The notes beneath the pieces are model-generated. The model had not been told where the DNA came from. It saw only the letters and a program-made list of their open reading frames with translations, and searched no databases. Shown one piece after another: positions 1-64,000 of a stretch of DNA of 64,000 nt (within the stretch, counting starts at the first letter, position 1; every line of letters begins with the position of its first letter). The DNA lies in the NCBI GenBank assembly GCA_016177775.1, contig JACOUQ010000024.1, positions 1 through 64,000 on the forward strand, written 5' to 3'. A program made the translations under genes and the position numbers. This stretch comes from Geobacter sp. (GTDB lineage: Bacteria; Desulfobacterota; Desulfuromonadia; Geobacterales; Geobacteraceae).

Positions 1-32
1 TCAAGCCCAATAAATATGGTATTCTTCTTCAT
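1..32 (-). CDS. N-terminus of a probable IS110-family transposase (cut by window edge)
   Basis: Only the first ten codons are visible; they read MKKNTIFIGL, and the next codon begins GA. An AAGGAGG ribosome site lies six bases upstream of the ATG. The opening resembles IS110-family DEDD transposases, which start with a short polar stretch and then (I/V)GLDV containing the first catalytic aspartate. That aspartate would be the next residue, outside the window. The family call rests on ten residues, so it is tentative. The flanking non-coding stretch up to position 183 would then be the IS end. Confidence 0.4.
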   Translation of the reverse strand, partial: MKKNTIFIGL

Positions 33-183
33 GACCTGCCTCCTTGGTTGTGGCTCTGTGTGGTGAATTTCTCATTCCCAACATAACCCACGTTTGCAAG
101 GGGCAGGTCGCTTATTTTCTACTGACAGACATTATGTCTAAACTATTGGTGTCTTTTACGAACTCAGGGAAAGGAGTGGCAAG
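33..183. other. Intergenic region, possible IS110 left end
   Basis: This spacer separates the leftward start at 32 from the rightward gene at 184. It holds an inverted repeat, GACCTGCC at 33-40 and GGCAGGTC at 102-109. In IS110 elements the non-coding end upstream of the transposase encodes a structured bridge RNA, so this is where one would lie if the transposase call is correct. The right part holds the promoter and the AAAGGAG ribosome site of the gene at 184. Confidence 0.3.
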
Positions 184-555
184 ATGAGACGATCATGGAT
201 AGTTGTTGCGGTGATCTGCTTTGTGTTCTCGTTTTCCGTTGCGGCGTTCGGTGGCGAGCAGAAGATGGACAAGGAGACGTATAAGAGCCATGTGGAGAAA
301 ACACTCAAGGGAATGGACCAGAAGATGGATGAGCTGAAGGTCAGGGCAGCCGAATTGAAAATTGAATCAAAGGAAAAGTTCGACCAGGAGATGGTAGTGT
401 GGAAAAAGAAAAAGGAGGCGGCGGACAGGAAGATGGAAAAACTGAAAGCCGCGACTGCCGAGAACTGGGAAAAGACGAAGGTCGAAACGGACAAAGCACT
501 GGCGGAATTGAAAAAGCAGTATGAAAAGATGCTGTCCCGGTTCAAGAATCCATAA
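184..555 (+). CDS. Small exported coiled-coil protein, function unknown
   Basis: The 123-residue product begins with a signal peptide (basic MRRSW, hydrophobic core to about residue 22, cleavage near AAFGG). The rest is highly charged, Lys/Glu-rich and almost entirely predicted helix, with heptad-like spacing typical of a periplasmic coiled coil. No cysteines or catalytic motifs are visible. An AAAGGAG site seven bases upstream supports this start. It converges with the gene at 624, and a strong hairpin lies between them. No function can be assigned; a periplasmic structural or stress role is only a guess. Confidence 0.75.
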   Translation: MRRSWIVVAVICFVFSFSVAAFGGEQKMDKETYKSHVEKTLKGMDQKMDELKVRAAELKIESKEKFDQEMVVWKKKKEAADRKMEKLKAATAENWEKTKVETDKALAELKKQYEKMLSRFKNP

Positions 556-576
556 ATACATGCATCAGAAGACAGA

Positions 577-598
577 AAGGGGACCTTCCGGTCCCCTT
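577..598. terminator. Hairpin between convergent genes
   Basis: A nine-base-pair stem (AAGGGGACC pairing with GGTCCCCTT) with a four-base loop lies between the stop at 555 and the opposing stop at 624. It lacks a long T-run but is placed to end both transcripts. Confidence 0.55.
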
Positions 599-623
599 CC
601 AAATCCGCATATCCTACGAGTTC

Positions 624-1352
624 TTACCGCCGCACGATCCGCCGCTTCGCCCCGCCCATGGCGGCCATCTGCCGCTTCTGGATGGTCCCCAGGCTCTCCA
701 GGTGAAACTGGAGCCACATGTCGCCGTAGTCCTTCATCTTCATCTTCTTCCCCTGGCTTAGCAGCTCCAGGTTCTCCTTCAGGTTCTCGTCGCCGGGGAG
801 CTTCTTGATGCCCCGCTCCAGGGTGTCCTTCGCCTTGCCGGTGTCGCCCGACTCGTTCAGACAATAGGCGTACAAGGCCCAGAGGAGCGATTCCTTGGAT
901 GACCACTGCACCGCCTTCTCGAAGGTGGAGATCATCTTGTCCTTCTTCTGGCGCTTCATGTAGGTGACGCCCAGCATCCCCATGCCGACCCAGTTCTTGA
1001 AGAAACCCTTCTCCAGCCAGGGAAAGGCGTTGGAGAAGTCCCGCTTCATGAAGTAGATCGTGCCGATCTGGGAGTTGATCTGGCCGGTGACGTACATCTG
1101 CCACTTGCCATACGGCAGCGCCCCCTTGAGGGTGCTGATCGCCTTCTCCACCCGCTGGGCCTGGAGGTCCTTCGTGACACCCTCCATCACATCCATCACC
1201 TTTTTCATGACGAAGCGGGAGATGAGGACAAAGCAGCCGAGAAAGAGGCCGAGGGCAATGAGGAGCGCGCCCCACCATGGGAGCCCCGCGGCGAACATCA
1301 GGATTAGGAAGGAGGCAACCGCTGCGGCGCCGGAGATGAGAAAATTGTACAT
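624..1352 (-). CDS. Inner-membrane protein with TPR-like repeats
   Basis: This 242-residue protein has two hydrophobic helices at the N-terminus (about residues 4-25 and 27-48). A cytoplasmic helical region follows with TPR-like spacing, for example the segments around GTIYFMKRDFSNAFPWLEKG and LLWALYAYCLNESGDTGKAK. The C-terminus is basic (KRRIVRR). TPR membrane proteins of this layout usually scaffold envelope complexes, but no specific partner is visible. MltD is encoded just upstream on the same strand, so a cell-wall link is possible. Confidence 0.7.
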   Translation of the reverse strand: MYNFLISGAAAVASFLILMFAAGLPWWGALLIALGLFLGCFVLISRFVMKKVMDVMEGVTKDLQAQRVEKAISTLKGALPYGKWQMYVTGQINSQIGTIYFMKRDFSNAFPWLEKGFFKNWVGMGMLGVTYMKRQKKDKMISTFEKAVQWSSKESLLWALYAYCLNESGDTGKAKDTLERGIKKLPGDENLKENLELLSQGKKMKMKDYGDMWLQFHLESLGTIQKRQMAAMGGAKRRIVRR

Positions 1353-1409
1353 CGGGTCTATCCTTTCAGAGATAATAGAGACAATCTGGAAAAACGCCGG
1401 TAACGCTTA

Positions 1410-2912
1410 TCAGCCGTTATCGCCCTGTGCTGCCATGCGCCCCTTCTTCTCCACATATTTGGCCACGACAATCTTGCGGCCGGGCTTGAGCGACATTTTC
1501 CCCTTCAGGTTGTTCCAGGCAGCGAGGAGCTTCGTGGAAATATTGAACTTTCGGGCCACGGTATGGGCCGTGTCACCCTTCTTGACCACGTAGAATTTCT
1601 TGAATTCCTTTTCACTCTTCACCCGCCGCGCCTTCTCGGTCGCCGCGGCATCCAGGGCAGCCACCTGGACCGGCACCTTCAGCACCTTTCCAGCCAGCTT
1701 GCTCTTTGCAGACAGATGGTTCAGCTCGGTCAGCGTCTCGGTGGTGGTGCCATAGCGGCGGGCAATAGTGGCCAGGGTTTCGCGCTTTTTCACGCGGTAG
1801 CGCGCATAGGTGATCCGCTCGGTAAAGCGCTTCTCCTCGGGGACCTTGGCGTACTCCGCCTCGAAATTTTCCTTTTTCCCCTTGGGAATCTTCAGCTTGT
1901 AATCGGGATAGTTTGGGGGTGTGCACCAGCGGCGCAGTTCCGGGTTGAGGGCTTTTATCGTTTCGGTCGGAATGTCGCAGGCCTTCGCCGCCACGTCGAG
2001 ATCGGTGCGCGACGGGATGGACACCTCGTCATACTCGATGGGGGGGAGATAGGCGATGTCGGCAAAACCGAATTTGGCCGGCTCCTTGGCGATGATGGCG
2101 GCTGCCAGGAGCTTGGGGACATAGTCCTTGGTTTCCCGCTTGAGATATGACCCCTGGGAGAGCTCCCAGAAATCGCGGGTCTCGTACATGTTAATGGCGC
2201 GCAGAATCTTGTTCTCGCCGGCATTGTACCCGGCCGCGGCCAGGTACCAGTCGTTGTTGAAGAGGGCGTACAGCTCCTTCAGATACAGCGCCGCCGCTCC
2301 TGTTGACTTGACCGGGTCACGCCGCTCGTCGATCCATGGGTCGATGCGCAGGTCGTAGCGCTTGCCGGTGCCGGACATGAACTGCCATGGCCCCACGGCG
2401 CTCGCCACCGAATAGGCGTGGGGAGTAAAACCGCTTTCGATCATGGCGAGATAGACCAGATCCTCCGGCAGCCCCTCCTTCCTGAGGAGCTCCTTCATCA
2501 TCGGGATGTAGCGCTCGGAGCGGGAGAGCCATTTGGAGAAAGCCTTGCGGCCGCTGGTCTGGAAATATCTGATAAAATACCCCACCTGCCGGTTCATGGT
2601 CAGGGGAATATCAGATTTGGGGAGCTCGATCTGGGCGAGGGCATCATCGAAAGCACCGGTTTCTGCGGAAGGTTCGTCCAGGAAGTCGTCTGGCTCCAGC
2701 TCTGCGATGAGGCTTTCCTGGGCCTTGCTCTCGGAGAGGGAAGCGTCCTGCGAGACTTTGCCAGCCCGATTACCGTCAATGCCCGTCTGCTGTGGGGCCG
2801 CGGCCCGACTTGACAGGACCAGCTCCTGCAAGGGGGAGATGGTGGCTCCATGGGCCGAAGCGGCGCCCATCGCTAGAGATATGACAATGACTAAAAATAG
2901 CGGCTTTTTCAT
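1410..2912 (-). CDS. mltD: Membrane-bound lytic murein transglycosylase D, LysM-containing
   Basis: The 500-residue exported enzyme cleaves the glycan strand of peptidoglycan to 1,6-anhydromuropeptides. A signal peptide covers residues 1-22. After a Glu/Asp-rich linker, the SLT domain (about 120-260) shows the catalytic glutamate in AMIESGF, followed by GPWQFM and later AAAGYNAGEN. Two LysM peptidoglycan-binding repeats follow in the last 140 residues, each with the pattern VKKGDT/VKKRETL...IA.RY/F. No lipobox is visible, so it may be periplasmic rather than lipid-anchored. A hairpin (CCCCCTT/AAGGGGG) lies just upstream of the start. Confidence 0.93.
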   Translation of the reverse strand: MKKPLFLVIVISLAMGAASAHGATISPLQELVLSSRAAAPQQTGIDGNRAGKVSQDASLSESKAQESLIAELEPDDFLDEPSAETGAFDDALAQIELPKSDIPLTMNRQVGYFIRYFQTSGRKAFSKWLSRSERYIPMMKELLRKEGLPEDLVYLAMIESGFTPHAYSVASAVGPWQFMSGTGKRYDLRIDPWIDERRDPVKSTGAAALYLKELYALFNNDWYLAAAGYNAGENKILRAINMYETRDFWELSQGSYLKRETKDYVPKLLAAAIIAKEPAKFGFADIAYLPPIEYDEVSIPSRTDLDVAAKACDIPTETIKALNPELRRWCTPPNYPDYKLKIPKGKKENFEAEYAKVPEEKRFTERITYARYRVKKRETLATIARRYGTTTETLTELNHLSAKSKLAGKVLKVPVQVAALDAAATEKARRVKSEKEFKKFYVVKKGDTAHTVARKFNISTKLLAAWNNLKGKMSLKPGRKIVVAKYVEKKGRMAAQGDNG

Positions 2913-2976
2913 TCAGGCTTTTCCTCCCCCTTAAGTATAAAAGGGGGTGTAAGTATCCCATGATTTCCCCGGCATG

Positions 2977-4680
2977 TCAATCCGCCGGGGAAGCCCCGCC
3001 AGGCGCGGGATTGCCGGGATCGGAGGATTCATCCGGCCAGAACCGGCGGCGCAATTCCTCGATCAGGGGGGCCAGGCTTTTCCTGTCCCTGGCGCTGACA
3101 AGGAGCGCATTGTATCGCCGGGTAAGCTGCCGGACCTTCATTAATGCAAGGGGCTCCTTCCGCTTGAGATCGGCAAGAAGGTCTTCCTTGTTGAACACGA
3201 TGAGCCTCTGCTTGTCACCCAGCCCCAATTCGCCGAGGATTTGTTCCACCTGCTCGATCTGCTCGCCGCAGCGGTGGTTGGAAGCATCCACCACGTGCAG
3301 CAGGAGGTCCGCATCCTGCAACTCCTCCAGTGTCGCCTTGAATGCCCCAAGGAGAGACTTGGGGAGCGAGCGGATGAAGCCTACGGTGTCGGTGATGATC
3401 ACCTCCCGCTCCAGGGGGAAACGAAGCCGGCGCGTGGAGGTGTCGAGGGTGGCGAACAGGAGGTCCTCGGTGAAGACATCGCTCTTGGTGAGGCTGTTGA
3501 GAAGGGTCGACTTGCCGGCATTGGTGTATCCCACGATGGAGATAATCGGGAGGCCGGCCCTGACCCGCTTCTGCCGCCTTTCATAACGGCCGCGGGAGAG
3601 TTCAGCCAACTCCCGCTCCAGCCGGGCGATCCGGTCGCGAATGCGGCGCCGGTCTACCTCCAGCTTGGTTTCGCCGGGGCCACGTCCGCCAATACCACCC
3701 ATGAGGCGAGACATCTGCACCCCGCGCCCGGTCAGCCGCGGCAGGAGGTACTTGAGCTGGGCCAGCTCCACCTGCACCTTGCCGTCCAGGCTCTTGGCGC
3801 GGCGGGCGAAGATATCAAGGATCAACTGGCTCCTGTCGATGACCTTCAGCTCGGTCAGCTCCGAAATGGCGCGGACCTGGGCGGGAGAAAGCTCCTGGTC
3901 GAAGATGAGAATCGTGGCGCCCAGCTGCAGCGCCTTGATGATGATTTCCCGCAGCTTCCCCTCCCCCATGAGATAGCGGGGGTTGAACCGCCGGGGGCGC
4001 TGGATCATGGAATCGAGCACTGCGACGCCGGCAGTCCGCGCCAGCTCCTTCAGCTCCTCGATGGAATCCTCGGCCTCCTCCTGCTCCATCCGGGTCACGG
4101 CGATGAGAATGCCCCGCTCCTCGGCCCTGATTTCCCTCGTTTCCGGCAGGGCGCGCTCCAGCGACTGCTCGAGGGACTCGATGAAGAAGGCGAAATCCAT
4201 CTTGAAGCGGGAAAGGGGGACGGGTGGCTCCACCGCGTATGGTTCCCGGCGGGGTGCCGGCGGAACCAGGTTGGCAATCTGGATGGATGGGTGGCGCCCC
4301 CCTTCGGGAAGGAGAATGGCCGCCACCAGGTCGAGGCGCAGCAGCGCCAGGTCGTTCAGGTCATCCTGGGTAAGAGGTTCCTCGCGGAAATGGGTATGGA
4401 CGAGGCGCAGGCCGCGGCAGCGCTTCTTGCCCAGCGGATAGTCGGCGAGGTAGGGGATCACAAGCTCGCGTTCGCTGCCGATGACCACGTACTCCACAAT
4501 CCCTGCCCGGTTGATGAGAAGCCCCACCTGGCGCCCGGTCTCCATGGAGAGGTCCGCCATGCGCAGAGCGATTTCCGACGTAATCAGATCGGCAACCGGG
4601 ATCCGACGGTTGTAAAGCTTCTCCAGGGCTTTGACCTGGCTAGGCTTCAGGCCTGTGACATTGCCATGCAGCGGTTTTAT
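2977..4680 (-). CDS. hflX: Ribosome-associated GTPase HflX, apparently started at AUA
   Basis: HflX binds the 50S subunit and splits stalled or heat-damaged ribosomes. The family domain includes the glycine-rich GGIGGRGPGETKLE segment, then the Ras-like GTPase with G1 GYTNAGKST (about residue 385), G3 DTVGF and G4 NKED. The first in-frame ATG is at 4560, but homologous-looking sequence (KPLHGN..GLK) continues 40 codons upstream. That segment begins at an ATA codon (4680-4678) preceded at seven bases by a perfect GGAGG. No in-frame ATG, GTG or TTG lies between the upstream stop and 4560. I therefore place the start at the ATA; the fallback start is 4560 (527 residues). Confidence 0.92.
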   Translation of the reverse strand: MKPLHGNVTGLKPSQVKALEKLYNRRIPVADLITSEIALRMADLSMETGRQVGLLINRAGIVEYVVIGSERELVIPYLADYPLGKKRCRGLRLVHTHFREEPLTQDDLNDLALLRLDLVAAILLPEGGRHPSIQIANLVPPAPRREPYAVEPPVPLSRFKMDFAFFIESLEQSLERALPETREIRAEERGILIAVTRMEQEEAEDSIEELKELARTAGVAVLDSMIQRPRRFNPRYLMGEGKLREIIIKALQLGATILIFDQELSPAQVRAISELTELKVIDRSQLILDIFARRAKSLDGKVQVELAQLKYLLPRLTGRGVQMSRLMGGIGGRGPGETKLEVDRRRIRDRIARLERELAELSRGRYERRQKRVRAGLPIISIVGYTNAGKSTLLNSLTKSDVFTEDLLFATLDTSTRRLRFPLEREVIITDTVGFIRSLPKSLLGAFKATLEELQDADLLLHVVDASNHRCGEQIEQVEQILGELGLGDKQRLIVFNKEDLLADLKRKEPLALMKVRQLTRRYNALLVSARDRKSLAPLIEELRRRFWPDESSDPGNPAPGGASPAD

Positions 4681-4735
4681 CTCGTTGCCTCCGAAATGGC
4701 TTGAGCAGGGATGCAGTCCCTTCCATCATAACAAA

Positions 4736-4762
4736 AAGGGGCGACAATGCACGCCCCTGTAA
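4736..4762. repeat. GGGGCG palindromic dispersed repeat
   Basis: The sequence AGGGGCG...CGCCCCT followed by GTAA forms a short hairpin. It resembles the larger element at 21784-21860, which also starts GTAGGGGC and closes GCCCCT. Such GTAGGGGC palindromes are dispersed intergenic repeats; it could also serve as a weak terminator. Confidence 0.55.
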
Positions 4763-4790
4763 CCATTCAAACTTTGGACTGAATCTTTTC

Positions 4791-4876
4791 AACGCAAAGA
4801 CGCAGAGACGCTAAGAACTGCATTTTTTGGATCAATTCTTTCATTTGCGTCTTAGCGTCTTTGCGTCTTTGCGTTA
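4791..4876. repeat. Period-8 tandem array with inverted partner
   Basis: Left arm 4791-4818 repeats units of the type GACGCAAA/GACGCAGA. The right arm 4854-4876 is the complement, repeating TTTGCGTC. The arms flank about 35 AT-rich bases and together could form a long imperfect cruciform between hflX and fabI. Compare the period-9 pair at 29682-29817. Confidence 0.7.
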
Positions 4877-4911
4877 TTGTTTTTCAAGTTAGTTTATGAG
4901 CAGATTAGCTT

Positions 4912-5682
4912 CTACGCTGTCACAGCGAAGTTGAACCCGCCGTCCACGAAGTGGGTCTCGCCGGTGACACCGCTGGCAAGGTCGGAGAGCATATAGAGTG
5001 CAGCCTTGCCCACATCCTCCTGGTCGACGGCGCGGCGCAGGGGTGCGTACTGGTCCATCAGTTTAATCTTCTCCTTGAGGCCCACAACCCCGGAGGCGGC
5101 CAGGGTCCTGATGGGCCCGGCCGAGACTGCGTTGACGCGGATACCCTTTTCGCCAAGCTCGGCGGCGAGATAACGGACCGAAGCCTCCAGGGCCGCCTTG
5201 GCCACACCCATGACATTGTAATTGGGAACCGAACGCTGAGAGCCGAGATAGGTCATGGTGACGATGCTGCCGCCGGGCTTCATCAGCGGGACGGCAGCAC
5301 GGGTGACCGCTACAAGAGAATAGGCGCTGATATCCATGGCCAGGCAGAAGCCGTCGCGGCTGGTCTGGCTGAAGGGGTTCTTGAGGTCGTCGCGATTGGC
5401 GAAGGCGAGCGAGTGGACCACGAAGTCGAGCCCTCCCCAGGCCTTCTCGACCTCGCTGAAACATGCCTCGATCTGCTCGTCGCTGGCCACGTCGCAGGGA
5501 AGGACCAGCTCGGCGTCGAGGCTCTCGGCCAACGGCCGCACTCGCTTCTCCAGGGCTTCATTGAGATAGGTGAAGGCCAGGGTCGCCCCCTCTTTGTGCA
5601 ACTGCTGGGCAATCCCCCAGGCGATGCTCATATCGTTCGCCACGCCCAGGATGATACCGCGTTTCCCTGTCATTAAACCCAT
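4912..5682 (-). CDS. fabI: Enoyl-[acyl-carrier-protein] reductase (NADH)
   Basis: FabI performs the last reduction of each fatty-acid elongation cycle. The 256-residue protein is a divergent short-chain dehydrogenase: the N-terminal nucleotide-binding motif is GKRGIILGVANDMSIAWGIA. The active site has the FabI-specific tyrosine in MTYLGSQR and the Y-x6-K pair in YNVMGVAK, followed by NAVSAGPIRT. Length and motifs are standard. A GGAGGAACGA ribosome site precedes the ATG. It is transcribed divergently from the HD-GYP gene, sharing a roughly 150-base promoter region. Confidence 0.97.
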   Translation of the reverse strand: MGLMTGKRGIILGVANDMSIAWGIAQQLHKEGATLAFTYLNEALEKRVRPLAESLDAELVLPCDVASDEQIEACFSEVEKAWGGLDFVVHSLAFANRDDLKNPFSQTSRDGFCLAMDISAYSLVAVTRAAVPLMKPGGSIVTMTYLGSQRSVPNYNVMGVAKAALEASVRYLAAELGEKGIRVNAVSAGPIRTLAASGVVGLKEKIKLMDQYAPLRRAVDQEDVGKAALYMLSDLASGVTGETHFVDGGFNFAVTA

Positions 5683-5830
5683 TATTGTCGTTCCTCCTGA
5701 AATTTATCGGCATATATGGCCGCACCCACTGCATGTCCGCAGCAGATCAAGCTGTACAAATCCTGGGGATAATACTGGAATTTTCGATTTTTGGCAAGAA
5801 ATATGGCCGATTTTGTGCTTTAATTCCCCC

Positions 5831-7453
5831 ATGGCGGAGAAGTCGGGCAAGACATTCCAGCGAGCGGCGAGCCTCGGCACACTGACCGATGTGGACGAGG
5901 TGGTGAAAAACCTCGCCCTCATCCTGCGCAAGACCGTCCATGTCCGGTGGATTCTGGTCTATTTCTTCGACCGGGAGCGCCGGACTTTCAGCCCGGCCAG
6001 GGGATACGGCCTGTCCGAGCGCTACATGAGTATCTTCCGCGAAGCTCCGCTCATGCCCGACCAGGTGCCGCTCCTGAAAACCATGCTCAGCCGCAAGCAG
6101 CACATCCTCATCACGGATACCGCCACCTCCGAGCTCATCCCCCACCGCTATCGCCAGCTTTTGAGCAGGGTGAACCTCCTGGCCCTCCCGATGGTGGTCA
6201 GGAACCAGGTGACCGGAGCGGTCTTCGTCGCCCGCCACAAGAGATTCCCCACCTTTACCGCCGACGACATTGCGACCATAAAGGACATCATCTCCCACGC
6301 CGCGCTCTCCGTAAGCCACATGAAGCTGTACGACGAGTCGCTGGAAATGGCCCTCGACCTGGCGCGACGCATCGACGTCATACTCACCCTGGACGAGATC
6401 AACAAGTCAATCTCCTCCTCCCTCAGCAGGGAGAAGATCCTGGATACCGCCATGGAAAGGATCGACCGGATCATCCCCTGCACCATGGTGGCCGTTCTCC
6501 AGGAAAAGGACAGCAAATTCCTCGTCACCGCCTCACGCTGGAACGGCGAGGGGATGCCGGCGGTCCTGCGGCCGGGGACGGGGGTGGATATCGGGCGGAC
6601 CGTGGCCGGTTCCGCATTCAGGAACGGAAAGAGCTGCTCCGTGGAGGCCCTTGGCCAGAAGCGGAAGACAGGGGAGATCGAGAAAGAGGTGGCAAAGGGG
6701 GGGATCAGCTCCCTGCTGGCCGTTCCCATCACCGCCCAGGGGAAGTCAAAGGGGGTTCTGCTTCTCGGCGACCGCCAGGCTGGCGGATTCGTGGCGGAAG
6801 AGATCCTCATCATCGAGAAGATCGCCGTGCAGATAGCGGTAGCCCTCGAAAACGCAAGGCTTTACGAGGAGTTGCACACCCTCTTCATCAGTACCGTGAC
6901 GAGTCTTGCCAACGCCATCGACGCCAAGTCCCCCTGGACCAAGGGGCATTCCGAGCGGGTTATGCACAGCGCCGCCAATATTGCCCGTGAAATGAATCAG
7001 TCAGAGGAGATGGTGGAAAGGGTCAGGCTCGGCGGCCTTCTGCACGACGTGGGGAAGATCGGGATCATCGAGGCCCTTCTGGAGAAACCGGCGCGGCTTT
7101 CCGACGAGGAGTTTCCCCCCATGCGCCTCCATCCCGAGAAGGGGGTCGCCATCCTCGCCCCCATCGAACAGCTCCACGACGTCCTGCCCGGCATTCTGTA
7201 CCACCACGAGCGGTTCGACGGCTCCGGCTACCCCAAGGGACTGAAAGGTGAAGGCATCCCCCTGGAGGCCCGGATCGTAGCCGTGGCGGACGCCTTTGAC
7301 GCCATGATCTCCGAGCGGCCATACAAGAATGCATATCCGCTCAATCAGGCCATCATCGAGTTGCGCCGCTGCTCCGGCAAGCAGTTCGATCCGAAGGTTG
7401 TGGAGGCGCTTATTCATTACCTGGAGAGACACCACGGCACCAACCCGGATTAA
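5831..7453 (+). CDS. GAF-GAF-HD-GYP cyclic-di-GMP phosphodiesterase
   Basis: The 540-residue product combines two GAF sensor domains (about residues 20-155 and 185-335) with a C-terminal HD-GYP domain. The metal-binding motif LLHDVGKIG lies near residue 403, HHERFDGSGYP near 460 and the supporting DAFDAM later. All HD-GYP signature residues are present, so hydrolysis of c-di-GMP to GMP is expected. No signal peptide or membrane segment is visible, so it should sense cytoplasmic signals. I used the ATG giving MAEKSGK, because upstream codons run into the fabI promoter and coding sequence. It fits with the three PilZ genes in the window as c-di-GMP receptors. Confidence 0.9.
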   Translation: MAEKSGKTFQRAASLGTLTDVDEVVKNLALILRKTVHVRWILVYFFDRERRTFSPARGYGLSERYMSIFREAPLMPDQVPLLKTMLSRKQHILITDTATSELIPHRYRQLLSRVNLLALPMVVRNQVTGAVFVARHKRFPTFTADDIATIKDIISHAALSVSHMKLYDESLEMALDLARRIDVILTLDEINKSISSSLSREKILDTAMERIDRIIPCTMVAVLQEKDSKFLVTASRWNGEGMPAVLRPGTGVDIGRTVAGSAFRNGKSCSVEALGQKRKTGEIEKEVAKGGISSLLAVPITAQGKSKGVLLLGDRQAGGFVAEEILIIEKIAVQIAVALENARLYEELHTLFISTVTSLANAIDAKSPWTKGHSERVMHSAANIAREMNQSEEMVERVRLGGLLHDVGKIGIIEALLEKPARLSDEEFPPMRLHPEKGVAILAPIEQLHDVLPGILYHHERFDGSGYPKGLKGEGIPLEARIVAVADAFDAMISERPYKNAYPLNQAIIELRRCSGKQFDPKVVEALIHYLERHHGTNPD

Positions 7454-7493
7454 CCGCCGATGTCCGCTGATTAAATTCAACAGGAGATTGTCC

Positions 7494-7781
7494 ATGCCCC
7501 GTGCTTTCATATTCATTTCGCTTTTCGTACTCCTTTATACAGCTGCTCTCGCCCACGCCGCGCCGGTCGTGACCGTTATGAAGGTCAAGGGGATGATGTG
7601 CAGCTCCTGTGCCGAAAATGTCAGGAATGTCCTGCAAAAGCAGGCCGGCGTGGCGGAGGCGGCCGTGGACCTGAAGAACGACATGGTCACGATCACCTAC
7701 GACAATGCCAGGGTCACCCCCCAACAGCTGACCGAGGCGCTCAAAAAGGCCGGCTACCGCGCCAGCTTCTCGGGCCGATAG
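7494..7781 (+). CDS. Exported heavy-metal-associated (HMA) domain protein
   Basis: The 95-residue protein has a clear signal peptide (to about residue 23, AHA-AP) followed by one HMA ferredoxin-like fold. The metal site is GMMCSSCAENV, with the paired cysteines of copper and mercury chaperones (CopZ, MerP). The fold ends in TEALKKAGYRA as in MerP. Because it is exported, MerP-like periplasmic metal scavenging is more likely than cytosolic CopZ function. The metal cannot be read from sequence. It follows the HD-GYP gene by 40 bases. Confidence 0.87.
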   Translation: MPRAFIFISLFVLLYTAALAHAAPVVTVMKVKGMMCSSCAENVRNVLQKQAGVAEAAVDLKNDMVTITYDNARVTPQQLTEALKKAGYRASFSGR

Positions 7782-7860
7782 TCCTTGCCTGCTTGCATCC
7801 TCGCGTTTTCCGGTTAATATATATCCTGCAAGCCAATCAAACCCGGACAAACAGGACCCC

Positions 7861-8925
7861 ATGCAGGAGCCAGTCACCATCATCGGCGCAGGACCGGCAG
7901 GCCTTACCGCGGCCATAGTACTCAGGCGTCACGGCATTCCGGTCCGTGTCCACGAAATGTCTCCGGACGTGGGGACGCGCCTCTCCGGCGACTTCCAGGG
8001 GTTCGAAAACTGGAGCTCTCCCCAGCAGTTGAAAGATTTCCTGAAGGAGGTGGGGATCGACCCCGACTTCCTGTGCGAGCCATACTTCAGCGGCACAGTA
8101 TACGCCCCCGGCATGGCCCCCGCCGTCATCACCTCGCGCAAGCCGATCTTCTACCTGGTCAGGCGCGGCCCCATGGCAGACACCCTGGACACCCGCCTGA
8201 AGGAACAGGCCCTGGCCCTCGGCGCGGAGTTGATCTTCAACAACCGCGTGGAAACGTCGGCAGGCCGGGTCATCGTCGGCACCGGCCCCAGAAGCGCGGA
8301 CGCCATCGCCTCCGGCATCACGTTCCAGACGTGCATGGAGAACACCGCTGCAGTGGTCTTCGATAACGATTTTTCCCCGAAGGGCTATGCCTACCTGCTG
8401 GTGCATGAAGGCCACGGGACACTGGCCACGGTGATGTACGGCGATTTTCACAGGGAAGCGGCCTGCTGCGAGAAGGCCGTCAACTTCTTCCGCCGGGAGA
8501 TCGGGGTGGCGATGCGCAACGAGCGGCAGTTCACCAGCTACGCCAATTTTTTCCTCCGCGACAGCCAGGTGGAGGGGAACCGCCTCTACGTAGGGGAATC
8601 GGCCGGTTTCCAGGATTTCCTCTGGGGGTTCGGCATGCGCTACGCCGTACTTTCCGGCTACCTGGCGGCCCGGAGCATCATCGACGGCACCGACTATGAT
8701 TCCCTCTGGAAGGTACAGCTCAAACCGATGCTGCAAACCTCGCTGGTAAACCGCTTCCTCCTGGAGCTGGGCGGAAACACGGGCTACCGCTGGCTCACCA
8801 GAAAGTTCCAGGGGGGCAATCCCTGCGATTTTCTGCGGCGGCACTACAACCAGTCGTTCATCAAAAACCTGATGCTCCCCATGGCCAGAAAAAAATTCCC
8901 CTTCTCCCCCCGTTTCTCCGCGTAA
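7861..8925 (+). CDS. FAD-dependent oxidoreductase, geranylgeranyl-reductase-like
   Basis: The 354-residue protein begins with a Rossmann FAD-binding motif (IIGAGPAGLTAA, residues 6-17) and VRVHE at the end of the second strand. A second FAD contact, YVGESAGFQDFLWGFGMRYA, lies near residue 242. This layout matches the geranylgeranyl reductase and related flavoprotein family, which reduces isoprenoid chains or hydroxylates aromatics. The substrate is not evident. The ATG is preceded by a weak AGGA site. Confidence 0.75.
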   Translation: MQEPVTIIGAGPAGLTAAIVLRRHGIPVRVHEMSPDVGTRLSGDFQGFENWSSPQQLKDFLKEVGIDPDFLCEPYFSGTVYAPGMAPAVITSRKPIFYLVRRGPMADTLDTRLKEQALALGAELIFNNRVETSAGRVIVGTGPRSADAIASGITFQTCMENTAAVVFDNDFSPKGYAYLLVHEGHGTLATVMYGDFHREAACCEKAVNFFRREIGVAMRNERQFTSYANFFLRDSQVEGNRLYVGESAGFQDFLWGFGMRYAVLSGYLAARSIIDGTDYDSLWKVQLKPMLQTSLVNRFLLELGGNTGYRWLTRKFQGGNPCDFLRRHYNQSFIKNLMLPMARKKFPFSPRFSA

Positions 8926-9004
8926 TGCCTCAAAAAATGCTTTTCCTTTCCAATCCCCTGTGCTACCATGCTTAAAAAATAGGCAATGCTGAAGTTTGTA
9001 CCAT

Positions 9005-9979
9005 ATGATAAGAAATCTCAAAATCGGCTCACTAACCCTCCCCACCAACCTCATCCTGGCCCCGATGGCCGGCGTCACCAACCTGCCGATGCGGATCATC
9101 TCCCGCGAGCAGGGGGCCAGCCTCTGCTTCACCGAGATGGTGAGCGTGAACGGCTTGGTGCGGGAAGGGAAGAAATCGTTCGACCTGGTGCGGAGCACCC
9201 TGGAGGACCGCCCCCTCGGCATCCAGATATTCGGCGACGACCCCATAGTGATGGCCGAAGGTGCACGGCTGGTGGAGCCGTACGGCGACCTGATCGACAT
9301 CAACATGGGGTGCCCGGTCCGCAAGGTCATCTCCAGCGGCGCGGGGAGCGCCCTTCTGCGCGAGCCCGACAGAATCCGCGCCATCCTGAGGGAAGTGCGG
9401 CGCGCCACGCGTCTGCCGCTCACCATAAAGATCCGCGCCGGGTGGAGCGCGGAGGAAGAGAACTACCTGGAAATCGGCCGGATCGCCGAGGAGGAAGGGT
9501 GCGATGCCATCACCCTCCACCCCCGCAGCCGGGCGCAGATGTTCGACGGCCAGGCCGACCGGTCGAAGATAGCAGCCCTGAAACGGGCGCTGACCATTCC
9601 GGTCATTGCCAGCGGCGACATGTTCACTGCGGCCGACATTGCCTCCACCCTGGCGGAAACCGGGTGCGACGGCGTCATGGTGGCCAGGGGAGCGCTGGGT
9701 AACCCCTGGATTTTCCGCGAGGCCTTGCAGTTGGCTGCCGGGAAAGAGGCCGGCACGCCGTCCCAGGCGGAACGGTTTGCGGTAGCACTTCGCCATCTCC
9801 AGCTCTTCATCGAATCGGAGGGGGAAAGGGTCGCAGTCCGGGAGATGCGCAAACACTTCTCCTGGTATGCCCACGGGGTCCCCGGCGCCGCCCGGTTCCG
9901 CAGCCTGGTCAACGGGCTGGTCACCAGCCAGGAGATGATCGCTGCGTTGCGCGAATTTTTCGGAGAAACAGGCCATTGA
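9005..9979 (+). CDS. dusB: tRNA-dihydrouridine synthase, DusB type
   Basis: Dus enzymes reduce specific uridines in tRNA D-loops using FMN and NADPH. The 324-residue sequence shows the FMN-site LAPMAGVTNLPMR (residues 17-29), the INMGCPVRKV motif with the catalytic cysteine, and LHPRSRAQMFDGQAD. VMVARGALGNPWIF follows in the phosphate-binding region, with a C-terminal helical tRNA-binding domain. A TTG three codons upstream is possible, but the ATG matches the family start. Its stop overlaps the TTG start of the histidine kinase by four bases. The pairing of dusB with an ntrB-like gene recalls dusB-ntrBC neighbourhoods in other proteobacteria. Confidence 0.93.
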   Translation: MIRNLKIGSLTLPTNLILAPMAGVTNLPMRIISREQGASLCFTEMVSVNGLVREGKKSFDLVRSTLEDRPLGIQIFGDDPIVMAEGARLVEPYGDLIDINMGCPVRKVISSGAGSALLREPDRIRAILREVRRATRLPLTIKIRAGWSAEEENYLEIGRIAEEEGCDAITLHPRSRAQMFDGQADRSKIAALKRALTIPVIASGDMFTAADIASTLAETGCDGVMVARGALGNPWIFREALQLAAGKEAGTPSQAERFAVALRHLQLFIESEGERVAVREMRKHFSWYAHGVPGAARFRSLVNGLVTSQEMIAALREFFGETGH

Positions 9980-11070
9980 GCGGAACAGAAGAACTTCTGA
10001 ACGAATTCTATGCGAACGTCATCGACAGCGTTGGCGATGGGGTCATTGCCCTCGATGCTGCCGGGTGCGTCAGCCTCATGAACCCCGCGGCCGAGGAGAT
10101 CACCGGCATCTCCCGTCGGCTGGCCCAGGGGAACCCGTTCGCGTCGATCTTCAAGAAGGAGCTGCTCCTTCTGGAGATGGTGGAAAAGACCGCCGCCACC
10201 GGCATCACTGTTTCCGATCACGAAAACCTGGTCATCCGCAAGGCGAGCGGAGTAACGCCGGTAAGCGCCACCACCTCGCCCCTGCTTCTTAAAAACGGCG
10301 AACAGGTCGGCATCGTGCTGATCCTGCGGGACCTGACCAACATCCGGGAACTGGAGCAGGCGATCCGCCACGCCGACCGGCTTTCCACCCTCGGCACCCT
10401 GGCAGCTGGGCTGGCCCACGAGATCAAGAATCCCTTGGGGGGGATCAAGGGAGCCGCGCAGCTCCTGGAGCGGGAAATGCCGGAAGAAAGCGACCTGCGC
10501 GACTATACCGGCATCATGATCAAGGAAGTGGAGCGGGTCAACCGGCTGCTGGAGGATCTTCTCGACCTGGCTGCGCCGAAGAAGCTTGCCCATGACCGGG
10601 TCAACCTCCACAAAGCCCTCAACGACATCATCCTAATGCAGAAGCAGAGCATCAGGGACCAGCAGGTCACCTTTCAGCAGCAGTTCGATCCCAGCATCCC
10701 GCCGATCCTGGGTGACGAGAGGCTGCTGACCCAGGTATTCCTCAACCTGGTCAAGAACGCCATCGAGGCGGTGGGGGAATCGGGGCTGATCAGGGTATCC
10801 ACCCGGGTCCTTTCGGAGTACAGCCTGACCCACAAAGGGGAGCGCCCCTCCCGCATGGTGGCGGTCGAAATCCACGACGACGGGCCGGGGATACGGAAGG
10901 AACAGCTGGAACTGCTTTTTACCCCATTCTTCACCACCAAGACGGCCGGCACGGGGCTGGGACTCGCCATCTGCCAGAAGATCGTCACCGAGCACCGGGG
11001 GATGATAAAGGTTGAATCAGACCCCGGCAAGGGGACGTCTTTTACGGTAATGCTGCCTTTAATACAGTAG
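9976..11070 (+). CDS. PAS-domain sensor histidine kinase, NtrB-like
   Basis: The 364-residue kinase has an N-terminal PAS domain (about 10-120) without membrane segments. The dimerisation/phosphoacceptor motif LAAGLAHEIKNPLGG has its histidine near residue 148. The ATPase N box (FLNLVKNAIEA), G1 (IHDDGPGI), F box (FTPFFTTK) and G2 (GTGLGLAI) are all present, so it should be active. The TTG start overlaps the dusB stop, implying translational coupling. Its partner is the sigma-54 activator downstream. The soluble PAS architecture resembles NtrB, but the true signal is unknown. Confidence 0.9.
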   Translation: MSGTEELLNEFYANVIDSVGDGVIALDAAGCVSLMNPAAEEITGISRRLAQGNPFASIFKKELLLLEMVEKTAATGITVSDHENLVIRKASGVTPVSATTSPLLLKNGEQVGIVLILRDLTNIRELEQAIRHADRLSTLGTLAAGLAHEIKNPLGGIKGAAQLLEREMPEESDLRDYTGIMIKEVERVNRLLEDLLDLAAPKKLAHDRVNLHKALNDIILMQKQSIRDQQVTFQQQFDPSIPPILGDERLLTQVFLNLVKNAIEAVGESGLIRVSTRVLSEYSLTHKGERPSRMVAVEIHDDGPGIRKEQLELLFTPFFTTKTAGTGLGLAICQKIVTEHRGMIKVESDPGKGTSFTVMLPLIQ

Positions 11071-11075
11071 GCGAT

Positions 11076-11140
11076 GGGCAAAAGGCAACGGGCAAAAGGA
11101 AAATCAATAGACTTTTGCCTGTTGCCTATTGCCTGATGCC
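11076..11140. repeat. Heptamer array pair (GGCAAAA / TTGCCTG)
   Basis: Between the kinase and regulator genes, 11076-11100 repeats GGCAAAA, GGCAACG, GGCAAAA. At 11112-11140 the complementary strand carries TTGCCTG, TTGCCTA, TTGCCTG. The unit length is seven in both arms and the arms are imperfect inverted copies. Confidence 0.8.
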
Positions 11141-11157
11141 ATTTTTCGAGGTTTTAT

Positions 11158-12597
11158 ATGTCAATACACAGAATTCTCGTCGCTGACGACGAAGAGAGCA
11201 TGCGGTGGGTCCTGTCGAAGGCCCTGAAGAAAAAGGGGTTCAGCGTCGACCTGGCCAAGGACGGCACCGAGGCGCTCCGGTTGATCGAATCCAATCGCTT
11301 CGATCTGGCGATCCTCGATATCAAGATGCCGGGAATCACCGGGCTGGAGCTCCTCGACCGGGTGCGGGAAGCGCAGAGCGAGCTCCTGGTGGTCATCATG
11401 ACCGCCGAGGCTAGCATGAAGAACGCCGTGGAGGCAATGAAGCGCGGCGCCTACGATTACATCACCAAGCCTTTCGACCTGGACGTGATCGATGCCATCA
11501 TCGAGAAGGTGAGTCGCGCCCGGGAGATGACCTCCCAGGTTTCCATGCTGAAGGAGGAGCTGAAGGGGCGCTACCAGCTGGAACGGACGATCATCGGCAA
11601 CTCCCCGGTGATGCGCGACGTCTACAAGACCGTAGGCAAGGTGGCCCCGAGCGACGTGACAGTCCTGATCCAGGGGGAGTCCGGGACCGGCAAGGAGCTG
11701 ATCGCCCGGGCCATCCACTTCAATTCCAAGCGGCTCGGCAAGCCGTTCATCGCCCTCAACTGCGCCGCCATCCCCAAGGAACTCCTTGAAAGCGAGCTGT
11801 TCGGCTTCGAGAAGGGGGCCTTCACCGGCGCGGTGGAGCGCAAGACCGGCAAGTTCGAGCAGGCCAACGGCGGCACCCTCTTCCTGGACGAGATCGGCGA
11901 CATGCCCCTTGATCTCCAGGCCAAGATCCTGCGCGTCCTCCAGGAAAAGGAAGTGACCCGCACTGGCGGCAGCCAGTCCATTGGCGTGGATGTCCGGATC
12001 GTGGCCGCCACCAACCAGGACCTGGACGAGAAGGTACGGCGCAAGGAGTTCCGCGAGGACCTCTACTACCGCCTGAACGTCGTCCCCATCTTCCTCGTAC
12101 CTCTGCGGGAACGGAAGGATGATGTGCGACTGCTGGTCGACTACTTTCTGCAAAAGACCTGCGCGGAGCTGGAGATCGCCCAGAAGCAGTGCTCTCCCGA
12201 GGCCGTCCGCCTGCTGGGCGATTACTCCTGGCCTGGGAACGTGCGTGAGCTGGAGAACACCATCAAGCGGGCCGTTGTCCTCTCCTCCGACCCCCTCCTG
12301 ACTCCTGCCGACTTTCCGGGCCTGCGCCCTGCCAAGGCAGGGACCATTACCAACGAGGACCTCTCCCTGGAGGCCATCGTGGAGATAAAGCTGCGCGCCT
12401 GCCTGGACAACATCGGCAAGATGGAGTCAGGAGACCTGCACAACATGGTGCTCCAGCAGGTGGAGCGGCCGCTGATCCGCTTCGTGCTGGAGAAGACCCG
12501 CGGCAACCAGGTGAAGGCCGCCGACATCCTCGGCATAAACCGCAACACCCTGCGGAAGAAGATACAGGAACTGGGCGTGGAGATGAAGAAGGATTAA
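11158..12597 (+). CDS. Sigma-54-dependent response regulator, NtrC family
   Basis: The 479-residue regulator has a receiver domain (1-120) with the acidic pair DDEES and phosphoacceptor aspartate in LAILDIKMPG. A AAA+ domain (about 140-380) carries Walker A GESGTGKE (near 174), the sigma-54-contacting GAFTGA loop (near 220) and Walker B TLFLDEIGD. A Fis-type helix-turn-helix (ADILGINRNTLRKKIQ) closes the protein. It should act on RpoN promoters after phosphorylation by the adjacent kinase. The target genes are not evident from the neighbourhood. Confidence 0.95.
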   Translation: MSIHRILVADDEESMRWVLSKALKKKGFSVDLAKDGTEALRLIESNRFDLAILDIKMPGITGLELLDRVREAQSELLVVIMTAEASMKNAVEAMKRGAYDYITKPFDLDVIDAIIEKVSRAREMTSQVSMLKEELKGRYQLERTIIGNSPVMRDVYKTVGKVAPSDVTVLIQGESGTGKELIARAIHFNSKRLGKPFIALNCAAIPKELLESELFGFEKGAFTGAVERKTGKFEQANGGTLFLDEIGDMPLDLQAKILRVLQEKEVTRTGGSQSIGVDVRIVAATNQDLDEKVRRKEFREDLYYRLNVVPIFLVPLRERKDDVRLLVDYFLQKTCAELEIAQKQCSPEAVRLLGDYSWPGNVRELENTIKRAVVLSSDPLLTPADFPGLRPAKAGTITNEDLSLEAIVEIKLRACLDNIGKMESGDLHNMVLQQVERPLIRFVLEKTRGNQVKAADILGINRNTLRKKIQELGVEMKKD

Positions 12598-12611
12598 AAG
12601 GGGGGCCAACG

Positions 12612-13175
12612 ATGGGTATCAGGGACAAGTTCTTTCTCGACAGCAAAAACGCGGCGCTGGTGGTAATCGATGTGCAGGAAAAGCTCTGTGCCGCCATGGA
12701 CGAAAAGGTGCTGGAAAAACTGACCAGGAACACGGGCATACTGCTGGAAAGCGCCCGCGAGTTGAACCTCCCGGTCGTCGCCACCGAGCAGTATGTGAAA
12801 GGGCTGGGGGAAACCGTGCCGGCGCTGAAGGAGAAACTCCCGGAGTCGACCCTGGAGAAGATGACCTTCAGCTGCTGCGGCGAGACTGCCTTCATGGAGA
12901 AGATCCGCTCCCTGGGGCGGAAACAGATCATCGTCACCGGCATGGAGACCCACGTCTGCGTGCTGCAGACCGTACTGGAGCTTCTGGATGCCGGCTACGC
13001 GGTCCATCTGGTGAGCGACGCGGTTATGAGCCGGAAAAAGGAGAACTGGAAGCTGGGGATCGACACCGCGGCCGCCGCCGGTGCGGTGATCACCTCCACG
13101 GAAGCGGCCCTGTTCCAGCTTCTGCGTGTAGCGGGGACGGACGAGTTCAAGAAGCTCTCAAAGCTGGTGCGATAA
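12612..13175 (+). CDS. Isochorismatase-family cysteine hydrolase
   Basis: The 187-residue protein has the family triad: Asp in VVIDVQEKL (near residue 20), a lysine in the middle region, and the nucleophilic cysteine in GMETHVCVLQT (near 117). The cis-peptide ITGMETH region is standard. Members hydrolyse amides or isochorismate; those of this size and spacing (YcaC-like) often have unknown substrates. A GGGGGG-rich ribosome site precedes the ATG, 14 bases after the regulator stop, and a strong terminator follows. Confidence 0.85.
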   Translation: MGIRDKFFLDSKNAALVVIDVQEKLCAAMDEKVLEKLTRNTGILLESARELNLPVVATEQYVKGLGETVPALKEKLPESTLEKMTFSCCGETAFMEKIRSLGRKQIIVTGMETHVCVLQTVLELLDAGYAVHLVSDAVMSRKKENWKLGIDTAAAAGAVITSTEAALFQLLRVAGTDEFKKLSKLVR

Positions 13176-13193
13176 TCGACATTCGGTAAAGTA

Positions 13194-13227
13194 AAAAAGC
13201 CGGTGGTCATCTGACCGCCGGCTTTTT
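13194..13227 (+). terminator. Intrinsic terminator
   Basis: The hairpin AAGCCGGYGGTC...GACCGCCGGCTT is followed by TTTTT. It lies just after the hydrolase stop and ends the dusB-ntrBC-hydrolase transcript. Confidence 0.85.
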
Positions 13228-13249
13228 GCATTCAAGTGGCTGGTATTTT

Positions 13250-13289
13250 GGAGACGCATGCAATCGAGACGCATGCAATGCGTCTCTAC
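13250..13289. repeat. GAGACGCATGCAATGCGTCTC dispersed palindrome
   Basis: Two copies of GAGACGCATGCAAT lie in tandem, and the second runs directly into its own reverse complement ending TCTCTAC. This palindromic unit is a familiar dispersed intergenic repeat type in Geobacter-like genomes. It sits between convergent genes. Confidence 0.75.
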
Positions 13290-13293
13290 ATCC

Positions 13294-14007
13294 CTACCCC
13301 AGATTTGCCGCATCGAGGAAAAATTTGATCGCGTTACTGGTCTTTTCGTCCAGTTCCACGAACTCCACGCCAAAGCCGGCGGGGACGCGTGACTTCAGCT
13401 TCCCTTTCCCCAGATTGAGCCATGACACCATTCCCTTAGCCCTGATGACCATACCCCTACTGCCGGGGAGCGTAAATTCCATATCAAGCTGGCTCCCCAA
13501 CCCCACGTCGTAATCGGCACAGATGAACATCCCCCCCTCGCTGATATCCATGGTCTCCCCGGAAAGGGTAACTCCATGCACCTTGAAGCGGACCTGGGTG
13601 ATGAGCGGTATGCGGGGGTGGCGCCGGTCGATGGACTGTAGGAAGCAGCGGGCCTTTTCCAGAAAAGCGGTACGCTCGATCGGCTTGAAGAGGAAATCAT
13701 CACACCCCGCTTCGAGACAGGCATTTCGATCCTGCTCGTGACCGGCAGAGGTGACCATGATGACCGGTGTTGCGCGCAGTGCGGGGTCTGCCTTGATGGC
13801 GGCGCAGCACTCGGCGCCATTCATGATCGGCATGTGCAGATCCATGAAGACCAGGGCAGGGCGATCCTTCCGGACGATATCGAGCGCCTCGGCACCGTTT
13901 CTTGCCGTAAGAACATGAACCGGGGAAAGCTTCAGTATCCCCTTCTCGATCTCCAGAAACATCATAACATCGTCAACGAGCAAAACCGTCGGCGTCGGCA
14001 TAAGCAC
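13294..14007 (-). CDS. Response regulator with C-terminal PilZ domain
   Basis: The 237-residue protein has a receiver domain (about 5-125) with phosphoacceptor aspartate in LVFMDLHMP and the threonine/lysine switch residues VTSAG and FLFKP. A PilZ domain follows with the c-di-GMP motif RRHPR (RxxxR) and MDISEGG (DxSxxG). It has no DNA-binding domain, so its output is probably protein-protein interaction combining phosphorylation and c-di-GMP signals. No kinase is adjacent. Confidence 0.9.
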   Translation of the reverse strand: MLMPTPTVLLVDDVMMFLEIEKGILKLSPVHVLTARNGAEALDIVRKDRPALVFMDLHMPIMNGAECCAAIKADPALRATPVIMVTSAGHEQDRNACLEAGCDDFLFKPIERTAFLEKARCFLQSIDRRHPRIPLITQVRFKVHGVTLSGETMDISEGGMFICADYDVGLGSQLDMEFTLPGSRGMVIRAKGMVSWLNLGKGKLKSRVPAGFGVEFVELDEKTSNAIKFFLDAANLG

Positions 14008-14083
14008 CTTTCCTCAGTGGATTAGGATTCGTTTGCGCCGCGGCAATAGCGCCGCATGCGCCCGAAAGGCACGGATTATTCGG

Positions 14084-14881
14084 TTATTCGAACTCCCCCG
14101 CCTCACCCTTCCCTACGCAGACACCGCGCTTCGACAAGGTAATGAAGTCGAGGAGGTACTTCACGTCGTCGGTGACGGTACACTCGGCGCGCACCTTCTC
14201 CATGGCCTGGTTCATGTTGAGGCCGCCGCGGAACAGGATTTTGAAGGCATTCTTGATGGCCCGGATGCGGGGGTTGTCGAAGCCGTTGCGCCGCAGCCCG
14301 ATCAGATTGACCGCCTTGGCGGTATGGGTCTCGTCCATGATGATGAAGGGGGGGATATCGCGGGAGGTGCGGGAGAGGCCGCGCATCATGGCGAATTTCC
14401 CGATGCGGCAAAACTGGTGCACCACGCAGTTGCCAGAGATGATCGCCCGGTCCTCCACCTCCACGTGCCCCGCCAGAAGCGAGCCGCCGGCGATGATGAT
14501 GTTGTTGCCGATCTGGCAGTTGTGGGCCACATGGGACTGGATCATGAAAAAGTTGCTGTCGCCGATGGCGGTGGTGGTCCCCGGCCGGTTCCCCCGGTGG
14601 ATGGTGGCATATTCGCGAACAACGTTGCCGTTCCCCATCACCACGTAGCTCTCTTCCCCCTTGAAGCCGAAATCCTGGGGATCGTGCCCCACAATGGCCC
14701 CATAGTGGATGACATTGTCCCGACCGATGGTGGTCCAGGGCCCGATCACTGCATTGGCCATCACCTTTGTACCGCTGCCGATACGGGAATGGTCGCCAAC
14801 AATGACGTTGGGGCCGATCTCCGCCCCATCCTCGATTACTGCCGTGGAACTGATGCGCGCTGTTGGGTCGATCATAAACAC
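14084..14881 (-). CDS. lpxA: UDP-N-acetylglucosamine acyltransferase, LpxA-like
   Basis: LpxA catalyses the first step of lipid A synthesis. The 265-residue protein is a left-handed beta-helix with repeated hexapeptides and a C-terminal helical domain. The catalytic histidine is in SHVAHNC, and the family signature TIHRG and VHQFCRIG are present. It diverges from textbook LpxA in the middle (DPQDFGFKGEES) and C-terminus. It is also not beside lpxD, fabZ or lpxB but behind dnaB, so it may be a second paralogue. AGAGGTG lies seven bases ahead of the ATG. Confidence 0.85.
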   Translation of the reverse strand: MFMIDPTARISSTAVIEDGAEIGPNVIVGDHSRIGSGTKVMANAVIGPWTTIGRDNVIHYGAIVGHDPQDFGFKGEESYVVMGNGNVVREYATIHRGNRPGTTTAIGDSNFFMIQSHVAHNCQIGNNIIIAGGSLLAGHVEVEDRAIISGNCVVHQFCRIGKFAMMRGLSRTSRDIPPFIIMDETHTAKAVNLIGLRRNGFDNPRIRAIKNAFKILFRGGLNMNQAMEKVRAECTVTDDVKYLLDFITLSKRGVCVGKGEAGEFE

Positions 14882-14889
14882 CTCTGGGA

Positions 14890-14957
14890 GGCTGTAGGCT
14901 GTAGCTCGTAGGAAAACCTACAGCCTACAGCCTACAGTCTACAGTCTACAAGCTACT
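14890..14957. repeat. Heptamer array pair (CTGTAGG / CCTACAG)
   Basis: Left arm 14890-14911 repeats GCTGTAG-type units. Right arm 14916-14957 holds about six units CCTACAG, CCTACAG, CCTACAG, TCTACAG, TCTACAA, GCTACT. The array runs up to and into the dnaB stop codon at 14956-14958 and fills the dnaB-lpxA spacer. Confidence 0.82.
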
Positions 14958-16323
14958 AATCGTGATGCCGCTCCGCATTTTCGAAGCGGGTGTACTCTCC
15001 CCGGAACACCATGTTGACGGTGCCGATGGGGCCGTTACGCTGCTTGCCGATGAGGATTTCCGCCTCGCGGTCGTGCCCTTCCTTGGTGCACGAGCCGTCG
15101 CGCTTCTTGCACGCCTCGCAGTAGACCGCATCGCGGTAGACGAACATGATCACGTCCGCATCCTGCTCGATGGCGCCCGATTCACGCAGGTCGCTCATCA
15201 TGGGGCGTTTGTCGGTGCGATTTTCCAGTCCTCGATTAAGCTGGGAAAGTGCCACCACAGGCACACTCAGCTCCTTTGCCAGGGCCTTGAGGAAACGGGA
15301 TATCTCGGAGATTTCCTGCTGGCGGGATTCCGAATTGGCCCGCCCGCGCATCAGCTGCAAGTAGTCGACCATTATCAGGCCGATGTTGTGTTCGGCCTTG
15401 AGACGACGGGCCTTGGCGCGCATCTCGAGGATGGAGATGGCTGGGGTGTCATCGATAAAGATCTTCGCCTCATTGAGGGCGCCAGCGGCCCGGGTCAGCT
15501 TCGGCCAGTCGGTCTCCTGCAGGTGTCCGGTCCGCAGGCGACTGGCGTCCACCCGAGCCTCGGAGCAGAGAAGCCGCAGCACCAGCTGCTCCTTGCTCAT
15601 CTCCAGGGAGAAGACCGCCACGGGGATATTGGCCTGGATCGCGGCGTACTCGGCGATGTTCAGGGTGAAAGCGGTCTTCCCCATGGAGGGGCGCCCGGCC
15701 ACGATGATCAGGTCGCTTCGCTGGAAACCGGCGGTCATTTTGTCCAGGTCGAGGAAGCCGGTCGGCACGCCGGTCACATGCTCCTTCTTCTCGTAGAGCA
15801 TTTCGATGGTCTTGAAGGAGTCCTTGAGAATGGCGCTGACCGGATAGAACGCAGGGCGGAGTTTGTTCTCGGAAATGTCGAAGATGGTCTTCTGGGCGGC
15901 ATCGAGAAGTTCCTCGATGTCGGCCTGGTCGTCAAATGCCTGGGTGACGATCTCGGTAGCCGACGTGATGAGCGCACGCGCCACCGACTTTTCCCTGACG
16001 ATCTTGCAGTAGTAGACGATGTTTGCGGCCGTGGGGACGTATTCAACGAGGGTCGCCAGGTATGCCCCTCCCCCGGCTGTCTCCAGGTCCCCCTTTTTCT
16101 TCAGCGCAGTGGTCAGAGTGATGAGGTCGCACGGCTCCCCAATCTCGTTCAGGTCGATCATCGCGTTGAAGATCCGGCGATGCGACTCCCGGTACATGTC
16201 GTTCGGGACAAGGATCTCCAGGACCTTGTTTATGGCGTCGTTGTCGAGCAGAATCCCACCCAGCACCGACATCTCGGCTTCCAGACTCTGGGGGGGAATT
16301 TTTCTCAAATCGGGTGATGTCAT
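14956..16323 (-). CDS. dnaB: Replicative DNA helicase DnaB
   Basis: The 455-residue hexameric helicase unwinds DNA at the fork. The N-terminal DnaG-interacting domain (about 10-110: PPQSLEAEMSVLGGIL) is followed by the RecA-like motor. Walker A is AGRPSMGKTAF (near 215), Walker B is LIMVDYLQLM, and H3/H4 motifs SRFLKALAKEL and SQLNRGLENR follow. Length and motifs are standard. It is separated from rplI by about 2.1 kb, unlike the usual rplI-dnaB adjacency. Confidence 0.97.
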   Translation of the reverse strand: MTSPDLRKIPPQSLEAEMSVLGGILLDNDAINKVLEILVPNDMYRESHRRIFNAMIDLNEIGEPCDLITLTTALKKKGDLETAGGGAYLATLVEYVPTAANIVYYCKIVREKSVARALITSATEIVTQAFDDQADIEELLDAAQKTIFDISENKLRPAFYPVSAILKDSFKTIEMLYEKKEHVTGVPTGFLDLDKMTAGFQRSDLIIVAGRPSMGKTAFTLNIAEYAAIQANIPVAVFSLEMSKEQLVLRLLCSEARVDASRLRTGHLQETDWPKLTRAAGALNEAKIFIDDTPAISILEMRAKARRLKAEHNIGLIMVDYLQLMRGRANSESRQQEISEISRFLKALAKELSVPVVALSQLNRGLENRTDKRPMMSDLRESGAIEQDADVIMFVYRDAVYCEACKKRDGSCTKEGHDREAEILIGKQRNGPIGTVNMVFRGEYTRFENAERHHD

Positions 16324-16500
16324 GAATTTCCTGAGGTATCAAAAATTGGGGAAGGGTTACTATACACTCTGATTCGAGGGACGGTCAACTGTTTGCTTGC
16401 CGGAGCACGCCGCGCCTTCCTTTGACTTATGCCACAGTGATTGGTAAAGTTGTTATTAGAATTCGACAACCTGACAAATGCATTTTTTCGAGGTCGCGCC

Positions 16501-17334
16501 ATGCTCTGGCAGCGGAACATCCTCACCTTTCTTCTAGTACTCATCAACGTTTGCCCGCTCTTTGCCGCAGACCGGGTCGAGCGGACCGCTGACCGGAAGG
16601 TGATCGCATTTCCGGATTTGATCGATGACGTAAAAAAGACGCAGTTGGTCTTCATCGGCGAGGTCCACGACGACAGGGACCACCACCAGTTCCAGCTGGA
16701 CGTGATCAAGGGGCTGCGCGATGCCGGGGCAAGGATCGCCATCGGAGTCGAGATGTTCAGCGACGATTGGCAGCCGTCCCTCGACAGGTGGGTGGAGGGG
16801 AAGATACCCCTCATGGATTTTGTCGACATATACCAGCGCAACTGGACCATTCCCTGGCCATGTTACGATGCCCTGTTCCTCTTTGCGCGCAATAACAGAA
16901 TACCAATCATTGCGCTCAATCCACCAAAGGAAGTGGTACAGAAAGTGTTCCGCCAAGGGTTCGCCTCGCTCGAACCGAATGAGCGAAAACTTCTACCGGA
17001 AGGTATAACCTGCGAGGTCGACACCTCCTACCGCCGCTTCATCAGGAGCATGTTCGCGGACCACGGCACAGACCCGGAAAGGTTCGACCGTTTCTGCGAG
17101 GCACAGCTCGTCAGGAACAGGACCATGGCAAGACATCTGGCAGATTATGTGGCGAAGAACCCGGGAGTAACTGTGGTGGTAATCAGCGGGATTGGCCATT
17201 CCATCAGGCGGGGGGTGCCCGATGAAGCAGCCAGGATGGGGAATTATACCATTCGGGTGGTGATGCCGAGGCTCCAAGACGAGAGCAGGAGCAGTATCAG
17301 GACGGACGACAGCGATTATTTTGCACTGCCGTAA
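16501..17334 (+). CDS. ChaN-family exported haem-binding protein
   Basis: The 277-residue protein starts at an ATG preceded by GAGG and has a signal peptide (MLWQRNILTFLLVLINVC, cleavage near FAA-D). The mature part matches the ChaN/EreA-like fold: LVFIGEVHDDRDHHQFQLDV, then EMFSDDWQP, and GIGHSIRRGVPDEAAR near the C-terminus. These are the conserved His and Glu segments of ChaN, an iron-regulated haem-binding lipoprotein. There is a cysteine in the signal region but no convincing lipobox. Its 3' end overlaps the opposing PilZ gene by 19 bases. Confidence 0.82.
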   Translation: MLWQRNILTFLLVLINVCPLFAADRVERTADRKVIAFPDLIDDVKKTQLVFIGEVHDDRDHHQFQLDVIKGLRDAGARIAIGVEMFSDDWQPSLDRWVEGKIPLMDFVDIYQRNWTIPWPCYDALFLFARNNRIPIIALNPPKEVVQKVFRQGFASLEPNERKLLPEGITCEVDTSYRRFIRSMFADHGTDPERFDRFCEAQLVRNRTMARHLADYVAKNPGVTVVVISGIGHSIRRGVPDEAARMGNYTIRVVMPRLQDESRSSIRTDDSDYFALP

Positions 17335-17675
17335 CGTTCAGTGGATGTTGCGGGACCGCATAGCTTCAGAAATTCCGCTTCCCCTTCAAGAATGTGGGTG
17401 ATCCTGACCCCCATCCCCCCTTTGTGCGCAATATTTATCATCTGGGGAGGGACCCTCTTGGCCCAGGCCACTACCCCTTCGAGACGGACTTCCGTATTGT
17501 CGGAAAGAACAAGGAGTATATTCAGCCTCGTGTTCGGCGGGTAGACGTGGACAGTCTTGATGAAAAGACCGTCGTGCGAGACATCCTCGGTAAAGGCGAT
17601 CCGCTCCGGCTTGTCCGTCCCGAACCTGAGGGTAAGCCTCCTGCGACAACGCTTTTCGCTTCTTTTACCCGGCAT
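17316..17675 (-). CDS. Single-domain PilZ protein
   Basis: The protein of about 119 residues is a stand-alone PilZ domain, a c-di-GMP receptor. The binding motif appears as an Arg-rich RCRRRLTLRFG followed by EDVSHDGLFI (DxSxxG). I chose the ATG giving MPGKRSEKR, which places the Arg motif near the N-terminus as usual and has GGAG nine bases upstream; longer starts exist to 17744. It precedes no obvious target gene. Confidence 0.83.
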   Translation of the reverse strand: MPGKRSEKRCRRRLTLRFGTDKPERIAFTEDVSHDGLFIKTVHVYPPNTRLNILLVLSDNTEVRLEGVVAWAKRVPPQMINIAHKGGMGVRITHILEGEAEFLKLCGPATSTERYGSAK

Positions 17676-17759
17676 GGGCCATCTCTCCATCTTCTGTTCG
17701 ATTCTATAGTAATCCAACAATACACCATGCGGCATGGAACGCAAGCCCGAGCCTGGAAC

Positions 17760-18197
17760 CTATTCGCCTATGTCCTCATTCCAGAGTTCCGGATGTTCCC
17801 CGATAAACCCCTCCATGAGCCACTGGCACTCGCGGTTGTCGACAATCACGAGTTCCACCCCTCGTGACCGCAGGTACTCCTCCGGCCCCCGGAAAGTCCG
17901 GTTCTCTCCGACAACGACCTTGGGAATCCCATACAGCAGCACAGCGCCGCTGCACATGTCGCAGGGCGACAAAGTCGAGTACAGAGTTGCACGACGATAA
18001 TCCGATGCCTTGAGACGGCCGGCATTCTCGATGCAATCCATCTCGGCATGCAGCACGGCGCTCCCTTTCTGCACCCGCTGGTTGTGCCCCCGGCTGACAA
18101 TTGTCCCGTCGATCACCAGCACCGAGCCGATGGGTATGCCCCCCTCCGCCGCTCCCAGTTTCGCTTCGTCGATTGCCACTTCGAGGAATTTGTCCAC
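17760..18197 (-). CDS. Cytosine deaminase of the yeast Fcy1 type
   Basis: The 145-residue cytidine-deaminase-fold enzyme has the zinc site HAEMD (His50, Glu52 as proton shuttle) and SPCDMC (Cys79, Cys82). The surrounding ENAGR and SPCDMCSGAVLLYGIPKVVVGEN closely resemble yeast cytosine deaminase rather than the TIM-barrel CodA of enterobacteria. The C-terminal FIGEHPELWNEDIGE also fits that group. Expected reaction: cytosine to uracil for pyrimidine salvage. The GTG start has GGAGGT at good spacing; a longer ATG start to 18245 lacks one. A promoter and terminator-bearing leader lie upstream. Confidence 0.85.
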   Translation of the reverse strand: MDKFLEVAIDEAKLGAAEGGIPIGSVLVIDGTIVSRGHNQRVQKGSAVLHAEMDCIENAGRLKASDYRRATLYSTLSPCDMCSGAVLLYGIPKVVVGENRTFRGPEEYLRSRGVELVIVDNRECQWLMEGFIGEHPELWNEDIGE

Positions 18198-18251
18198 CTT
18201 ACACCTCCAGGACTGGCCGGGTTTCTCGCAGAGCGCCTCACCCAACCACGC

Positions 18252-18336
18252 AAAAAAGCCGCCCGACGGTCTGTCACCGTCCGCTGCGGCTTGTATGGCT
18301 TGAAGTCATTCCCATGGCGCCTCCCATGAAGCGTAG
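18252..18336 (-). promoter_or_regulatory. Structured 5' leader with internal terminator ahead of cytosine deaminase
   Basis: From the predicted start near 18336 the transcript runs through CATGG...CCATG and then a strong GC-rich hairpin (GCCGC..GACGGT/ACCGTC..GCGGC) followed by six T residues at 18252-18257. The gene begins about 55 bases later. A full terminator between promoter and gene suggests attenuation, a riboswitch, or a short independent RNA. I do not recognise the aptamer. Confidence 0.5.
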
Positions 18337-18343
18337 TTAACTA

Positions 18344-18373
18344 AAAATACCTTTCAGTGGCGCCTTTTGTCAA
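18344..18373 (-). promoter_or_regulatory. Sigma-70-type promoter for the cytosine deaminase leader
   Basis: On the minus strand a perfect TTGACA (-35, 18368-18373) is separated by 18 bases from TATTTT (-10, 18344-18349). Confidence 0.6.
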
Positions 18374-18409
18374 GGATAAGTTTACAGAACGTTCAACAGC
18401 GACGGCAAC

Positions 18410-18446
18410 AAAAAAACGGCGCCTGCGATAACACAGGCGCCGTTTC
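18410..18446 (-). terminator. Terminator of the rpsF-rplI operon
   Basis: The stem AACGGCGCCTG...CAGGCGCCGTT is followed on the minus strand by seven T residues. It lies downstream of rplI. Confidence 0.88.
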
Positions 18447-18469
18447 ATGTCCGGAATGCGGGCAGCTTG

Positions 18470-18916
18470 TTATTCGGCTGCCGTCACGGTGATCTTGATA
18501 GTTGCTGTGACTTCCGGGTGGACCTTCACGGTAGCGGTGTATTCGCCCACCTGCTTGATCGGCTCGGCAAGTACGATCTTCTTGCGGTCAAGCTCCACAC
18601 CCTGGGCAAGAAGCTTCTCGGCGATTTCCATGTTGGTGACGGAGCCGAACAGCTTCCCTTCCTCGCCAGCCTGGTGGGAGATGGTCAGGGCCAGCGCCTC
18701 CAGCTTGGCGGCGAACTGCTTGGCCTGCTCCAGAGCCTTGTTGCGCTTGTAATCGAGGTGGCGCTTGGCGTGCTCCATGGCCTTGGCGTTCTTCTCGGTC
18801 GCCGCGATGGCCAGCCCCTTGGGAAGAAGATAGTTGCGTGCATAACCGGGAGCCACCTTGACGACGTCGCCAATCTGGCCGAGGGTTTCGATGTTTTCCT
18901 TGAGAATTACTTTCAT
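18470..18916 (-). CDS. rplI: 50S ribosomal protein L9
   Basis: L9 binds 23S rRNA and its extended helix reaches the neighbouring ribosome. The 148-residue sequence begins with MKVILKENIETLGQIGDVV and GYARNYLLPKGLA, the family signature. A long helix (about 40-75) and a C-terminal domain ending EVTATIKITVTAAE follow. Length is standard. It is the last gene of the rpsF-rpsR-DUF2232-rplI operon. Confidence 0.97.
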   Translation of the reverse strand: MKVILKENIETLGQIGDVVKVAPGYARNYLLPKGLAIAATEKNAKAMEHAKRHLDYKRNKALEQAKQFAAKLEALALTISHQAGEEGKLFGSVTNMEIAEKLLAQGVELDRKKIVLAEPIKQVGEYTATVKVHPEVTATIKITVTAAE

Positions 18917-18935
18917 TGCTTCCTCCTAGCCTGAT

Positions 18936-19892
18936 TTACAGGTTTTCTTTTTGACGCGGGGTGCGGAAATCGCCCCACATGTCGAATATGCCGATTGCCG
19001 TGACGACAATGGCGAGAAACTGGAACACTATCAGAAAAACGTAGAATATGATGCGCATGAAGGATGAAACCCCGCGACGCTCGAACAGGGCAACAACCAC
19101 CGCCATCCCCTGCAGGAAGTAGAGGGGGAGGATGGCGATCAAAAGGTTCAGCGCGGTCTGCTCAACGAGACGGTTTTCCACCAGCAGGGAAAACCCCGCT
19201 GCAATCAGCACCCATATCAGGTGGTCCGGGTTCTTGAAACTGCTGAAGCGCCCGAATTCAAGCCGGATCGGGAACTTCGCAGCGCGCCGCTTCAGGAGCA
19301 GCAGGTTGCAGCCGGCGATTGCACCGAGCGCCACCACCATCAGCGCCGGATAAATCCGGCTAATGAGTCCGCCCGCCTCGCGGAGGGCGTCCTGGAACTG
19401 CTTCAGTTCATCGCCGGTGAGGCCGCTTTTCTCGTAAATATTTGCGCTCTGCTCGATGGAGGTCTGAATCCCCTTCACCACCACAGCATTGACGTCAATC
19501 CCCTTGAGGAGGCCGAATGCGGCAACCACAAGGGCCACGACAGCCACATTTACGACGAGCGTGTAGCCGAGGCTGCGCGCCGCTCCCTTCCCTCTAGCCA
19601 GAAACTCCGGAAGAAGCAGGGAGATGATGCAGAAAAAGCAGAAATAGATTATTACGTTTGCCGGACCGGCAGCGGCCCAGATTGCCGCGGCGGACATGAC
19701 CGCGATCGCGATGCCGGCGCCCCTCCCCCTCAGAAGTGCATAGTAGGCGGCCGGGTATGGGGTAAAAACACCCAGGACCAGACCGATTACCGGCAGGGAG
19801 AGGTACGCGAGAAACAACAGGACGGTTGCCGCTCCCCCCTTGAGACAATCGAGGAGGAGCGGCATTGAGCGGAGCTGTCTTGTTTCCGGCAT
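18936..19892 (-). CDS. DUF2232 multi-spanning membrane protein
   Basis: The 318-residue protein has about eight hydrophobic helices and matches the DUF2232 (YybS-like) family that is often encoded between rpsR and rplI. No catalytic residues are visible. It lies 3 bases after rpsR and 20 bases before rplI, so it is translated from the ribosomal protein transcript. Its function is unknown; a transporter-like role has been proposed for the family from fold only. Confidence 0.8.
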   Translation of the reverse strand: MPETRQLRSMPLLLDCLKGGAATVLLFLAYLSLPVIGLVLGVFTPYPAAYYALLRGRGAGIAIAVMSAAAIWAAAGPANVIIYFCFFCIISLLLPEFLARGKGAARSLGYTLVVNVAVVALVVAAFGLLKGIDVNAVVVKGIQTSIEQSANIYEKSGLTGDELKQFQDALREAGGLISRIYPALMVVALGAIAGCNLLLLKRRAAKFPIRLEFGRFSSFKNPDHLIWVLIAAGFSLLVENRLVEQTALNLLIAILPLYFLQGMAVVVALFERRGVSSFMRIIFYVFLIVFQFLAIVVTAIGIFDMWGDFRTPRQKENL

Positions 19893-19895
19893 CGG

Positions 19896-20171
19896 TTACG
19901 GCATGACGTGACCGGCTGCAACCGGGATCAGCGCCAGGTTTCTCGCCCGCTTGATCGCCTCGGTCACCAGCCGCTGGTGGGCGGCGCAGTTGCCGGAGAT
20001 CCTGCGCGGAATGATCTTGCCCCGCTCGGTGATGAAGGTGCGCAGGGTACGGGGATCCTTGTAATCGATCTTGATCGCCTTGTCAGCGCAGAAACGGCAT
20101 ACCTTGCGGCGCTGGAAGGTTCTTTTCTTGCGGGGACCAGTCGGTCTTTGAGTGGGTCTTTCGTCGCTCAT
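19896..20171 (-). CDS. rpsR: 30S ribosomal protein S18
   Basis: The 91-residue protein has the S18 core [50 protein letters not shown]-type sequence and binds S6 on the platform. The N-terminal extension (about 20 residues) is Thr/Pro/Arg-rich. Cysteines in CRFC and GNCAAH match the zinc-binding-capable form of S18. It lies 28 bases after rpsF. Confidence 0.97.
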
Positions 20172-20199
20172 CTATCGTTATCCTCCGAGATTCGTTGAT

Positions 20200-20574
20200 T
20201 TATTCAGCCGCTTCAGCCGCTTCAGCCGTTTCAGCCGGTTCGGCTGCGGCAGGCTTCTTTTCCGCTGCGGGAGCCGGAGCTTCCGCTTCCTTCTCCAGCT
20301 TCACGCTCTGGTAGCGGAGAACACGGTCATCGAGCCTCAGACGACGCTCCAGCTCTGCGATAACGGCCGCATTACCGTCGAAGCGCAGATAGTAATAGCG
20401 CCCCCTGTTGAACTTCTTCACCAGGTAAGCCAGCTTCCGGCTTCCCCAGTCTTCGAGCCGCTTCAGCTCGCCTTTCCCTGTCGCGATGACGTCCAGGAGC
20501 TTCTCATTGAGCGCCTTTACGTCGTCCTCGGCAAGATCTGGCTGGACGATGTAGATGGTTTCGTACTTCTGCAT
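20200..20574 (-). CDS. rpsF: 30S ribosomal protein S6 with Ala/Glu-rich tail
   Basis: S6 forms the S6:S18 pair on the 30S platform. The core (1-95) has YETIYIVQPDL, GSRKLAYLVKKFNRGRYYYLRF and RVLRYQSVKL. A roughly 28-residue tail of Ala, Glu and Pro (AEKKPAAAEPAETAEAAEAAE pattern) extends beyond it and is encoded by near-repetitive GCGGCTGAA codons. It recalls the glutamate tail added to E. coli S6 by RimK. First gene of the operon, with an AGGAGGAAT ribosome site. Confidence 0.97.
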   Translation of the reverse strand: MQKYETIYIVQPDLAEDDVKALNEKLLDVIATGKGELKRLEDWGSRKLAYLVKKFNRGRYYYLRFDGNAAVIAELERRLRLDDRVLRYQSVKLEKEAEAPAPAAEKKPAAAEPAETAEAAEAAE

Positions 20575-20667
20575 GCCTATTCCTCCTCATGGTTAGGTAG
20601 CCCCGGGACATTGGCCCGGAGCAAGGAGATACAGCCTATGGCTGCTCTACACACCGTTAAAATCAAT

Positions 20668-21762
20668 TTATACGTTAAATCGGAAGTGCATGACGTCCCC
20701 GTCCTGCACCACATACTCTTTACCTTCGAGCCGCATGAGCCCCTTTTCCTTCGCACCGGCCTCGCCGCCAGCCGAAATGAAATCATTGTAGGCAATGACC
20801 TCCGCCCGGATGAACCCCTTCTCGAAGTCGGTGTGGATCACGGCGGCCGCCTGCGGCGCCTTGGTTCCGGCGGAAATGGTCCAGGCCCGAACCTCTTTCT
20901 TGCCGGCAGTGAAATAGGTGATGAGTCCGAGCAGTTCATAGCCGGCCCGGATCAGGCGATCCAGCCCCGACTCCTTCAGCCCCATCTCGGCCAGAAAGAC
21001 CTTCTTCTCCTCATGGTCAAGCTCGGCGATCTCCGACTCGATCCTGCCGCAGATGAGGACCACTATTGCCTCCTCCAGCGCTGCCCGCTCCCGGACCTTG
21101 GCCACCAGAGGGCTGTGGCCGTCGAGATCGTCCTCCGCCACGTTGGCCACATAAAGGATCGGCTTGGCGGTGAGAAGGTGCAGGTCGCGCAACCAGAGGC
21201 GCTCGTCATCGGACAGGTCAATGCCACGCAGGGGCTTTCCCTGCTCCAGAAGCTGTGCAATCCTCTGGTAGAATTCAGCCTCTTCCTTAATCTTCCTGTC
21301 GCCGCTCTTGGCGCCCTTCTCCACACGCTGGCGACGTTTGTCCACGCTGTCCAGGTCGGCCAGCGCCAGCTCGGTCTCGATCACCTCAATGTCGCGGATC
21401 GGGTCCACGTGCCCGTCCACATGGACGACGTTATCGTCCTCGAAGCAGCGAACAACGTGGGCGATGGCGTCCACGGAGCGGATGTGGCCGAGGAACTGGT
21501 TCCCCAGCCCTTCCCCCTGGCTCGCACCCTTGACGAGTCCGGCAATGTCGAGGAACTCCATGGTGGTCGGCAGAATTCTCTCGGGATTCACGAACTCGGC
21601 AAGTCTCTCCATCCGCTCGTCAGGAACTTGGACGATCCCGACGTTGGGGTCAATGGTGCAGAAGGGATAGTTTGCCGATTCGGCCCCGGCCGAGGTAAGC
21701 GCGTTGAATATGGTCGACTTCCCCACATTGGGAAGGCCGACGATGCCACAGGTGAAACCCAT
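20668..21762 (-). CDS. ychF: Redox-regulated ATPase/GTPase YchF (OLA1)
   Basis: The 364-residue Obg-family P-loop protein hydrolyses ATP rather than GTP and associates with ribosomes. Motifs: GLPNVGKST (G1, residues 8-16), [17 protein letters not shown] (switch II) and NVAEDD in place of the G4 NKxD. The C-terminal TGS domain ends with [19 protein letters not shown] used the ATG giving MGFTCGIVG, the family start; 33 extra codons upstream derive from a dispersed repeat. Only that repeat separates it from pth. Confidence 0.96.
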
Positions 21763-21783
21763 AAATCTCTTCTTTCGGGAACT

Positions 21784-21860
21784 GTAGGGGCGGCTGCTTG
21801 CTCCGCCCTTATCGTCACGTGAACCATGATAATCAGGGCGCGGCTTGCTGCGCCCCTGCA
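21784..21860. repeat. GTAGGGGC palindromic dispersed repeat
   Basis: The element reads GTAGGGGCGGCTGCTTGC... and closes with ...GCTGCGCCCCTGCA, with internal GGGCGG/CCGCCC pairing. It fills the pth-ychF spacer. The same GTAGGGGC/GCCCCT ends recur at 4736-4762. Confidence 0.65.
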
Positions 21861-21862
21861 TA

Positions 21863-22441
21863 TCAGATCAGCAAGTCCTTGTTATTGTACAGACTCATTG
21901 CCTTCGGCACCCCTTCCTTCAGAAGAAGCTCCAGAAGGTCGACGATGCCGTCCAGCAGATGGAGCAGGTCCCCCTGCTCTTCCTTGGTAAAATTCTGCAA
22001 CACGTAATCGATCGTGTTGCCATGCACCGGCCGGCCGATCCCGACCCGAACCCGGATAAAATCGCCGCTTCCAAGCTCGGCCATGAGGGATCGTAGACCG
22101 TTGTGTCCGCCGTGCCCTCCCCCCTCCTTGACCTTGATCCGGCCGAAGGGGATATCCAGGTCGTCGTGGATCACCACCACGTCCCTAAGGTCAAGTTTGT
22201 GGAAGCGGATCGCAGCGGCAGCCGATCTGCCGGAGAGGTTCATGAAGGTCTGCGGTTCAAGCAGCACTAGGCGATCACCCTGCCAGCTCCCCTCTCCGCA
22301 AAGGCCGGAGAAGGCCTTGCGGCTGATGGAGATGCCGGCTTCGTGCGCCAGCCGGTCTAAAACCATGAAACCCGCGTTGTGGCGGGTCCAATGGTATTTG
22401 GGCCCGGGATTTCCGAGCCCGACGAGCAACTTGAGAGCCAT
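21863..22441 (-). CDS. pth: Peptidyl-tRNA hydrolase
   Basis: Pth releases peptides from prematurely dropped peptidyl-tRNA. The 192-residue enzyme has [23 protein letters not shown] (catalytic His in RHNAG), PQTFMNLSG (Asn) and [30 protein letters not shown] (catalytic Asp), all intact. It lies 22 bases after rplY, the common rplY-pth-ychF order. Confidence 0.97.
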
Positions 22442-22462
22442 CGTGTTTCCGGGCCGGTATGC

Positions 22463-23050
22463 TTAGGCCTCAGCCCCTTCGGCAGGAACTTCTTCCTTGG
22501 CCTTGCCGAGGACGCACACAACCGGGGCCTTCGGATCATCCAGCAGCTTGACCCCCGCGATAAGCGCGATTTCCGAAACGTGCACGGCATGGCCGATGGT
22601 CAGCTCGGTGACATCCACATCAATGTGCTCGGGGATCTCAGTGGGAAGGCATTCCGCCACGAGTTCGTGCATGACCACGTCGAGCAGCCCGCCCGCCTTG
22701 ACGCCGGCCGCGTTCCCCACGACCTTCACCGGCACCTTCACCCGCAACCTCTCAGTGAGGCTGATCTTGTGCAGATCCACATGGGTGGGGTAACCCTTGA
22801 TCGCATCCCGCTCCATGTCGGTAACGATGACCATGGTGCCGTCAAGCGCCCCCTGGAGGGTGATGATGTTGTTGTGGCCACCCTCGCCAGCAATGGCCTT
22901 AAGCAGGTCCTTTCGCCCCAGGGCAACGGCCACCGACTCCATCCCCTTGCCGTAAATAATGCCCGGCAGCTGCTCCTTGGCACGCAGCCGGCGCGAAATC
23001 CCCTTGCCTGTCCCGTTTCTCAACTCTACGTTCAACGATGTCTGCTGCAT
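22463..23050 (-). CDS. rplY: 50S ribosomal protein L25/general stress protein Ctc
   Basis: The 195-residue protein is the long CTC form of L25 and binds 5S rRNA. The N-terminal L25 domain shows [18 protein letters not shown]; the C-terminal TL5 domain includes [19 protein letters not shown] and [16 protein letters not shown] used the ATG giving [13 protein letters not shown] with GGAGG upstream. It follows prs by 24 bases, as usual in this operon. Confidence 0.96.
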
Positions 23051-23073
23051 ACATCCTCCGATCGGGTGGAAAT

Positions 23074-24036
23074 TTACACAAACAGTGAACTTACTGATTC
23101 GTCCTCGTGAATACGACGTATTGCTTCCGCAAGAAGCTCGGCCACGGTAAGGACCCGAAGCTTTTCGCATTTAGCGGCAGTTTCGCTGAGAGGAATGGTG
23201 TCGGTCACCACGACCTTCTCGATGGCGGAGGCGTTGATTCTGTCGATGGCCGGGCCGGAAAGGACCGCGTGGGTGGCGCAGGCATAGATCGCCTTCGCGC
23301 CATGCTCCTTCAGGGCATTGGCGGCCTGGGTAAGGGTCCCGGCCGTGTCGATCATGTCGTCCAGAATAATCGCCTCTTTACCCTTGACGTCACCGATGAG
23401 ATGCATCACTTCGGCCACGTTGGGGGCGGAGCGGCGCTTGTCGATGATGGCCAGGGTGCAACCGAGCCTCTTGGCAAAGGCACGCGCCCGCTCGGTGCCG
23501 CCTGCGTCAGGCGAGACCATGACGATATTGCTGGTGTCCGGGAAGCGCTTGTTGAGATGGTCGAGGATAACCGGCGCGGCATAGAGATTGTCCACCGGGA
23601 TATTGAAAAAGCCCTGGATCTGGCCGGCGTGCAGGTCGATGGTCACCACCCGGTCAGCGCCGGCAGTGGTGATCAGGTCCGCCACCAGCTTGGAGGTGAT
23701 CGGCGTGCGCGGCGCCACCTTGCGGTCCTGGCGGGCGTAGCCGTAGTAAGGCATTACCGCGGTGATGGTGGCCGCCGATGCCCGCTTCAGGGCGTCGATC
23801 ATGATCAGGAGCTCCATCAGATTGTTGTTGGTCGGGACGCAGGTTGATTGCACCACGTAGACATCCCGGCCGCGGACGTTTTCGCCGATCTCCACCATGA
23901 TCTCGCCGTCGGAGAAGGTCTTGACCTTGGCTGACCCGAGCGGCATGCCGAGCTTGTCGCAGATGCTCTGGGCAAGGGCATGGCTGGAATTGCCGGAGAA
24001 TATCCTGATCTTGTCCTGCATGGTACACGCTGCCAT
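23074..24036 (-). CDS. prs: Ribose-phosphate pyrophosphokinase
   Basis: Prs makes PRPP from ribose 5-phosphate and ATP for nucleotide, histidine and NAD synthesis. The sequence has [15 protein letters not shown], the ATP flexible loop region [11 protein letters not shown], and the PRPP-binding loop [13 protein letters not shown]. Two starts are possible: ATG at 24036 (320 residues, AAGGTG seven bases upstream) and ATG at 24021 (MQDKIRIF, the family start but no ribosome site). I kept the first. A tRNA-Gln gene lies 35 bases upstream. Confidence 0.96.
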
Positions 24037-24070
24037 TATTTACACCTTACTAAATAGGATTTGGACTAAG

Positions 24071-24145
24071 TGGCTGGGGCGCCAGGGATCGAACCTGGGA
24101 ATGCCGGAATCAAAATCCGGTGCCTTACCGCTTGGCGACGCCCCA
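24071..24145 (-). tRNA. tRNA-Gln (UUG anticodon)
   Basis: The 75-base gene folds as a cloverleaf: acceptor TGGGGCG/CGCCCCA, a D arm, and an anticodon arm with TTG in GATTTTGATTC. The T arm CCAGG-TTCGATC-CCTGG, discriminator G and encoded CCA complete it. It sits in the prs-ispE interval. Confidence 0.96.
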
Positions 24146-24151
24146 ACAATC

Positions 24152-24215
24152 GTGAATAGTGAAGGGTGAATAGTGAAGGAAGGGTTCCAGCTTGTTACCC
24201 ATTCACCATTCACCG
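24152..24215. repeat. Heptamer array pair (GTGAATA / ATTCACC)
   Basis: Left arm 24152-24179 repeats GTGAATA, GTGAAGG, GTGAATA, GTGAAGG. Right arm 24197-24215 carries two complementary CATTCAC units. It fills the gap between tRNA-Gln and ispE. Confidence 0.8.
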
Positions 24216-24218
24216 CCT

Positions 24219-25061
24219 TTATAACGTCTTTACCGCCGCAACGAAAAATCCCGTGTCACGGCCTATCTCCCTGGCGGCCTTGCGTGCTGTCTGCTCGTCC
24301 TCGAAAACCCCGAAAACCGTGGGGCCGCTTCCGGACATCAGGGCACCGCACGCCCCTTTTGCCATGAGTCTCTCCTCAATCTCCCTGATCACCGGCACGC
24401 GTTGTATAGTGACGGTTTCCAGATCATTGGCGAGAATGGCGCAGATGTCCGCAGCTTCTTTGTAGAAGCATGGAATTATAGGAAGATCCCGCTGGTTTGT
24501 CAATTGCAAATTTTGATAGGCCCAGGCGGTGGAAACGTGGACATTGGGGTTCACCAGGACGATCCAGAGGCTTGGGACTGCCTCCAAAGCGGTCAGCATT
24601 TCGCCGATCCCCTCGGCCAGGGCGGTCTTCTTGAATATGAAGAACGGCACGTCGGCTCCGAGCTTGACGCCGATCTCCATGAGCCGCTCATCGGAGAGCC
24701 CTAGCCCCAGCAGATCGTTCACTCCCATCAGGACCGTGGCCCCGTCGCTGCTCCCGCCGCCGAGCCCGGCTCCTACCGGAATATTCTTGGTTATACGGAT
24801 GTCGATACCGGCCTGTTTCTCCGAGAGCTTGAGCAGGGCATCTGCCGCCCGCCAGGCGATATTGTCGGGGCCATCGGGGACCCCCTCGCGGCCACAGGTA
24901 ACCCGGATTCCCGGCTCGTCAACGAGGGATATGGTCACCTCGTCGCACAGGTCAACCCGCTGCATGATCATGCGGAGGTCGTGGTAGCCGTCAGATCTCT
25001 TGCGGATGACATCCAGCCGGTAGTTGACCTTGGCCGGGGCTTTTAAGTTGAGGGTTTTCAA
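24219..25061 (-). CDS. ispE: 4-diphosphocytidyl-2-C-methyl-D-erythritol kinase
   Basis: IspE phosphorylates CDP-ME in the MEP isoprenoid pathway. The 280-residue GHMP kinase shows [13 protein letters not shown] at the N-terminus, the ATP loop [17 protein letters not shown] (near 90-106) and the C-terminal [15 protein letters not shown]. Ispe-prs-rplY-pth is a common order in delta-proteobacteria and here only tRNA-Gln and a heptamer repeat intervene. Confidence 0.96.
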
Positions 25062-25134
25062 GTTGGACTCCAGGATAAGGATGGCGCTTCCGGAACTTTT
25101 CTAATGGAAACACCGGGGCAAATCAAGGATAAAA

Positions 25135-25611
25135 TCAACACTGCCTGCGCTCGTAGCGAACCAACTCTGCCGACGGTGCATCACTGAGCTGCTCGCGGGA
25201 AACCTCCACAACGGCATCCGGGAGCTCGGGAAACTTGGTATCCCCCTCCACGTTAATGTGGACCACCGTCAAGTATATACGTTGCGCGAATGTCAGCGCC
25301 TGCCGATAAATTTCACCACCGCCGATGACGAATGCCTCATCAACACCACCAGCCAGCAAAAGGGCCTCCGCCAGGCTGTGCGCAACGAGAACCCCGTCGG
25401 CACGCCAGGATGGGTTACGGGTGACCACGATATTGGCCCTCCCGGCAAGGGGCCCGGGCAATGTCTCGAAAGTCCTGCGCCCCATGATGACCGGATGCCC
25501 AAACGTCAACTCCCGGAACCGCCGCCGGTCGGCAGGCACATCCCAGGGAATCTTCCCCTCCTTGCCGATCACCCGGTTATCGGCCATCGCCGCGATTATT
25601 GAAACGACCAT
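25135..25611 (-). CDS. folA: Dihydrofolate reductase
   Basis: The 158-residue enzyme reduces dihydrofolate with NADPH. It has SIIAAMADNRVIGKEGKIPWDVPADRRRF (active-site Asp in the WDVPAD segment), HPVIMGRRTFETLP and the NADPH-site VIGGGEIYRQAL. The ATG giving MVVSIIAAM matches the family; a longer frame extends upstream but looks non-coding. The upstream region carries a MITE-like element shared with the divergent oxidoreductase gene. Confidence 0.95.
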   Translation of the reverse strand: MVVSIIAAMADNRVIGKEGKIPWDVPADRRRFRELTFGHPVIMGRRTFETLPGPLAGRANIVVTRNPSWRADGVLVAHSLAEALLLAGGVDEAFVIGGGEIYRQALTFAQRIYLTVVHINVEGDTKFPELPDAVVEVSREQLSDAPSAELVRYERRQC

Positions 25612-25714
25612 CTCCCCCGCTTCCCGCTTCCCGAATCCCGGCATTTCAAGTTGACACTCTGTCCGGCGAAAGTGTATTGTAGCGCCCACAACCCGTATAC
25701 ACAAACAAATTCAA

Positions 25715-25893
25715 GGACTCGGAATTTACTGATGTATCAGTTTTTGCGCTCAGATTTGGGTCAGATTTGTCGTTCCTGATTGAGCAAAACCGCTGGCGTA
25801 GCAGGGCTACGCTAAGGATTTTGCGATTGAAGGGGCGGCAAAGATGGCCTGAAGATGTGATGTAAAAACGGCATATCAGTGAGTTCCGAGTCC
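25715..25893. mobile_element. 179-bp MITE-like element with terminal inverted repeats
   Basis: The ends are inverted copies: left GGACTCGGAATTTACTGAT, right (complement) GGACTCGGAACTCACTGAT, 17 of 19 matching. Inside is a strong hairpin around GCGTAGC/GCTACGC with flanking GCAAAA/TTTTGC. No open reading frame is present and no target duplication is obvious. It fills most of the folA/qor divergent promoter region. Confidence 0.65.
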
Positions 25894-25910
25894 CCCTAAG
25901 GAGGTTTTCC

Positions 25911-26900
25911 ATGAAGGCTGTACTAATGGAAGGATTCGGCGGTCTGGAGGTCCTGAAGGTTGGCGAGGCGCCAAAGCCGTCCCCGAAAGAGGGAGAGGTT
26001 CTCATCAAGGTGGTGGCCACATCCATCAACCGGCCGGATCTGGTGCAGCGGGAAGGGAAGTACCCGCCCCCTCCGGGAGATTCTGAAATCCTCGGTCTCG
26101 AAGTGGCGGGTGTAATCGAGGAGCTCGGCCCCGGCGTTTCCGGCTGGCAGAAGGGTGAGCGGGTCGTGACCCTGGTGGGTGGCGGCGGCTACGCCGAATA
26201 TGCGGTTGCCTATGCCAGCCACCTGATGCGCATCCCTGAGAGCATGAGCTTCGAGGAGGCGGCCTGCATCTGCGAATCATACATCACCGCCTTCCTGAAT
26301 GTCTTCATGATCGGCGGCCTCAAGGACAACAACACCGTAATCCTCCACGGCGGCGGGGGCGGGGTGAACACCGCAGCAGTCCAGCTTTGCAAGGCGCTGG
26401 TTCCCAACACGAAGATCATCGTCACCGCCCACCCATCCAAGCTCGACCGGGTCAAGGAACTGGGAGCCGACCTGGTGATCGACTTCACCCAGACCCCTGA
26501 CTTCTCGGAGCTGGTGAAGGAGTTCACCAACAAGAAGGGTGCGGACGTAATCCTCGACCACGTGGGGGCCAAGTACCTGGCGCCCAACATGAACTCCCTG
26601 GGGTACGCCGGTCGGCTGGTGTTAATCGGAGTCATCAGCGGCATAAAAGCGGAGTTGAACCTCGCCCTGATGATGGTGAAGCGTCAGCAGATCATCGGCT
26701 CGGTCCTCCGCTCCCGGCCGGTCAAGGACAAGGGGGAGATCGTGGCCGAGTTCACTAAAACCGCCCTCCCCAAGTTCGCCGACCGGACCATTGTCCCGAT
26801 CATCGAGAAGGTCTTCCCCCTCGACCAGATCGTGGAGGCACACCGGATGATGGAGGAGGACAAGCACTTCGGCAAGATCGTGCTGAAGATCGCGGATTGA
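25911..26900 (+). CDS. NAD(P)H:quinone oxidoreductase, zinc-independent MDR family
   Basis: The 329-residue medium-chain reductase has a GroES-like N-terminal domain (SINRPDLVQREGKYPPPPG, no zinc ligands) and a Rossmann domain with HGGGGGVNTAAVQLCKAL near residue 145. This resembles the PIG3/Qor group, which reduces quinones or enals. A textbook AAGGAGG lies seven bases before the ATG, immediately outside the MITE-like element. A terminator follows. Confidence 0.88.
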   Translation: MKAVLMEGFGGLEVLKVGEAPKPSPKEGEVLIKVVATSINRPDLVQREGKYPPPPGDSEILGLEVAGVIEELGPGVSGWQKGERVVTLVGGGGYAEYAVAYASHLMRIPESMSFEEAACICESYITAFLNVFMIGGLKDNNTVILHGGGGGVNTAAVQLCKALVPNTKIIVTAHPSKLDRVKELGADLVIDFTQTPDFSELVKEFTNKKGADVILDHVGAKYLAPNMNSLGYAGRLVLIGVISGIKAELNLALMMVKRQQIIGSVLRSRPVKDKGEIVAEFTKTALPKFADRTIVPIIEKVFPLDQIVEAHRMMEEDKHFGKIVLKIAD

Positions 26901-26922
26901 GGCTTTATCCGGATTTATGCCT

Positions 26923-26955
26923 AAAGGGGAGGCTATCGAATGCCTCCCCTTTTCT
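26923..26955 (+). terminator. Intrinsic terminator
   Basis: AAAGGGGAGGC...GCCTCCCCTTTT with a TTTTCTTTTT tail follows the oxidoreductase stop. Confidence 0.85.
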
Positions 26956-27014
26956 TTTTACACCGGCTGCTTTATAGTTGTTGCACATAGGAATCCATCC
27001 AAGGAAATGAATGA

Positions 27015-28190
27015 ATGCTCAAAATCACGCTCCACAAGGGGGAAGACCGCCGCGTCCGTACCGGCCACCCCTGGGTTTTCAGTAACGAGATCGCCCACAT
27101 TTCCGGCGAACGAAAGCCCGGTGCCGTGGCCGAGCTTCTGGACGCCAATGGCGCTTTTCTCGGCACCGGCTATTACAACCCCCATTCCCTCATCTCCTTC
27201 CGCCTCCTTTCCCACGAACGGGCAGATATCGACTCACCGGATTTCTTCGCCGAAAAACTCAAGGCCGTCCTCACCCACCGGCAGGAGATCTACCCGCATC
27301 TGGGCACCTTCCGCCTGGTCCATGGCGAGGGGGACTTCCTGCCTGGGCTTGTGGTGGACAAGTACGGCGATTTCCTCTCGATCCAGCTTTTAACCGCCGG
27401 TATGGACTCCCGCCGGGACCTGATCGTCGAGGCGCTGACGGAAATTTTCCAGCCAAGGGGAATCGTGGCGAGAAACGACGTTGCGGTGCGCGGGCTGGAG
27501 GGACTTTCGGAATCGGTGGAGGTGCTGGCGGGAGAAATTCCGGCACAGGTGGAGGTGGAAGAGCACGGCATCCGCCTGCTGGTGGACCTGAAGGGTGGAC
27601 AGAAGACCGGCCATTTCCTGGACCAGAAGGAGAACCACCTGCTCCTGGATGGCATCTGCGCCGGGAAGGAGATGCTGGACTGCTTCTCCTATTCGGGAAG
27701 CTGGGGGATGCATGCCGCGAAATTCGGCGCCCAAAGCATCACCTGCCTAGACATCTCGGGGCGGGCAGTGGGGCTGGTGGGGGAAAACGCCAGACTGAAC
27801 AGCTTCGGCAACATCGTCACGGCGGAGGAAGTGGACGTGTTCGAGCGGCTGCGGCAGTTCAAGGGAAGCGGCAGGCGGTTCGACGTGATCGTCATGGACC
27901 CGCCGGCCTTTGTGAAAAACCGCAAGGCATTGAAGGAAGCGGAAAAGGGGTACACCACCATCAACCGCCGCGCACTGGAGTTGCTGAATCCGGGCGGCTA
28001 CCTCATCACCTGCTCCTGCTCATTCCACATGGGGCGGGAGCTGTTCCACGACATGCTGGCAAAATCGGCCCAACTGGCCCGGCGCGATGTCAGGTTCATC
28101 CAGTGGGGGCGCCAGGCCCCGGACCATCCGGTGCTTCTCTCCGTACCGGAGACCGATTATCTGAAATGCGCGGTGTTGCAGGTAGTCTAA
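27015..28190 (+). CDS. Class I rRNA large-subunit methyltransferase, RlmI-like
   Basis: The 391-residue protein has an N-terminal PUA domain (RRVRTGHPWVFSNEI), a central RNA-binding domain and a C-terminal Rossmann methyltransferase. Motif I is LDCFSYSGSWGMHAAK, motif IV is VIVMDPPAFVKNRKAL (near 294), and CSCSFHM follows. This is the layout of RlmI/RlmK family 5-methylcytosine methyltransferases acting on 23S rRNA. The exact target base cannot be assigned. AAGGA lies before the third of three closely spaced ATGs. Confidence 0.88.
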   Translation: MLKITLHKGEDRRVRTGHPWVFSNEIAHISGERKPGAVAELLDANGAFLGTGYYNPHSLISFRLLSHERADIDSPDFFAEKLKAVLTHRQEIYPHLGTFRLVHGEGDFLPGLVVDKYGDFLSIQLLTAGMDSRRDLIVEALTEIFQPRGIVARNDVAVRGLEGLSESVEVLAGEIPAQVEVEEHGIRLLVDLKGGQKTGHFLDQKENHLLLDGICAGKEMLDCFSYSGSWGMHAAKFGAQSITCLDISGRAVGLVGENARLNSFGNIVTAEEVDVFERLRQFKGSGRRFDVIVMDPPAFVKNRKALKEAEKGYTTINRRALELLNPGGYLITCSCSFHMGRELFHDMLAKSAQLARRDVRFIQWGRQAPDHPVLLSVPETDYLKCAVLQVV

Positions 28191-28193
28191 ATT

Positions 28194-28343
28194 TTATTCC
28201 CCCGGCCACAAGTTCATGCAGAAGGGGCATTCCTTAACCCCATGGGGGATGGTGTCGCGCAGTTTCTCGTTCGCGTATGCGACCTTGCAGCGCCTCCCCG
28301 CAGGGAGTGAGTGAATTATGTTGTCCTTGATGAAGTAGAGCAT
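28194..28343 (-). CDS. 49-residue conserved-looking small protein with CPFC motif
   Basis: This short gene starts at an ATG with AGGGAGG seven bases upstream. It encodes 49 residues ending ECPFCMNLWPGE, with another lone cysteine near residue 19. The ribosome site, non-shadow position and clean termination four bases from the opposite stop make it a credible gene. CPFC could bind a metal or be redox active, but half a zinc knuckle alone is not diagnostic. Function unknown. Confidence 0.6.
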   Translation of the reverse strand: MLYFIKDNIIHSLPAGRRCKVAYANEKLRDTIPHGVKECPFCMNLWPGE

Positions 28344-28457
28344 GGTCTTTCCCTCCCTTGCCGTTCTGCGAATATAACAAGAAAACTATAGGCGGGATTT
28401 CCGTCGCGTCAACCCGTTCATCAAGCAGCTCCAACAGGCTTTTTAAAAGGATACAAC

Positions 28458-28850
28458 ATGCTCTTCCGACTATTTCTCCTCTTCTCCGTTGTGCCGGTCA
28501 TCGAAATTTATCTCCTGATCCGGGTCGGCCGGCTGATCGGGCCGCTCCCCACCGTTGCCTCGCTCCTGGCGATAAGCTTTGCCGGCGCTTGGCTGGTGCG
28601 GCACCAGGGGTTCCGGATCCTGCGCCGCATCAGCGACGAACTGGCCGCCGGGCGCCTCCCCGCGGCCCAACTCCTGGACGGCGCCCTGGTCCTGGCAGGA
28701 GGGATACTCCTCCTCACCCCCGGCTTCTTCACCGATATCGTCGGCCTCATTTTCCTCATCCCCCTGACACGCGCCGCCATCAAGCGCTACCTCGGCCGGT
28801 GGCTGCAAGGCAAACTCTCACGGGGAGAATTCATCGTCATACGCAGATAG
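28458..28850 (+). CDS. fxsA: FxsA-family membrane protein
   Basis: The 130-residue protein has three hydrophobic helices and matches FxsA: FLLFSVVPVIEIYLLIRVG at the N-terminus, GAWLVRHQGFRILRRI, and LLLTPGFFTDIVGLIFLIP. In E. coli overproduced FxsA relieves exclusion of phage T7 by the F plasmid PifA system; its cellular job is unclear. AAAGGATAC lies ahead of the ATG. Divergent from the small CPFC gene. Confidence 0.92.
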   Translation: MLFRLFLLFSVVPVIEIYLLIRVGRLIGPLPTVASLLAISFAGAWLVRHQGFRILRRISDELAAGRLPAAQLLDGALVLAGGILLLTPGFFTDIVGLIFLIPLTRAAIKRYLGRWLQGKLSRGEFIVIRR

Positions 28851-28869
28851 GTGGGAGACGGGCGCTATA

Positions 28870-29583
28870 TTACACCTCCACAAGAACCGCCGACACATTA
28901 TCCACACCGCCCGCCGCCAAAGCCTTATCAATCAGTGAGTGAACGGCAGAAGTGATATCGCTGCGATCTCGCAATATCTCCCCGATCTCCCCGTCATCCA
29001 GCATCTCGTTCAGCCCGTCAGAGCAGAGCAGAAGAATATCCCCTCCACGCAGGTCGATTATCTCGATATCCGGCGTCAGTTCCTCGACACCTCCCAGAGC
29101 CTGGGTGAGTATGTGGCGAAAATAGGGGTTGATCATTTCCTCCGCCACACCCTGCGCCCGAAGACGGCCAGCCATGTTATGGTCGCGGGTAACCTGGCGG
29201 AGCCGCTCCCGCATGTGATAAACCCGGCTGTCCCCCACATGGGACATGAACGCCCACCCTTCGCGGACCGTGACGATTTCCAGCGTGGTCCCCATGCCGG
29301 CATGCTCCGGGTTAGCCGCGGCATCCGCCAGGATCGCCTTGTGGGCCTCAAGCGCGGCATTGTTCAGGAGCGGGGCGATATCCATTTCAGCGGCCTGTGT
29401 CAGATGGTGCTCCACCAGCCATTCGTGGACGGTCCGCACAGCCAGGGCGCTCGCCACCTCCCCGGCCCGAAGCCCCCCCATGCCGTCCGCCAGCAGGAAC
29501 AGCCCCCGCTCATCGTCCACCATGACGCTGTCCTCGTTATTCTCCCGGACCTTGCCGGTATCGCTCCCCCACGCCGATTTCAT
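28870..29583 (-). CDS. PP2C-type serine/threonine phosphatase
   Basis: The 237-residue protein is a minimal PPM/PP2C phosphatase. Metal and phosphate ligands are visible in TGKVRENNEDS, FLLADGMGGLRAGE, HVGDSRVY and LLLCSDGLNEML. It is soluble and would reverse Hanks-type kinase phosphorylation; no kinase is adjacent. I used the ATG giving MKSAWGSDTGKVRENNED; upstream extension to 29715 runs into repeat sequence. Confidence 0.9.
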   Translation of the reverse strand: MKSAWGSDTGKVRENNEDSVMVDDERGLFLLADGMGGLRAGEVASALAVRTVHEWLVEHHLTQAAEMDIAPLLNNAALEAHKAILADAAANPEHAGMGTTLEIVTVREGWAFMSHVGDSRVYHMRERLRQVTRDHNMAGRLRAQGVAEEMINPYFRHILTQALGGVEELTPDIEIIDLRGGDILLLCSDGLNEMLDDGEIGEILRDRSDITSAVHSLIDKALAAGGVDNVSAVLVEV

Positions 29584-29911
29584 GCCGTCCAATCCCTTCC
29601 ATAGCCGGTATCTCTTCAATTTTAGCAGAGCAACCGGATTTGGCAGCCAAGCTGGTAAATTAACATTGGAAAAGGCATTGTCTCGCCAAGCCGCAAAGGT
29701 CGCAAAGAAATTCAAATAGATATAAGGCTGAGATCAAAATCGATCGTTGAGTCGTTTACAGCTTGGCAAACATGTTGAGGTTTCGATTTTTCTTTGCGTC
29801 CTTTGCGGCTTTGCGCGAAAAAAATCGTTTTAATGATTAATGCACCCACTGTTGCACGCCGTTGCACGGATGATACACTTTATCCATTCGCCGGCAGGGA
29901 GGGAACACGCC
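29584..29911. other. Gene-free interval with a period-9 inverted array
   Basis: This 328-base spacer between the phosphatase and carbonic anhydrase genes contains a pair of tandem arrays: GCCGCAAAG/GTCGCAAAG at 29682-29710 and CTTTGCGTC/CTTTGCGGC at 29789-29817. They are inverted relative to each other about 80 bases apart. Promoters for both divergent genes must lie here. I see no further gene. Confidence 0.7.
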
Positions 29912-30523
29912 ATGATCACGCCGCTATTGGAGGGGAACAAGCGATTTGTCTCCGAATACTTCGAAAAGGAGCGGGAGTTTTTCCGCGGGCTCGCCAAGGA
30001 TCAGAAACCGACGGTTCTCTGGATCGGCTGCTCCGACTCGCGGGTGCCGGTCAACACCATCACCCAGACCAGGCCGGGGGAGGTCTTCGTCCACCGCAAC
30101 GTCGGCAACATAGTCGCCTCCAACGACTGGAATCTCTCCGCCGTGCTGGAGTTCTCCATCAACCATCTGAACATCCCCGACATCGTCATCTGCGGCCACT
30201 ACGGCTGCGGCGGCATCAATGCCCTGGATGACGCGGACGGGGAGGACAAATACATACCAATCTGGCTCAACAACGCCTACAAGGCCAGGGAGCGGGTCGA
30301 CGAGAAGCTGCAGGGGCTGCACATCGACATGCCGAAGGAAGACCGGATGAAGCTGATCGTCGAGGAAAACGTCAGGCTACAGCTGGAGCATCTGCAGGAA
30401 TACCCTTTCGTCCGCAGGGCGATGCAGGCAAAGACGCTCAACATCCACGGCTGGGTCTACGATATGGAAAGCGGCGAGATAAAGGTGATGAAATCGCACA
30501 AGAACCGGCAGCAGCCGTCGTAA
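29912..30523 (+). CDS. Beta-class carbonic anhydrase
   Basis: The 203-residue enzyme interconverts CO2 and bicarbonate. Zinc ligands are Cys40 in WIGCSDSRVP, His96 and Cys99 in GHYGCGG; the Asp42/Arg44 dyad is intact. This is the plant-type (clade B) beta enzyme by length and the SINHLNIPDIVICGH motif. I used the ATG giving MITPLLEGNK with GGGAGGG upstream. It is cytoplasmic, with no signal peptide. Confidence 0.95.
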   Translation: MITPLLEGNKRFVSEYFEKEREFFRGLAKDQKPTVLWIGCSDSRVPVNTITQTRPGEVFVHRNVGNIVASNDWNLSAVLEFSINHLNIPDIVICGHYGCGGINALDDADGEDKYIPIWLNNAYKARERVDEKLQGLHIDMPKEDRMKLIVEENVRLQLEHLQEYPFVRRAMQAKTLNIHGWVYDMESGEIKVMKSHKNRQQPS

Positions 30524-30628
30524 TGGCAAGTCAGACTACCCTTGAATGCTGTCTCTCGCAGAGATCGCAGAGGAAGATTCATAAATATTTGTCCTCATGG
30601 CAATCAATATTGATGAGAATTTAATAGC

Positions 30629-30718
30629 TTGACTTTGTTACCGCAAAACTGTTACGGTGAGTAACGTTCGGGATAATCCCGAACAAAATAACACGAAGGT
30701 TTTGGAGAAGGTAAGCAC
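30629..30718 (+). promoter_or_regulatory. Promoter and structured leader of the cold-shock gene
   Basis: A TTGACT element at 30629-30634 is followed by a leader containing the perfect hairpin GTTCGGGATAATCCCGAAC near 30666-30684. A GGAGAAGG ribosome site lies before the ATG. Cold-shock mRNAs typically have structured leaders that control translation; the -10 is weak. Confidence 0.45.
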
Positions 30719-30919
30719 ATGGTAAACGGAACAGTAAAATGGTTTAACGACAGCAAGGGGTTTGGTTTTCTTGAGCAGGAAAATGGCGAGGACGTATTCT
30801 GCCATTTCTCGGCCATCACTGGCGACGGATTTAAATCCCTTGCTGAAGGCGATAGGGTAACGTTCGACATCGTGAAGGGTCCGAAAGGGCTTCAGGCTGC
30901 TAACGTTTCCAGAAGCTAA
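30719..30919 (+). CDS. Cold-shock domain protein, CspA family
   Basis: The 66-residue single OB-fold protein binds single-stranded RNA and DNA. RNP1 is KGFGFLEQ and RNP2 is DVFCHFSAI. The usual VFVHFS has a cysteine in place of the second valine here, a mild oddity in an RNA-contacting strand. Start, length and the downstream terminator are unambiguous. Confidence 0.96.
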
Positions 30920-30941
30920 GTTAATCTGCTCCAGTTGACGC

Positions 30942-30973
30942 AAAAAAGCCCCGGACAAATTCGGGGCTTTTTT
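30942..30973 (+). terminator. Intrinsic terminator
   Basis: AAAAAAGCCCCG...CGGGGCTTTTTT follows the cold-shock gene; the stem plus T-run is textbook. Confidence 0.92.
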
Positions 30974-31038
30974 AATCTGGGCAGCTATCGTCGAATTTTG
31001 TTGGTAATGGGTTCATGAGTGAATCCGGGAGAACGCGA

Positions 31039-31467
31039 ATGCGCACAATCAAGTTGTCGGCGGGAGACAATATCGAGGCCCGCTGCACTCGTTGCCGTAA
31101 AGTTTTGAATCATACGATCGTAGCCATGGTAGGAGAGCGAGTGGTCCGGGTCGAGTGCAACACCTGCCGCGGAATGCATAATTACCATGAGGTGGTGGCA
31201 GCAAAGACGCCGGCCATCCGCAAGACCGCGACTGCTTCCGTCAAGGCCAAGAAGAAATCGGGGGACGATGATCGGGAAGAGTGGGAAACCCTCCGTCTGA
31301 CCATAGAGAGCGGGAAGGCGGCTCCCTACGACATGAACGGGAAATTCCGGGTCAATACCCTGGTGGAGCACGCGGTTTTCGGCCGTGGGGTGGTGAAGAC
31401 CGTTATCAAGCCGAACAAGATGGAAGTTCTATTTAGCGAAGGAAAGAAGCTGCTCCGCTGTCAGTAG
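31039..31467 (+). CDS. Zinc-ribbon protein with C-terminal Tudor-like domain
   Basis: The 142-residue product has an N-terminal four-cysteine zinc ribbon (ARCTRCRK and VECNTCRGMHNYH), a basic Lys/Ala linker, then LVEHAVFGRGVVKTVI...VLFSEGKKLLRCQ. That last block resembles the Tudor/SH3-like domain at the C-terminus of UvrD/PcrA helicases, which contacts RNA polymerase. The combination suggests a nucleic-acid or RNA-polymerase-associated factor; this is inference. The ATG at 31039 has GGGAG seven bases upstream; an earlier ATG at 31015 lacks one. Confidence 0.72.
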   Translation: MRTIKLSAGDNIEARCTRCRKVLNHTIVAMVGERVVRVECNTCRGMHNYHEVVAAKTPAIRKTATASVKAKKKSGDDDREEWETLRLTIESGKAAPYDMNGKFRVNTLVEHAVFGRGVVKTVIKPNKMEVLFSEGKKLLRCQ

Positions 31468-31493
31468 AACAACAAGTTTGGATAAAACACGGG

Positions 31494-31519
31494 AAAGCCC
31501 GTCCAGGTCAGTGCTGGGC
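31494..31519 (+). terminator. Intrinsic terminator
   Basis: AAAGCCCGTCCAG...TGGGCGGGCTTTTTT lies just past the zinc-ribbon gene and before the convergent reductase gene. Confidence 0.88.
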
Positions 31520-31557
31520 GGGCTTTTTTGCTTCGTCCCGAAAGAGTATCAATACCC

Positions 31558-32508
31558 TCAAACCACCCGAATCATGAACTCCGGACAGGCTGCGGCGCAG
31601 TAGCCGCAAAGAATGCATTGCTCCTCGTCCACCCGCGCCACGCCATCCACGATGGCCAGAGCATCGTTGGTGCAGGCGGTGACGCAGAAGCCGCACCCCT
31701 TGCAGAACCGGTCCATGATCTTGAGCTTGCGGCGCTTGCTCTCCAGGGTCGTCCACGTTGCCTCATCCGGCGCCGCCCCCTCGAACAGAGCCAGATTCGC
31801 CTCGACCTCGGCCGTGGAAAGCATCCCCACCGCCACGCCGTCCATCCCGGCAAGCCCCAGGACATAATGGAGGCTCTGCCGCGCATCGGCGATCAGGTTC
31901 CCGCCGGCAAGGGCCTTCATGGCGTAGATCCCCTTGCCGCTCCGGGAGCAGGCGGCGATTGCTTCGGCCATCTCTTCGGCGCTCCCATCGATGATCCCCA
32001 TCCCGGTCCGGTTGATGAGGGGGTGGAGCACCTCAATCTCCGGATGGTCCACAGCCTTGCGCACCGCCGAGATGTAGTGGGCCGAAAGCCCCACATGGGC
32101 GATCTTCCCCTCTTCCTTCATCTTCAAGAGCTCCTCCAGCACATCGGCCCTCTCCACGAAAGGATCGGCCTGCCGCGCGCCGTGCAGGTGGACGATGTCC
32201 AGCCGCTCCCGCCCCAGCTCCCGCAAAGCCCGCTCCACGTGAGAACGGGCAAGCTTCGCGTCAGGCGCATGAGTCTTGCTGACGATATAAACCTCTCCCT
32301 GGTATCCATCCAGAGCCGCGCGGATATGGGGATAGGTCTCATACAGCTCGGCCGTATCCAGCATGTTCACCCCCAGCTCCAGGGCATGGCGGATCAGCCT
32401 CCCGCCTTCCTCCGGGGAGAGCCCAGCCTGCAAAGGCCCGAGCGGCAGGGTGCCGTAGACCAGCGGGTGGATTTTCATGCCTGTATTGCCGAGGGCGATA
32501 CGTTTCAT
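31558..32508 (-). CDS. Aldo/keto reductase fused to a 2[4Fe-4S] ferredoxin domain
   Basis: The 316-residue protein has an AKR barrel (about 1-255) with the catalytic Asp/Tyr pair in NMLDTAELYETYP, Lys in VSKTHAP and His in VHLHGAR. The last 55 residues carry two CxxCxxCxxxC clusters (CKGCGFCVTAC and CILCGYCAAAC). Such fusions occur widely in anaerobes and presumably link NAD(P)H or aldehyde chemistry to ferredoxin-level electrons; the substrate is unknown. A cupin gene lies 22 bases upstream, likely co-transcribed. Confidence 0.9.
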   Translation of the reverse strand: MKRIALGNTGMKIHPLVYGTLPLGPLQAGLSPEEGGRLIRHALELGVNMLDTAELYETYPHIRAALDGYQGEVYIVSKTHAPDAKLARSHVERALRELGRERLDIVHLHGARQADPFVERADVLEELLKMKEEGKIAHVGLSAHYISAVRKAVDHPEIEVLHPLINRTGMGIIDGSAEEMAEAIAACSRSGKGIYAMKALAGGNLIADARQSLHYVLGLAGMDGVAVGMLSTAEVEANLALFEGAAPDEATWTTLESKRRKLKIMDRFCKGCGFCVTACTNDALAIVDGVARVDEEQCILCGYCAAACPEFMIRVV

Positions 32509-32529
32509 GGTGTGGCTCCTCTTCGCGAA

Positions 32530-32949
32530 TCACTTCATCCAAGCAGCCTTGGTCTCGCAGATGATCCCGTCGTCAAGGGTCGCCTGAGTCAGGCTGTTCT
32601 GGTCGGCCTGGACGCAGATGAAGTAGAGGTCCTCGTCCCCCGCCTGCCATGCCCGCTCCCCCTCCGGATCGACGCGGATCACGCTCCCCTCCGAGATCGG
32701 GAACTCTTCGCCGTCCACGTAAAATGTCCCGCTTCCCCGGATGACGATATAGACCTCCTCGTTCCGCTTATGGGCATGGACGAACGGCATTCCCTTCCCG
32801 GCCGGAAGCCGATTCAGGGAAACCTCGCAGCCGGTAAGGCCCAGTTCCTCGCCGATCAGGAACTTACCCCGCGCGCCGCGAAAGGTCCGGTTCCGCAACG
32901 ATTCCAGCAGACCGGTGTGAATTGCCTTGAAATTTTTTCCCTCGTTCAT
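32530..32949 (-). CDS. Small cupin-domain protein
   Basis: The 139-residue protein is a single cupin barrel. Motif 1 has HAHKRNEEVYIVIRGSG, with His and Glu metal ligands, and motif 2 reads VIRVDPEGERAWQAG, where the usual His is absent. This suggests a sugar or metabolite sensor rather than a dioxygenase. I used the ATG giving MNEGKNF with AAGGAG seven bases upstream. It is probably in an operon with the AKR gene. Confidence 0.82.
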   Translation of the reverse strand: MNEGKNFKAIHTGLLESLRNRTFRGARGKFLIGEELGLTGCEVSLNRLPAGKGMPFVHAHKRNEEVYIVIRGSGTFYVDGEEFPISEGSVIRVDPEGERAWQAGDEDLYFICVQADQNSLTQATLDDGIICETKAAWMK

Positions 32950-33032
32950 GGGTGAACTCCTTTGCATCTTTCGGAATATATTTCGGGGCCGGGACACAGC
33001 GGCGGCGTTAGTCGACCGTCGCCGCCGCCTGG

Positions 33033-33314
33033 TTATGCCAGCTCTATTTTCAGGCTTTTTCCCAAGGCGAGGGCAGCTCTTTCGAGAGTCTGAAGGGTAA
33101 CGGAGACATTGGAGGGGTCAAGAAGTCTATCTAAAGCGGTGCGGCTTGTGTGCATTTTTTCAGCCATAGCAGTTTTTGACAGCTTTGCCTGCTTCATTTC
33201 CATTTCGATTTGGTATGCGATAACTCGTTTAATCGCGGTGGCCTCTGCATCAGCCCTCAGGCCTTCTTCATCCAAGAAATCATCAAAGCTGGTGCCAATG
33301 TGCCTGTTTTTCAT
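33033..33314 (-). CDS. XRE-type antitoxin of a HigBA-like module
   Basis: The 93-residue protein carries a helix-turn-helix in KLSKTAMAEKMHTSRTALDRLLDP, followed by LQTLERAALALGKSL as in HigA-like antitoxins. It overlaps the upstream toxin gene by four bases, giving the toxin-first order typical of higBA. It should neutralise the toxin and repress the shared promoter at about 33680. Confidence 0.88.
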   Translation of the reverse strand: MKNRHIGTSFDDFLDEEGLRADAEATAIKRVIAYQIEMEMKQAKLSKTAMAEKMHTSRTALDRLLDPSNVSVTLQTLERAALALGKSLKIELA

Positions 33315-33667
33315 CTTTTGCCTCTCTTGTAATTGCCAAGACGTGTCATCGCCGTCTTGAGTTCATTTTGCGGAGTCTTCTGCGATTTTTTGATGAAGCC
33401 GTGCAACAAGATCATGTAATCGCCGTCAACCGTAAAGAAAACTCGCGCAATGCCATCTGCCAATCTGGTCCTGACTTCCCATAAGTCCTTTTCAATTTTT
33501 CTGATAAGCGGCATCCCCAGAGGCCAACCGACTTGCGCCGTCTTGATGTCCTCGCCAATTTGACGCTTGTCGTCTCGAGACAGTTCTTTCAGCCACTCTC
33601 TGACCGGCTCATTGCTGGCTTCCGAGCGGTAAAACACAACTTTCAGGACAAACGAAATATCAACCAT
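33311..33667 (-). CDS. HigB/Gp49-family toxin
   Basis: The 118-residue protein matches the phage-derived Gp49-like HigB family: VVFYRSEASNEPVREWLKELS, PLIRKIEKDLWEVRTRLADGIARVFF, and HGFIKKSQKTP. These are the RelE-fold endoribonuclease segments that cleave mRNA on the ribosome. The ATG lies only about three bases beyond the predicted transcription start, so the message may be almost leaderless. An alternative GTG at codon 11 has no ribosome site. Confidence 0.88.
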   Translation of the reverse strand: MVDISFVLKVVFYRSEASNEPVREWLKELSRDDKRQIGEDIKTAQVGWPLGMPLIRKIEKDLWEVRTRLADGIARVFFTVDGDYMILLHGFIKKSQKTPQNELKTAMTRLGNYKRGKR

Positions 33668-33676
33668 TAAAAACCT

Positions 33677-33704
33677 ATTGTACCATTTTAGGTACGAATG
33701 TCAA
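33677..33704 (-). promoter_or_regulatory. Toxin-antitoxin promoter with 5-6-5 palindromic operator
   Basis: On the minus strand TTGACA (33699-33704) is spaced 16 bases from TACAAT (33677-33682). The spacer holds the perfect palindrome GTACC-TAAAAT-GGTAC (33680-33695), ideally placed for autorepression by the antitoxin. Confidence 0.75.
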
Positions 33705-33822
33705 TTTGTGTTTTCATTGGCGATAACGCGCGACCGGGTCCACTGGTCTCGTTGGATATCCCCTTTTCATACAGTCAGGAAATGGAAATCGTAGGTCGGC
33801 CTTTTCTCAACATCTCCAAGAG

Positions 33823-34893
33823 CTAGATCTTCCTCTTGAACTTCCACGCTCCCTTTTCTTGATGGAGTGGGAATAGATATCTTTTAACAAACTTTCCACC
33901 ACCCTCCACTTCAACAGAGAATTCTGTTTCTACCACCCCTTGTTTAATATCGAATGCGACAATAGTTTCAGAATTTACAAGAGTCTTACCTGGATATTTA
34001 TTATTTGCCGCTACTTCACCACGTTTGGCAGCAAGATATCTAAAGAAATCACCCCAACCCTGAGGTAATTTGCCGCCGACAGGAGCTGGGATAGGAACAG
34101 GAACATGAAGCGGATGGGCTAGAAAAGTTTGTGTTGGTTTTAACTCCCTAGTCACAGTCCATTTCCCACGGTATTTTTCAAACTGAAACTTTACCTTTTT
34201 TTTCTGAACTCCATCAGTGGAATATTCAATGTACGCCTGCCCCAGTCTGCCATTTTGAGGGGTAATTAACAGGGCCTCCTCTTTGGCCTTCTCAATTAAT
34301 ACTCTTTTCCCCTGGTGCTTTTCTTGGAGATAAGATTCAGCAACTACAAGTAAAGTATCGATAGAATCAGCTGTTAGATCAACTTTCCCATCTATAATCC
34401 TGAAGCCTTGTATATCTGCTATAAAGTCGCCTCTCACTTGTGTGTCGAATTTGCCGGGTACGACTAAGGAAATAGTTCCGGCAAGGAAGCCTTTTTTCTC
34501 CTCTTTTCCGAACGTCAGCTTCATCTGGTAACCAGTTAAGATTGTCTCACTTCTCCGTTGGCCGTCATCCGGCCACAATGCCAACACCAACATGGGGTCA
34601 GTTCCGGGTTTTCCTTTAGCGTAAACGACAAATTCTTTGCCAGATGGAATCGATCCCTTCTCTAATTTTAGGAATACCGTCACCTCTTTCTCGGCAACAC
34701 TTGTTCCTCCTTGGCCTATCCGCAGGATCCCATCTTCGACAACAATTTTATCCGGGTTAAAAACTGTTCCGAGTAATTTACCAGACAGAGTGCTATTTAC
34801 TTTATTGCAAGGAGCGGCAGCAGCATTTCCGTTGGGTTGTAGTACGGCTACCAGCATTGACACGGCTAGCAGAAATCCCTTCGTATTCCTCAT
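33823..34893 (-). CDS. Large exported protein of unknown function (paralogue 1)
   Basis: The 356-residue protein has a signal peptide (to about residue 26, NAAAA-P). The N-terminal half (30-190) is beta-rich with LSGKLLGTVFNPDKIVVEDGILRIGQGG and GFRIIDGKVDLTADSIDTLL. The C-terminal half is charged with a terminal beta segment VKRYLFPLH..KGAWKFKR. The protein at 59970-61082 has the same architecture and many identical segments. Base composition is lower in GC than neighbouring metabolic genes. No known domain is recognised; no lipobox is present. Confidence 0.75.
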   Translation of the reverse strand: MRNTKGFLLAVSMLVAVLQPNGNAAAAPCNKVNSTLSGKLLGTVFNPDKIVVEDGILRIGQGGTSVAEKEVTVFLKLEKGSIPSGKEFVVYAKGKPGTDPMLVLALWPDDGQRRSETILTGYQMKLTFGKEEKKGFLAGTISLVVPGKFDTQVRGDFIADIQGFRIIDGKVDLTADSIDTLLVVAESYLQEKHQGKRVLIEKAKEEALLITPQNGRLGQAYIEYSTDGVQKKKVKFQFEKYRGKWTVTRELKPTQTFLAHPLHVPVPIPAPVGGKLPQGWGDFFRYLAAKRGEVAANNKYPGKTLVNSETIVAFDIKQGVVETEFSVEVEGGGKFVKRYLFPLHQEKGAWKFKRKI

Positions 34894-34960
34894 TTCTCCT
34901 CCCTATAGCACCGCCTCGTAGATGGTTTCCGCGCGATAAACGCGCCGGCCGGCCGGCAGA

Positions 34961-35044
34961 GCCCCATTATACGCCGCTAATCCCGATATGCAAGACCGAA
35001 TTGCCACGCAAAAAAGGCCGATTACGGTAAAATCGGCCTTCTCT
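34961..35044. repeat. Dispersed module: GCCCCATTATACGC plus terminator hairpin, copy A
   Basis: The block begins GCCCCATTATACGC and ends in the hairpin AAGGCCGATT...AATCGGCCTT. A near-copy with the same spacing lies at 47224-47309. It lies upstream of the exported-protein gene and downstream of the hydrolase gene. Confidence 0.7.
35010..35044 (-). terminator. Terminator of the cysteine hydrolase transcript
   Basis: AAGGCCGATT...AATCGGCC followed on the minus strand by TTTTTT. Confidence 0.8.
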
Positions 35045-35106
35045 TAACGCATCCTGTGTGATACCTTTCCCGCACTATTCTTCTCCCCTCCCTTGTATAA
35101 TTCCCG

Positions 35107-35655
35107 TCAAATCTCCGCCGCAGCTTCCGCTGAGCTCACGACCCGCCCGTAGACCGCCCCGAGGGCCGCGAGAAACGCCGCCTGGACCTGTGGCGCCGGG
35201 GTCTCCACCCCGTTGAACGACAGCGCCCGCGTGGCGCAGGCGTCATGCGCGACAATGCAGGCTAAGCCGTGATCAAAAGCGGCCCGCACCGTGGCGTCCA
35301 CGCACATGTGGGTCATCATGCCGCAGACGACAAGCCGCTCGATTCCCTTGTCCCTGAGGATGGGGAGCAGCTCCGTATCCCGGAACGAATTGGGGAAATT
35401 CTTGACGATGACCGGCTCGCCAGAAAGCGGGGCCGCGTTCGGGTGGATATCCGTCCCCTCTGTGCCGGGGAGGAAGAAGGTGGCGCCGGGACGGTTGGAG
35501 ATGTGGCGGATATGGACGATTGGAAGCTGTCTTGCGCGAAAGAGCTCCAGCAGCACCTTTGCCTTCAGGCTCGCCGCCGGGCTCCCCTCCACCTCCATCC
35601 GGCCGCCGGGGAAATAGTCGTTCTGGATGTCGATAACAAGCAGAGCTGTTTTCAA
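35107..35655 (-). CDS. Isochorismatase-family cysteine hydrolase (second)
   Basis: The 182-residue protein shows the triad Asp in ALLVIDIQNDYFPGG, a middle Lys, and Cys in CGMMTHMCVDATVRAA. It groups with nicotinamidase-like or YcaC-like hydrolases; the substrate is not evident. The TTG start has GGAG seven bases upstream; a longer frame to 35691 has no ribosome site. It is the last gene of a possible operon behind the ferredoxin gene. Confidence 0.86.
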   Translation of the reverse strand: MKTALLVIDIQNDYFPGGRMEVEGSPAASLKAKVLLELFRARQLPIVHIRHISNRPGATFFLPGTEGTDIHPNAAPLSGEPVIVKNFPNSFRDTELLPILRDKGIERLVVCGMMTHMCVDATVRAAFDHGLACIVAHDACATRALSFNGVETPAPQVQAAFLAALGAVYGRVVSSAEAAAEI

Positions 35656-35753
35656 GATAATTCTCCATTCCTGTTTTTCACATAACGGCACCGCGAAGCA
35701 TCGTCACTTTTGTTACATTCCTATTATAGAAAGTCAATAGTGCCTTGCCCCAC

Positions 35754-36605
35754 CTACCACAAATGCGCCGCAGCCGAGGCGGCGCGGTCGATGAGCCGGA
35801 TTGCGTTCCCCTTGCAGACCGAGCGGCATATCCCACACCCGTAGCACCAGGCGTGGTCAATCGCCGCCTTTTCGGTGGAGGCGCTGTAACTCAAGGCCCC
35901 GAACTGGCAGAGGCGCATGCACTGCCGGCAGCCGGTGCAGCGGTCAGGGTCGATCTCCGCCAGGTATTCGGCGCGGAACATTACCGGAACATCGTGGGTG
36001 ACTGTGGAACGCATGGCCAGGCAGTCCGCGCGGTCGCAGTTGCATATCCCGCCTATGAACGGGGTCTGAAAGGTCCAGATGGTGTGGCAGAGCCCCTCGT
36101 GCTCGTGGGCGCGGAATGCGGCAATGGCCTCTTCCCTGGTGAGCATCTCGAACCGGTTGTCATCAACCCCGCCGGTGAACTTCTCCTCCATGGCCTGGAA
36201 TATCTCCAGGAGCTTCCCGCCGTTTGGTCCCATGCTGATGCCGTAACAGTACCGCTTCTCCTTCCCCAGCGTCGATTGCCGGCAGATGCAGGCCACGCGC
36301 ACAACGGAATTGGTGAACTCGAATATCTGCTCGATCTCCTCGATCGGCACCACCTGCCCGAAATGCACCTTCTTCATTCTTCTGGTGATCATACGGCTCA
36401 GCATGTTCCGGATGAACCACGGCACCTTCTTGAGGCGCTCCACCCCCCGGTTGTAATTGGTGAACCCCCTCTCCAGCTCTTCCGGATTGGAGAATTTCTC
36501 CAGGAACCTGAGCCGGCGAATATCGCTCAGCATGTCCTCGGAGTAATTCCTTGCCTGCAGGTACCACTTTTCCCCTTCTCCGTGCTTCAGACAGAATTCG
36601 CACAT
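35754..36605 (-). CDS. Cysteine-rich 2[4Fe-4S] ferredoxin-domain protein
   Basis: The 283-residue protein has an N-terminal MCEFC motif, a helical middle, extra cysteine groups (ACICRQ, GICNCDRADCLAM) and a C-terminal bacterial ferredoxin domain. The two clusters are CTGCRQCMRLC and CYGCGICRSVC. It resembles stand-alone electron-transfer proteins of anaerobes; the central cysteine motifs may hold a third metal site. It sits 39 bases downstream of the radical SAM gene and may feed electrons to it. Confidence 0.82.
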   Translation of the reverse strand: MCEFCLKHGEGEKWYLQARNYSEDMLSDIRRLRFLEKFSNPEELERGFTNYNRGVERLKKVPWFIRNMLSRMITRRMKKVHFGQVVPIEEIEQIFEFTNSVVRVACICRQSTLGKEKRYCYGISMGPNGGKLLEIFQAMEEKFTGGVDDNRFEMLTREEAIAAFRAHEHEGLCHTIWTFQTPFIGGICNCDRADCLAMRSTVTHDVPVMFRAEYLAEIDPDRCTGCRQCMRLCQFGALSYSASTEKAAIDHAWCYGCGICRSVCKGNAIRLIDRAASAAAHLW

Positions 36606-36644
36606 TGATTCTTCTCCTTCCCAGAATGCTTTTTCACCAACACC

Positions 36645-38003
36645 TCAGTAATCCAGATGCATGTTGCGGGTCTTATCCAGAAAACGGCCGAACAGCCTGA
36701 TGCGGGTCAGCATCCCGCGCGGCCCGAAGCGGAAAAGCGTGGGGAGAACCCGATGGAACGGAACCGCATTGCGCCAGAGGTTGACCATTTCGCGGTAAAA
36801 CTCCGGGAGCGGCAGAGTAGTAGGGAGGAGGGAATGAATCATGTCATACAGCTCCGGCTTGCGGGAAAGGAGCTCCTTTTCCCGCACCGCGTGGAGCTCC
36901 GTGCCGGGTAGAGGCGTCATCACGGTGAAGGTGGCGTACTTATGCTTCAGCCGCCTTGCATGGGCGAGGAGGCGTTTGAAATCTTCCCGCGTGTAGGCCG
37001 GATCGACCATGTAGGAGGCGTACATCATGATTCCCAGATCATCGAGGATTCGGACCGCCTGTTCCTGCTGGGCCGTGGTTACTCCCTTTTTCATGGCCGT
37101 AAGACGTGCGTCGGAAAAATCCTCCATACCCACGAAGACCTGGGCCAGACCGATGCCGGCCCACTTGGCGAAGAGCTCCGGGTGGTTGACGATGGTATCC
37201 ACACGGCCGTAGAGAAAATAGTTCTTCTTTATCCCCGCATCCCGAATCAGGTCGGCCAACCGGTCCATCCGCCTGACGTCGCACATGGACTCGTCGTCGC
37301 AGAAAAAGACGTTCGGCTCGGCGATCCCCTTCAGCTCCTCCACCACCGACTCCGGATCGCGGCGCAGGTACCTGCCGCCGGTGATCCCCCAGAGCGCGCA
37401 GAAATTGCAGCGGGCCGTGCACCCCAGAGAGGTGCGCACCGAGGCAAGCGGCTTGAACCATTCGCTGAAATAGTTGTTCCGGTATCCGGCGGTCAGCGTC
37501 CGGTCGGGGACGGGAAGCTCGTTCAGGTCGGTGTAGGGGCGCGGCTCGCTGAAGATCATCCCGTCGTTGTGCGGAATCGCCAGACCCCTGATTTCGGCCA
37601 GCCTGCCGCCGTTTTCCATTGCGCGGACTATCTCCCGCAGCGTGAATACCCCCTCGCCGATGACCACCACGTCGATGGCCGGCTCGTTAAAATCTTCCGG
37701 CTTGACCGTGGCATGGTGCCCACCCACCACCATCAGCATATCGGGGCAGATAGCCTTGAGACGTGACGCTATCCCCTTGACGATGTTGACATGGCTGGTG
37801 AAACCGGTCAGCCCCACCATATCCGGCTGAAATCCGCGAAAAACCCCTTCGATGTCCGGCTCCAGACGGGCATCAAGCAACCGGACTTGGTGACCGTCCA
37901 GCTTGAGTCCGGCCCCCAGGTATTCAAGGGCCAACGGCTCGAACAGGAAGATCTTGTCGGTCATTGGGTCGCAACTGGGGGGCTGGATGAGAAGTATTCT
38001 CAT
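36645..38003 (-). CDS. B12-binding-domain radical SAM protein
   Basis: The 452-residue protein has an N-terminal cobalamin-binding fold (MRILLIQPPS...LEYLGAGLKLDGHQVRLLD...VGLTGFTSHV). A radical SAM core carries TSLGCTARCNFCALW (CxxxCxxC near 195), and a C-terminal helical part follows. The domain order is that of BchE/HpnJ-like enzymes that act on hydrophobic substrates. The family cannot be narrowed further from motifs alone; hopanoid or lipid modification is one possibility. Likely co-transcribed with the ferredoxin gene. Confidence 0.88.
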   Translation of the reverse strand: MRILLIQPPSCDPMTDKIFLFEPLALEYLGAGLKLDGHQVRLLDARLEPDIEGVFRGFQPDMVGLTGFTSHVNIVKGIASRLKAICPDMLMVVGGHHATVKPEDFNEPAIDVVVIGEGVFTLREIVRAMENGGRLAEIRGLAIPHNDGMIFSEPRPYTDLNELPVPDRTLTAGYRNNYFSEWFKPLASVRTSLGCTARCNFCALWGITGGRYLRRDPESVVEELKGIAEPNVFFCDDESMCDVRRMDRLADLIRDAGIKKNYFLYGRVDTIVNHPELFAKWAGIGLAQVFVGMEDFSDARLTAMKKGVTTAQQEQAVRILDDLGIMMYASYMVDPAYTREDFKRLLAHARRLKHKYATFTVMTPLPGTELHAVREKELLSRKPELYDMIHSLLPTTLPLPEFYREMVNLWRNAVPFHRVLPTLFRFGPRGMLTRIRLFGRFLDKTRNMHLDY

Positions 38004-38077
38004 GGCTGGCTCCTGTTCATATACCTTTTTGAAATCGCAAGGGCCGTTCTATCGAATGCAGATAGTTATCGACTTTT

Positions 38078-39244
38078 CTACAAGCATGCTTTACGAAGCC
38101 GGTGAGTTAACGGGATGAAGCGTTTGACAAAATCACTTATGTTCCGATTCCCATTGGTGACAATCGCAACGGCAAGCCCTGTTTTAAAGTCGCCAAATGC
38201 CAGAGATGAAAATGCTCCTCCGTGACCAAAACATTCTCCGGTGTTCCACCAGCCAAAGGCTGAGGGTGTAAGTGTACCTACAGTAAACCCTCTACCTTCG
38301 GCGATAAACGTACCGAGACTTCTATTCCATCCCGAAACAGCACGCTTTGTATATAGGTGAATTGTTTTTTCCGATAAAAGTTGTTTGCCGGTACTTGTTA
38401 CCCCTTTATTCAGAAGGAATTCGTAGAATGCCGCCAAACTGGCTGCATCGGTGACCATACTGAACGCAGGGTTCTCGGAATTGAATGACTCTGCTGCATT
38501 ATTTACCTCTTCAAAGTCTTCCGCGATGTTGGTATCGAACATCATCAGTTTTTCTTTTCCGAGCCAGTAGGTAAAGGCCAGTGAGTTCAAGTCCCGGCCG
38601 GCGAGCCCATACCGCAGTGCGGGTAAATTCAGTGGAACGGAAATTTCATCCCTGACAAAGTCAGCCAATGTTCGTCCATCTATGCGCCGCGTGATCTCGC
38701 ACAATATGGCGCCAAACTCTGTCGGCATATAGGCAAAAGTACCACGCCTATACCTGGGCTTTGCTTCTGTAAGGCGGCTCAGCACGGATTCGCGGTTCGC
38801 GACAAGTTTGTAATCTTTATACAAACTTGGCACCAAAATTCCTGCCCTGTGAGTCAACACATCGAGCGTTGTAATGCTGCCTTTACCATGCCGTGCGAAT
38901 TCCGGGAATATATCGGAAATAGGCGCCTCTACATCAAGACGCCCGCGTTCTTCCAGCATCGCGATAGCGATCGCAGCCAACGGTTTCCCCGAAGAATAAA
39001 CAGGGAACGGTGTCTGTGGTTGTACGTTTAGCGGCTTTATACATTCAGTTGATCGAAATCCCCGGGCGAATCCTACCGCTACATTCAAGACAACCCTGCC
39101 GTTTCGCCTGACATGAAGTTGTCCGCCAGGAAATGCGCCGGAAGTCTGCTGGTGACGAAAGCGTTCAACAACGTCTGCCAGCCTGTCTGCATCCATGTTT
39201 GCCGACGCGGGCTCAACCGGAGCTTCATATGGAAATTCCGTCAT
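38078..39244 (-). CDS. Beta-lactamase-fold serine hydrolase (esterase-like)
   Basis: The 388-residue protein matches the class C beta-lactamase/EstB family. The nucleophile motif is SSGK (FPVYSSGKPL, near residue 84), and the HxG-like motif is GHGGAFSSLAFG near the C-terminus. The expected Y-x-N appears as YMP in FAYMPTEFG. No signal peptide is seen, so it is probably a cytosolic esterase or amidase rather than a resistance enzyme. Its lower GC than the flanks hints at acquisition by transfer. Confidence 0.85.
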   Translation of the reverse strand: MTEFPYEAPVEPASANMDADRLADVVERFRHQQTSGAFPGGQLHVRRNGRVVLNVAVGFARGFRSTECIKPLNVQPQTPFPVYSSGKPLAAIAIAMLEERGRLDVEAPISDIFPEFARHGKGSITTLDVLTHRAGILVPSLYKDYKLVANRESVLSRLTEAKPRYRRGTFAYMPTEFGAILCEITRRIDGRTLADFVRDEISVPLNLPALRYGLAGRDLNSLAFTYWLGKEKLMMFDTNIAEDFEEVNNAAESFNSENPAFSMVTDAASLAAFYEFLLNKGVTSTGKQLLSEKTIHLYTKRAVSGWNRSLGTFIAEGRGFTVGTLTPSAFGWWNTGECFGHGGAFSSLAFGDFKTGLAVAIVTNGNRNISDFVKRFIPLTHRLRKACL

Positions 39245-39315
39245 TTTGATTTCTCCTTAAGCGCAATTTGTGGCGGGATTGCGCCGGGATTTGGAACTAA
39301 GTTCATTTCAGTGGA

Positions 39316-40770
39316 TTATTGCTCCGGGGCAGGATGAAGGCAGGCGGCCGACTCCTGCTGATGGATTTTTCTGAATTCACAGCGTCCCTTCAACCGGTAA
39401 CAGACAGCCCTCCCCCCGAAAATGAAGCGATTGGACCAAAGGTACAAAGGGGAGCCCCGTGTGTACCGCTTGCGGGTCATCTCCATGAAACTTTCGATGC
39501 CGCGCATGAAAAATTCCCGCTCACCGAAATCGAATAGCCCGTCTTTCAACCAAGGTTCCATGTTCCAGTTCAACCCGCTCCGGAGGATCTCCAATCGCTC
39601 CGGTTCCATCTCCTCTGGGTCGTCAAAAAGGCAGGCCTTGGCAATGACCCGGTTTAAGCAGGCCTCGTCCCGTTCAAGATTCGCCCTCTCCAATTTGCAG
39701 ATCAAAAGCCATTCCTCATCGGTCATGGCCCGGGTGCAGCCGAAGTCGATCATACCGAGGCGGCCGTCCTCCATGAAGATAAAGTTGCCGGGGTGGGGAT
39801 CGGCAAGAAACCAGTGCAACCGGTAATAGAGCCGGAAGGTGGCGACCGTCAGCAGAGTAGTGAAGTGATCCCGCTCTTCCTGGCTCGGATTTCCAGCCAG
39901 GAAATCGTCGAGATGACAACCCCGAAGGTACTCGGTGGTCAGCACCCGTTTAGTGGAATATTCGTCGTAGACCCGCGGCACCACCACCCGGTCTGCATCG
40001 GTGAAGAGAACCCTCGCCTGTTTGCCGAAGCTGGCTTCCTGATCATAGTCGGTTTCCATGAGCAGCATCCGCTCAATATCGGCCAGCTTGTCGAGCGTAT
40101 TTTGCCAGTCCTCGGTCAGGCACAGCGGCTGGAGCAGAAGGCGAAGATTGCGCAGATCAGCCTTGATGGTCCGGGCGATGCCAGGGTACTGGATCTTTAC
40201 CGCCACCTCCTCGCCGCTCTTGAGCCGGGCGCGGTGCACCTGCCCCAGGGAAGCGGCGGCAAAGGCCTGCCGGTCGAAGAAGGCGAACACCTCCTCCGGC
40301 TCTCGGCCGAACTCGTCCAGAAAGACCTCGCGCACCAAGGCGAAGTGCATCGGGGGAGCCTCGAAGTGAAGCGCGGAGAGCACCTCGGCGAATTCCTCGG
40401 GCACGACTTCGGGGAGGTTCGCCAGTAACTGGCCGATCTTCATCACGGCTCCCCTCATGTACCCCATGGTGCCGAAGAGTTGCAGGGCGGCGGCCAAGTG
40501 GGCTTCGCTCCTGAGCCGCTGCCTCTCATCCGCATCGGCAAAGCGGCTCCGCAGCCAATAGGCGAAATACCCGAGAGTGACCTTGGCCTGGAGAGAGCCA
40601 AGGGTCCAGATTCGGGAAAAGGAGTTGACCGGCACCTTCTTGTTGGCGATACGGTTGATCAACTGCGCCAACTGCTGACCGGTGGGGTCTGTGGCGCTCT
40701 CCTTCGGCAGGGCGGCGAGCAGAATTTTCATCTGGAGTGCGTCCGTGGTCTTCCCGTCATCAATCTGCAT
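39316..40770 (-). CDS. ABC1/AarF (UbiB) family atypical kinase
   Basis: The 484-residue protein has the ABC1 domain: the KxGQ-like motif MKIGQLLANLPEVVPEE, an Ala-rich ATP loop (AAASLGQVHRARLKSGEEVAVKIQYPG), and the catalytic ADPHPGNF and LGMIDFGCT. Family members support quinone biosynthesis or lipid handling. The gene starts inside the last codons of the TetR gene (11-base overlap), so the two are translationally coupled and the repressor probably controls it. Confidence 0.88.
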   Translation of the reverse strand: MQIDDGKTTDALQMKILLAALPKESATDPTGQQLAQLINRIANKKVPVNSFSRIWTLGSLQAKVTLGYFAYWLRSRFADADERQRLRSEAHLAAALQLFGTMGYMRGAVMKIGQLLANLPEVVPEEFAEVLSALHFEAPPMHFALVREVFLDEFGREPEEVFAFFDRQAFAAASLGQVHRARLKSGEEVAVKIQYPGIARTIKADLRNLRLLLQPLCLTEDWQNTLDKLADIERMLLMETDYDQEASFGKQARVLFTDADRVVVPRVYDEYSTKRVLTTEYLRGCHLDDFLAGNPSQEERDHFTTLLTVATFRLYYRLHWFLADPHPGNFIFMEDGRLGMIDFGCTRAMTDEEWLLICKLERANLERDEACLNRVIAKACLFDDPEEMEPERLEILRSGLNWNMEPWLKDGLFDFGEREFFMRGIESFMEMTRKRYTRGSPLYLWSNRFIFGGRAVCYRLKGRCEFRKIHQQESAACLHPAPEQ

Positions 40771-41383
40771 TGGCTTCTCCTGTAACCCCCCCAGTGCCGG
40801 AAATCACCTGCACGAACATGCGGATGGAATAATCCACCAAAGCCTGGGTCGCCTCCTGATTCGGGGAGTCGTCATTGGCCCAGAAGGCCAGAATTCCCAG
40901 GTAGAGAGACCAGTACATGGTCACTGCCACATAGTCCGGGGCCTGGGTGAAACCATGGCTGGCGATGATCTCCTGCACGGCGTCGAGGTGTTCCTGGCGG
41001 GCCGCCTCCCCTTCCGGGCAGACGGTTTTCCGGGGGAATGGGCTCAGGGAGCGCTCCAGAACCGGCCCGATAAAGGGGCGCAATGGGCGCAAACGCCGCA
41101 GGCCCGAGGCAATGAACAGGAAGAGGTCCTCGGGCAAGTCCTCCTCCCCGGTGCGGCGACGCATGAAATCTTCCCGCCCCATCTTAAATGCCTCGGAAAC
41201 CATGGTCATGGCCAGGGTCTCTTTGCTGGGGAAGTAATTGAAGAGGGTGCCGGCAGCAAGCCCCGCAGCCGTGGCAATGTCACGGGTAGTGCACTCCTCG
41301 TACCCCTTGGCTATGAACAGCTCCGCCCCCTTCTCCAGGATGCGGGCCCGGTTTTCCTGCTTGGCCTGTTCGCTGATGCGCAT
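40760..41383 (-). CDS. TetR-family repressor
   Basis: The 207-residue regulator has the TetR helix-turn-helix at the N-terminus (TRDIATAAGLAAGTLFNYFPSKETL, about residues 33-57) and a variable ligand domain. It is the first gene of an operon with the AarF-like kinase. Two matching palindromes flank and overlap its promoter (41401-41460), strongly suggesting autorepression. The ATG has GGAG six bases upstream. Confidence 0.92.
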   Translation of the reverse strand: MRISEQAKQENRARILEKGAELFIAKGYEECTTRDIATAAGLAAGTLFNYFPSKETLAMTMVSEAFKMGREDFMRRRTGEEDLPEDLFLFIASGLRRLRPLRPFIGPVLERSLSPFPRKTVCPEGEAARQEHLDAVQEIIASHGFTQAPDYVAVTMYWSLYLGILAFWANDDSPNQEATQALVDYSIRMFVQVISGTGGVTGEANAD

Positions 41384-41400
41384 GAAGTCTCCATTATTTT

Positions 41401-41460
41401 GTGAGCATGCTCATATTAGCAACAAAAAAAATTGAGTCAATATAAAATGAGCCTGCTCAC
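41401..41460 (-). promoter_or_regulatory. Two operator palindromes around the tetR promoter
   Basis: GTGAGCATGCTCAT at 41401-41414 and ATGAGCCTGCTCAC at 41447-41460 are the same 14-bp site, each a near-perfect palindrome TGAGCnnGCTCA. Between them on the minus strand is TTGACT with a possible TAATAT -10. One site lies upstream of the -35 and the other overlaps the -10. Confidence 0.75.
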
Positions 41461-41517
41461 AATAATATACAGGAGCCTCAGCCTATCGAGTTCCTTCTTT
41501 GTCCCTGCCTGGTAACA

Positions 41518-42123
41518 TTACAGCACTATCTCCTCTATACTCCGCCTCTTACGCGGCGGCGGCGTTTCCGCCGGGTAGCCGAGCGGCAGGAGCGCCACCA
41601 CGTACAGGTTATCGTCCCAGCCGAAGATACCCTTAACCATCTGCTCGTTGATCAGCCTGATCCAGCAGCTTCCGAGCCCGAAATCGAGGGCCCGCAGCGC
41701 AATGTGTTCCACCGCGATCGCCACGTTCAGCGCGATGCGGGGGCCGATCTCCGCAACCGGCATGGATTTCATGCCGGCCACCGCGCGATGGATGATCTGC
41801 ACGACCCGCTCCTCCACCGCCCCGACCTTCCCCAAGTCCTCGGTGCCGGAGACCATCCCTTCCAGGTATGCGCCGATATCGGCGCAGCAGACCAGAACCA
41901 CCGGTGCCGCTGCTATGAACGGCTGGTCATAGGCCGCCTCCGCCAGCTTCAGCTTAGTTTCTTTGTCCTTCACAACCTTGAACCGCCACGGCTGGGCATT
42001 GCACCCCGAAGGAGCGAGCCTCGCGGCGTCCAGAAGCGCGTCCATCACATCAACCGGAATGGGGTCCGATTTGAACTTCCGGATGCTGCGCCTCGTTTCT
42101 ATGGCTTCCCTCGTCCTCAGCAT
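41518..42123 (-). CDS. Nitroreductase-family FMN protein
   Basis: The 201-residue protein has the FMN-binding motifs TRRSIRKFKSDPIP and LAPSGCNAQPWRFKVV, and ALDFGLGSCWI near the C-terminus. Such enzymes reduce nitroaromatics or quinones using NAD(P)H; this member's substrate is unknown. The ATG giving MLRTREAIE has GGAGGAG upstream. It begins a run of small leftward detoxification-type genes. Confidence 0.9.
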   Translation of the reverse strand: MLRTREAIETRRSIRKFKSDPIPVDVMDALLDAARLAPSGCNAQPWRFKVVKDKETKLKLAEAAYDQPFIAAAPVVLVCCADIGAYLEGMVSGTEDLGKVGAVEERVVQIIHRAVAGMKSMPVAEIGPRIALNVAIAVEHIALRALDFGLGSCWIRLINEQMVKGIFGWDDNLYVVALLPLGYPAETPPPRKRRSIEEIVL

Positions 42124-42340
42124 TGCTTCTCCTCCTGCATATGGCATTTTCAAACCCCTCCGGCGAAGATACCTTCACCGCCAAGAGGTAAATTCGATTG
42201 AAAACCAGCTCCACCATGCCATGAGCGTCAGCCTGCCGGGAAAAGGCATCCCTGACAATCTCCCGGAAGGTTTCGCAGTAAGCCTCTGGCAGCGATCAAG
42301 GAAAAATCGGTGTTCATCTTTTCCCCCTTTCACCCCCCCC

Positions 42341-42631
42341 CTATGATTCGATCAGGCAGGATAATTCGGGCAAAGACATGCTCGGGGTGAATTCCAGAAT
42401 CTCATATTCTGCCACGCCATGTTGATAAAAAGGGTCCTGCCGCAGGACCTCCGTCAATTCCTTCCTGCTTGCCGCCCGCGCGAGAATAATCCCACCGGTT
42501 CTCGGAACCCGCCGGCCGGAGGCAATGAAGACCTCTCTCTCGTATTGCTTCTTCAGATATTCCACATGGGCAGGGAGATGGGCATCGATAACATCGAGCG
42601 GCTTGGTGTATGTCAACACAACAATGAACAT
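42341..42631 (-). CDS. YciI-like protein
   Basis: The 96-residue protein fits the dimeric alpha/beta YCII fold: FIVVLTYTKPLDVIDAHLPAHVEYLKK with the conserved His/Asp pair, then SGRRVPRTGGIILAR and DPFYQHGVAEYEILEFTP. The family includes muconolactone isomerase relatives and hydrolases; function is unclear. GGAGG precedes the ATG. Confidence 0.88.
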   Translation of the reverse strand: MFIVVLTYTKPLDVIDAHLPAHVEYLKKQYEREVFIASGRRVPRTGGIILARAASRKELTEVLRQDPFYQHGVAEYEILEFTPSMSLPELSCLIES

Positions 42632-42645
42632 GTATCCTCCGCGTA

Positions 42646-43071
42646 TCAGCCAATCGAATAATTCCAGGACACGGCAACGCTATTTTTCAACATTGCCCAA
42701 ACGGGACAGTATGTTTCCTCCGACAACATGATCGCCCTCTCGACGGAAGGCGCGTCAAGCCCATTCCCCTTCAGCTCGAACTGCAATTCGATAGCGGTGA
42801 TTACGGTGGGATGCGCGTCCATTTGGCGATCCCCGGCCGCGTTCACCGTTACATCCTCCACCGTCTTTCCCATCTTCCGCAAGATGGAAAGAACGGTGTG
42901 AGCGCTGCAACTGGCCAGGCTGACCATCAGCAGCTCCAGGGACATCAAGCCGTTATCTTCGCCCAGAGGTGGTATGTAGTCGATTTGAACCTCATGGCCG
43001 GTATGCCCCTTTCCCGTCAACTGCATCTTGCCCCGAAGCCCGCCCACTGTTACCTTCATCTCTGTTCCCAT
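42646..43071 (-). CDS. OsmC-family peroxiredoxin-like protein
   Basis: The 141-residue protein has the two OsmC/Ohr cysteines: SLASCSAHTV (near 57) and EETYCPVWAML (near 122). It should reduce organic or inorganic hydroperoxides through a Cys-Cys disulphide. The GAGGAG site before the ATG giving MGTEMKVTV supports this start. It is 10 bases from the DUF3795 gene. Confidence 0.92.
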   Translation of the reverse strand: MGTEMKVTVGGLRGKMQLTGKGHTGHEVQIDYIPPLGEDNGLMSLELLMVSLASCSAHTVLSILRKMGKTVEDVTVNAAGDRQMDAHPTVITAIELQFELKGNGLDAPSVERAIMLSEETYCPVWAMLKNSVAVSWNYSIG

Positions 43072-43081
43072 GACATCTCCT

Positions 43082-43513
43082 CTAATCTGCCTGACCTTTT
43101 CCCATAGCGAATTTGCATCCAAAGTATTTCTTCCGCATTTGTCCGGCTTCTTCCTCGATCCAGCGCTCAAGCCCGACTTTCTTGATGCGGCAGAGATTGT
43201 ATGATTTTATGTTGTGTGGGTAATGAGCAGCCATATCAGCTATCGGCGCCAGGTAAGCACACGGAAACTCATTACAATCACAGCACAATTGCACGCCTTT
43301 GGCCTTGGCACAATCCAGCGTTGCACACCCCTGCGGCAGATGATAATGTTTTCCGTCCTGTTGCCGGCAACCCTTGCACGCTATTTCATCCTTCGGCACT
43401 CCCCTTTGGACATGAATCAGTTCGGCAAGCTCGTCTGTCAGATTACTTTCGTGAATGTCACAGTTGAAGCAATCCAGGCCGCATGGCGCCGTCAGAGCCT
43501 TCTTGTCTTTCAT
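43082..43513 (-). CDS. DUF3795 cysteine-rich protein (copy 1)
   Basis: The 143-residue protein opens APCGLDCFNCDIHES and contains CKGCRQQDG, CATLDCAKAKG and CCDCNEFPCAYL. These spaced cysteine pairs are the DUF3795 signature and probably bind zinc or an Fe-S cluster. The family is common in anaerobes and has no established function. A second member lies at 44602-45129. Confidence 0.87.
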   Translation of the reverse strand: MKDKKALTAPCGLDCFNCDIHESNLTDELAELIHVQRGVPKDEIACKGCRQQDGKHYHLPQGCATLDCAKAKGVQLCCDCNEFPCAYLAPIADMAAHYPHNIKSYNLCRIKKVGLERWIEEEAGQMRKKYFGCKFAMGKGQAD

Positions 43514-43629
43514 ACCTTATTCCTCCTGTTGGTCTGATACAATCCTGTCCCTCCACTCGATGATGGCCTTCTCCTTTTGAAAGCGGAGCAGACGACGCCT
43601 TTTCACACCCCTTCCGACGGTGCGATGTC

Positions 43630-44568
43630 TCATACGCTATTCTGACTTCCCACGTGCGCCAGGATGAAGGCGCAGATTCCCTCCATCGCTTCGATAGCCT
43701 CGGGAAACATCGGAGCACAGGCGGGATAGCAGTGGCACATCCCTTTGCCGACCTTGAGGGTGACGGCTACGCCTGCCTCCTGCGCCTTTTGGGCGAAGCG
43801 GGTCGAGTCGTCGCGCAGGATCTCATCCCCGCCGGCAATGATAAGGAGGGGCGGCAGGCCGCACAGGTCGCCATACAATGGGGAAGCATACGGATCACCG
43901 GGGTCCTGGTCGCCCAGGTAGTGATTGGCGCAGGCGATCCAGGAGTTTGTCGGCGCCAGGCACTTCGCGGCGTTGGTACGGAGAGATTCGCCGGTATGCT
44001 TCAGGTCAGTCCAGGGAGAGAGCCCCACCGCTGCCGCCGGGAGCGGAATATCCCGATCTCGAAGGGCAAGGAGGGTCGCCAGACAGAGCCCCCCGCCGGC
44101 GGAATCCCCGGCAAAGACGATTTTCGAGGGGGTAATCCCTTGTGCCAGCAGCCAGCGGTATGCGGCGACCGAATCGTCGAGCGCGGCCGGGAAACGATGC
44201 TCCGGGGCGAGCCGGTAGCCGAACAACAGTGCCTGTAGGCCGCTCCCTCTTACGAACTTGGCGACGATCCCGCGATGGGCCTCAATGCTGCCAAGGATAT
44301 ACCCTCCGCCGTGGAAATAGAGGATGACCTCGTCTGTGGCGGTCTGAGCAGAACGAACCCATTCCGCCGGAATATCGCCTATGGCAACGGGGACCGCCTC
44401 GATCCCCTTCGGCAGCATCCCGAGCAACCTTGTGGTCTTGGCGGCCGACGCGCGGACTTCCGGCAACGAGGTTTCCCAGTCATGGGCGGTCTCCTTTTTC
44501 AGCTTGAGCTTCAGCAGATGACGGTTTCTGAGTATGAAAAGAAAGAGGCTGCTTCGCAGGCTGGGCAT
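43630..44568 (-). CDS. Hormone-sensitive-lipase-type alpha/beta hydrolase
   Basis: The 312-residue esterase has the oxyanion motif YFHGGGYILGS (near 85), nucleophile FAGDSAGGGLC (near 153), acid in IAGGDEILRDDS and the catalytic histidine probably in GMCHCYPAC. This is the HSL family, which hydrolyses short acyl esters. No signal peptide is present. A short gap of about 115 bases to the DUF3795 gene holds no recognisable gene. Confidence 0.9.
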   Translation of the reverse strand: MPSLRSSLFLFILRNRHLLKLKLKKETAHDWETSLPEVRASAAKTTRLLGMLPKGIEAVPVAIGDIPAEWVRSAQTATDEVILYFHGGGYILGSIEAHRGIVAKFVRGSGLQALLFGYRLAPEHRFPAALDDSVAAYRWLLAQGITPSKIVFAGDSAGGGLCLATLLALRDRDIPLPAAAVGLSPWTDLKHTGESLRTNAAKCLAPTNSWIACANHYLGDQDPGDPYASPLYGDLCGLPPLLIIAGGDEILRDDSTRFAQKAQEAGVAVTLKVGKGMCHCYPACAPMFPEAIEAMEGICAFILAHVGSQNSV

Positions 44569-44601
44569 GTCATTCTCCTCCCGACTCTCGGGGGTTTCTC
44601 C

Positions 44602-45129
44602 TTATAATGTCAGTTTCGCCAGAAATTGCGCGATAGCCTCGCCATGACGCGCGACGTACCCGCAACTCGGCTCTTCGCCGCATTTCCGACATTTCAGGTC
44701 ATAGGCGGAGTTTATGGCCCCGCACCGGGGGCAGGCGTAGCGTTCCCGTATTTCCCGGAGCCACTGTTCCTGGCCGACAGCCTTGATCCGGTCCAGATCA
44801 TCCCACAACTCGATCCGATGGGGCCTTTCCGCCTGGAACTCCTTCAGGTGCCCGCAGGGATACTCCTCGCATTCGCTGCAGAAGTCGATGCCCCGCTCGG
44901 CGGCGCAGGCGGACATCCGGCAGTTCCCGCAGTGGGGAAACCTTTTCTCCGACCGGCATCCATGGCATTTGGCGGCCTCCTCCGAAAACCCGAATCGGGC
45001 CGCGAGCCGTTTGAGCCTTTCGGGATCTTCAGTGGTCCCGATATAGAGGGAGCATGCCTCGCAGTATAATCCGCATACCGCGGCGAATTTCCCGCCCGAT
45101 TCGCCGGACTGCCCTTCTTTAGTCTTCAT
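44602..45129 (-). CDS. DUF3795 cysteine-rich protein with zinc-ribbon tail (copy 2)
   Basis: The 175-residue protein starts CGLYCEACSLYIGTTED and has CHGCRSEKR, HCGNCRMSAC, CSECEEYPCGHL and then a C-terminal zinc ribbon CPRCGAIN...CRKCG. The start giving MKTKEGQ has AAAGGAG six bases upstream. It is a longer paralogue of the protein at 43082-43513. Function unknown. Confidence 0.87.
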   Translation of the reverse strand: MKTKEGQSGESGGKFAAVCGLYCEACSLYIGTTEDPERLKRLAARFGFSEEAAKCHGCRSEKRFPHCGNCRMSACAAERGIDFCSECEEYPCGHLKEFQAERPHRIELWDDLDRIKAVGQEQWLREIRERYACPRCGAINSAYDLKCRKCGEEPSCGYVARHGEAIAQFLAKLTL

Positions 45130-45226
45130 CGCAACTCCTTTCCCGACGTATTCGCCGACATCCAACTTGCGCGGCAGTCTGGATAATAAAGGAGTATTCA
45201 ACCCTTCGTATTGTAAAAAAGCGACA

Positions 45227-46018
45227 TCAGGGGCGATAACGATGCACGATCCGCGTCCGGGGAGAACCCGTCTGAGGTTGAGCATCGCAGGAGCCATTAT
45301 CGCCGGGGAGGCGACCGGACAGCTCCTTGAAATCCCTGATCATGTGTGATTGGTCCGCATAGCCGCTGTCGTAGGCAAGATCGGCGAGGGTATGAAAGCT
45401 GCCCGCGCGAAGGCGGTCAACAAGTCGGCGGAAACGGATGAGGCGGGTAAGCCGCTTTGGGGTAATCCCCAGATGGTCGAGGAACAGCCGCTCCAGACTG
45501 CGGATATGGAGACCGAGCCCGGCAGCAAGTTCGCTGACCTGGATTTGTCCGCCATGGGCTTCGAGGAGGGAGGTAGCCTGCCGGCAGCGCTCATCACGGA
45601 CAAGCGGAAGGCTTCCCCGCAGCAGGTTTTCCATGACGCGCTGCCTCGATGCCTGGTCCGGCAGGGAGTGGAGGCGGTCAGCAAGGGAATCGATCCTTTC
45701 CCCCCCGATTTTGTCGATATCCACATAGGTGTCGACCAGTTCCGAGGGGCGGGCGTCCGCAAGGCGAAGGGCCTGGCCGGGACGGAAGCGGATGCAGAAA
45801 TATTCCGATTCCTCGTCTATCTCGGCGCACGATTTTTCGGCTGCCGGGCCAAGCAGGACCATTCGGCAGGCAGTTGGAGAGAACCTGAAGACAAGGTTCA
45901 TGCTGCTGTCGGGGAGGAACTCGTAGAATCTTCTTCCTCGTCCCTCCTCGCTCGTTATGGACAAGTACATCTCGATCTGTCGCGCCAGGTCCGGCACCGG
46001 TTTTCCCCAAACAAACAC
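45227..46018 (-). CDS. AraC-family transcriptional regulator
   Basis: The 263-residue regulator has an N-terminal cupin-like sensing domain and a C-terminal AraC double helix-turn-helix: VSELAAGLGLHIRSLERLFLDHLGITPKRL and LADLAYDSGYADQSHMIRDFKELSG. The architecture is of the DUF6597/AraC type often controlling nearby detoxification genes. It lies upstream of the esterase and DUF3795 genes on the same strand. Confidence 0.92.
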   Translation of the reverse strand: MFVWGKPVPDLARQIEMYLSITSEEGRGRRFYEFLPDSSMNLVFRFSPTACRMVLLGPAAEKSCAEIDEESEYFCIRFRPGQALRLADARPSELVDTYVDIDKIGGERIDSLADRLHSLPDQASRQRVMENLLRGSLPLVRDERCRQATSLLEAHGGQIQVSELAAGLGLHIRSLERLFLDHLGITPKRLTRLIRFRRLVDRLRAGSFHTLADLAYDSGYADQSHMIRDFKELSGRLPGDNGSCDAQPQTGSPRTRIVHRYRP

Positions 46019-46395
46019 GAAACCCTCCGTACCGGCCTACCCTGGCCCGGAACGCTGCAAGGTCCTCGAAATCACCTCGCTGAAAATCCGTTCCCGCCGT
46101 CCACCCATGACAATGTCATAAGTAGTGTGCGTTCTACGAAATGCACCAAAGTGGCGGTAATGTTTACCGCGAAAACCCGCCGATCTGCCCACCGGTCAGC
46201 CTTGCGAGATCAGCGGGCGCCATCTCCAGGGTCCGGTCAGGGCGGCCGATGCCGCAGAAGACAGTCGGTACAATCGTCAGCACGTCGTCATCGATGAGAA
46301 CGGCGGCATCCTCCCCGCAAGGGTGAAGAGCGCTCCCCCTCCCATCGAGGGAGGGGGTTGAGGATGGTGCGAAGAGTGGTGCCAACCTACTTCTT
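46019..46395. other. Gene-free interval with a possible gene remnant
   Basis: This 377-base stretch contains a coding-like minus-strand segment at 46164-46337 (GEDAAVLIDDDVLTIVPTVF...ADLARLTGGQIGGFSR, then stop). It lacks a start codon of its own and I cannot assign a family. A very strong hairpin, CCCCCTCCC/GGGAGGGGG, lies at 46333-46357. GCGGTAATGTTTACCGC at about 46151-46170 is a further small palindrome. Confidence 0.5.
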
Positions 46396-46938
46396 TTATG
46401 GATGGCTTGCTGTATCACCCGGAAATTTCCCCGCGCTTATCTCGTCGATGTTCTTGAACGAGTCACTGTCCGAGTCGGTTTGCTCTATCGCTCGTATCGC
46501 TTGGTATTTAGAGGCCCCCTGGGACCTCTTCGAGGAAATGTCGGTTCCGTAAGTGTTCAAAAGGCTACCGCTGGTGCTGTGCCGTGAGTGGCAGGCGTTG
46601 CAGCCATCCAGCGGCGTTCCAGCGGTATTGTATGTCGAGTTGAAGACCCTGTAGTGGGTAGAGTAGGGAGTGAACGTGGCGGCGACGGTGTGGTTGGCCT
46701 GTATGTTGTTAAACGTGTAGCTCGTGGCGCCATTGAGGAACTGTGGCGCGCCGTCGACCTGAAGGTCGGCGAATACGTGGCCCGGCATCGATTGCCACGT
46801 AAACGTTCTTGACTGGCCTTTCCATACCTGAACCCCGCCTGAAGGAGTGATTGTTCCTCCAGGCCCCGATGTCGCAGTTATCCTGGCGCACCCGGCTAAT
46901 GCCAGAATACATATAAATCCCGCTCCCCAGCATCTCAT
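46396..46938 (-). CDS. Lipoprotein with a single c-type haem motif
   Basis: The 180-residue protein has a type II signal peptide with lipobox LAGC (near residue 17). A beta-rich middle contains a WKGQSRTFTW...FNNIQANHTVAATF repeat-like domain. One haem-binding motif CNACH (near 113) and an Asp/Ser-rich DSDSDSFKNIDEISAGKFPGD tail resembling a calcium-binding dockerin-like loop follow. It is therefore probably an envelope-anchored monohaem cytochrome. Such proteins are abundant in Geobacter. The distal haem ligand cannot be seen. Confidence 0.78.
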   Translation of the reverse strand: MRCWGAGFICILALAGCARITATSGPGGTITPSGGVQVWKGQSRTFTWQSMPGHVFADLQVDGAPQFLNGATSYTFNNIQANHTVAATFTPYSTHYRVFNSTYNTAGTPLDGCNACHSRHSTSGSLLNTYGTDISSKRSQGASKYQAIRAIEQTDSDSDSFKNIDEISAGKFPGDTASHP

Positions 46939-47223
46939 ATCCAACCTCCCTGTGTGATATTGCAAACCACAATTTGGAATTTTGCCAGCTCATATTAATT
47001 ATTCTTAAACAATCTGTCTACAGTATTTCTTCAACAGGAAGCGTGGAGGGGAGCAGGCTGGATCGGATCGGGCATAACCTGATAGGTGAACCCCATCAGG
47101 GTGAAAATTGTCCCGCCGGCGGCGCCAGCGGAGTAGGCTCTTCTTCGTATATCGAAGCAAGATTGGCTTCAACAGTGGCATTCACGGTGTGCTCTTTCTC
47201 CGGACGGTTGAGTGCGCCGGGTT

Positions 47224-47309
47224 GCCCCATTATACGCAGCTAACATCAATAATCAAGGGAACTTTTCGGGCACAAAAAAGGCCGATCCTGGTGGAATCGG
47301 CCTTTTTTG
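47224..47309. repeat. Dispersed module, copy B
   Basis: GCCCCATTATACGC, then 36 bases, then AAAAAAGGCCGAT...ATCGGCCTTTTTT. Copy A at 34961-35044 has the same order with 35 bases between. The hairpin is a bidirectional terminator, here ending the small-lipoprotein transcript. Confidence 0.72.
47273..47309. terminator. Bidirectional terminator
   Basis: AAAAAAGGCCGAT...ATCGGCCTTTTTT has T-runs on both strands and sits 20 bases past the lipoprotein stop at 47329. Confidence 0.85.
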
Positions 47310-47328
47310 ACAACTGCCTTCCCTCCCC

Positions 47329-47505
47329 TCAGCCGCCGTGCAGGATAACTTCCTGCTCCTCAATCGTCAGGTCCTTGAATTCCCTGATCTGCCGAATGGT
47401 GCCGTCGCCGGTCGCCGCCGTAGGTACCTGCGTGTCGCCAATAGTGGCGCACCCTGAAAGCAGCGCAAGGGTCCCTGCCATAACGATGAAAAAGATCAGC
47501 TTCAT
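47329..47505 (-). CDS. 58-residue small lipoprotein
   Basis: A perfect AAAGGAGGT lies nine bases ahead of the ATG. The product has a type II signal peptide ending LLSGC (lipobox, Cys near 19), then a short acidic mature part with TIRQIREFKDLTIEEQEVILHGG. No function is recognised. It lies 26 bases downstream of the TRL-like lipoprotein gene and may be its operon partner. Confidence 0.75.
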   Translation of the reverse strand: MKLIFFIVMAGTLALLSGCATIGDTQVPTAATGDGTIRQIREFKDLTIEEQEVILHGG

Positions 47506-47531
47506 GTACCTGTACCTCCTTTAACCAATTC

Positions 47532-47867
47532 TCAGTCGCCGTAGATGTAGAGAGACTCGCGCTCGTAGATACCTAGAAGAATACTCAGCGTTCTCTTGTC
47601 CGTGTAGTAGATATTGGTGATCCCCGCCTTCTCCGCCTCCTTGCGGATATATTCGGACGTCCATGCGGCTGAGATGCCGTACCCGGATATCGGTTCCCGG
47701 ATATGGTGCGTGTTGATTTCGCACCGCTTGGTGCCGACCGGCGTTTTATCGAACTTTCTGGAATACGGATAGATCGTGTCCGAGTAGATCGCGCCGCACC
47801 CCGAAAGCAGGAGCAGGACAAGAAGCGAGCAGATGACTCTGCCGTGTCTGTCAATCGCCGTAGACAA
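47532..47867 (-). CDS. TRL-like family lipoprotein (copy 1)
   Basis: The 111-residue protein has a lipobox LLSGC (near residue 24) and the TRL-family pattern: VGTKRCEINTHHI, then AEKAGITNIYYTDKRTLSILLGIYERESLYIYGD. The family name comes from a tRNA-associated locus in Helicobacter; the function is unknown. The TTG start overlaps the end of the upstream TRL gene by 17 bases. Confidence 0.78.
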   Translation of the reverse strand: MSTAIDRHGRVICSLLVLLLLSGCGAIYSDTIYPYSRKFDKTPVGTKRCEINTHHIREPISGYGISAAWTSEYIRKEAEKAGITNIYYTDKRTLSILLGIYERESLYIYGD

Positions 47868-48153
47868 CTGTCGTCACCTGGGCATAAAGACCGAAAAGAA
47901 GGAATAAAATCTTGGTGTCAGCGTGGTGAATAACCTTTATGCCGCCGTTTACCGCAGCGGCCTTCACCCCGCCATCCCCCCAGGCGACGAGCCAGAGAAC
48001 CGCGTGGCTGCGGGATTGGCCTCGCTTGGTCCCGAGTTCGGTCTTGTTGAACTCGGTACTCAACGGTTCCTGAATATTACAGTACGCACACCCCGACAGA
48101 AGCAGCGAAACCAGTACCAGCATGATAATACGGCTTTTGATGACCATGCGCAT
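47851..48153 (-). CDS. TRL-like family lipoprotein (copy 2)
   Basis: The 100-residue protein has lipobox LLSGC (Cys near 22) and ELGTKRGQSRSHAVLWLVAWGDGGVKAAAVNGGIKVIHHAD, then FGLYAQVTTVVYGD, the full TRL signature. It is about one-third identical by eye to its downstream neighbour, so the pair is a tandem duplication that has diverged. An ATG two codons later is an alternative start. Confidence 0.82.
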   Translation of the reverse strand: MRMVIKSRIIMLVLVSLLLSGCAYCNIQEPLSTEFNKTELGTKRGQSRSHAVLWLVAWGDGGVKAAAVNGGIKVIHHADTKILFLLFGLYAQVTTVVYGD

Positions 48154-48239
48154 GGCAGTTCACCCCAACGTCACATTTTTACGGGGAGTATATCCCTCAT
48201 CCTGTTGACGTCAAGGAGGGTGCGGAACGACAAAATGCA

Positions 48240-48278
48240 GAAAGCCCGTCCAGGGGCATCCTGAACGGGCTTAAGTTT
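48240..48278 (-). terminator. Probable terminator of the Kdo operon
   Basis: AAGCCCGTYCAGG/CCTGAACGGGCTT lies 20 bases past the kdsC stop; the trailing T-run is stronger on the plus strand. Confidence 0.6.
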
Positions 48279-48297
48279 TTTCCGCAAAAGAGGGGGC

Positions 48298-48834
48298 TCA
48301 GCGGAAATATTTCGCTGTCACCTCGTCCCATTTCCCCTGGGCCTTGAGAATCAGGTCGCACACCTCACGCACCGCCCCCCAGCCGCCCCGGTTGCGGGAG
48401 ACAAAATGAACATGGGGAAAGACCTCCTCAACTGCGTCTGCCGGGGCAGCGGCAAAGCCCGCCCGCCGCATGATGGGAAGATCGATGATATCGTCACCCA
48501 TGAAGGCAACCTGGTGGCCGGAAAGCCCGGTCTTTCGCAGGAGATCCTCGAAAGGCCCCAGTTTGTCCAAAGCCTTCTGGTAAAGGTGGACGATGCCGAG
48601 CTCTGCGGCCCGCTTGTCCACCACCTTCGACTCGCGGCCCGAGATTATCGCCACCTCGATGCCGATACGCTGCACGAGCTTGATGCCGTGTCCGTCCTTG
48701 ACGTTGAAGAACTTGCTCTCCGTGCCGTTGGAGTCGTAGATGATCCGGCCATCGGTCATCACGCCGTCCACGTCGAGGATGAGCAGTTTTATGTCTTTGA
48801 GGCGGTCGTTCTGTTTTTGCTTTTCACAATTCAC
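48298..48834 (-). CDS. kdsC: 3-deoxy-D-manno-octulosonate 8-phosphate phosphatase
   Basis: KdsC is a HAD phosphatase giving Kdo. The 178-residue protein has LILDVDGVMTDG (motif I Asp-x-Asp), ISGRES (motif II) and AFMGDDIIDLPIMRRAG (motif IV). The GTG start and first codons (GTG AAT TGT GAA) lie within a tandem heptamer array, so the repeat supplies the translation start. No Shine-Dalgarno sequence is visible. Last gene of the Kdo operon. Confidence 0.95.
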   Translation of the reverse strand: MNCEKQKQNDRLKDIKLLILDVDGVMTDGRIIYDSNGTESKFFNVKDGHGIKLVQRIGIEVAIISGRESKVVDKRAAELGIVHLYQKALDKLGPFEDLLRKTGLSGHQVAFMGDDIIDLPIMRRAGFAAAPADAVEEVFPHVHFVSRNRGGWGAVREVCDLILKAQGKWDEVTAKYFR

Positions 48835-48857
48835 AATTCACCATTCACAATTCACCG
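48823..48857. repeat. Heptamer array (GTGAATT on minus strand) reaching into kdsC
   Basis: Five units (TTCACAA, TTCACAA, TTCACCA, TTCACAA, TTCACCG on the plus strand) fill the kdsD-kdsC spacer and overlap the kdsC start. No inverted partner array is present at this site. Confidence 0.85.
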
Positions 48858-48859
48858 GT

Positions 48860-49822
48860 TTAAGCTATCCCCGCCTTCAGCAGGTCATGCAGATGTATAA
48901 CCCCGATCGGGAGGTTGTCCTTTTCATTGTCGAAGACAAAGAGCGAAGTGATGGAATGCTGCTCCATCACCTGCAGGGCCTTGGCCGCCAGCTCGTCCCC
49001 ACGTATCCGCTTGGGCTTGCCGGTCATCAGGTCGCAGGCCTTGGCGTGCAGGATGTCGATCCCCTTGCCCAAGGCACGGCGCAGGTCACCGTCGGTGATG
49101 ATCCCCGCCAGGGCACCGTTCTCGGTCACGCCGGTGATGCCCAGCCCCTTCGAGGTTATGACGAACAGGGCTTCGCTCATGGGAACAGCAGCATCCACAA
49201 GCGGGATGGCATCTTCACCGTGCATAAGGTCGGAAACCCTGGTGATGAGGCGCTTACCCAGGGAGCCGCCGGGATGGAACAATGCAAAGTCCTCGGGCCG
49301 AAAACCCCGCTCCTGGAGAAGCGCCACAGCCAGCGCGTCACCCATGGCCAAGGTGGCGGTAGTGGAGGCAGTGGGTGCAAGTCCAAGGGGGCAGGCCTCC
49401 TCCTTGACCGAAATATCAAGGAACACGTCCCCGGCCTTGGCCAGGGTGGAGTTCTGGTTGCCGGCCACGGCGATGAGCGATGCGCCGAGGCGCTTGATTA
49501 CCGGAAGGATGCGGACAACCTCCTCGGTCTCGCCGCTGTTGGAGATGGCAATCACCACATCTCCCTTGATTATCATGCCAAGGTCGCCGTGAATGGCCTC
49601 GCCGGGGTGGAGGAAAAACGCGGGGGTGCCGGTGGACGCCATGGTGGAGGCGATCTTCTGGCCGATGAGCCCGGATTTCCCCATCCCGGTGACCACCACG
49701 CGGCCATGGGATGAGAGGATCAGGCGCACGGCCCGCTCGAACTCGCCGTTGATGGCGTCGGCCAGCCGCTCCAGCGCAGCGGCCTCGATCCGGATAACTT
49801 TTCTGGCTTCTTCTAAAATCAT
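48860..49822 (-). CDS. kdsD: D-arabinose 5-phosphate isomerase
   Basis: KdsD converts ribulose 5-phosphate to arabinose 5-phosphate for Kdo. The 320-residue protein has a SIS domain (VVVTGMGKSGLIGQKIASTMASTGTPAFFLHPGEAIHGDLG-type; ISNSGETEEV) and two CBS domains in the C-terminal half. The ATG follows a heptamer array with no Shine-Dalgarno in between. Confidence 0.95.
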   Translation of the reverse strand: MILEEARKVIRIEAAALERLADAINGEFERAVRLILSSHGRVVVTGMGKSGLIGQKIASTMASTGTPAFFLHPGEAIHGDLGMIIKGDVVIAISNSGETEEVVRILPVIKRLGASLIAVAGNQNSTLAKAGDVFLDISVKEEACPLGLAPTASTTATLAMGDALAVALLQERGFRPEDFALFHPGGSLGKRLITRVSDLMHGEDAIPLVDAAVPMSEALFVITSKGLGITGVTENGALAGIITDGDLRRALGKGIDILHAKACDLMTGKPKRIRGDELAAKALQVMEQHSITSLFVFDNEKDNLPIGVIHLHDLLKAGIA

Positions 49823-49830
49823 ATAAGACC

Positions 49831-49902
49831 GTGAATGGTGAATGGTGAATGGTGAATGGTGAATGGTAACGGCTTTTACCAGTCCCTAGTCCCCAGTCCC
49901 TA
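49831..49902. repeat. Heptamer arrays GTGAATG x5 and AGTCCCT x3
   Basis: Positions 49831-49865 are five tandem GTGAATG units. Positions 49880-49902 are AGTCCCT, AGTCCCC, AGTCCCT. Both lie in the kdsA-kdsD spacer. The second is the complement of the GGGACT unit seen at 54784-54818. Confidence 0.85.
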
Positions 49903-50718
49903 TTTTACAATGCCGTCTATCGCCTTGAGTGTCTTGAGCAGCGCCGGGAGGTCGTCAAGCTTGATGGAGTTGGGGCCGTCGCACAAGGCCTTTTCCGGAT
50001 CCTCGTGGACCTCCATGAAGATGCCGTCAATGCCTGTGGCGACTGCCGCGCGGGAGAGGTATTCGACGAATTCGCGCTGCCCTCCGGAGGAGCCCCCCTG
50101 CCCACCCGGAAGCTGGACGCTGTGGGTGGCGTCGAACACCACGGGGTAGCCGAAGGAACGCATGATGGGGAAACTGCGCATGTCGGTCACGAGGTTGTTG
50201 TAGCCGAAGGAGACCCCTCGCTCGGTCAGGATGATCCCCTCGTTGCCGGTGGAACGCACCTTGCCGACAACGTTCTGCATGTCCCACGGCGCCAGGAACT
50301 GCCCCTTCTTGACGTTGACCACCCGTCCAGTGGCGGCGACAGCAACCACGAGGTCGGTCTGGCGACAAAGAAAAGCCGGGATCTGTATGACATCCAGCAC
50401 CTCTGCGGCAGGGTGCACCTGCTCGATGGAGTGGATGTCGGAGATGACCGGCACGCCGAGAGATTCCTTCACCTTGCGCAGAATGGCAAGCCCTTCGCGC
50501 ATCCCCGGCCCCCGGAACGAGGTGACCGAGGTCCGGTTCGCCTTGTCATAGGAGGCCTTGAAGATGAGGGGAATGGAAACCCCGTTGCAGATGGTCATGA
50601 GCCGCTCGGCGCAGTGCAGCGTAGCCGCCTCGTTCTCGATGACGCATGGTCCGGCGATCAGCACCAGCGGCTTCTTGCCGCCTATCTTTATGTTGCCTAT
50701 GGTGATTTCTTTAACCAT
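49900..50718 (-). CDS. kdsA: 2-dehydro-3-deoxyphosphooctonate aldolase (Kdo8P synthase)
   Basis: KdsA condenses PEP with arabinose 5-phosphate. The 272-residue TIM-barrel protein has [24 protein letters not shown], and [11 protein letters not shown] near the C-terminus. The N-terminal region carries a cysteine in AGPCVIE as in both metal-dependent and independent classes. The ATG at 50718 has GAGG six bases upstream; a longer start exists at 50730. Confidence 0.96.
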
Positions 50719-50733
50719 TATTTTCCTCAAGAA

Positions 50734-52545
<1,812 letters not shown>

Positions 52546-52551
<6 letters not shown>

Positions 52552-53304
52552 TTTCTTAAGTTTTTCGATCACTCTTTCCAGATCCGCCGGTGTGTCGACG
52601 CCGATGGATTCGTGCTCAGTCTCCACCACCTTGATCCGGTAGCCGTTCTCCAGGACCCGCAGCTGCTCCAGCTTTTCCGCCAGTTCCAGGTAGGTGGGGG
52701 ACATCTGGGCGTACTGGAGCAGGAACTCCCTGCGGTAGACATAGAGCCCCACGTGCTTGTAGCAGAGGAGCTTGCCGCTTTCGAACTTCTCGTCCTTCAG
52801 GTCATTCCACTTGTCCCGGAAGTTGGGGAGCGGCGAGCGGGAGAAATAGAGGGCGAACCCTTCCCAGTCGGTCACTACCTTCACCACATTGGGGGAGAGG
52901 AAGTCGTGCAGCGTCTTGATCCGCGACTTCAGCGTGCTCATGGCAATGGTCGGGTCGTCCGCGAGCGGGCGGATTGCCTCGTCGATCATGGCTGGCTCGA
53001 TGAGCGGCTCGTCTCCCTGGACATTGACGATGATGTCGGAATCGATGCGGCTGGCCACCTCGGCCAACCGGTCAGTCCCGGTCTCATGGGAGGTGGCGGT
53101 CATCTCCACCCGGCCGCCGAACTCCCTGACCGCGGCGGCGATCCGCTCGTCGTCGGTGGCGACGATCACTTCATCCACAAGGGTGGCTTTGGAAGCCCGC
53201 TCGTAAACGAGACGGATCATTGGACGCCCGAGGACATCAGCCAAAGGCTTCCCTTCAAAACGCGTGGATGCGTACCGGGCAGGAATTATCGCTGTAATTT
53301 TCAT
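52546..53304 (-). CDS. kdsB: 3-deoxy-manno-octulosonate cytidylyltransferase
   Basis: KdsB makes CMP-Kdo using CTP. The 252-residue nucleotidyltransferase has [20 protein letters not shown] (substrate loop), [19 protein letters not shown] and [13 protein letters not shown]. First gene of the kdsB-pyrG-kdsA-kdsD-kdsC operon. Confidence 0.97.
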
Positions 53305-53514
53305 AGGGATTCGTGCAACGCTGCGGATTGTGATGTGTCCCTTTGCGGTGGGACATACTACGCTACACTAAATGCGTGGGGAGTGTCAAGGAAGGATTTC
53401 GTCGGTTCGAATCGGGATCGATTCGCCAGCAGAAGCGCCTTAACAAGGAGGATGCAAGTTCCGAAAAATGTGGTATAACCTCAAATACTCGTATACAGCC
53501 AAAGGAGAACCCCC

Positions 53515-54777
53515 ATGCCCGACAACAACGCGCAGAAGATGAATCCGTGGGAAATGGTGCTGGCCCAGGTGGACAAGGCGCAGAAGTACCTGCAATGCGA
53601 CCAGAACATGATCGAGTTCCTGAAGCATCCCGAACGTGCCCTGGTTGTTTCCGTGCCGGTCCGGATGGACGACGGCAAGCTCAGGGTCTTCAAGGGATAC
53701 CGGGTGCAGCACAGCACGGTGCGGGGACCGGCCAAGGGTGGGGTACGTTACCATCCCGAGGTTAACCTTGACGAGGTGACGGCCCTGGCAGCCTGGATGA
53801 CCTGGAAGTGCGCGGTGATGAACATACCCTTCGGCGGGGCCAAGGGGGGGGTGGAATGCGATCCGGACGAGCTCTCCCCCGGAGAACTGGAGCGGCTCAC
53901 CCGGCGGTACACGGCCGACATCTTCAGCTTCATCGGCCCAGACCGCGACATACCGGCGCCGGACGTGAACACCAACGACCAGACCATGGCCTGGATGATG
54001 GATACCTACTCCATGCAGGTGGGGCACTCGGTGCCGGGAGTGGTGACCGGCAAACCCATTGCCATCGGCGGTTCGGAGGGTAGAAGCGATGCGACCGGCC
54101 GCGGAGTGGTCTACATGGTGATCGAGACCGCCAAGAAATTGGGGCTGAAGCTGGATGGGGCCACGGCAGCGGTGCAGGGATTCGGCAACGTCGGGTCGTC
54201 GGCCGCCAGGAACCTCTTCCGGGAAGGAGTGAAGATCGTCGCCATCAGCGACCGGAACGGCGGCTATTATTGCAGCTCCGGGATCAACCCCTATGAATTG
54301 CAGCGGCATTTCGCGGAGAACAGGACCCTGTCCGGCTTTCCCGGCTGCGAGACCATTACCAACGAGGAACTGATCGGGCTAAAATGCGACATACTTGTGC
54401 CCGCAGCGCTGGAAAACGTAATTGACAGGGAAAATGCAGACAAAGTGCGCGCCAGGATCGTGGCGGAGGGGGCAAACGGACCAGTGACCCCCATCGCGGA
54501 CGAGATCCTCAAGGGGAAGGGGGTATTCGTAATCCCGGACATCCTGGCCAATGCCGGCGGGGTGACAGTCTCCTACTTCGAGTGGGTGCAGGACCTGCAG
54601 AACTACTTCTGGAACGAGGCGGAGATCAACAACAAGCTGCGGCAGATCATGGTGAGCGCCTTCAAGAAGGTGATGGCCATAGCCGAGGAGCACCAGATCG
54701 ACAACCGGACCGCGGCCCAGGTGCTCGGCATAGGTAAGGTGGCGGAGGCGGTAAGACTGCGGGGAATATATCCGTAA
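53515..54777 (+). CDS. gdhA: Glutamate dehydrogenase
   Basis: The 420-residue enzyme interconverts glutamate and 2-oxoglutarate. Motifs: KGGVRYHPEVNLDEV, FGGAKGGVECDPDELS with the catalytic Lys, GPDRDIPAPDVNTN, and Rossmann VQGFGNVGSSAARNL. The size and sequence fit the hexameric small-subunit GDH of bacteria and archaea. AAAGGAGA precedes the ATG; a TATAAC-like -10 lies near 53475. Monocistronic. Confidence 0.96.
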   Translation: MPDNNAQKMNPWEMVLAQVDKAQKYLQCDQNMIEFLKHPERALVVSVPVRMDDGKLRVFKGYRVQHSTVRGPAKGGVRYHPEVNLDEVTALAAWMTWKCAVMNIPFGGAKGGVECDPDELSPGELERLTRRYTADIFSFIGPDRDIPAPDVNTNDQTMAWMMDTYSMQVGHSVPGVVTGKPIAIGGSEGRSDATGRGVVYMVIETAKKLGLKLDGATAAVQGFGNVGSSAARNLFREGVKIVAISDRNGGYYCSSGINPYELQRHFAENRTLSGFPGCETITNEELIGLKCDILVPAALENVIDRENADKVRARIVAEGANGPVTPIADEILKGKGVFVIPDILANAGGVTVSYFEWVQDLQNYFWNEAEINNKLRQIMVSAFKKVMAIAEEHQIDNRTAAQVLGIGKVAEAVRLRGIYP

Positions 54778-54783
54778 TAACCA

Positions 54784-54856
54784 GGGACTGGGGACTGGGG
54801 ACTAGGGATTGGGGATTAACTGAATTTTCTCACATCTCACATCTCACGTCTCACTT
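54784..54856. repeat. Heptamer array pair GGGACTG / CTCACAT
   Basis: 54784-54818 repeats GGGACTG, GGGACTG, GGGACTA, GGGATTG, GGGATTA. 54829-54856 repeats CTCACAT, CTCACAT, CTCACGT, CTCACTT. It lies between convergent gdhA and the PilZ gene. The two arms are of different unit types. Confidence 0.85.
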
Positions 54857-54862
54857 TTCTTA

Positions 54863-55558
54863 TCACTTCAAACTGAGCGGCGCGCCGCCCACCATGTCCT
54901 TGATCTGGGCCGCCTGCTCCGGGGTTATCTCCCGAAAACAGACACCGATGCCGGGTATTCCCAGGGTCTTCCCCCACTCCTTCACCCAGCGTACCTCAAC
55001 CTCGATGGGGGCTGGATCGAGCAGCTCCATGAACTTCAGCCAGGCGACCTCCCCGATCTGCCAGCGAAGCGGCGTGAAGACGAAGCACCCTTCCTTGGAA
55101 ACGTTCATGGTTATGGTCTTGATGGTCTCTGCCTCGGCAAAATCCTCTTTCTTCGACAACAAGACGTTGAAGTTCAGCTCCACACGTTCGCAGTCGCGAA
55201 TGACCCGCGGCGTGAACCCCATGCACTGGCTTTCCACGAACCGTTGAAGGGTGGCGTTTTCGTCATGGGCCTGTCCGAAATACAACACGCTGATCTGCTG
55301 CGTGTCCGGATCGAACTTCAACCTGACGGAAGGAAATATCTGGATGAGGTCGTGGATAAAGGCCTTCTCGCTGCCACTGGCGCTGTTCATTACCGAGGTA
55401 TCCAGCAGAATCCCGCTGAATGTTGCATAAGGCAGAACACGGTGTAGCTCGGACACCGAAGGTACGCTTTCCAGGGAAACCTGAAGCTGCATCAAGGCCT
55501 TGGAATAGGCGATACGGGCATCCCGGTTGTTAACAACAAGCAACAGCCTGACGTCCAT
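54863..55558 (-). CDS. PilZ-domain protein with degenerate receiver-like N-terminus
   Basis: The 231-residue protein has an N-terminal domain that resembles a response-regulator receiver in outline (LLLVVNNRDARIAY; ATFSGILLDTSVM) but lacks a clear acidic pair. The C-terminal PilZ domain has RDCER (RxxxR) and NVSKEGCFV, with Asn replacing Asp of DxSxxG. It can plausibly bind c-di-GMP. It follows the inositol monophosphatase gene with no gap. Confidence 0.82.
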   Translation of the reverse strand: MDVRLLLVVNNRDARIAYSKALMQLQVSLESVPSVSELHRVLPYATFSGILLDTSVMNSASGSEKAFIHDLIQIFPSVRLKFDPDTQQISVLYFGQAHDENATLQRFVESQCMGFTPRVIRDCERVELNFNVLLSKKEDFAEAETIKTITMNVSKEGCFVFTPLRWQIGEVAWLKFMELLDPAPIEVEVRWVKEWGKTLGIPGIGVCFREITPEQAAQIKDMVGGAPLSLK

Positions 55559-56410
55559 TCAGTTTCTCCTCACGCAATCACATCCAGGCAGGACATCGCC
55601 ACCCTGCTCAACGAGCCGGCGGCTGTAGCCGGCATCCACCGCCCGGCGGAGCACCTCCAGCATCTCCCCGTGCACCAGGCCGTTGCTGGCAAGAATCCTG
55701 TGATCGTAAACCGAGTAAGTCTCGCCGCTATGGTTCGTGACCCTCCCCCCGGCTTCCTCCACCAGAAGCTTGCCGGCAGCCACATCCCACGGCTTCAGCT
55801 TTATCTCCCAGAAACCATCCAGCCTTCCGGCCGCCACGTAAGCCAGGTCCAGCGCCGCAGCCCCGGCCCGCCGGATGCCCCGCGCCGCCATCTGGAAAAA
55901 GACGAAATTGTCCAGGTTGTTCTCGTTGTCCCACGCCCGGTCGTAGGGGAAGCCGGTGGCCAGAAGGCACCCCTTCAACGGCTGCCGCTTCGAGACGCCC
56001 ATCGGCTTGCCGTTGAGAAATGCCCCCTCACCCTTCACGGCGGTGAACATCTCGTCCAGCACCGGCTGGTAGATGACTCCGACCTTCACATCCCCCTCCA
56101 CCTCCAAGGCTATGGAGACGCAGAACCAGGGGAAACCGTGGGCGAAGTTGTTGGTCCCGTCCAGGGGATCGATGATCCAGACGTGGGAGGAGCCGCTCCG
56201 CTCGTATTCATACTCCTCCGCCAGGATATCGTGGTCGGGAAAGGCCTCCTTCAGCATCGAAACAATCAGCTTCTCGCACGCCTTGTCCACCTCGGTAACA
56301 AGGTTGATTTCCCCCTTGTACTCGATGTCGATGTCGCTCCAGAGCTTCTCCAGCTGCAATGCCCCGGCGGCCTTGGCCGCGCGGACTGCTGTTTCCAGAA
56401 ATCTATTCAT
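55559..56410 (-). CDS. suhB: Inositol-1-monophosphatase family protein
   Basis: The 283-residue phosphatase has the metal-binding motifs LAEEYEYE, WIIDPLDGTNNFAHGFPWF (IMPase motif A) and KPWDVAAGKLLVEEAGG (motif B). SuhB-type members dephosphorylate inositol phosphates and some also act with NusA in rRNA transcription. The stop abuts the PilZ start, implying an operon. Confidence 0.92.
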   Translation of the reverse strand: MNRFLETAVRAAKAAGALQLEKLWSDIDIEYKGEINLVTEVDKACEKLIVSMLKEAFPDHDILAEEYEYERSGSSHVWIIDPLDGTNNFAHGFPWFCVSIALEVEGDVKVGVIYQPVLDEMFTAVKGEGAFLNGKPMGVSKRQPLKGCLLATGFPYDRAWDNENNLDNFVFFQMAARGIRRAGAAALDLAYVAAGRLDGFWEIKLKPWDVAAGKLLVEEAGGRVTNHSGETYSVYDHRILASNGLVHGEMLEVLRRAVDAGYSRRLVEQGGDVLPGCDCVRRN

Positions 56411-56525
56411 TACACCCCTCGAAACATGTCACGAGAAAAAGTCGCTGCGTAGTTCCGCGACATGGGTTACCGCCTTACCAAGCTTATAACAATCTTTCTT
56501 CGACAAAGAAACTGGTATTCCTCCC

Positions 56526-56984
56526 CTACCCGCCAAATTCGGCCCAATACCCGGAATCAAGCGCTTCCTCGATCTCCGGCCGGGGGTCCCACGTCATGCT
56601 CCTGGGGCAGAGCACGCGCGCACTTTCCTCGATCCGCTGTACAAGGGCGTCCCTTTCCAGGATATCCCCCCCGACCTTGAACTGGTCGAAGGCCCCCTTC
56701 CCGTTCTTCATCTGCACGACAATCCCGGCCGGTGCCGGTTCGCCTTCTTTCCGACGGGGTAGGATAAACCTCTCGTAGGCACTCCAGAGGGCAGTCGCAA
56801 GGAGCGGAAAAGTGGCGACATCCGGCACGACCACCCGCCAGTCTAGCGCGGAGGTCATCACGATCCCCGGCGGGGGGTCCGCCGTAAAGTAATGGCCCTG
56901 CGGCGCCAGCTCTGCAAGAAACCGCACGAATTCATCGGTAGAAACCGTCCCCTTCACATTCGACAGCGCACCCTGGATATGCAT
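56526..56984 (-). CDS. Conserved-looking hypothetical protein
   Basis: The 152-residue protein is soluble with mixed alpha/beta prediction. No motif is recognised; LPRRKEGEPAPAG and SMTWDPRPEIEEALDSGYWAEFGG are distinctive. GAGGGGG lies ahead of the ATG. Function unknown. Confidence 0.6.
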   Translation of the reverse strand: MHIQGALSNVKGTVSTDEFVRFLAELAPQGHYFTADPPPGIVMTSALDWRVVVPDVATFPLLATALWSAYERFILPRRKEGEPAPAGIVVQMKNGKGAFDQFKVGGDILERDALVQRIEESARVLCPRSMTWDPRPEIEEALDSGYWAEFGG

Positions 56985-57020
56985 GGAGCCCCCCCTCGCC
57001 GTTGTTTCGTAATACCTCGC

Positions 57021-57305
57021 TCATTTCATCTTAACAATTGCATCATGAAGGGCGGTCGTGACCTCGTCCCAGATCCTTTCCGTTCCCCCCTTGAGGTCCT
57101 CCCACGAATCGTCACTGGCGGCCGAAACACCCATCAGCTTCTTTTCCGCCTCTTTCCGCTTGAGCAGCAAGGCGTCTATCTCCTTGCAATATTCGGCTTT
57201 AACGTCGTCCGGGGCGCTGTCCGCCTTATACTTGAGCTGGTCTATCTGCGCATCCCATTCCACCATCCGTGCAGAAAGTTTTTCGACGAACTCCATCTTG
57301 TCCAT
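57021..57305 (-). CDS. Small helical protein, coiled-coil
   Basis: The 94-residue charged protein is predicted mostly helix with heptad-like spacing (EWDAQIDQLKYKADSAPDDVKAEY; LLKRKEAEKKLMG). GGGAGG lies before the ATG. Such proteins are common small cytosolic coiled coils of unknown function. Confidence 0.65.
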   Translation of the reverse strand: MDKMEFVEKLSARMVEWDAQIDQLKYKADSAPDDVKAEYCKEIDALLLKRKEAEKKLMGVSAASDDSWEDLKGGTERIWDEVTTALHDAIVKMK

Positions 57306-57350
57306 GATGGCAACCTCCCTGTTCTTAAGAACCCTTCCCCTTGCTCCTGC

Positions 57351-57671
57351 CTAAGCGGCAGTAACAGTGGTGTCTATTCTGACATGCAAGGCTTTTTTGA
57401 TGGTGGCAAAGATCGCCGAGAGATTTTCCATCGTAGGATTGCCGGAAGCGGAAAGCATTCGGTGAAGGCTTTTGCTCGGTTTATGGACTTCTTCGGCCAG
57501 ACGCTCGAAGCCGACCGTTGCGTTTATCAAATCGCGCAAAATCAGTTTGGCAGTGGTTGAATCGCCATCCAGCATCAGATCGATAGCTTCGTGAAGCAAG
57601 GCTTTTGCAAAATCAGGGTCACATTCGACCCGCTTCTTTACCGTTTCTTTGAAATCTCTCGTAAGGGCCAT
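57351..57671 (-). CDS. Antitoxin of a HigBA/RelE-type module
   Basis: The 106-residue protein ends with a helix-turn-helix-like FERLAEEVHKPSKSLHRMLSASGNPTMENLSAIF. It lies 15 bases after the toxin gene (toxin-first order). It should neutralise the toxin and bind the operator at 58031-58046. GGGAGA precedes the ATG. Confidence 0.82.
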   Translation of the reverse strand: MALTRDFKETVKKRVECDPDFAKALLHEAIDLMLDGDSTTAKLILRDLINATVGFERLAEEVHKPSKSLHRMLSASGNPTMENLSAIFATIKKALHVRIDTTVTAA

Positions 57672-57686
57672 TACGGTCTCCCTATG

Positions 57687-58022
57687 TTATTTCTTTTCCC
57701 GATGTGTTTTACGCTCTTTATATTCGGCCCACAGGGCCTTTGCACGGCCAATGTCCCTCTGTTGTCCCTTCTTGGTGCCACCGCCCAGAAGGATGATCAA
57801 CCGATCGCCGTCTCTGCCAAAGTAAACTCGATAACCAGGCCCCCAATCCAGACGATACTCGCCAATTCCACTGAACCACTTGACGTTGGAAAGGTTGCCC
57901 TGCTCGATCTTGAGTATCACCACCGAGATTTTCGCAGCAGCTATCGTGTCCAGCCCCATGAACCATTCTTCGTAAGGACTTGTGCCGTCTTCGCGGAGGT
58001 ATTCTTCGACTTTGTAGCTCAT
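57687..58022 (-). CDS. RelE/ParE-superfamily toxin
   Basis: The 111-residue protein has the addiction-module killer pattern: [68 protein letters not shown], and a Lys/Arg-rich tail. It should cleave ribosome-bound mRNA. Its ATG is predicted to coincide with the transcription start, giving a leaderless message. Confidence 0.87.
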
Positions 58023-58027
58023 TGATA

Positions 58028-58056
58028 ATGGTAACCTATGTGTTACTTTGAGTCAA
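58028..58056 (-). promoter_or_regulatory. Toxin-antitoxin promoter with 5-6-5 operator
   Basis: TTGACT (58051-58056) and TACCAT (58028-58033) are 17 bases apart. The spacer and -10 carry the palindrome GTAAC-ACATAG-GTTAC (58031-58046), the same 5-6-5 design as at 33680-33695. Confidence 0.7.
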
Positions 58057-58072
58057 TTGCCTTTTTTCTAAC

Positions 58073-58477
58073 TCAACTGTCGTCCTCTGCCGGGCAATGC
58101 ACCGCTGTTCCCGGCTCGCGCAGGATTATCGCCTTCAGGTGCTCGGTGACCTCTGTTGCCTCAAAAAAGTTCGCTGTGTGTCCATTCAAATCCTTGAAGG
58201 ATGGCTTTGTGCAGAGAAGCAGCTCCAATTCCCGTTCTGATTGCGATTTTACGTTGAAGATATACGGGCCGAGGCGGTGGCCGCCGAGATGAGGCTGCTT
58301 GAAGTTGATGACAACTTCAGCGAAGCCCGATTCCTCTACCTTCAAGGAAGACACAGCTGAAGCAAATTCAGGTTTTTGTTCGAGCAGATGTCGCACATCG
58401 CTGAAGTCAACGCTGCCGCCGGCATATGCCGGGGAGACGAAAACCGTTGCAATGAATATGGCTGTAATGAGCTTCAT
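58073..58477 (-). CDS. Exported protein of unknown function
   Basis: The 134-residue product has a signal peptide ending AYA-GG. The mature part includes LLEQKPEFASAVSSLKVEESGFAEVVINF and HLGGHRLGPYIFNVK, with two cysteines (LLLCTK and VHCPAE) that could form a disulphide. No family is recognised. Lower GC than neighbours. Confidence 0.65.
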   Translation of the reverse strand: MKLITAIFIATVFVSPAYAGGSVDFSDVRHLLEQKPEFASAVSSLKVEESGFAEVVINFKQPHLGGHRLGPYIFNVKSQSERELELLLCTKPSFKDLNGHTANFFEATEVTEHLKAIILREPGTAVHCPAEDDS

Positions 58478-58548
58478 ATTGTTTCCGCAGTTAACGGTGT
58501 GAGGTTTAGCTGCAGCGAAGCCGACAGCTGCAGCCGCTTGTTCGATGC

Positions 58549-59004
58549 TCAATTTCTTCCCCAACTCATTATTCTGTTAATATTTGTGATCGCACCTGAA
58601 GCCATTCCCAAATGTCCGTGGTTATTCATGTTGAAAAGGCCCTCGACAAGAACATATTGTCCATTGAAGTCATGGGCTAGGGTGGGCTCGGTAACCTTTA
58701 ATGTTGCTGTGTCAGGTGATAGCCAGACAGCATTTTTGGTAACAAGATTGACATCAGCTTTTGATAGATAAAGCGCATTCCCCTCGAATTCAAAATTGGC
58801 CACACCTATTACTCTGACCCGCCTCCCATGATACCTTTCTGGTGTGGCAATAAGATTTATCAGTGACACATCTTCGATTTTGTCTTTCACCGTCCCATAG
58901 TGATGCTTCTCCTGGAGCGGAGGCTTCATGGATTTGGACCAGAAAAGTAATCCAGCTGTCATCAAAATGATGACAGCTAGAACGAAAACCACTCTTTTCC
59001 CCAT
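58549..59004 (-). CDS. Membrane-anchored protein with a predicted OB-like domain
   Basis: The 151-residue protein has one N-terminal transmembrane helix (VFVLAVIILMTAGLLFW). A beta-rich domain (YHGRRVRVIGVANFEFEGNALYLSK) follows that resembles short OB-fold proteins such as YdeI/NirD-type. AAGGA lies five bases before the ATG. Function unknown. Confidence 0.65.
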   Translation of the reverse strand: MGKRVVFVLAVIILMTAGLLFWSKSMKPPLQEKHHYGTVKDKIEDVSLINLIATPERYHGRRVRVIGVANFEFEGNALYLSKADVNLVTKNAVWLSPDTATLKVTEPTLAHDFNGQYVLVEGLFNMNNHGHLGMASGAITNINRIMSWGRN

Positions 59005-59118
59005 TTTTTATCCTTCACCGAACGATATTATTTGGCAGACGACGTTTGAGGAGTCTTAAAGGGGGTCGCATCGACATTCTTCATTTCATGCAGAAATATA
59101 AACCTTCCCCCAATCACC

Positions 59119-59589
59119 CTAACGCTTTCCATCCGCATTCCGTTCCTTCAATACCGCCTCGCGGTCAGCTATCCTGACGACAAGTCCCGCGCATCTCTCG
59201 TTGTACTTTATCGATTCAGCGTTATACGCGTCCCCTTCGGCCTTCAGCTTCCCGGCGCGGTCGTTTGAAGATTTGACGAGTGTATTGTGTTTTTCAGAAC
59301 GCTTGTTAAAGGCATCAACCTGCATTGCGTCAGCCAAATCGATATTTTTCTGCTCATCCACAAGAGACGCGGCCCCAGTCTGAATCAGTGATATCGTCGC
59401 ATTATACTCGGCAATGTGCTCATCAAGCATTTTGCGGAGAACTTTGAGCTTGTCTTCTGAATCGAGGCAAGCGCGAAATTGCACGCGGGAGGAAAACTTG
59501 TAATCCTTTAGTTCAGAGTCGGCGGCAAAGACCGGCTTGATAACGATCATGAGCAAAAAGGCAATAATGGTTACAAATGCATTGTACAT
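59119..59589 (-). CDS. Exported coiled-coil protein
   Basis: The 156-residue product has a signal peptide (FVTIIAFLLMIVIKPVFA) and a mature region that is almost entirely helical. The spacing LRKMLDEHIAEYNATISLIQ, then SDRAGKLKAEGDAYNAESIKYNERC, suggests a coiled coil. Two cysteines are widely separated. The ATG giving MYNAFVT has GAGG; a longer frame starts at 59634. Function unknown. Confidence 0.65.
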   Translation of the reverse strand: MYNAFVTIIAFLLMIVIKPVFAADSELKDYKFSSRVQFRACLDSEDKLKVLRKMLDEHIAEYNATISLIQTGAASLVDEQKNIDLADAMQVDAFNKRSEKHNTLVKSSNDRAGKLKAEGDAYNAESIKYNERCAGLVVRIADREAVLKERNADGKR

Positions 59590-59634
59590 GTAAAACCTCA
59601 GAGTATGATCGATCACATTCCAACACCAATTCAT

Positions 59635-59969
59635 GCAGAAAAAATAAAAGCCGCCCCTTCAGCACAATTGCTGACACGAGCGGCTTTTTATCTACAGGGT
59701 GGCTTGGGGCCGATATGCATGGCTTCCCCCAGGCGTAGTTTCCTTTAACACAAGGGGTTAAACTAGCCCGAACAGGAAAAATCGTCAAGAGTAAATCATT
59801 GAACACACCTAACGAATCGTAACAATGGTCATCCCGTTTCCCCCCTCCATCTGATCGCCGGGCCGGAATGAAGCCACCAGCGGGTGACCGTCCAGGTATT
59901 GGAGGAGGCTAAGGGGACGGAGTTGATTAGTTGGCTAGAGGGAGTTGAGAAATTCCACTACAGCGGTGA
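59635..59969. other. Gene-free interval with terminator and possible structured RNA
   Basis: This 335-base stretch separates the exported protein genes. It holds a terminator-like hairpin (59643-59691) and upstream of it on the minus strand a GGGG...CCCC hairpin around 59703-59735 flanked by CTAC/GTAG. No gene is convincing. A riboswitch-like leader cannot be excluded. Confidence 0.5.
59643..59691 (-). terminator. Terminator upstream of the coiled-coil gene
   Basis: AAAAGCCGC...GCGGCTTTTA with a TTTTTT tail on the minus strand. It ends transcripts from the gene at 59970-61082 before the gene at 59119. Confidence 0.75.
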
Positions 59970-61082
59970 CTATCGTTTTTGTTTTAGCCATTCGCTCCAT
60001 TCCTTGTTCATGTCCATGGGTTCAGTAGCCGACATTTCGCGCCTGAATTTCCAGTTGCCTTTGTCAAGATAGAAGAGGTACCTCTTCGAGAGGCGGGTTC
60101 CTCCTACGGCCTCGACCGCGAACTCGGTTTTCGCAAGGCCAACAATATCGTTATAGCCGGCGTTTATCGAAGCCTTCTGCAGAACTTTGCCCGGATATTT
60201 ACGATTTGCATCGCTTTCGCCTTTCAGAGCGACTGCGTATTCGAGCAACGCATGGAGAGACTCACTATCTCCTGCGCGTGGGACGGTATTGGGATGTGCC
60301 TGATAAATCTCTGTCAGCTTTAGCTCTTTTTTCACGTTCCACTTCTTGCCCTTCTTGTCGAACATGAACTTTCTCTCAGAGTCCTTGCCGTCTACGGAGT
60401 AGACGGCGTGTGCATAGCCCCATTGAGGACCGCCATAGGGGGCTGCAAGTGTAACGATTGAGTCAATGTCCTCTTTGGTTTTTACCACTTTGCCTGGATT
60501 CTTTGAACGCATGTACAATTCTGCTGCTGCGAGTAACGTGTCGGTAGAATCAGCAGCGAGATCAACTTGGCCGTCTATAATTCGAAATCCTTTTACAAGG
60601 GCGACAAAGTTCCCGCTGATCTGGGTATCCATTTTCCCGGGTACCAGAAGAGAGATGGAACCCGGCAGAAATCCTTTTTTTGTCTCTTTTCCAAACTTCA
60701 GCTTCATTTTATAGCCAGTAGAAATCATTTCGTGCCTAGTCGGGCTCGGAGGGATCGTGGGGATCGTGGCAAGCACCAGCGTGAGGTTGTGTTCCGATTT
60801 TCCGATGGCATTGACGATGATTTCCTCGCCCTCGGGAATCCTTCCCTTCTCGATGTGGAGGAAGACGGTTATATTCCGCTCCGGAAGAAAATCTCCGCCC
60901 TGCCGTATTTCGAGTAACCCGTTGTCGAGCACCACTTTTTCTGGATGAAACGGGTTGCCGAACAATTTGCCGGAGATTTTCGTCTTATTACGGCCCATCT
61001 CACGACTCGCCGCAGAACATTGGCTGGAACCCTGAAGAAAAACCAGTATGAGTGCAACAAATGCTGTAAGTAGACTTTTCAT
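59970..61082 (-). CDS. Large exported protein of unknown function (paralogue 2)
   Basis: The 370-residue protein has a signal peptide (ending CSA-AS) and the same architecture as the protein at 33823-34893. Shared segments include SGKLFGNPFHPEKVVLDNGLLEIRQGG, GFRIIDGQVDLAADSTDTLL, KRYLFYLDKGNWKFRR and NxKYPGK. It has a longer C-terminal tail (SATEPMDMNKEWSEWLKQKR). The two copies, 25 kb apart, are clearly homologous but diverged. No known domain is recognised. Confidence 0.75.
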   Translation of the reverse strand: MKSLLTAFVALILVFLQGSSQCSAASREMGRNKTKISGKLFGNPFHPEKVVLDNGLLEIRQGGDFLPERNITVFLHIEKGRIPEGEEIIVNAIGKSEHNLTLVLATIPTIPPSPTRHEMISTGYKMKLKFGKETKKGFLPGSISLLVPGKMDTQISGNFVALVKGFRIIDGQVDLAADSTDTLLAAAELYMRSKNPGKVVKTKEDIDSIVTLAAPYGGPQWGYAHAVYSVDGKDSERKFMFDKKGKKWNVKKELKLTEIYQAHPNTVPRAGDSESLHALLEYAVALKGESDANRKYPGKVLQKASINAGYNDIVGLAKTEFAVEAVGGTRLSKRYLFYLDKGNWKFRREMSATEPMDMNKEWSEWLKQKR

Positions 61083-61170
61083 GGTGTGGCTTCCTTTTTC
61101 TTTTCTGGAATAATGCTGCGGATGACCTGAGAGCGATGCGAAACAGGTCTATTCGCATGTTGGGCGTTGA

Positions 61171-61668
61171 TTACAGTATCGGATTCCACCCTGTCGTTTG
61201 TACTTTCCAGGAATTCCCTTCTTTTTTGAATAAAATGCTTCCTCGTGAATTTACAAACTTTCCTTTCCAGATGCTCATGCCAGTGCCCGCAAGAGCTGCG
61301 TATCCAGTGCTTTCCGACACTAGGCAAGCTTGCACAGAGAACTTTTTTGACGCCATTTCTTGTAGCACCTTCTTTCTCTTCTTCAATTCTCCCTTGCTTA
61401 AAGTCACAAGTACATTTTTGGAAGCTGTGGCTTGGTACTCGATCATATATTTCTGAAATTCCTCAAAGTTGCCGGCTTCTGCAGCATGATTGTATTTGAG
61501 ATAAATGAATTCAAGCTCTTTCTGTAGGCTTGCAGAACAAGCTATGCCGTCATCTGGCATTTTTACAACAAAAAATGGAGGTTCCGTAGTTTGATCTCCA
61601 GCCCACAATGAACTTGTAAACGAAAGAAATAGGAACACTCCAACAAGAATGCCAAGCCTTCTTCTCAT
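61171..61668 (-). CDS. Exported protein, possibly NTF2-like fold
   Basis: The 165-residue protein has a signal peptide ending SLWA-GD. A helical first half (SASLQKELEFIYLKYNHAAEAGNFEEFQKYM) is followed by a beta-rich part ending FKKEGNSWKVQTTGWNP. This order fits NTF2-like (DUF4878-type) secreted proteins. Function unknown. Three 20-bp iterons lie just upstream. Confidence 0.65.
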   Translation of the reverse strand: MRRRLGILVGVFLFLSFTSSLWAGDQTTEPPFFVVKMPDDGIACSASLQKELEFIYLKYNHAAEAGNFEEFQKYMIEYQATASKNVLVTLSKGELKKRKKVLQEMASKKFSVQACLVSESTGYAALAGTGMSIWKGKFVNSRGSILFKKEGNSWKVQTTGWNPIL

Positions 61669-61721
61669 AACTTATCCCTTCTAAAATCGCCCGACGATGT
61701 GATTGAGCAGACGACCGTTGT

Positions 61722-61781
61722 CATCTACAAGTATATGCTTTCATCTACTAGTATATGCCGGCATCTATATATAGATGCTTT
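61722..61781. repeat. Three 20-bp iterons, the third a perfect palindrome
   Basis: Units: CATCTACAAGTATATGCTTT, CATCTACTAGTATATGCCGG, CATCTATATATAGATGCTTT in exact 20-bp register. The third contains GCATCTATATATAGATGC. They lie 54 bases upstream of the gene at 61668 and 27 bases past the lipoprotein stop, so they look like a regulator binding cluster. Confidence 0.75.
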
Positions 61782-61807
61782 TCCAATGACGTACCCTATG
61801 TGCTCTT

Positions 61808-62362
61808 TCACGACCTCAACAACCTCGCACTTGCCACCACGCGCTCGAAGACCTTCAAATCCCGGTCGAAGTAATGGCGCTGGGCCGCCAGGTATTTTAT
61901 CCCGTAGAGAGTCTCCCCCTGCATGAATCCATAGAAAACCCCCTTCATCTTCAGGCCGTCGTCGTCCTTGTAGGTAAACACCGCCCGAAAGCCGGGGTGG
62001 CCATCGATCTTCACCGATTTGTTCTCTTTGACCTGCAAACCGTGCACCTTCGGGCTCGATGAGACATTGTCCAGAATCACCTCGGCAGCTTCCAGCGGGA
62101 GCATCCCCTTGCGCAGCTTCTTCCTGGTGTTCTTGAGCTGGTCGCCCGCCTTGACGGTCTCCACCATGATGCTCTGCAAATCGAGACCGTCGCGGGTCAG
62201 GATCAGAAAATCATCCTCATCCATGTTCCAGCGCATCCACCCATCCGGCAGCTCCAGGGAGATGTTCTGCTCGGTCGCGACATGCGGCCCGCCGGTCCTG
62301 ACCCAGACAGCGCAACCGCTCAGCATCGCGGTAAATATCATCAGGATAATTAGCTTTTTCAT
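61808..62362 (-). CDS. Lipoprotein of unknown function
   Basis: The 184-residue protein has lipobox MLSGC (Cys near 17) after a short signal peptide. The mature part is mixed alpha/beta: SLELPDGWMRWNMDEDDFLILTRDG and GHPGFRAVFTYKDDDGLKMKGVFYGFMQG. No family is recognised; it could be a PsbP/DUF1795-like fold. It follows the M48 metalloprotease gene by 22 bases and is likely in its operon. Confidence 0.72.
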   Translation of the reverse strand: MKKLIILMIFTAMLSGCAVWVRTGGPHVATEQNISLELPDGWMRWNMDEDDFLILTRDGLDLQSIMVETVKAGDQLKNTRKKLRKGMLPLEAAEVILDNVSSSPKVHGLQVKENKSVKIDGHPGFRAVFTYKDDDGLKMKGVFYGFMQGETLYGIKYLAAQRHYFDRDLKVFERVVASARLLRS

Positions 62363-62384
62363 GGTTCCCCCGGAATGTCCCGCG

Positions 62385-63542
62385 CTATCGGCACTGGGAC
62401 AGGTAATCTTCGATATAGGAGCGGTCCGGCGCGTTGCGTGCCTTGGCGAGATAGGCTTTGAACGCCTTGGCCGCCTGGGATTTCTTCCCTTCCTTGAAAT
62501 AGAGGAGCCCCAGCCCCTTTTGCGAGTCGGGGTAGGCCGGGTCAACCGACACAGCCTTCTGGAACTGCTTCATGGCCTCGGCCATATCGCTCTCCTCCCC
62601 CCTCTGGCGGGCGATCTCGCCGAGTAGATAGTAGCCGCGCCCGTCTTTGGGGCGAATTTCTAAATATTTCTCCGCTTCCCGTTGCGCCTGGGGAAAGCGC
62701 CCAGCCCGAAAATCCATGAACGCGTTCTCGATGACGACGTCGGCCACTCTTTTGCGGAAGGTATCGGCATTGATCGCTCCACCGCCTCCTCCGGAGCTTT
62801 TCAGGAATTCCTCGTAGTAGTCGATCCGGTCCGCCAGGCGCGGGTGGCTGCCGAAAAAGAACGGCTCCTTCCCTTCCTCCTCATCCAGCTCCTCCTTGAT
62901 GTGCCTGAAGAGCTTGGGCGCCTCCCGCGGGTCGTATCCGGCCTTGACCACCAGCTTGATCCCCTCCATGTCGGCCTCGGTCTCAAGGTCGCGGGAATGG
63001 CCGGTGAGGGCCGCGGCGGTGCCGATCTCCCCCAGCACGTTGGTCAGCTCCCCCACGCCGGGGAGCCCACCCAGGAGCGAGCGGGTGGAGGCAAAGACCG
63101 CCGACTTGTTGAGCAGCCCCCGGAACTCCCGCACCTGGTGGCGATGGGTGGCGTGGGTCATCTCGTGGGCCAGGAGCGTGGCAAGCTGGGCCTCGTTGTC
63201 CATGCGGGCCAGTATGCCGGTGTGGACATAGATGTTGCCGTTGGGGAAGGTAAAAGCATTGCTGTAGGGGTTTTTCAGGATATGGATGTGGAACTGGATC
63301 GACTTGTAGACCTCGGATGGCTGGAGTTTGCGGGCAACGGCGTTCAGGTATGTTTCCAGCTCCTTGTCGTGATAGAGGATGCCGCTCTTTGCTATGGTCC
63401 GCTCTTCCTCTTCGGAGCGGTTCCAGAGGCGCTTCTCGTCCTCCTCGAAGGTGAAATTGGCGGTGGTGACCGGCGGGAGGGTGGTGGTGGCGCAGCCGCA
63501 AAGGGTTGCCAGCATGGCGATAACAAGAAGCAATCGCATCAT
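62385..63542 (-). CDS. M48-family metalloprotease with TPR repeats
   Basis: The 385-residue lipoprotein (signal peptide with lipobox-like LCGC near 17) has the zinc protease motif HEMTH in LLAHEMTHATHRH (near 128) and the third ligand Glu in ETEADMEGIKL. TPR-like repeats close the C-terminus (GRGYYLLGEIARQRGEES; YPDSQKGLGLLYFKEGKKSQ). This is the BepA/YfgC architecture, periplasmic quality control of outer-membrane proteins. It overlaps the next upstream gene by four bases (ATGA). Confidence 0.9.
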   Translation of the reverse strand: MMRLLLVIAMLATLCGCATTTLPPVTTANFTFEEDEKRLWNRSEEEERTIAKSGILYHDKELETYLNAVARKLQPSEVYKSIQFHIHILKNPYSNAFTFPNGNIYVHTGILARMDNEAQLATLLAHEMTHATHRHQVREFRGLLNKSAVFASTRSLLGGLPGVGELTNVLGEIGTAAALTGHSRDLETEADMEGIKLVVKAGYDPREAPKLFRHIKEELDEEEGKEPFFFGSHPRLADRIDYYEEFLKSSGGGGGAINADTFRKRVADVVIENAFMDFRAGRFPQAQREAEKYLEIRPKDGRGYYLLGEIARQRGEESDMAEAMKQFQKAVSVDPAYPDSQKGLGLLYFKEGKKSQAAKAFKAYLAKARNAPDRSYIEDYLSQCR

Positions 63543-64000
63543 TTGCCCTCCGCCGGGAAATCTTCCAGGACGGCGTTGACGAACTTTTTGGTGCTGTCGA
63601 ATTCGCGCAGGTCATAGCCGCCGCTTTCGTAAAAAAGGGCGTACCAGAGGATATCCCCCTTCCGGTCAGCCAGGGCTACCTCCACTGAAGTGGTCCCTGC
63701 CCGCTCCGGCACGCCGAAGGGATTTATGGCCTGCACCACCCTCAGGGCCTTGCGCCCGGACGATGAGATCTCGTCCTCGGCATGGACCAGGAGGAGGCCG
63801 TCGGCCTTCTGTTTTTTGAGAAGCTTCTCCAGGGAGCCGACCGAGTAATCGAAATTCTTCCGCCGTTCAGGGAAAAAGTTGATGTTATTCCCCGCCAGGA
63901 ATTGGGCATGAGTATAGATGCTCTCCATGACCGCACGGTACAGGGACTTGATGTCGTCCGTCTCATCCTCCAGGTCCGCCCCCGCTTTCAGAACCTTCAC
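63539..64000 (-). CDS. Protein of unknown function, 5' end at window edge
   Basis: The visible 153 codons run to the edge; the last three bases read as a GTG, so the true start may lie outside. Segments include GSLEKLLKKQKADGLLLVHAEDE and ADRKGDILWYALFYESGGYDL. It resembles envelope lipoprotein accessory proteins (GNA1162-like) only loosely. Translationally coupled to the M48 protease gene. Confidence 0.6.
   Translation of the reverse strand: MKVLKAGADLEDETDDIKSLYRAVMESIYTHAQFLAGNNINFFPERRKNFDYSVGSLEKLLKKQKADGLLLVHAEDEISSSGRKALRVVQAINPFGVPERAGTTSVEVALADRKGDILWYALFYESGGYDLREFDSTKKFVNAVLEDFPAEGK

Follow-up and report, generated by a model that had tools for sequence, protein, structure and literature searches.

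At which codon does translation of hflX begin in this Geobacter genome, and what could the choice of that codon mean for the cell? The window analysed, a stretch of 64,000 nucleotides, carries on its minus strand a gene for the GTPase HflX whose conserved reading frame opens well ahead of any ATG, GTG or TTG, at a codon of the class AUA, AUC or AUU (together AUH). To our knowledge, very few bacterial genes have a conserved non-canonical start; infC, the gene for IF3, is the classical and widely shared example. HflX rescues stalled ribosomes and splits 70S particles, and IF3 blocks re-association (PMC9067457).

Start site of hflX in the source genome

The product is identified as HflX by TIGR03156 (GTPase HflX; 439.7 bits against a cut-off of 216.75), together with PF13167, PF16360 and PF01926, which represent the HflX N-terminal, middle and G domains and score over their curated cut-offs. 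Read from the AUA to the stop, the coding sequence occupies positions 2977-4680 of the minus strand (567 codons), and its 5′ end on that strand is TTA TGA(4728-4726) TGG AAG GGA CTG CAT CCC TGC TCA AGC CAT TTC GGA GGC AAC GAG ATA(4680-4678) AAA CCG CTG CAT GGC AAT. The ATA (4678-4680, minus strand) is the first codon of the conserved frame and is preceded by the Shine-Dalgarno (SD) sequence GGAGG (4688-4692, minus strand) at a distance of 7 nt (CAACGAG), exactly as described in an earlier note on this DNA. Upstream, the frame is closed by an in-frame TGA (4726-4728, minus strand), from which 15 codons, none of them ATG, GTG or TTG, lead to the AUA. The first in-frame canonical codon, and the likely choice of an automatic gene caller, is the ATG at 4558-4560 (minus strand), 40 codons downstream of the ATA; no in-frame ATG, GTG or TTG lies between the TGA and this ATG, which bears out the earlier claim that the preceding stop is reached without meeting a canonical start.

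Conservation of the start codon within the order

A protein search for hflX in 58 genomes of the order (Geobacterales) was positive in all but one, where the sole hit was a weak match to a different GTPase. The codon aligned with the source ATA is ATA, ATC or ATT in 56/56 relatives with a readable 5′ end (57/57 including the source genome itself). With members from the class search added, 67 distinct order-level 5′ ends were compiled, of which 23 have ATA, 31 ATC, 13 ATT and none a canonical codon; an ATG at this position, considered in the earlier note as a possible outcome of resequencing, is thus absent from the order, and AUH is kept instead. At least 17 changes of the third base of the start codon are required by the order tree, all of them between A, C and T, with no change to G; given that G makes up 33.5% of fourfold sites, the chance of seeing no change to G is about 0.001 by a rough calculation. 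The AUA start, which had been presented as a rarity, is therefore real, but it is no oddity of one genome.

Closely related pairs within the order locate the onset of coding constraint. In codon 1, bases 1 and 2 are invariant in such pairs and base 3 differs in 37.5%, like a synonymous site. The pN/pS ratio is 0.16 for codons 2-10, 0.18 for codons 2-30, 0.25 for codons 31-60 and 0.13 for codons 61-110, and it is 0.88 for the 12 codons upstream of the AUH codon. Because the ratio is 0.16 after the AUH codon and 0.88 before it, coding constraint begins exactly there, and the range of 0.16-0.25 over codons 2-60 confirms that the coding sequence extends 40 codons ahead of the first ATG, as had been suggested. 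In 18 genomes of the order a stop lies 2-8 codons upstream of the AUH codon (e.g. TAG CGG AGG CGC GCC ATC), so that an upstream canonical start is excluded, or nearly so, in these genomes. The first downstream in-frame canonical codon has no common position among the relatives, occurring anywhere from codon 4 to past codon 60, and the relatives do not share a start at the position of 4560. From these sequence comparisons, the start of hflX at the AUA codon 4680-4678 can be regarded as demonstrated.

Distribution across phyla and Shine-Dalgarno sequences

A wider set, obtained by a search of the phylum and one pattern scan of GTDB genomes, comprised at least 241 distinct hflX 5′ ends. Phylum names follow the database records, which include many metagenome bins. 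Among the matches listed, 157 of the 5′ ends are AUH (including six called by hand, which indels have displaced by one or two codons but which are still AUH) and 83 are canonical; the 241-row tree requires 10 or more switches from one state to the other. Also among the matches listed, AUH starts are widespread in Desulfobacterota and occur in 5/5 Nitrospirota, 9/11 Acidobacteriota and 8/15 Myxococcota, and in one record each of Nitrospinota, Deferribacterota and Deinococcota (Trueperaceae). Outside the source's own order, all 42 genes sampled from its class have canonical hflX starts (ATG, GTG or TTG), usually located two codons downstream and mostly lacking an SD sequence, and Desulfobacterales-named records mostly have ATG at codon 1 among the matches listed.

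The AUH starts are nearly always accompanied by SD sequences. A match of at least 4 nt was present in 145 of the 151 AUH-start genes among the matches listed, with a spacing peak at 5-8 nt, against an in-gene background rate of 23%; canonical-start orthologues have an SD sequence at their own start in only 28/83, again among the matches listed. This contrast is large but involves few independent changes, with 4 supported pairs of which 3.1 go in the expected direction, and across these pairs it is not significant.

Start codons of infC, frr and lepA in the same genomes

In the source genome, the 5′ end of infC reads GGA GGT GGC GTC ATA GCT AAA CCC ACA GTC AAC ATC, ahead of the conserved N-terminal motif. 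The gene has an ATA start with GGAGGT in 44/44 genomes of the order (the source and 43 relatives), and ATA, ATC or ATT in 29/29 genomes of the class and phylum read by eye, including those with a canonical hflX, giving AUH in 73/73 genomes read. A correlation between the start states of hflX and infC was sought in these genomes, but infC is AUH everywhere it was read and so offers no variation with which the hflX state could be compared. In the same genomes frr is canonical (ATG or GTG) in 18/18 and the readable lepA genes have ATG, which rules out a general use of AUH by translation factors or by these genomes. The link of hflX to IF3, which the earlier note had suggested, is strengthened by this pattern, since infC of the same genome and its relatives starts with ATA and frr and lepA are canonical.

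Proposed control of HflX synthesis by IF3

IF3 destabilises 30S complexes on codons other than AUG, GUG and UUG, which is the basis of infC autoregulation, and sigR of Streptomyces, with a GTC start, is a second experimentally shown target (PMC5472188). In Staphylococcus aureus, AUU and AUA starts give ~10% of the output of AUG (PMC13009471). By analogy with infC autocontrol, the AUH codon from which hflX is translated is probably subject to discrimination by IF3, so that the dose of HflX would be tied to free IF3. In the mechanism envisaged, the strong SD sequence would recruit the initiator fMet-tRNA to the AUA at 4680-4678, offsetting the weak start codon. IF3 would reject 30S complexes on AUH codons, keeping HflX synthesis low while IF3 exceeds free 30S subunits, and synthesis would rise as free IF3 drops relative to 30S subunits. 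The autoregulatory loop of IF3, which holds separated subunits apart, would thus also take in a GTPase that splits ribosomes, and selection would keep AUH, as a change to AUG would abolish control; the lack of AUG in the order lends this last point indirect support. Such control seems to be dispensable in some lineages, given that the sister orders and Desulfobacterales have canonical hflX starts while infC is AUH in the class and phylum genomes read.

Alternative explanations

The main rival accepts the AUH codon as the true start of hflX but has it hold HflX down as a fixed throttle, rather than sense the IF3 level. The AUU start of E. coli pcnB offers a precedent, according to the citing text in PMC1780047, and the lineages that have swapped to canonical codons, mostly without an SD sequence, could have reached an equally low output in a different way. 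A throttle could, however, be achieved by a weak SD sequence alone, yet a strong one is kept together with a weak codon, and infC has the same codon class in the same genomes. We consider a fixed throttle improbable, though it deserves far more weight than the remaining alternatives, all of which place the start elsewhere or dispute the codon itself.

That the frame is entered from upstream, by coupling or frameshifting from fabI or from an out-of-frame ATGATG near 4730, with the ATA read as isoleucine, is very unlikely: most of the relatives inspected do have a fabI-type gene upstream, at a gap of 12-231 nt, and the ATGATG does precede the source hflX, but gap, frame and upstream gene vary among relatives, and the reading is rejected by the stops no more than 8 codons upstream in 18 genomes of the order and by the absence of coding constraint upstream of the AUH codon. 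Slightly less probable still is a start at a downstream canonical codon such as the ATG at 4560, the gene callers' choice, which would leave the first 40 codons untranslated; it is contradicted by the constraint through codons 2-60, by the location of the SD sequence at the AUH codon and by the unshared position of the downstream canonical codon among relatives. A sequencing or assembly error that turned ATG into ATA might be suspected in a source assembly that is 85% complete, but AUH is found in all relatives examined, single-contig genomes included, and this explanation has a practically negligible chance of being correct.

Comparison with known systems

The closest parallel to hflX is infC of E. 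coli and Streptomyces, which has an AUU, AUC or AUA start and is under IF3 autocontrol (PMC5472188). The two genes share an AUH codon, a strong SD sequence at normal spacing, a role in the subunit-separation step and conservation across phyla. By contrast with the self-controlled infC, hflX would be acted on by IF3 in trans; the third base of its start codon varies between A, C and T, with reversion to ATG, GTG or TTG in some lineages, whereas infC is AUH in all the genomes read. Streptomyces sigR is a non-self gene under IF3 through a conserved non-canonical start (PMC5472188), as hflX would be, but its codon is GUC and is confined to one genus, and the effect of IF3 is demonstrated for sigR and proposed for hflX.

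The S. aureus genes ccpN (AUA) and cvfC1 (AUU) likewise combine a conserved AUH start with a strong SD sequence (PMC13009471), although these are other genes, conserved within staphylococci, with starts mapped by Ribo-Ret. The AUU start of E. coli pcnB (Binns and Masters 2002, as cited in PMC1780047 and PMC13009471) is described by the citing texts as an AUH start that limits expression, and differs in concerning one gene in E. coli that is interpreted as throttled. An AUH start has also been inferred for a translational GTPase in isolated species; lepA of the present genomes has ATG instead. In our literature search, which did not reach most subscription journals and is thus no proof of novelty, no report of an hflX gene starting at AUH came up.

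N-terminal extension of HflX

Residues ~1-180 of HflX (4141-4680, minus strand) form an N-terminal extension that is covered by no solved HflX structure. No Pfam family, JAB/MPN included, was found for residues 1-180 of the source protein, and other members gave only unrelated weak hits, up to E = 10. An AlphaFold2 model of the extension (pLDDT 81), searched with Foldseek, is predicted to have a JAMM/MPN-like fold; the best matches are weak, namely CSN5 (E 2.7e-3) and PfJAMM1 (probability 0.97, TM by target 0.49). The motif HTH(L)xxExL(S/T)xDDLTDL is conserved, with its H-T-H at residues 95-97 (4390-4398, minus strand), and HxH followed by a downstream D is present in 232/240 orthologues among the matches listed. 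The spacing of this motif appears to be shorter by one residue than that of classical JAMM proteins. The modelled resemblance to a JAMM/MPN domain is offered as a lead, not as a result, and because the JAMM catalytic Glu is not evident, the extension would likely be an inactive MPN-type domain.

Upstream region

A fabI-like enoyl reductase gene with an ATG start (4912-5682, minus strand) lies upstream of hflX, and such an ORF precedes hflX in most relatives inspected, at the gaps given above. The C-terminus of the source FabI is ...GGFNFAVTA, as against ...GYNIIGL in most relatives. Between the two genes is a terminator-like GC-rich hairpin followed by a T-run (4737-4758, minus strand), a feature found once against 0.5 expected, and hence not evidence of function. 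The hairpin, which precedes the start of hflX by ~57 nt, is a possible fabI terminator or attenuator, and leaves little room for an hflX promoter. The same intergenic region contains an inverted-repeat element, GCAAAGACGCnnAGACGCTAAG, at 4794-4872, for which 31 sites within 2 mismatches were found in the source genome and 0 with the reversed control. On the minus strand, the out-of-frame ATGATG at ~4730 begins a short reading frame, which in the source genome overlaps the start of hflX.

Significance

In several phyla the hflX start has stayed AUH despite drift of the third base. If the proposed control is true, hflX would be a second conserved case beside infC, in a ribosome-splitting GTPase, and a simple circuit would link the supply of IF3 to ribosome recycling or rescue. 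Whether infC and hflX make up an ancient two-gene IF3 regulon is, in our judgement, evenly balanced; such a regulon would be defined only by AUH starts, would couple ribosome splitting by HflX to anti-association and start selection by IF3 across several phyla, and would have escaped notice because such starts are shifted by gene callers. With an AUH start, automatic annotation of the hflX 5′ end would be wrong in every genome that retains the codon, and up to 40 or more conserved residues would be hidden.
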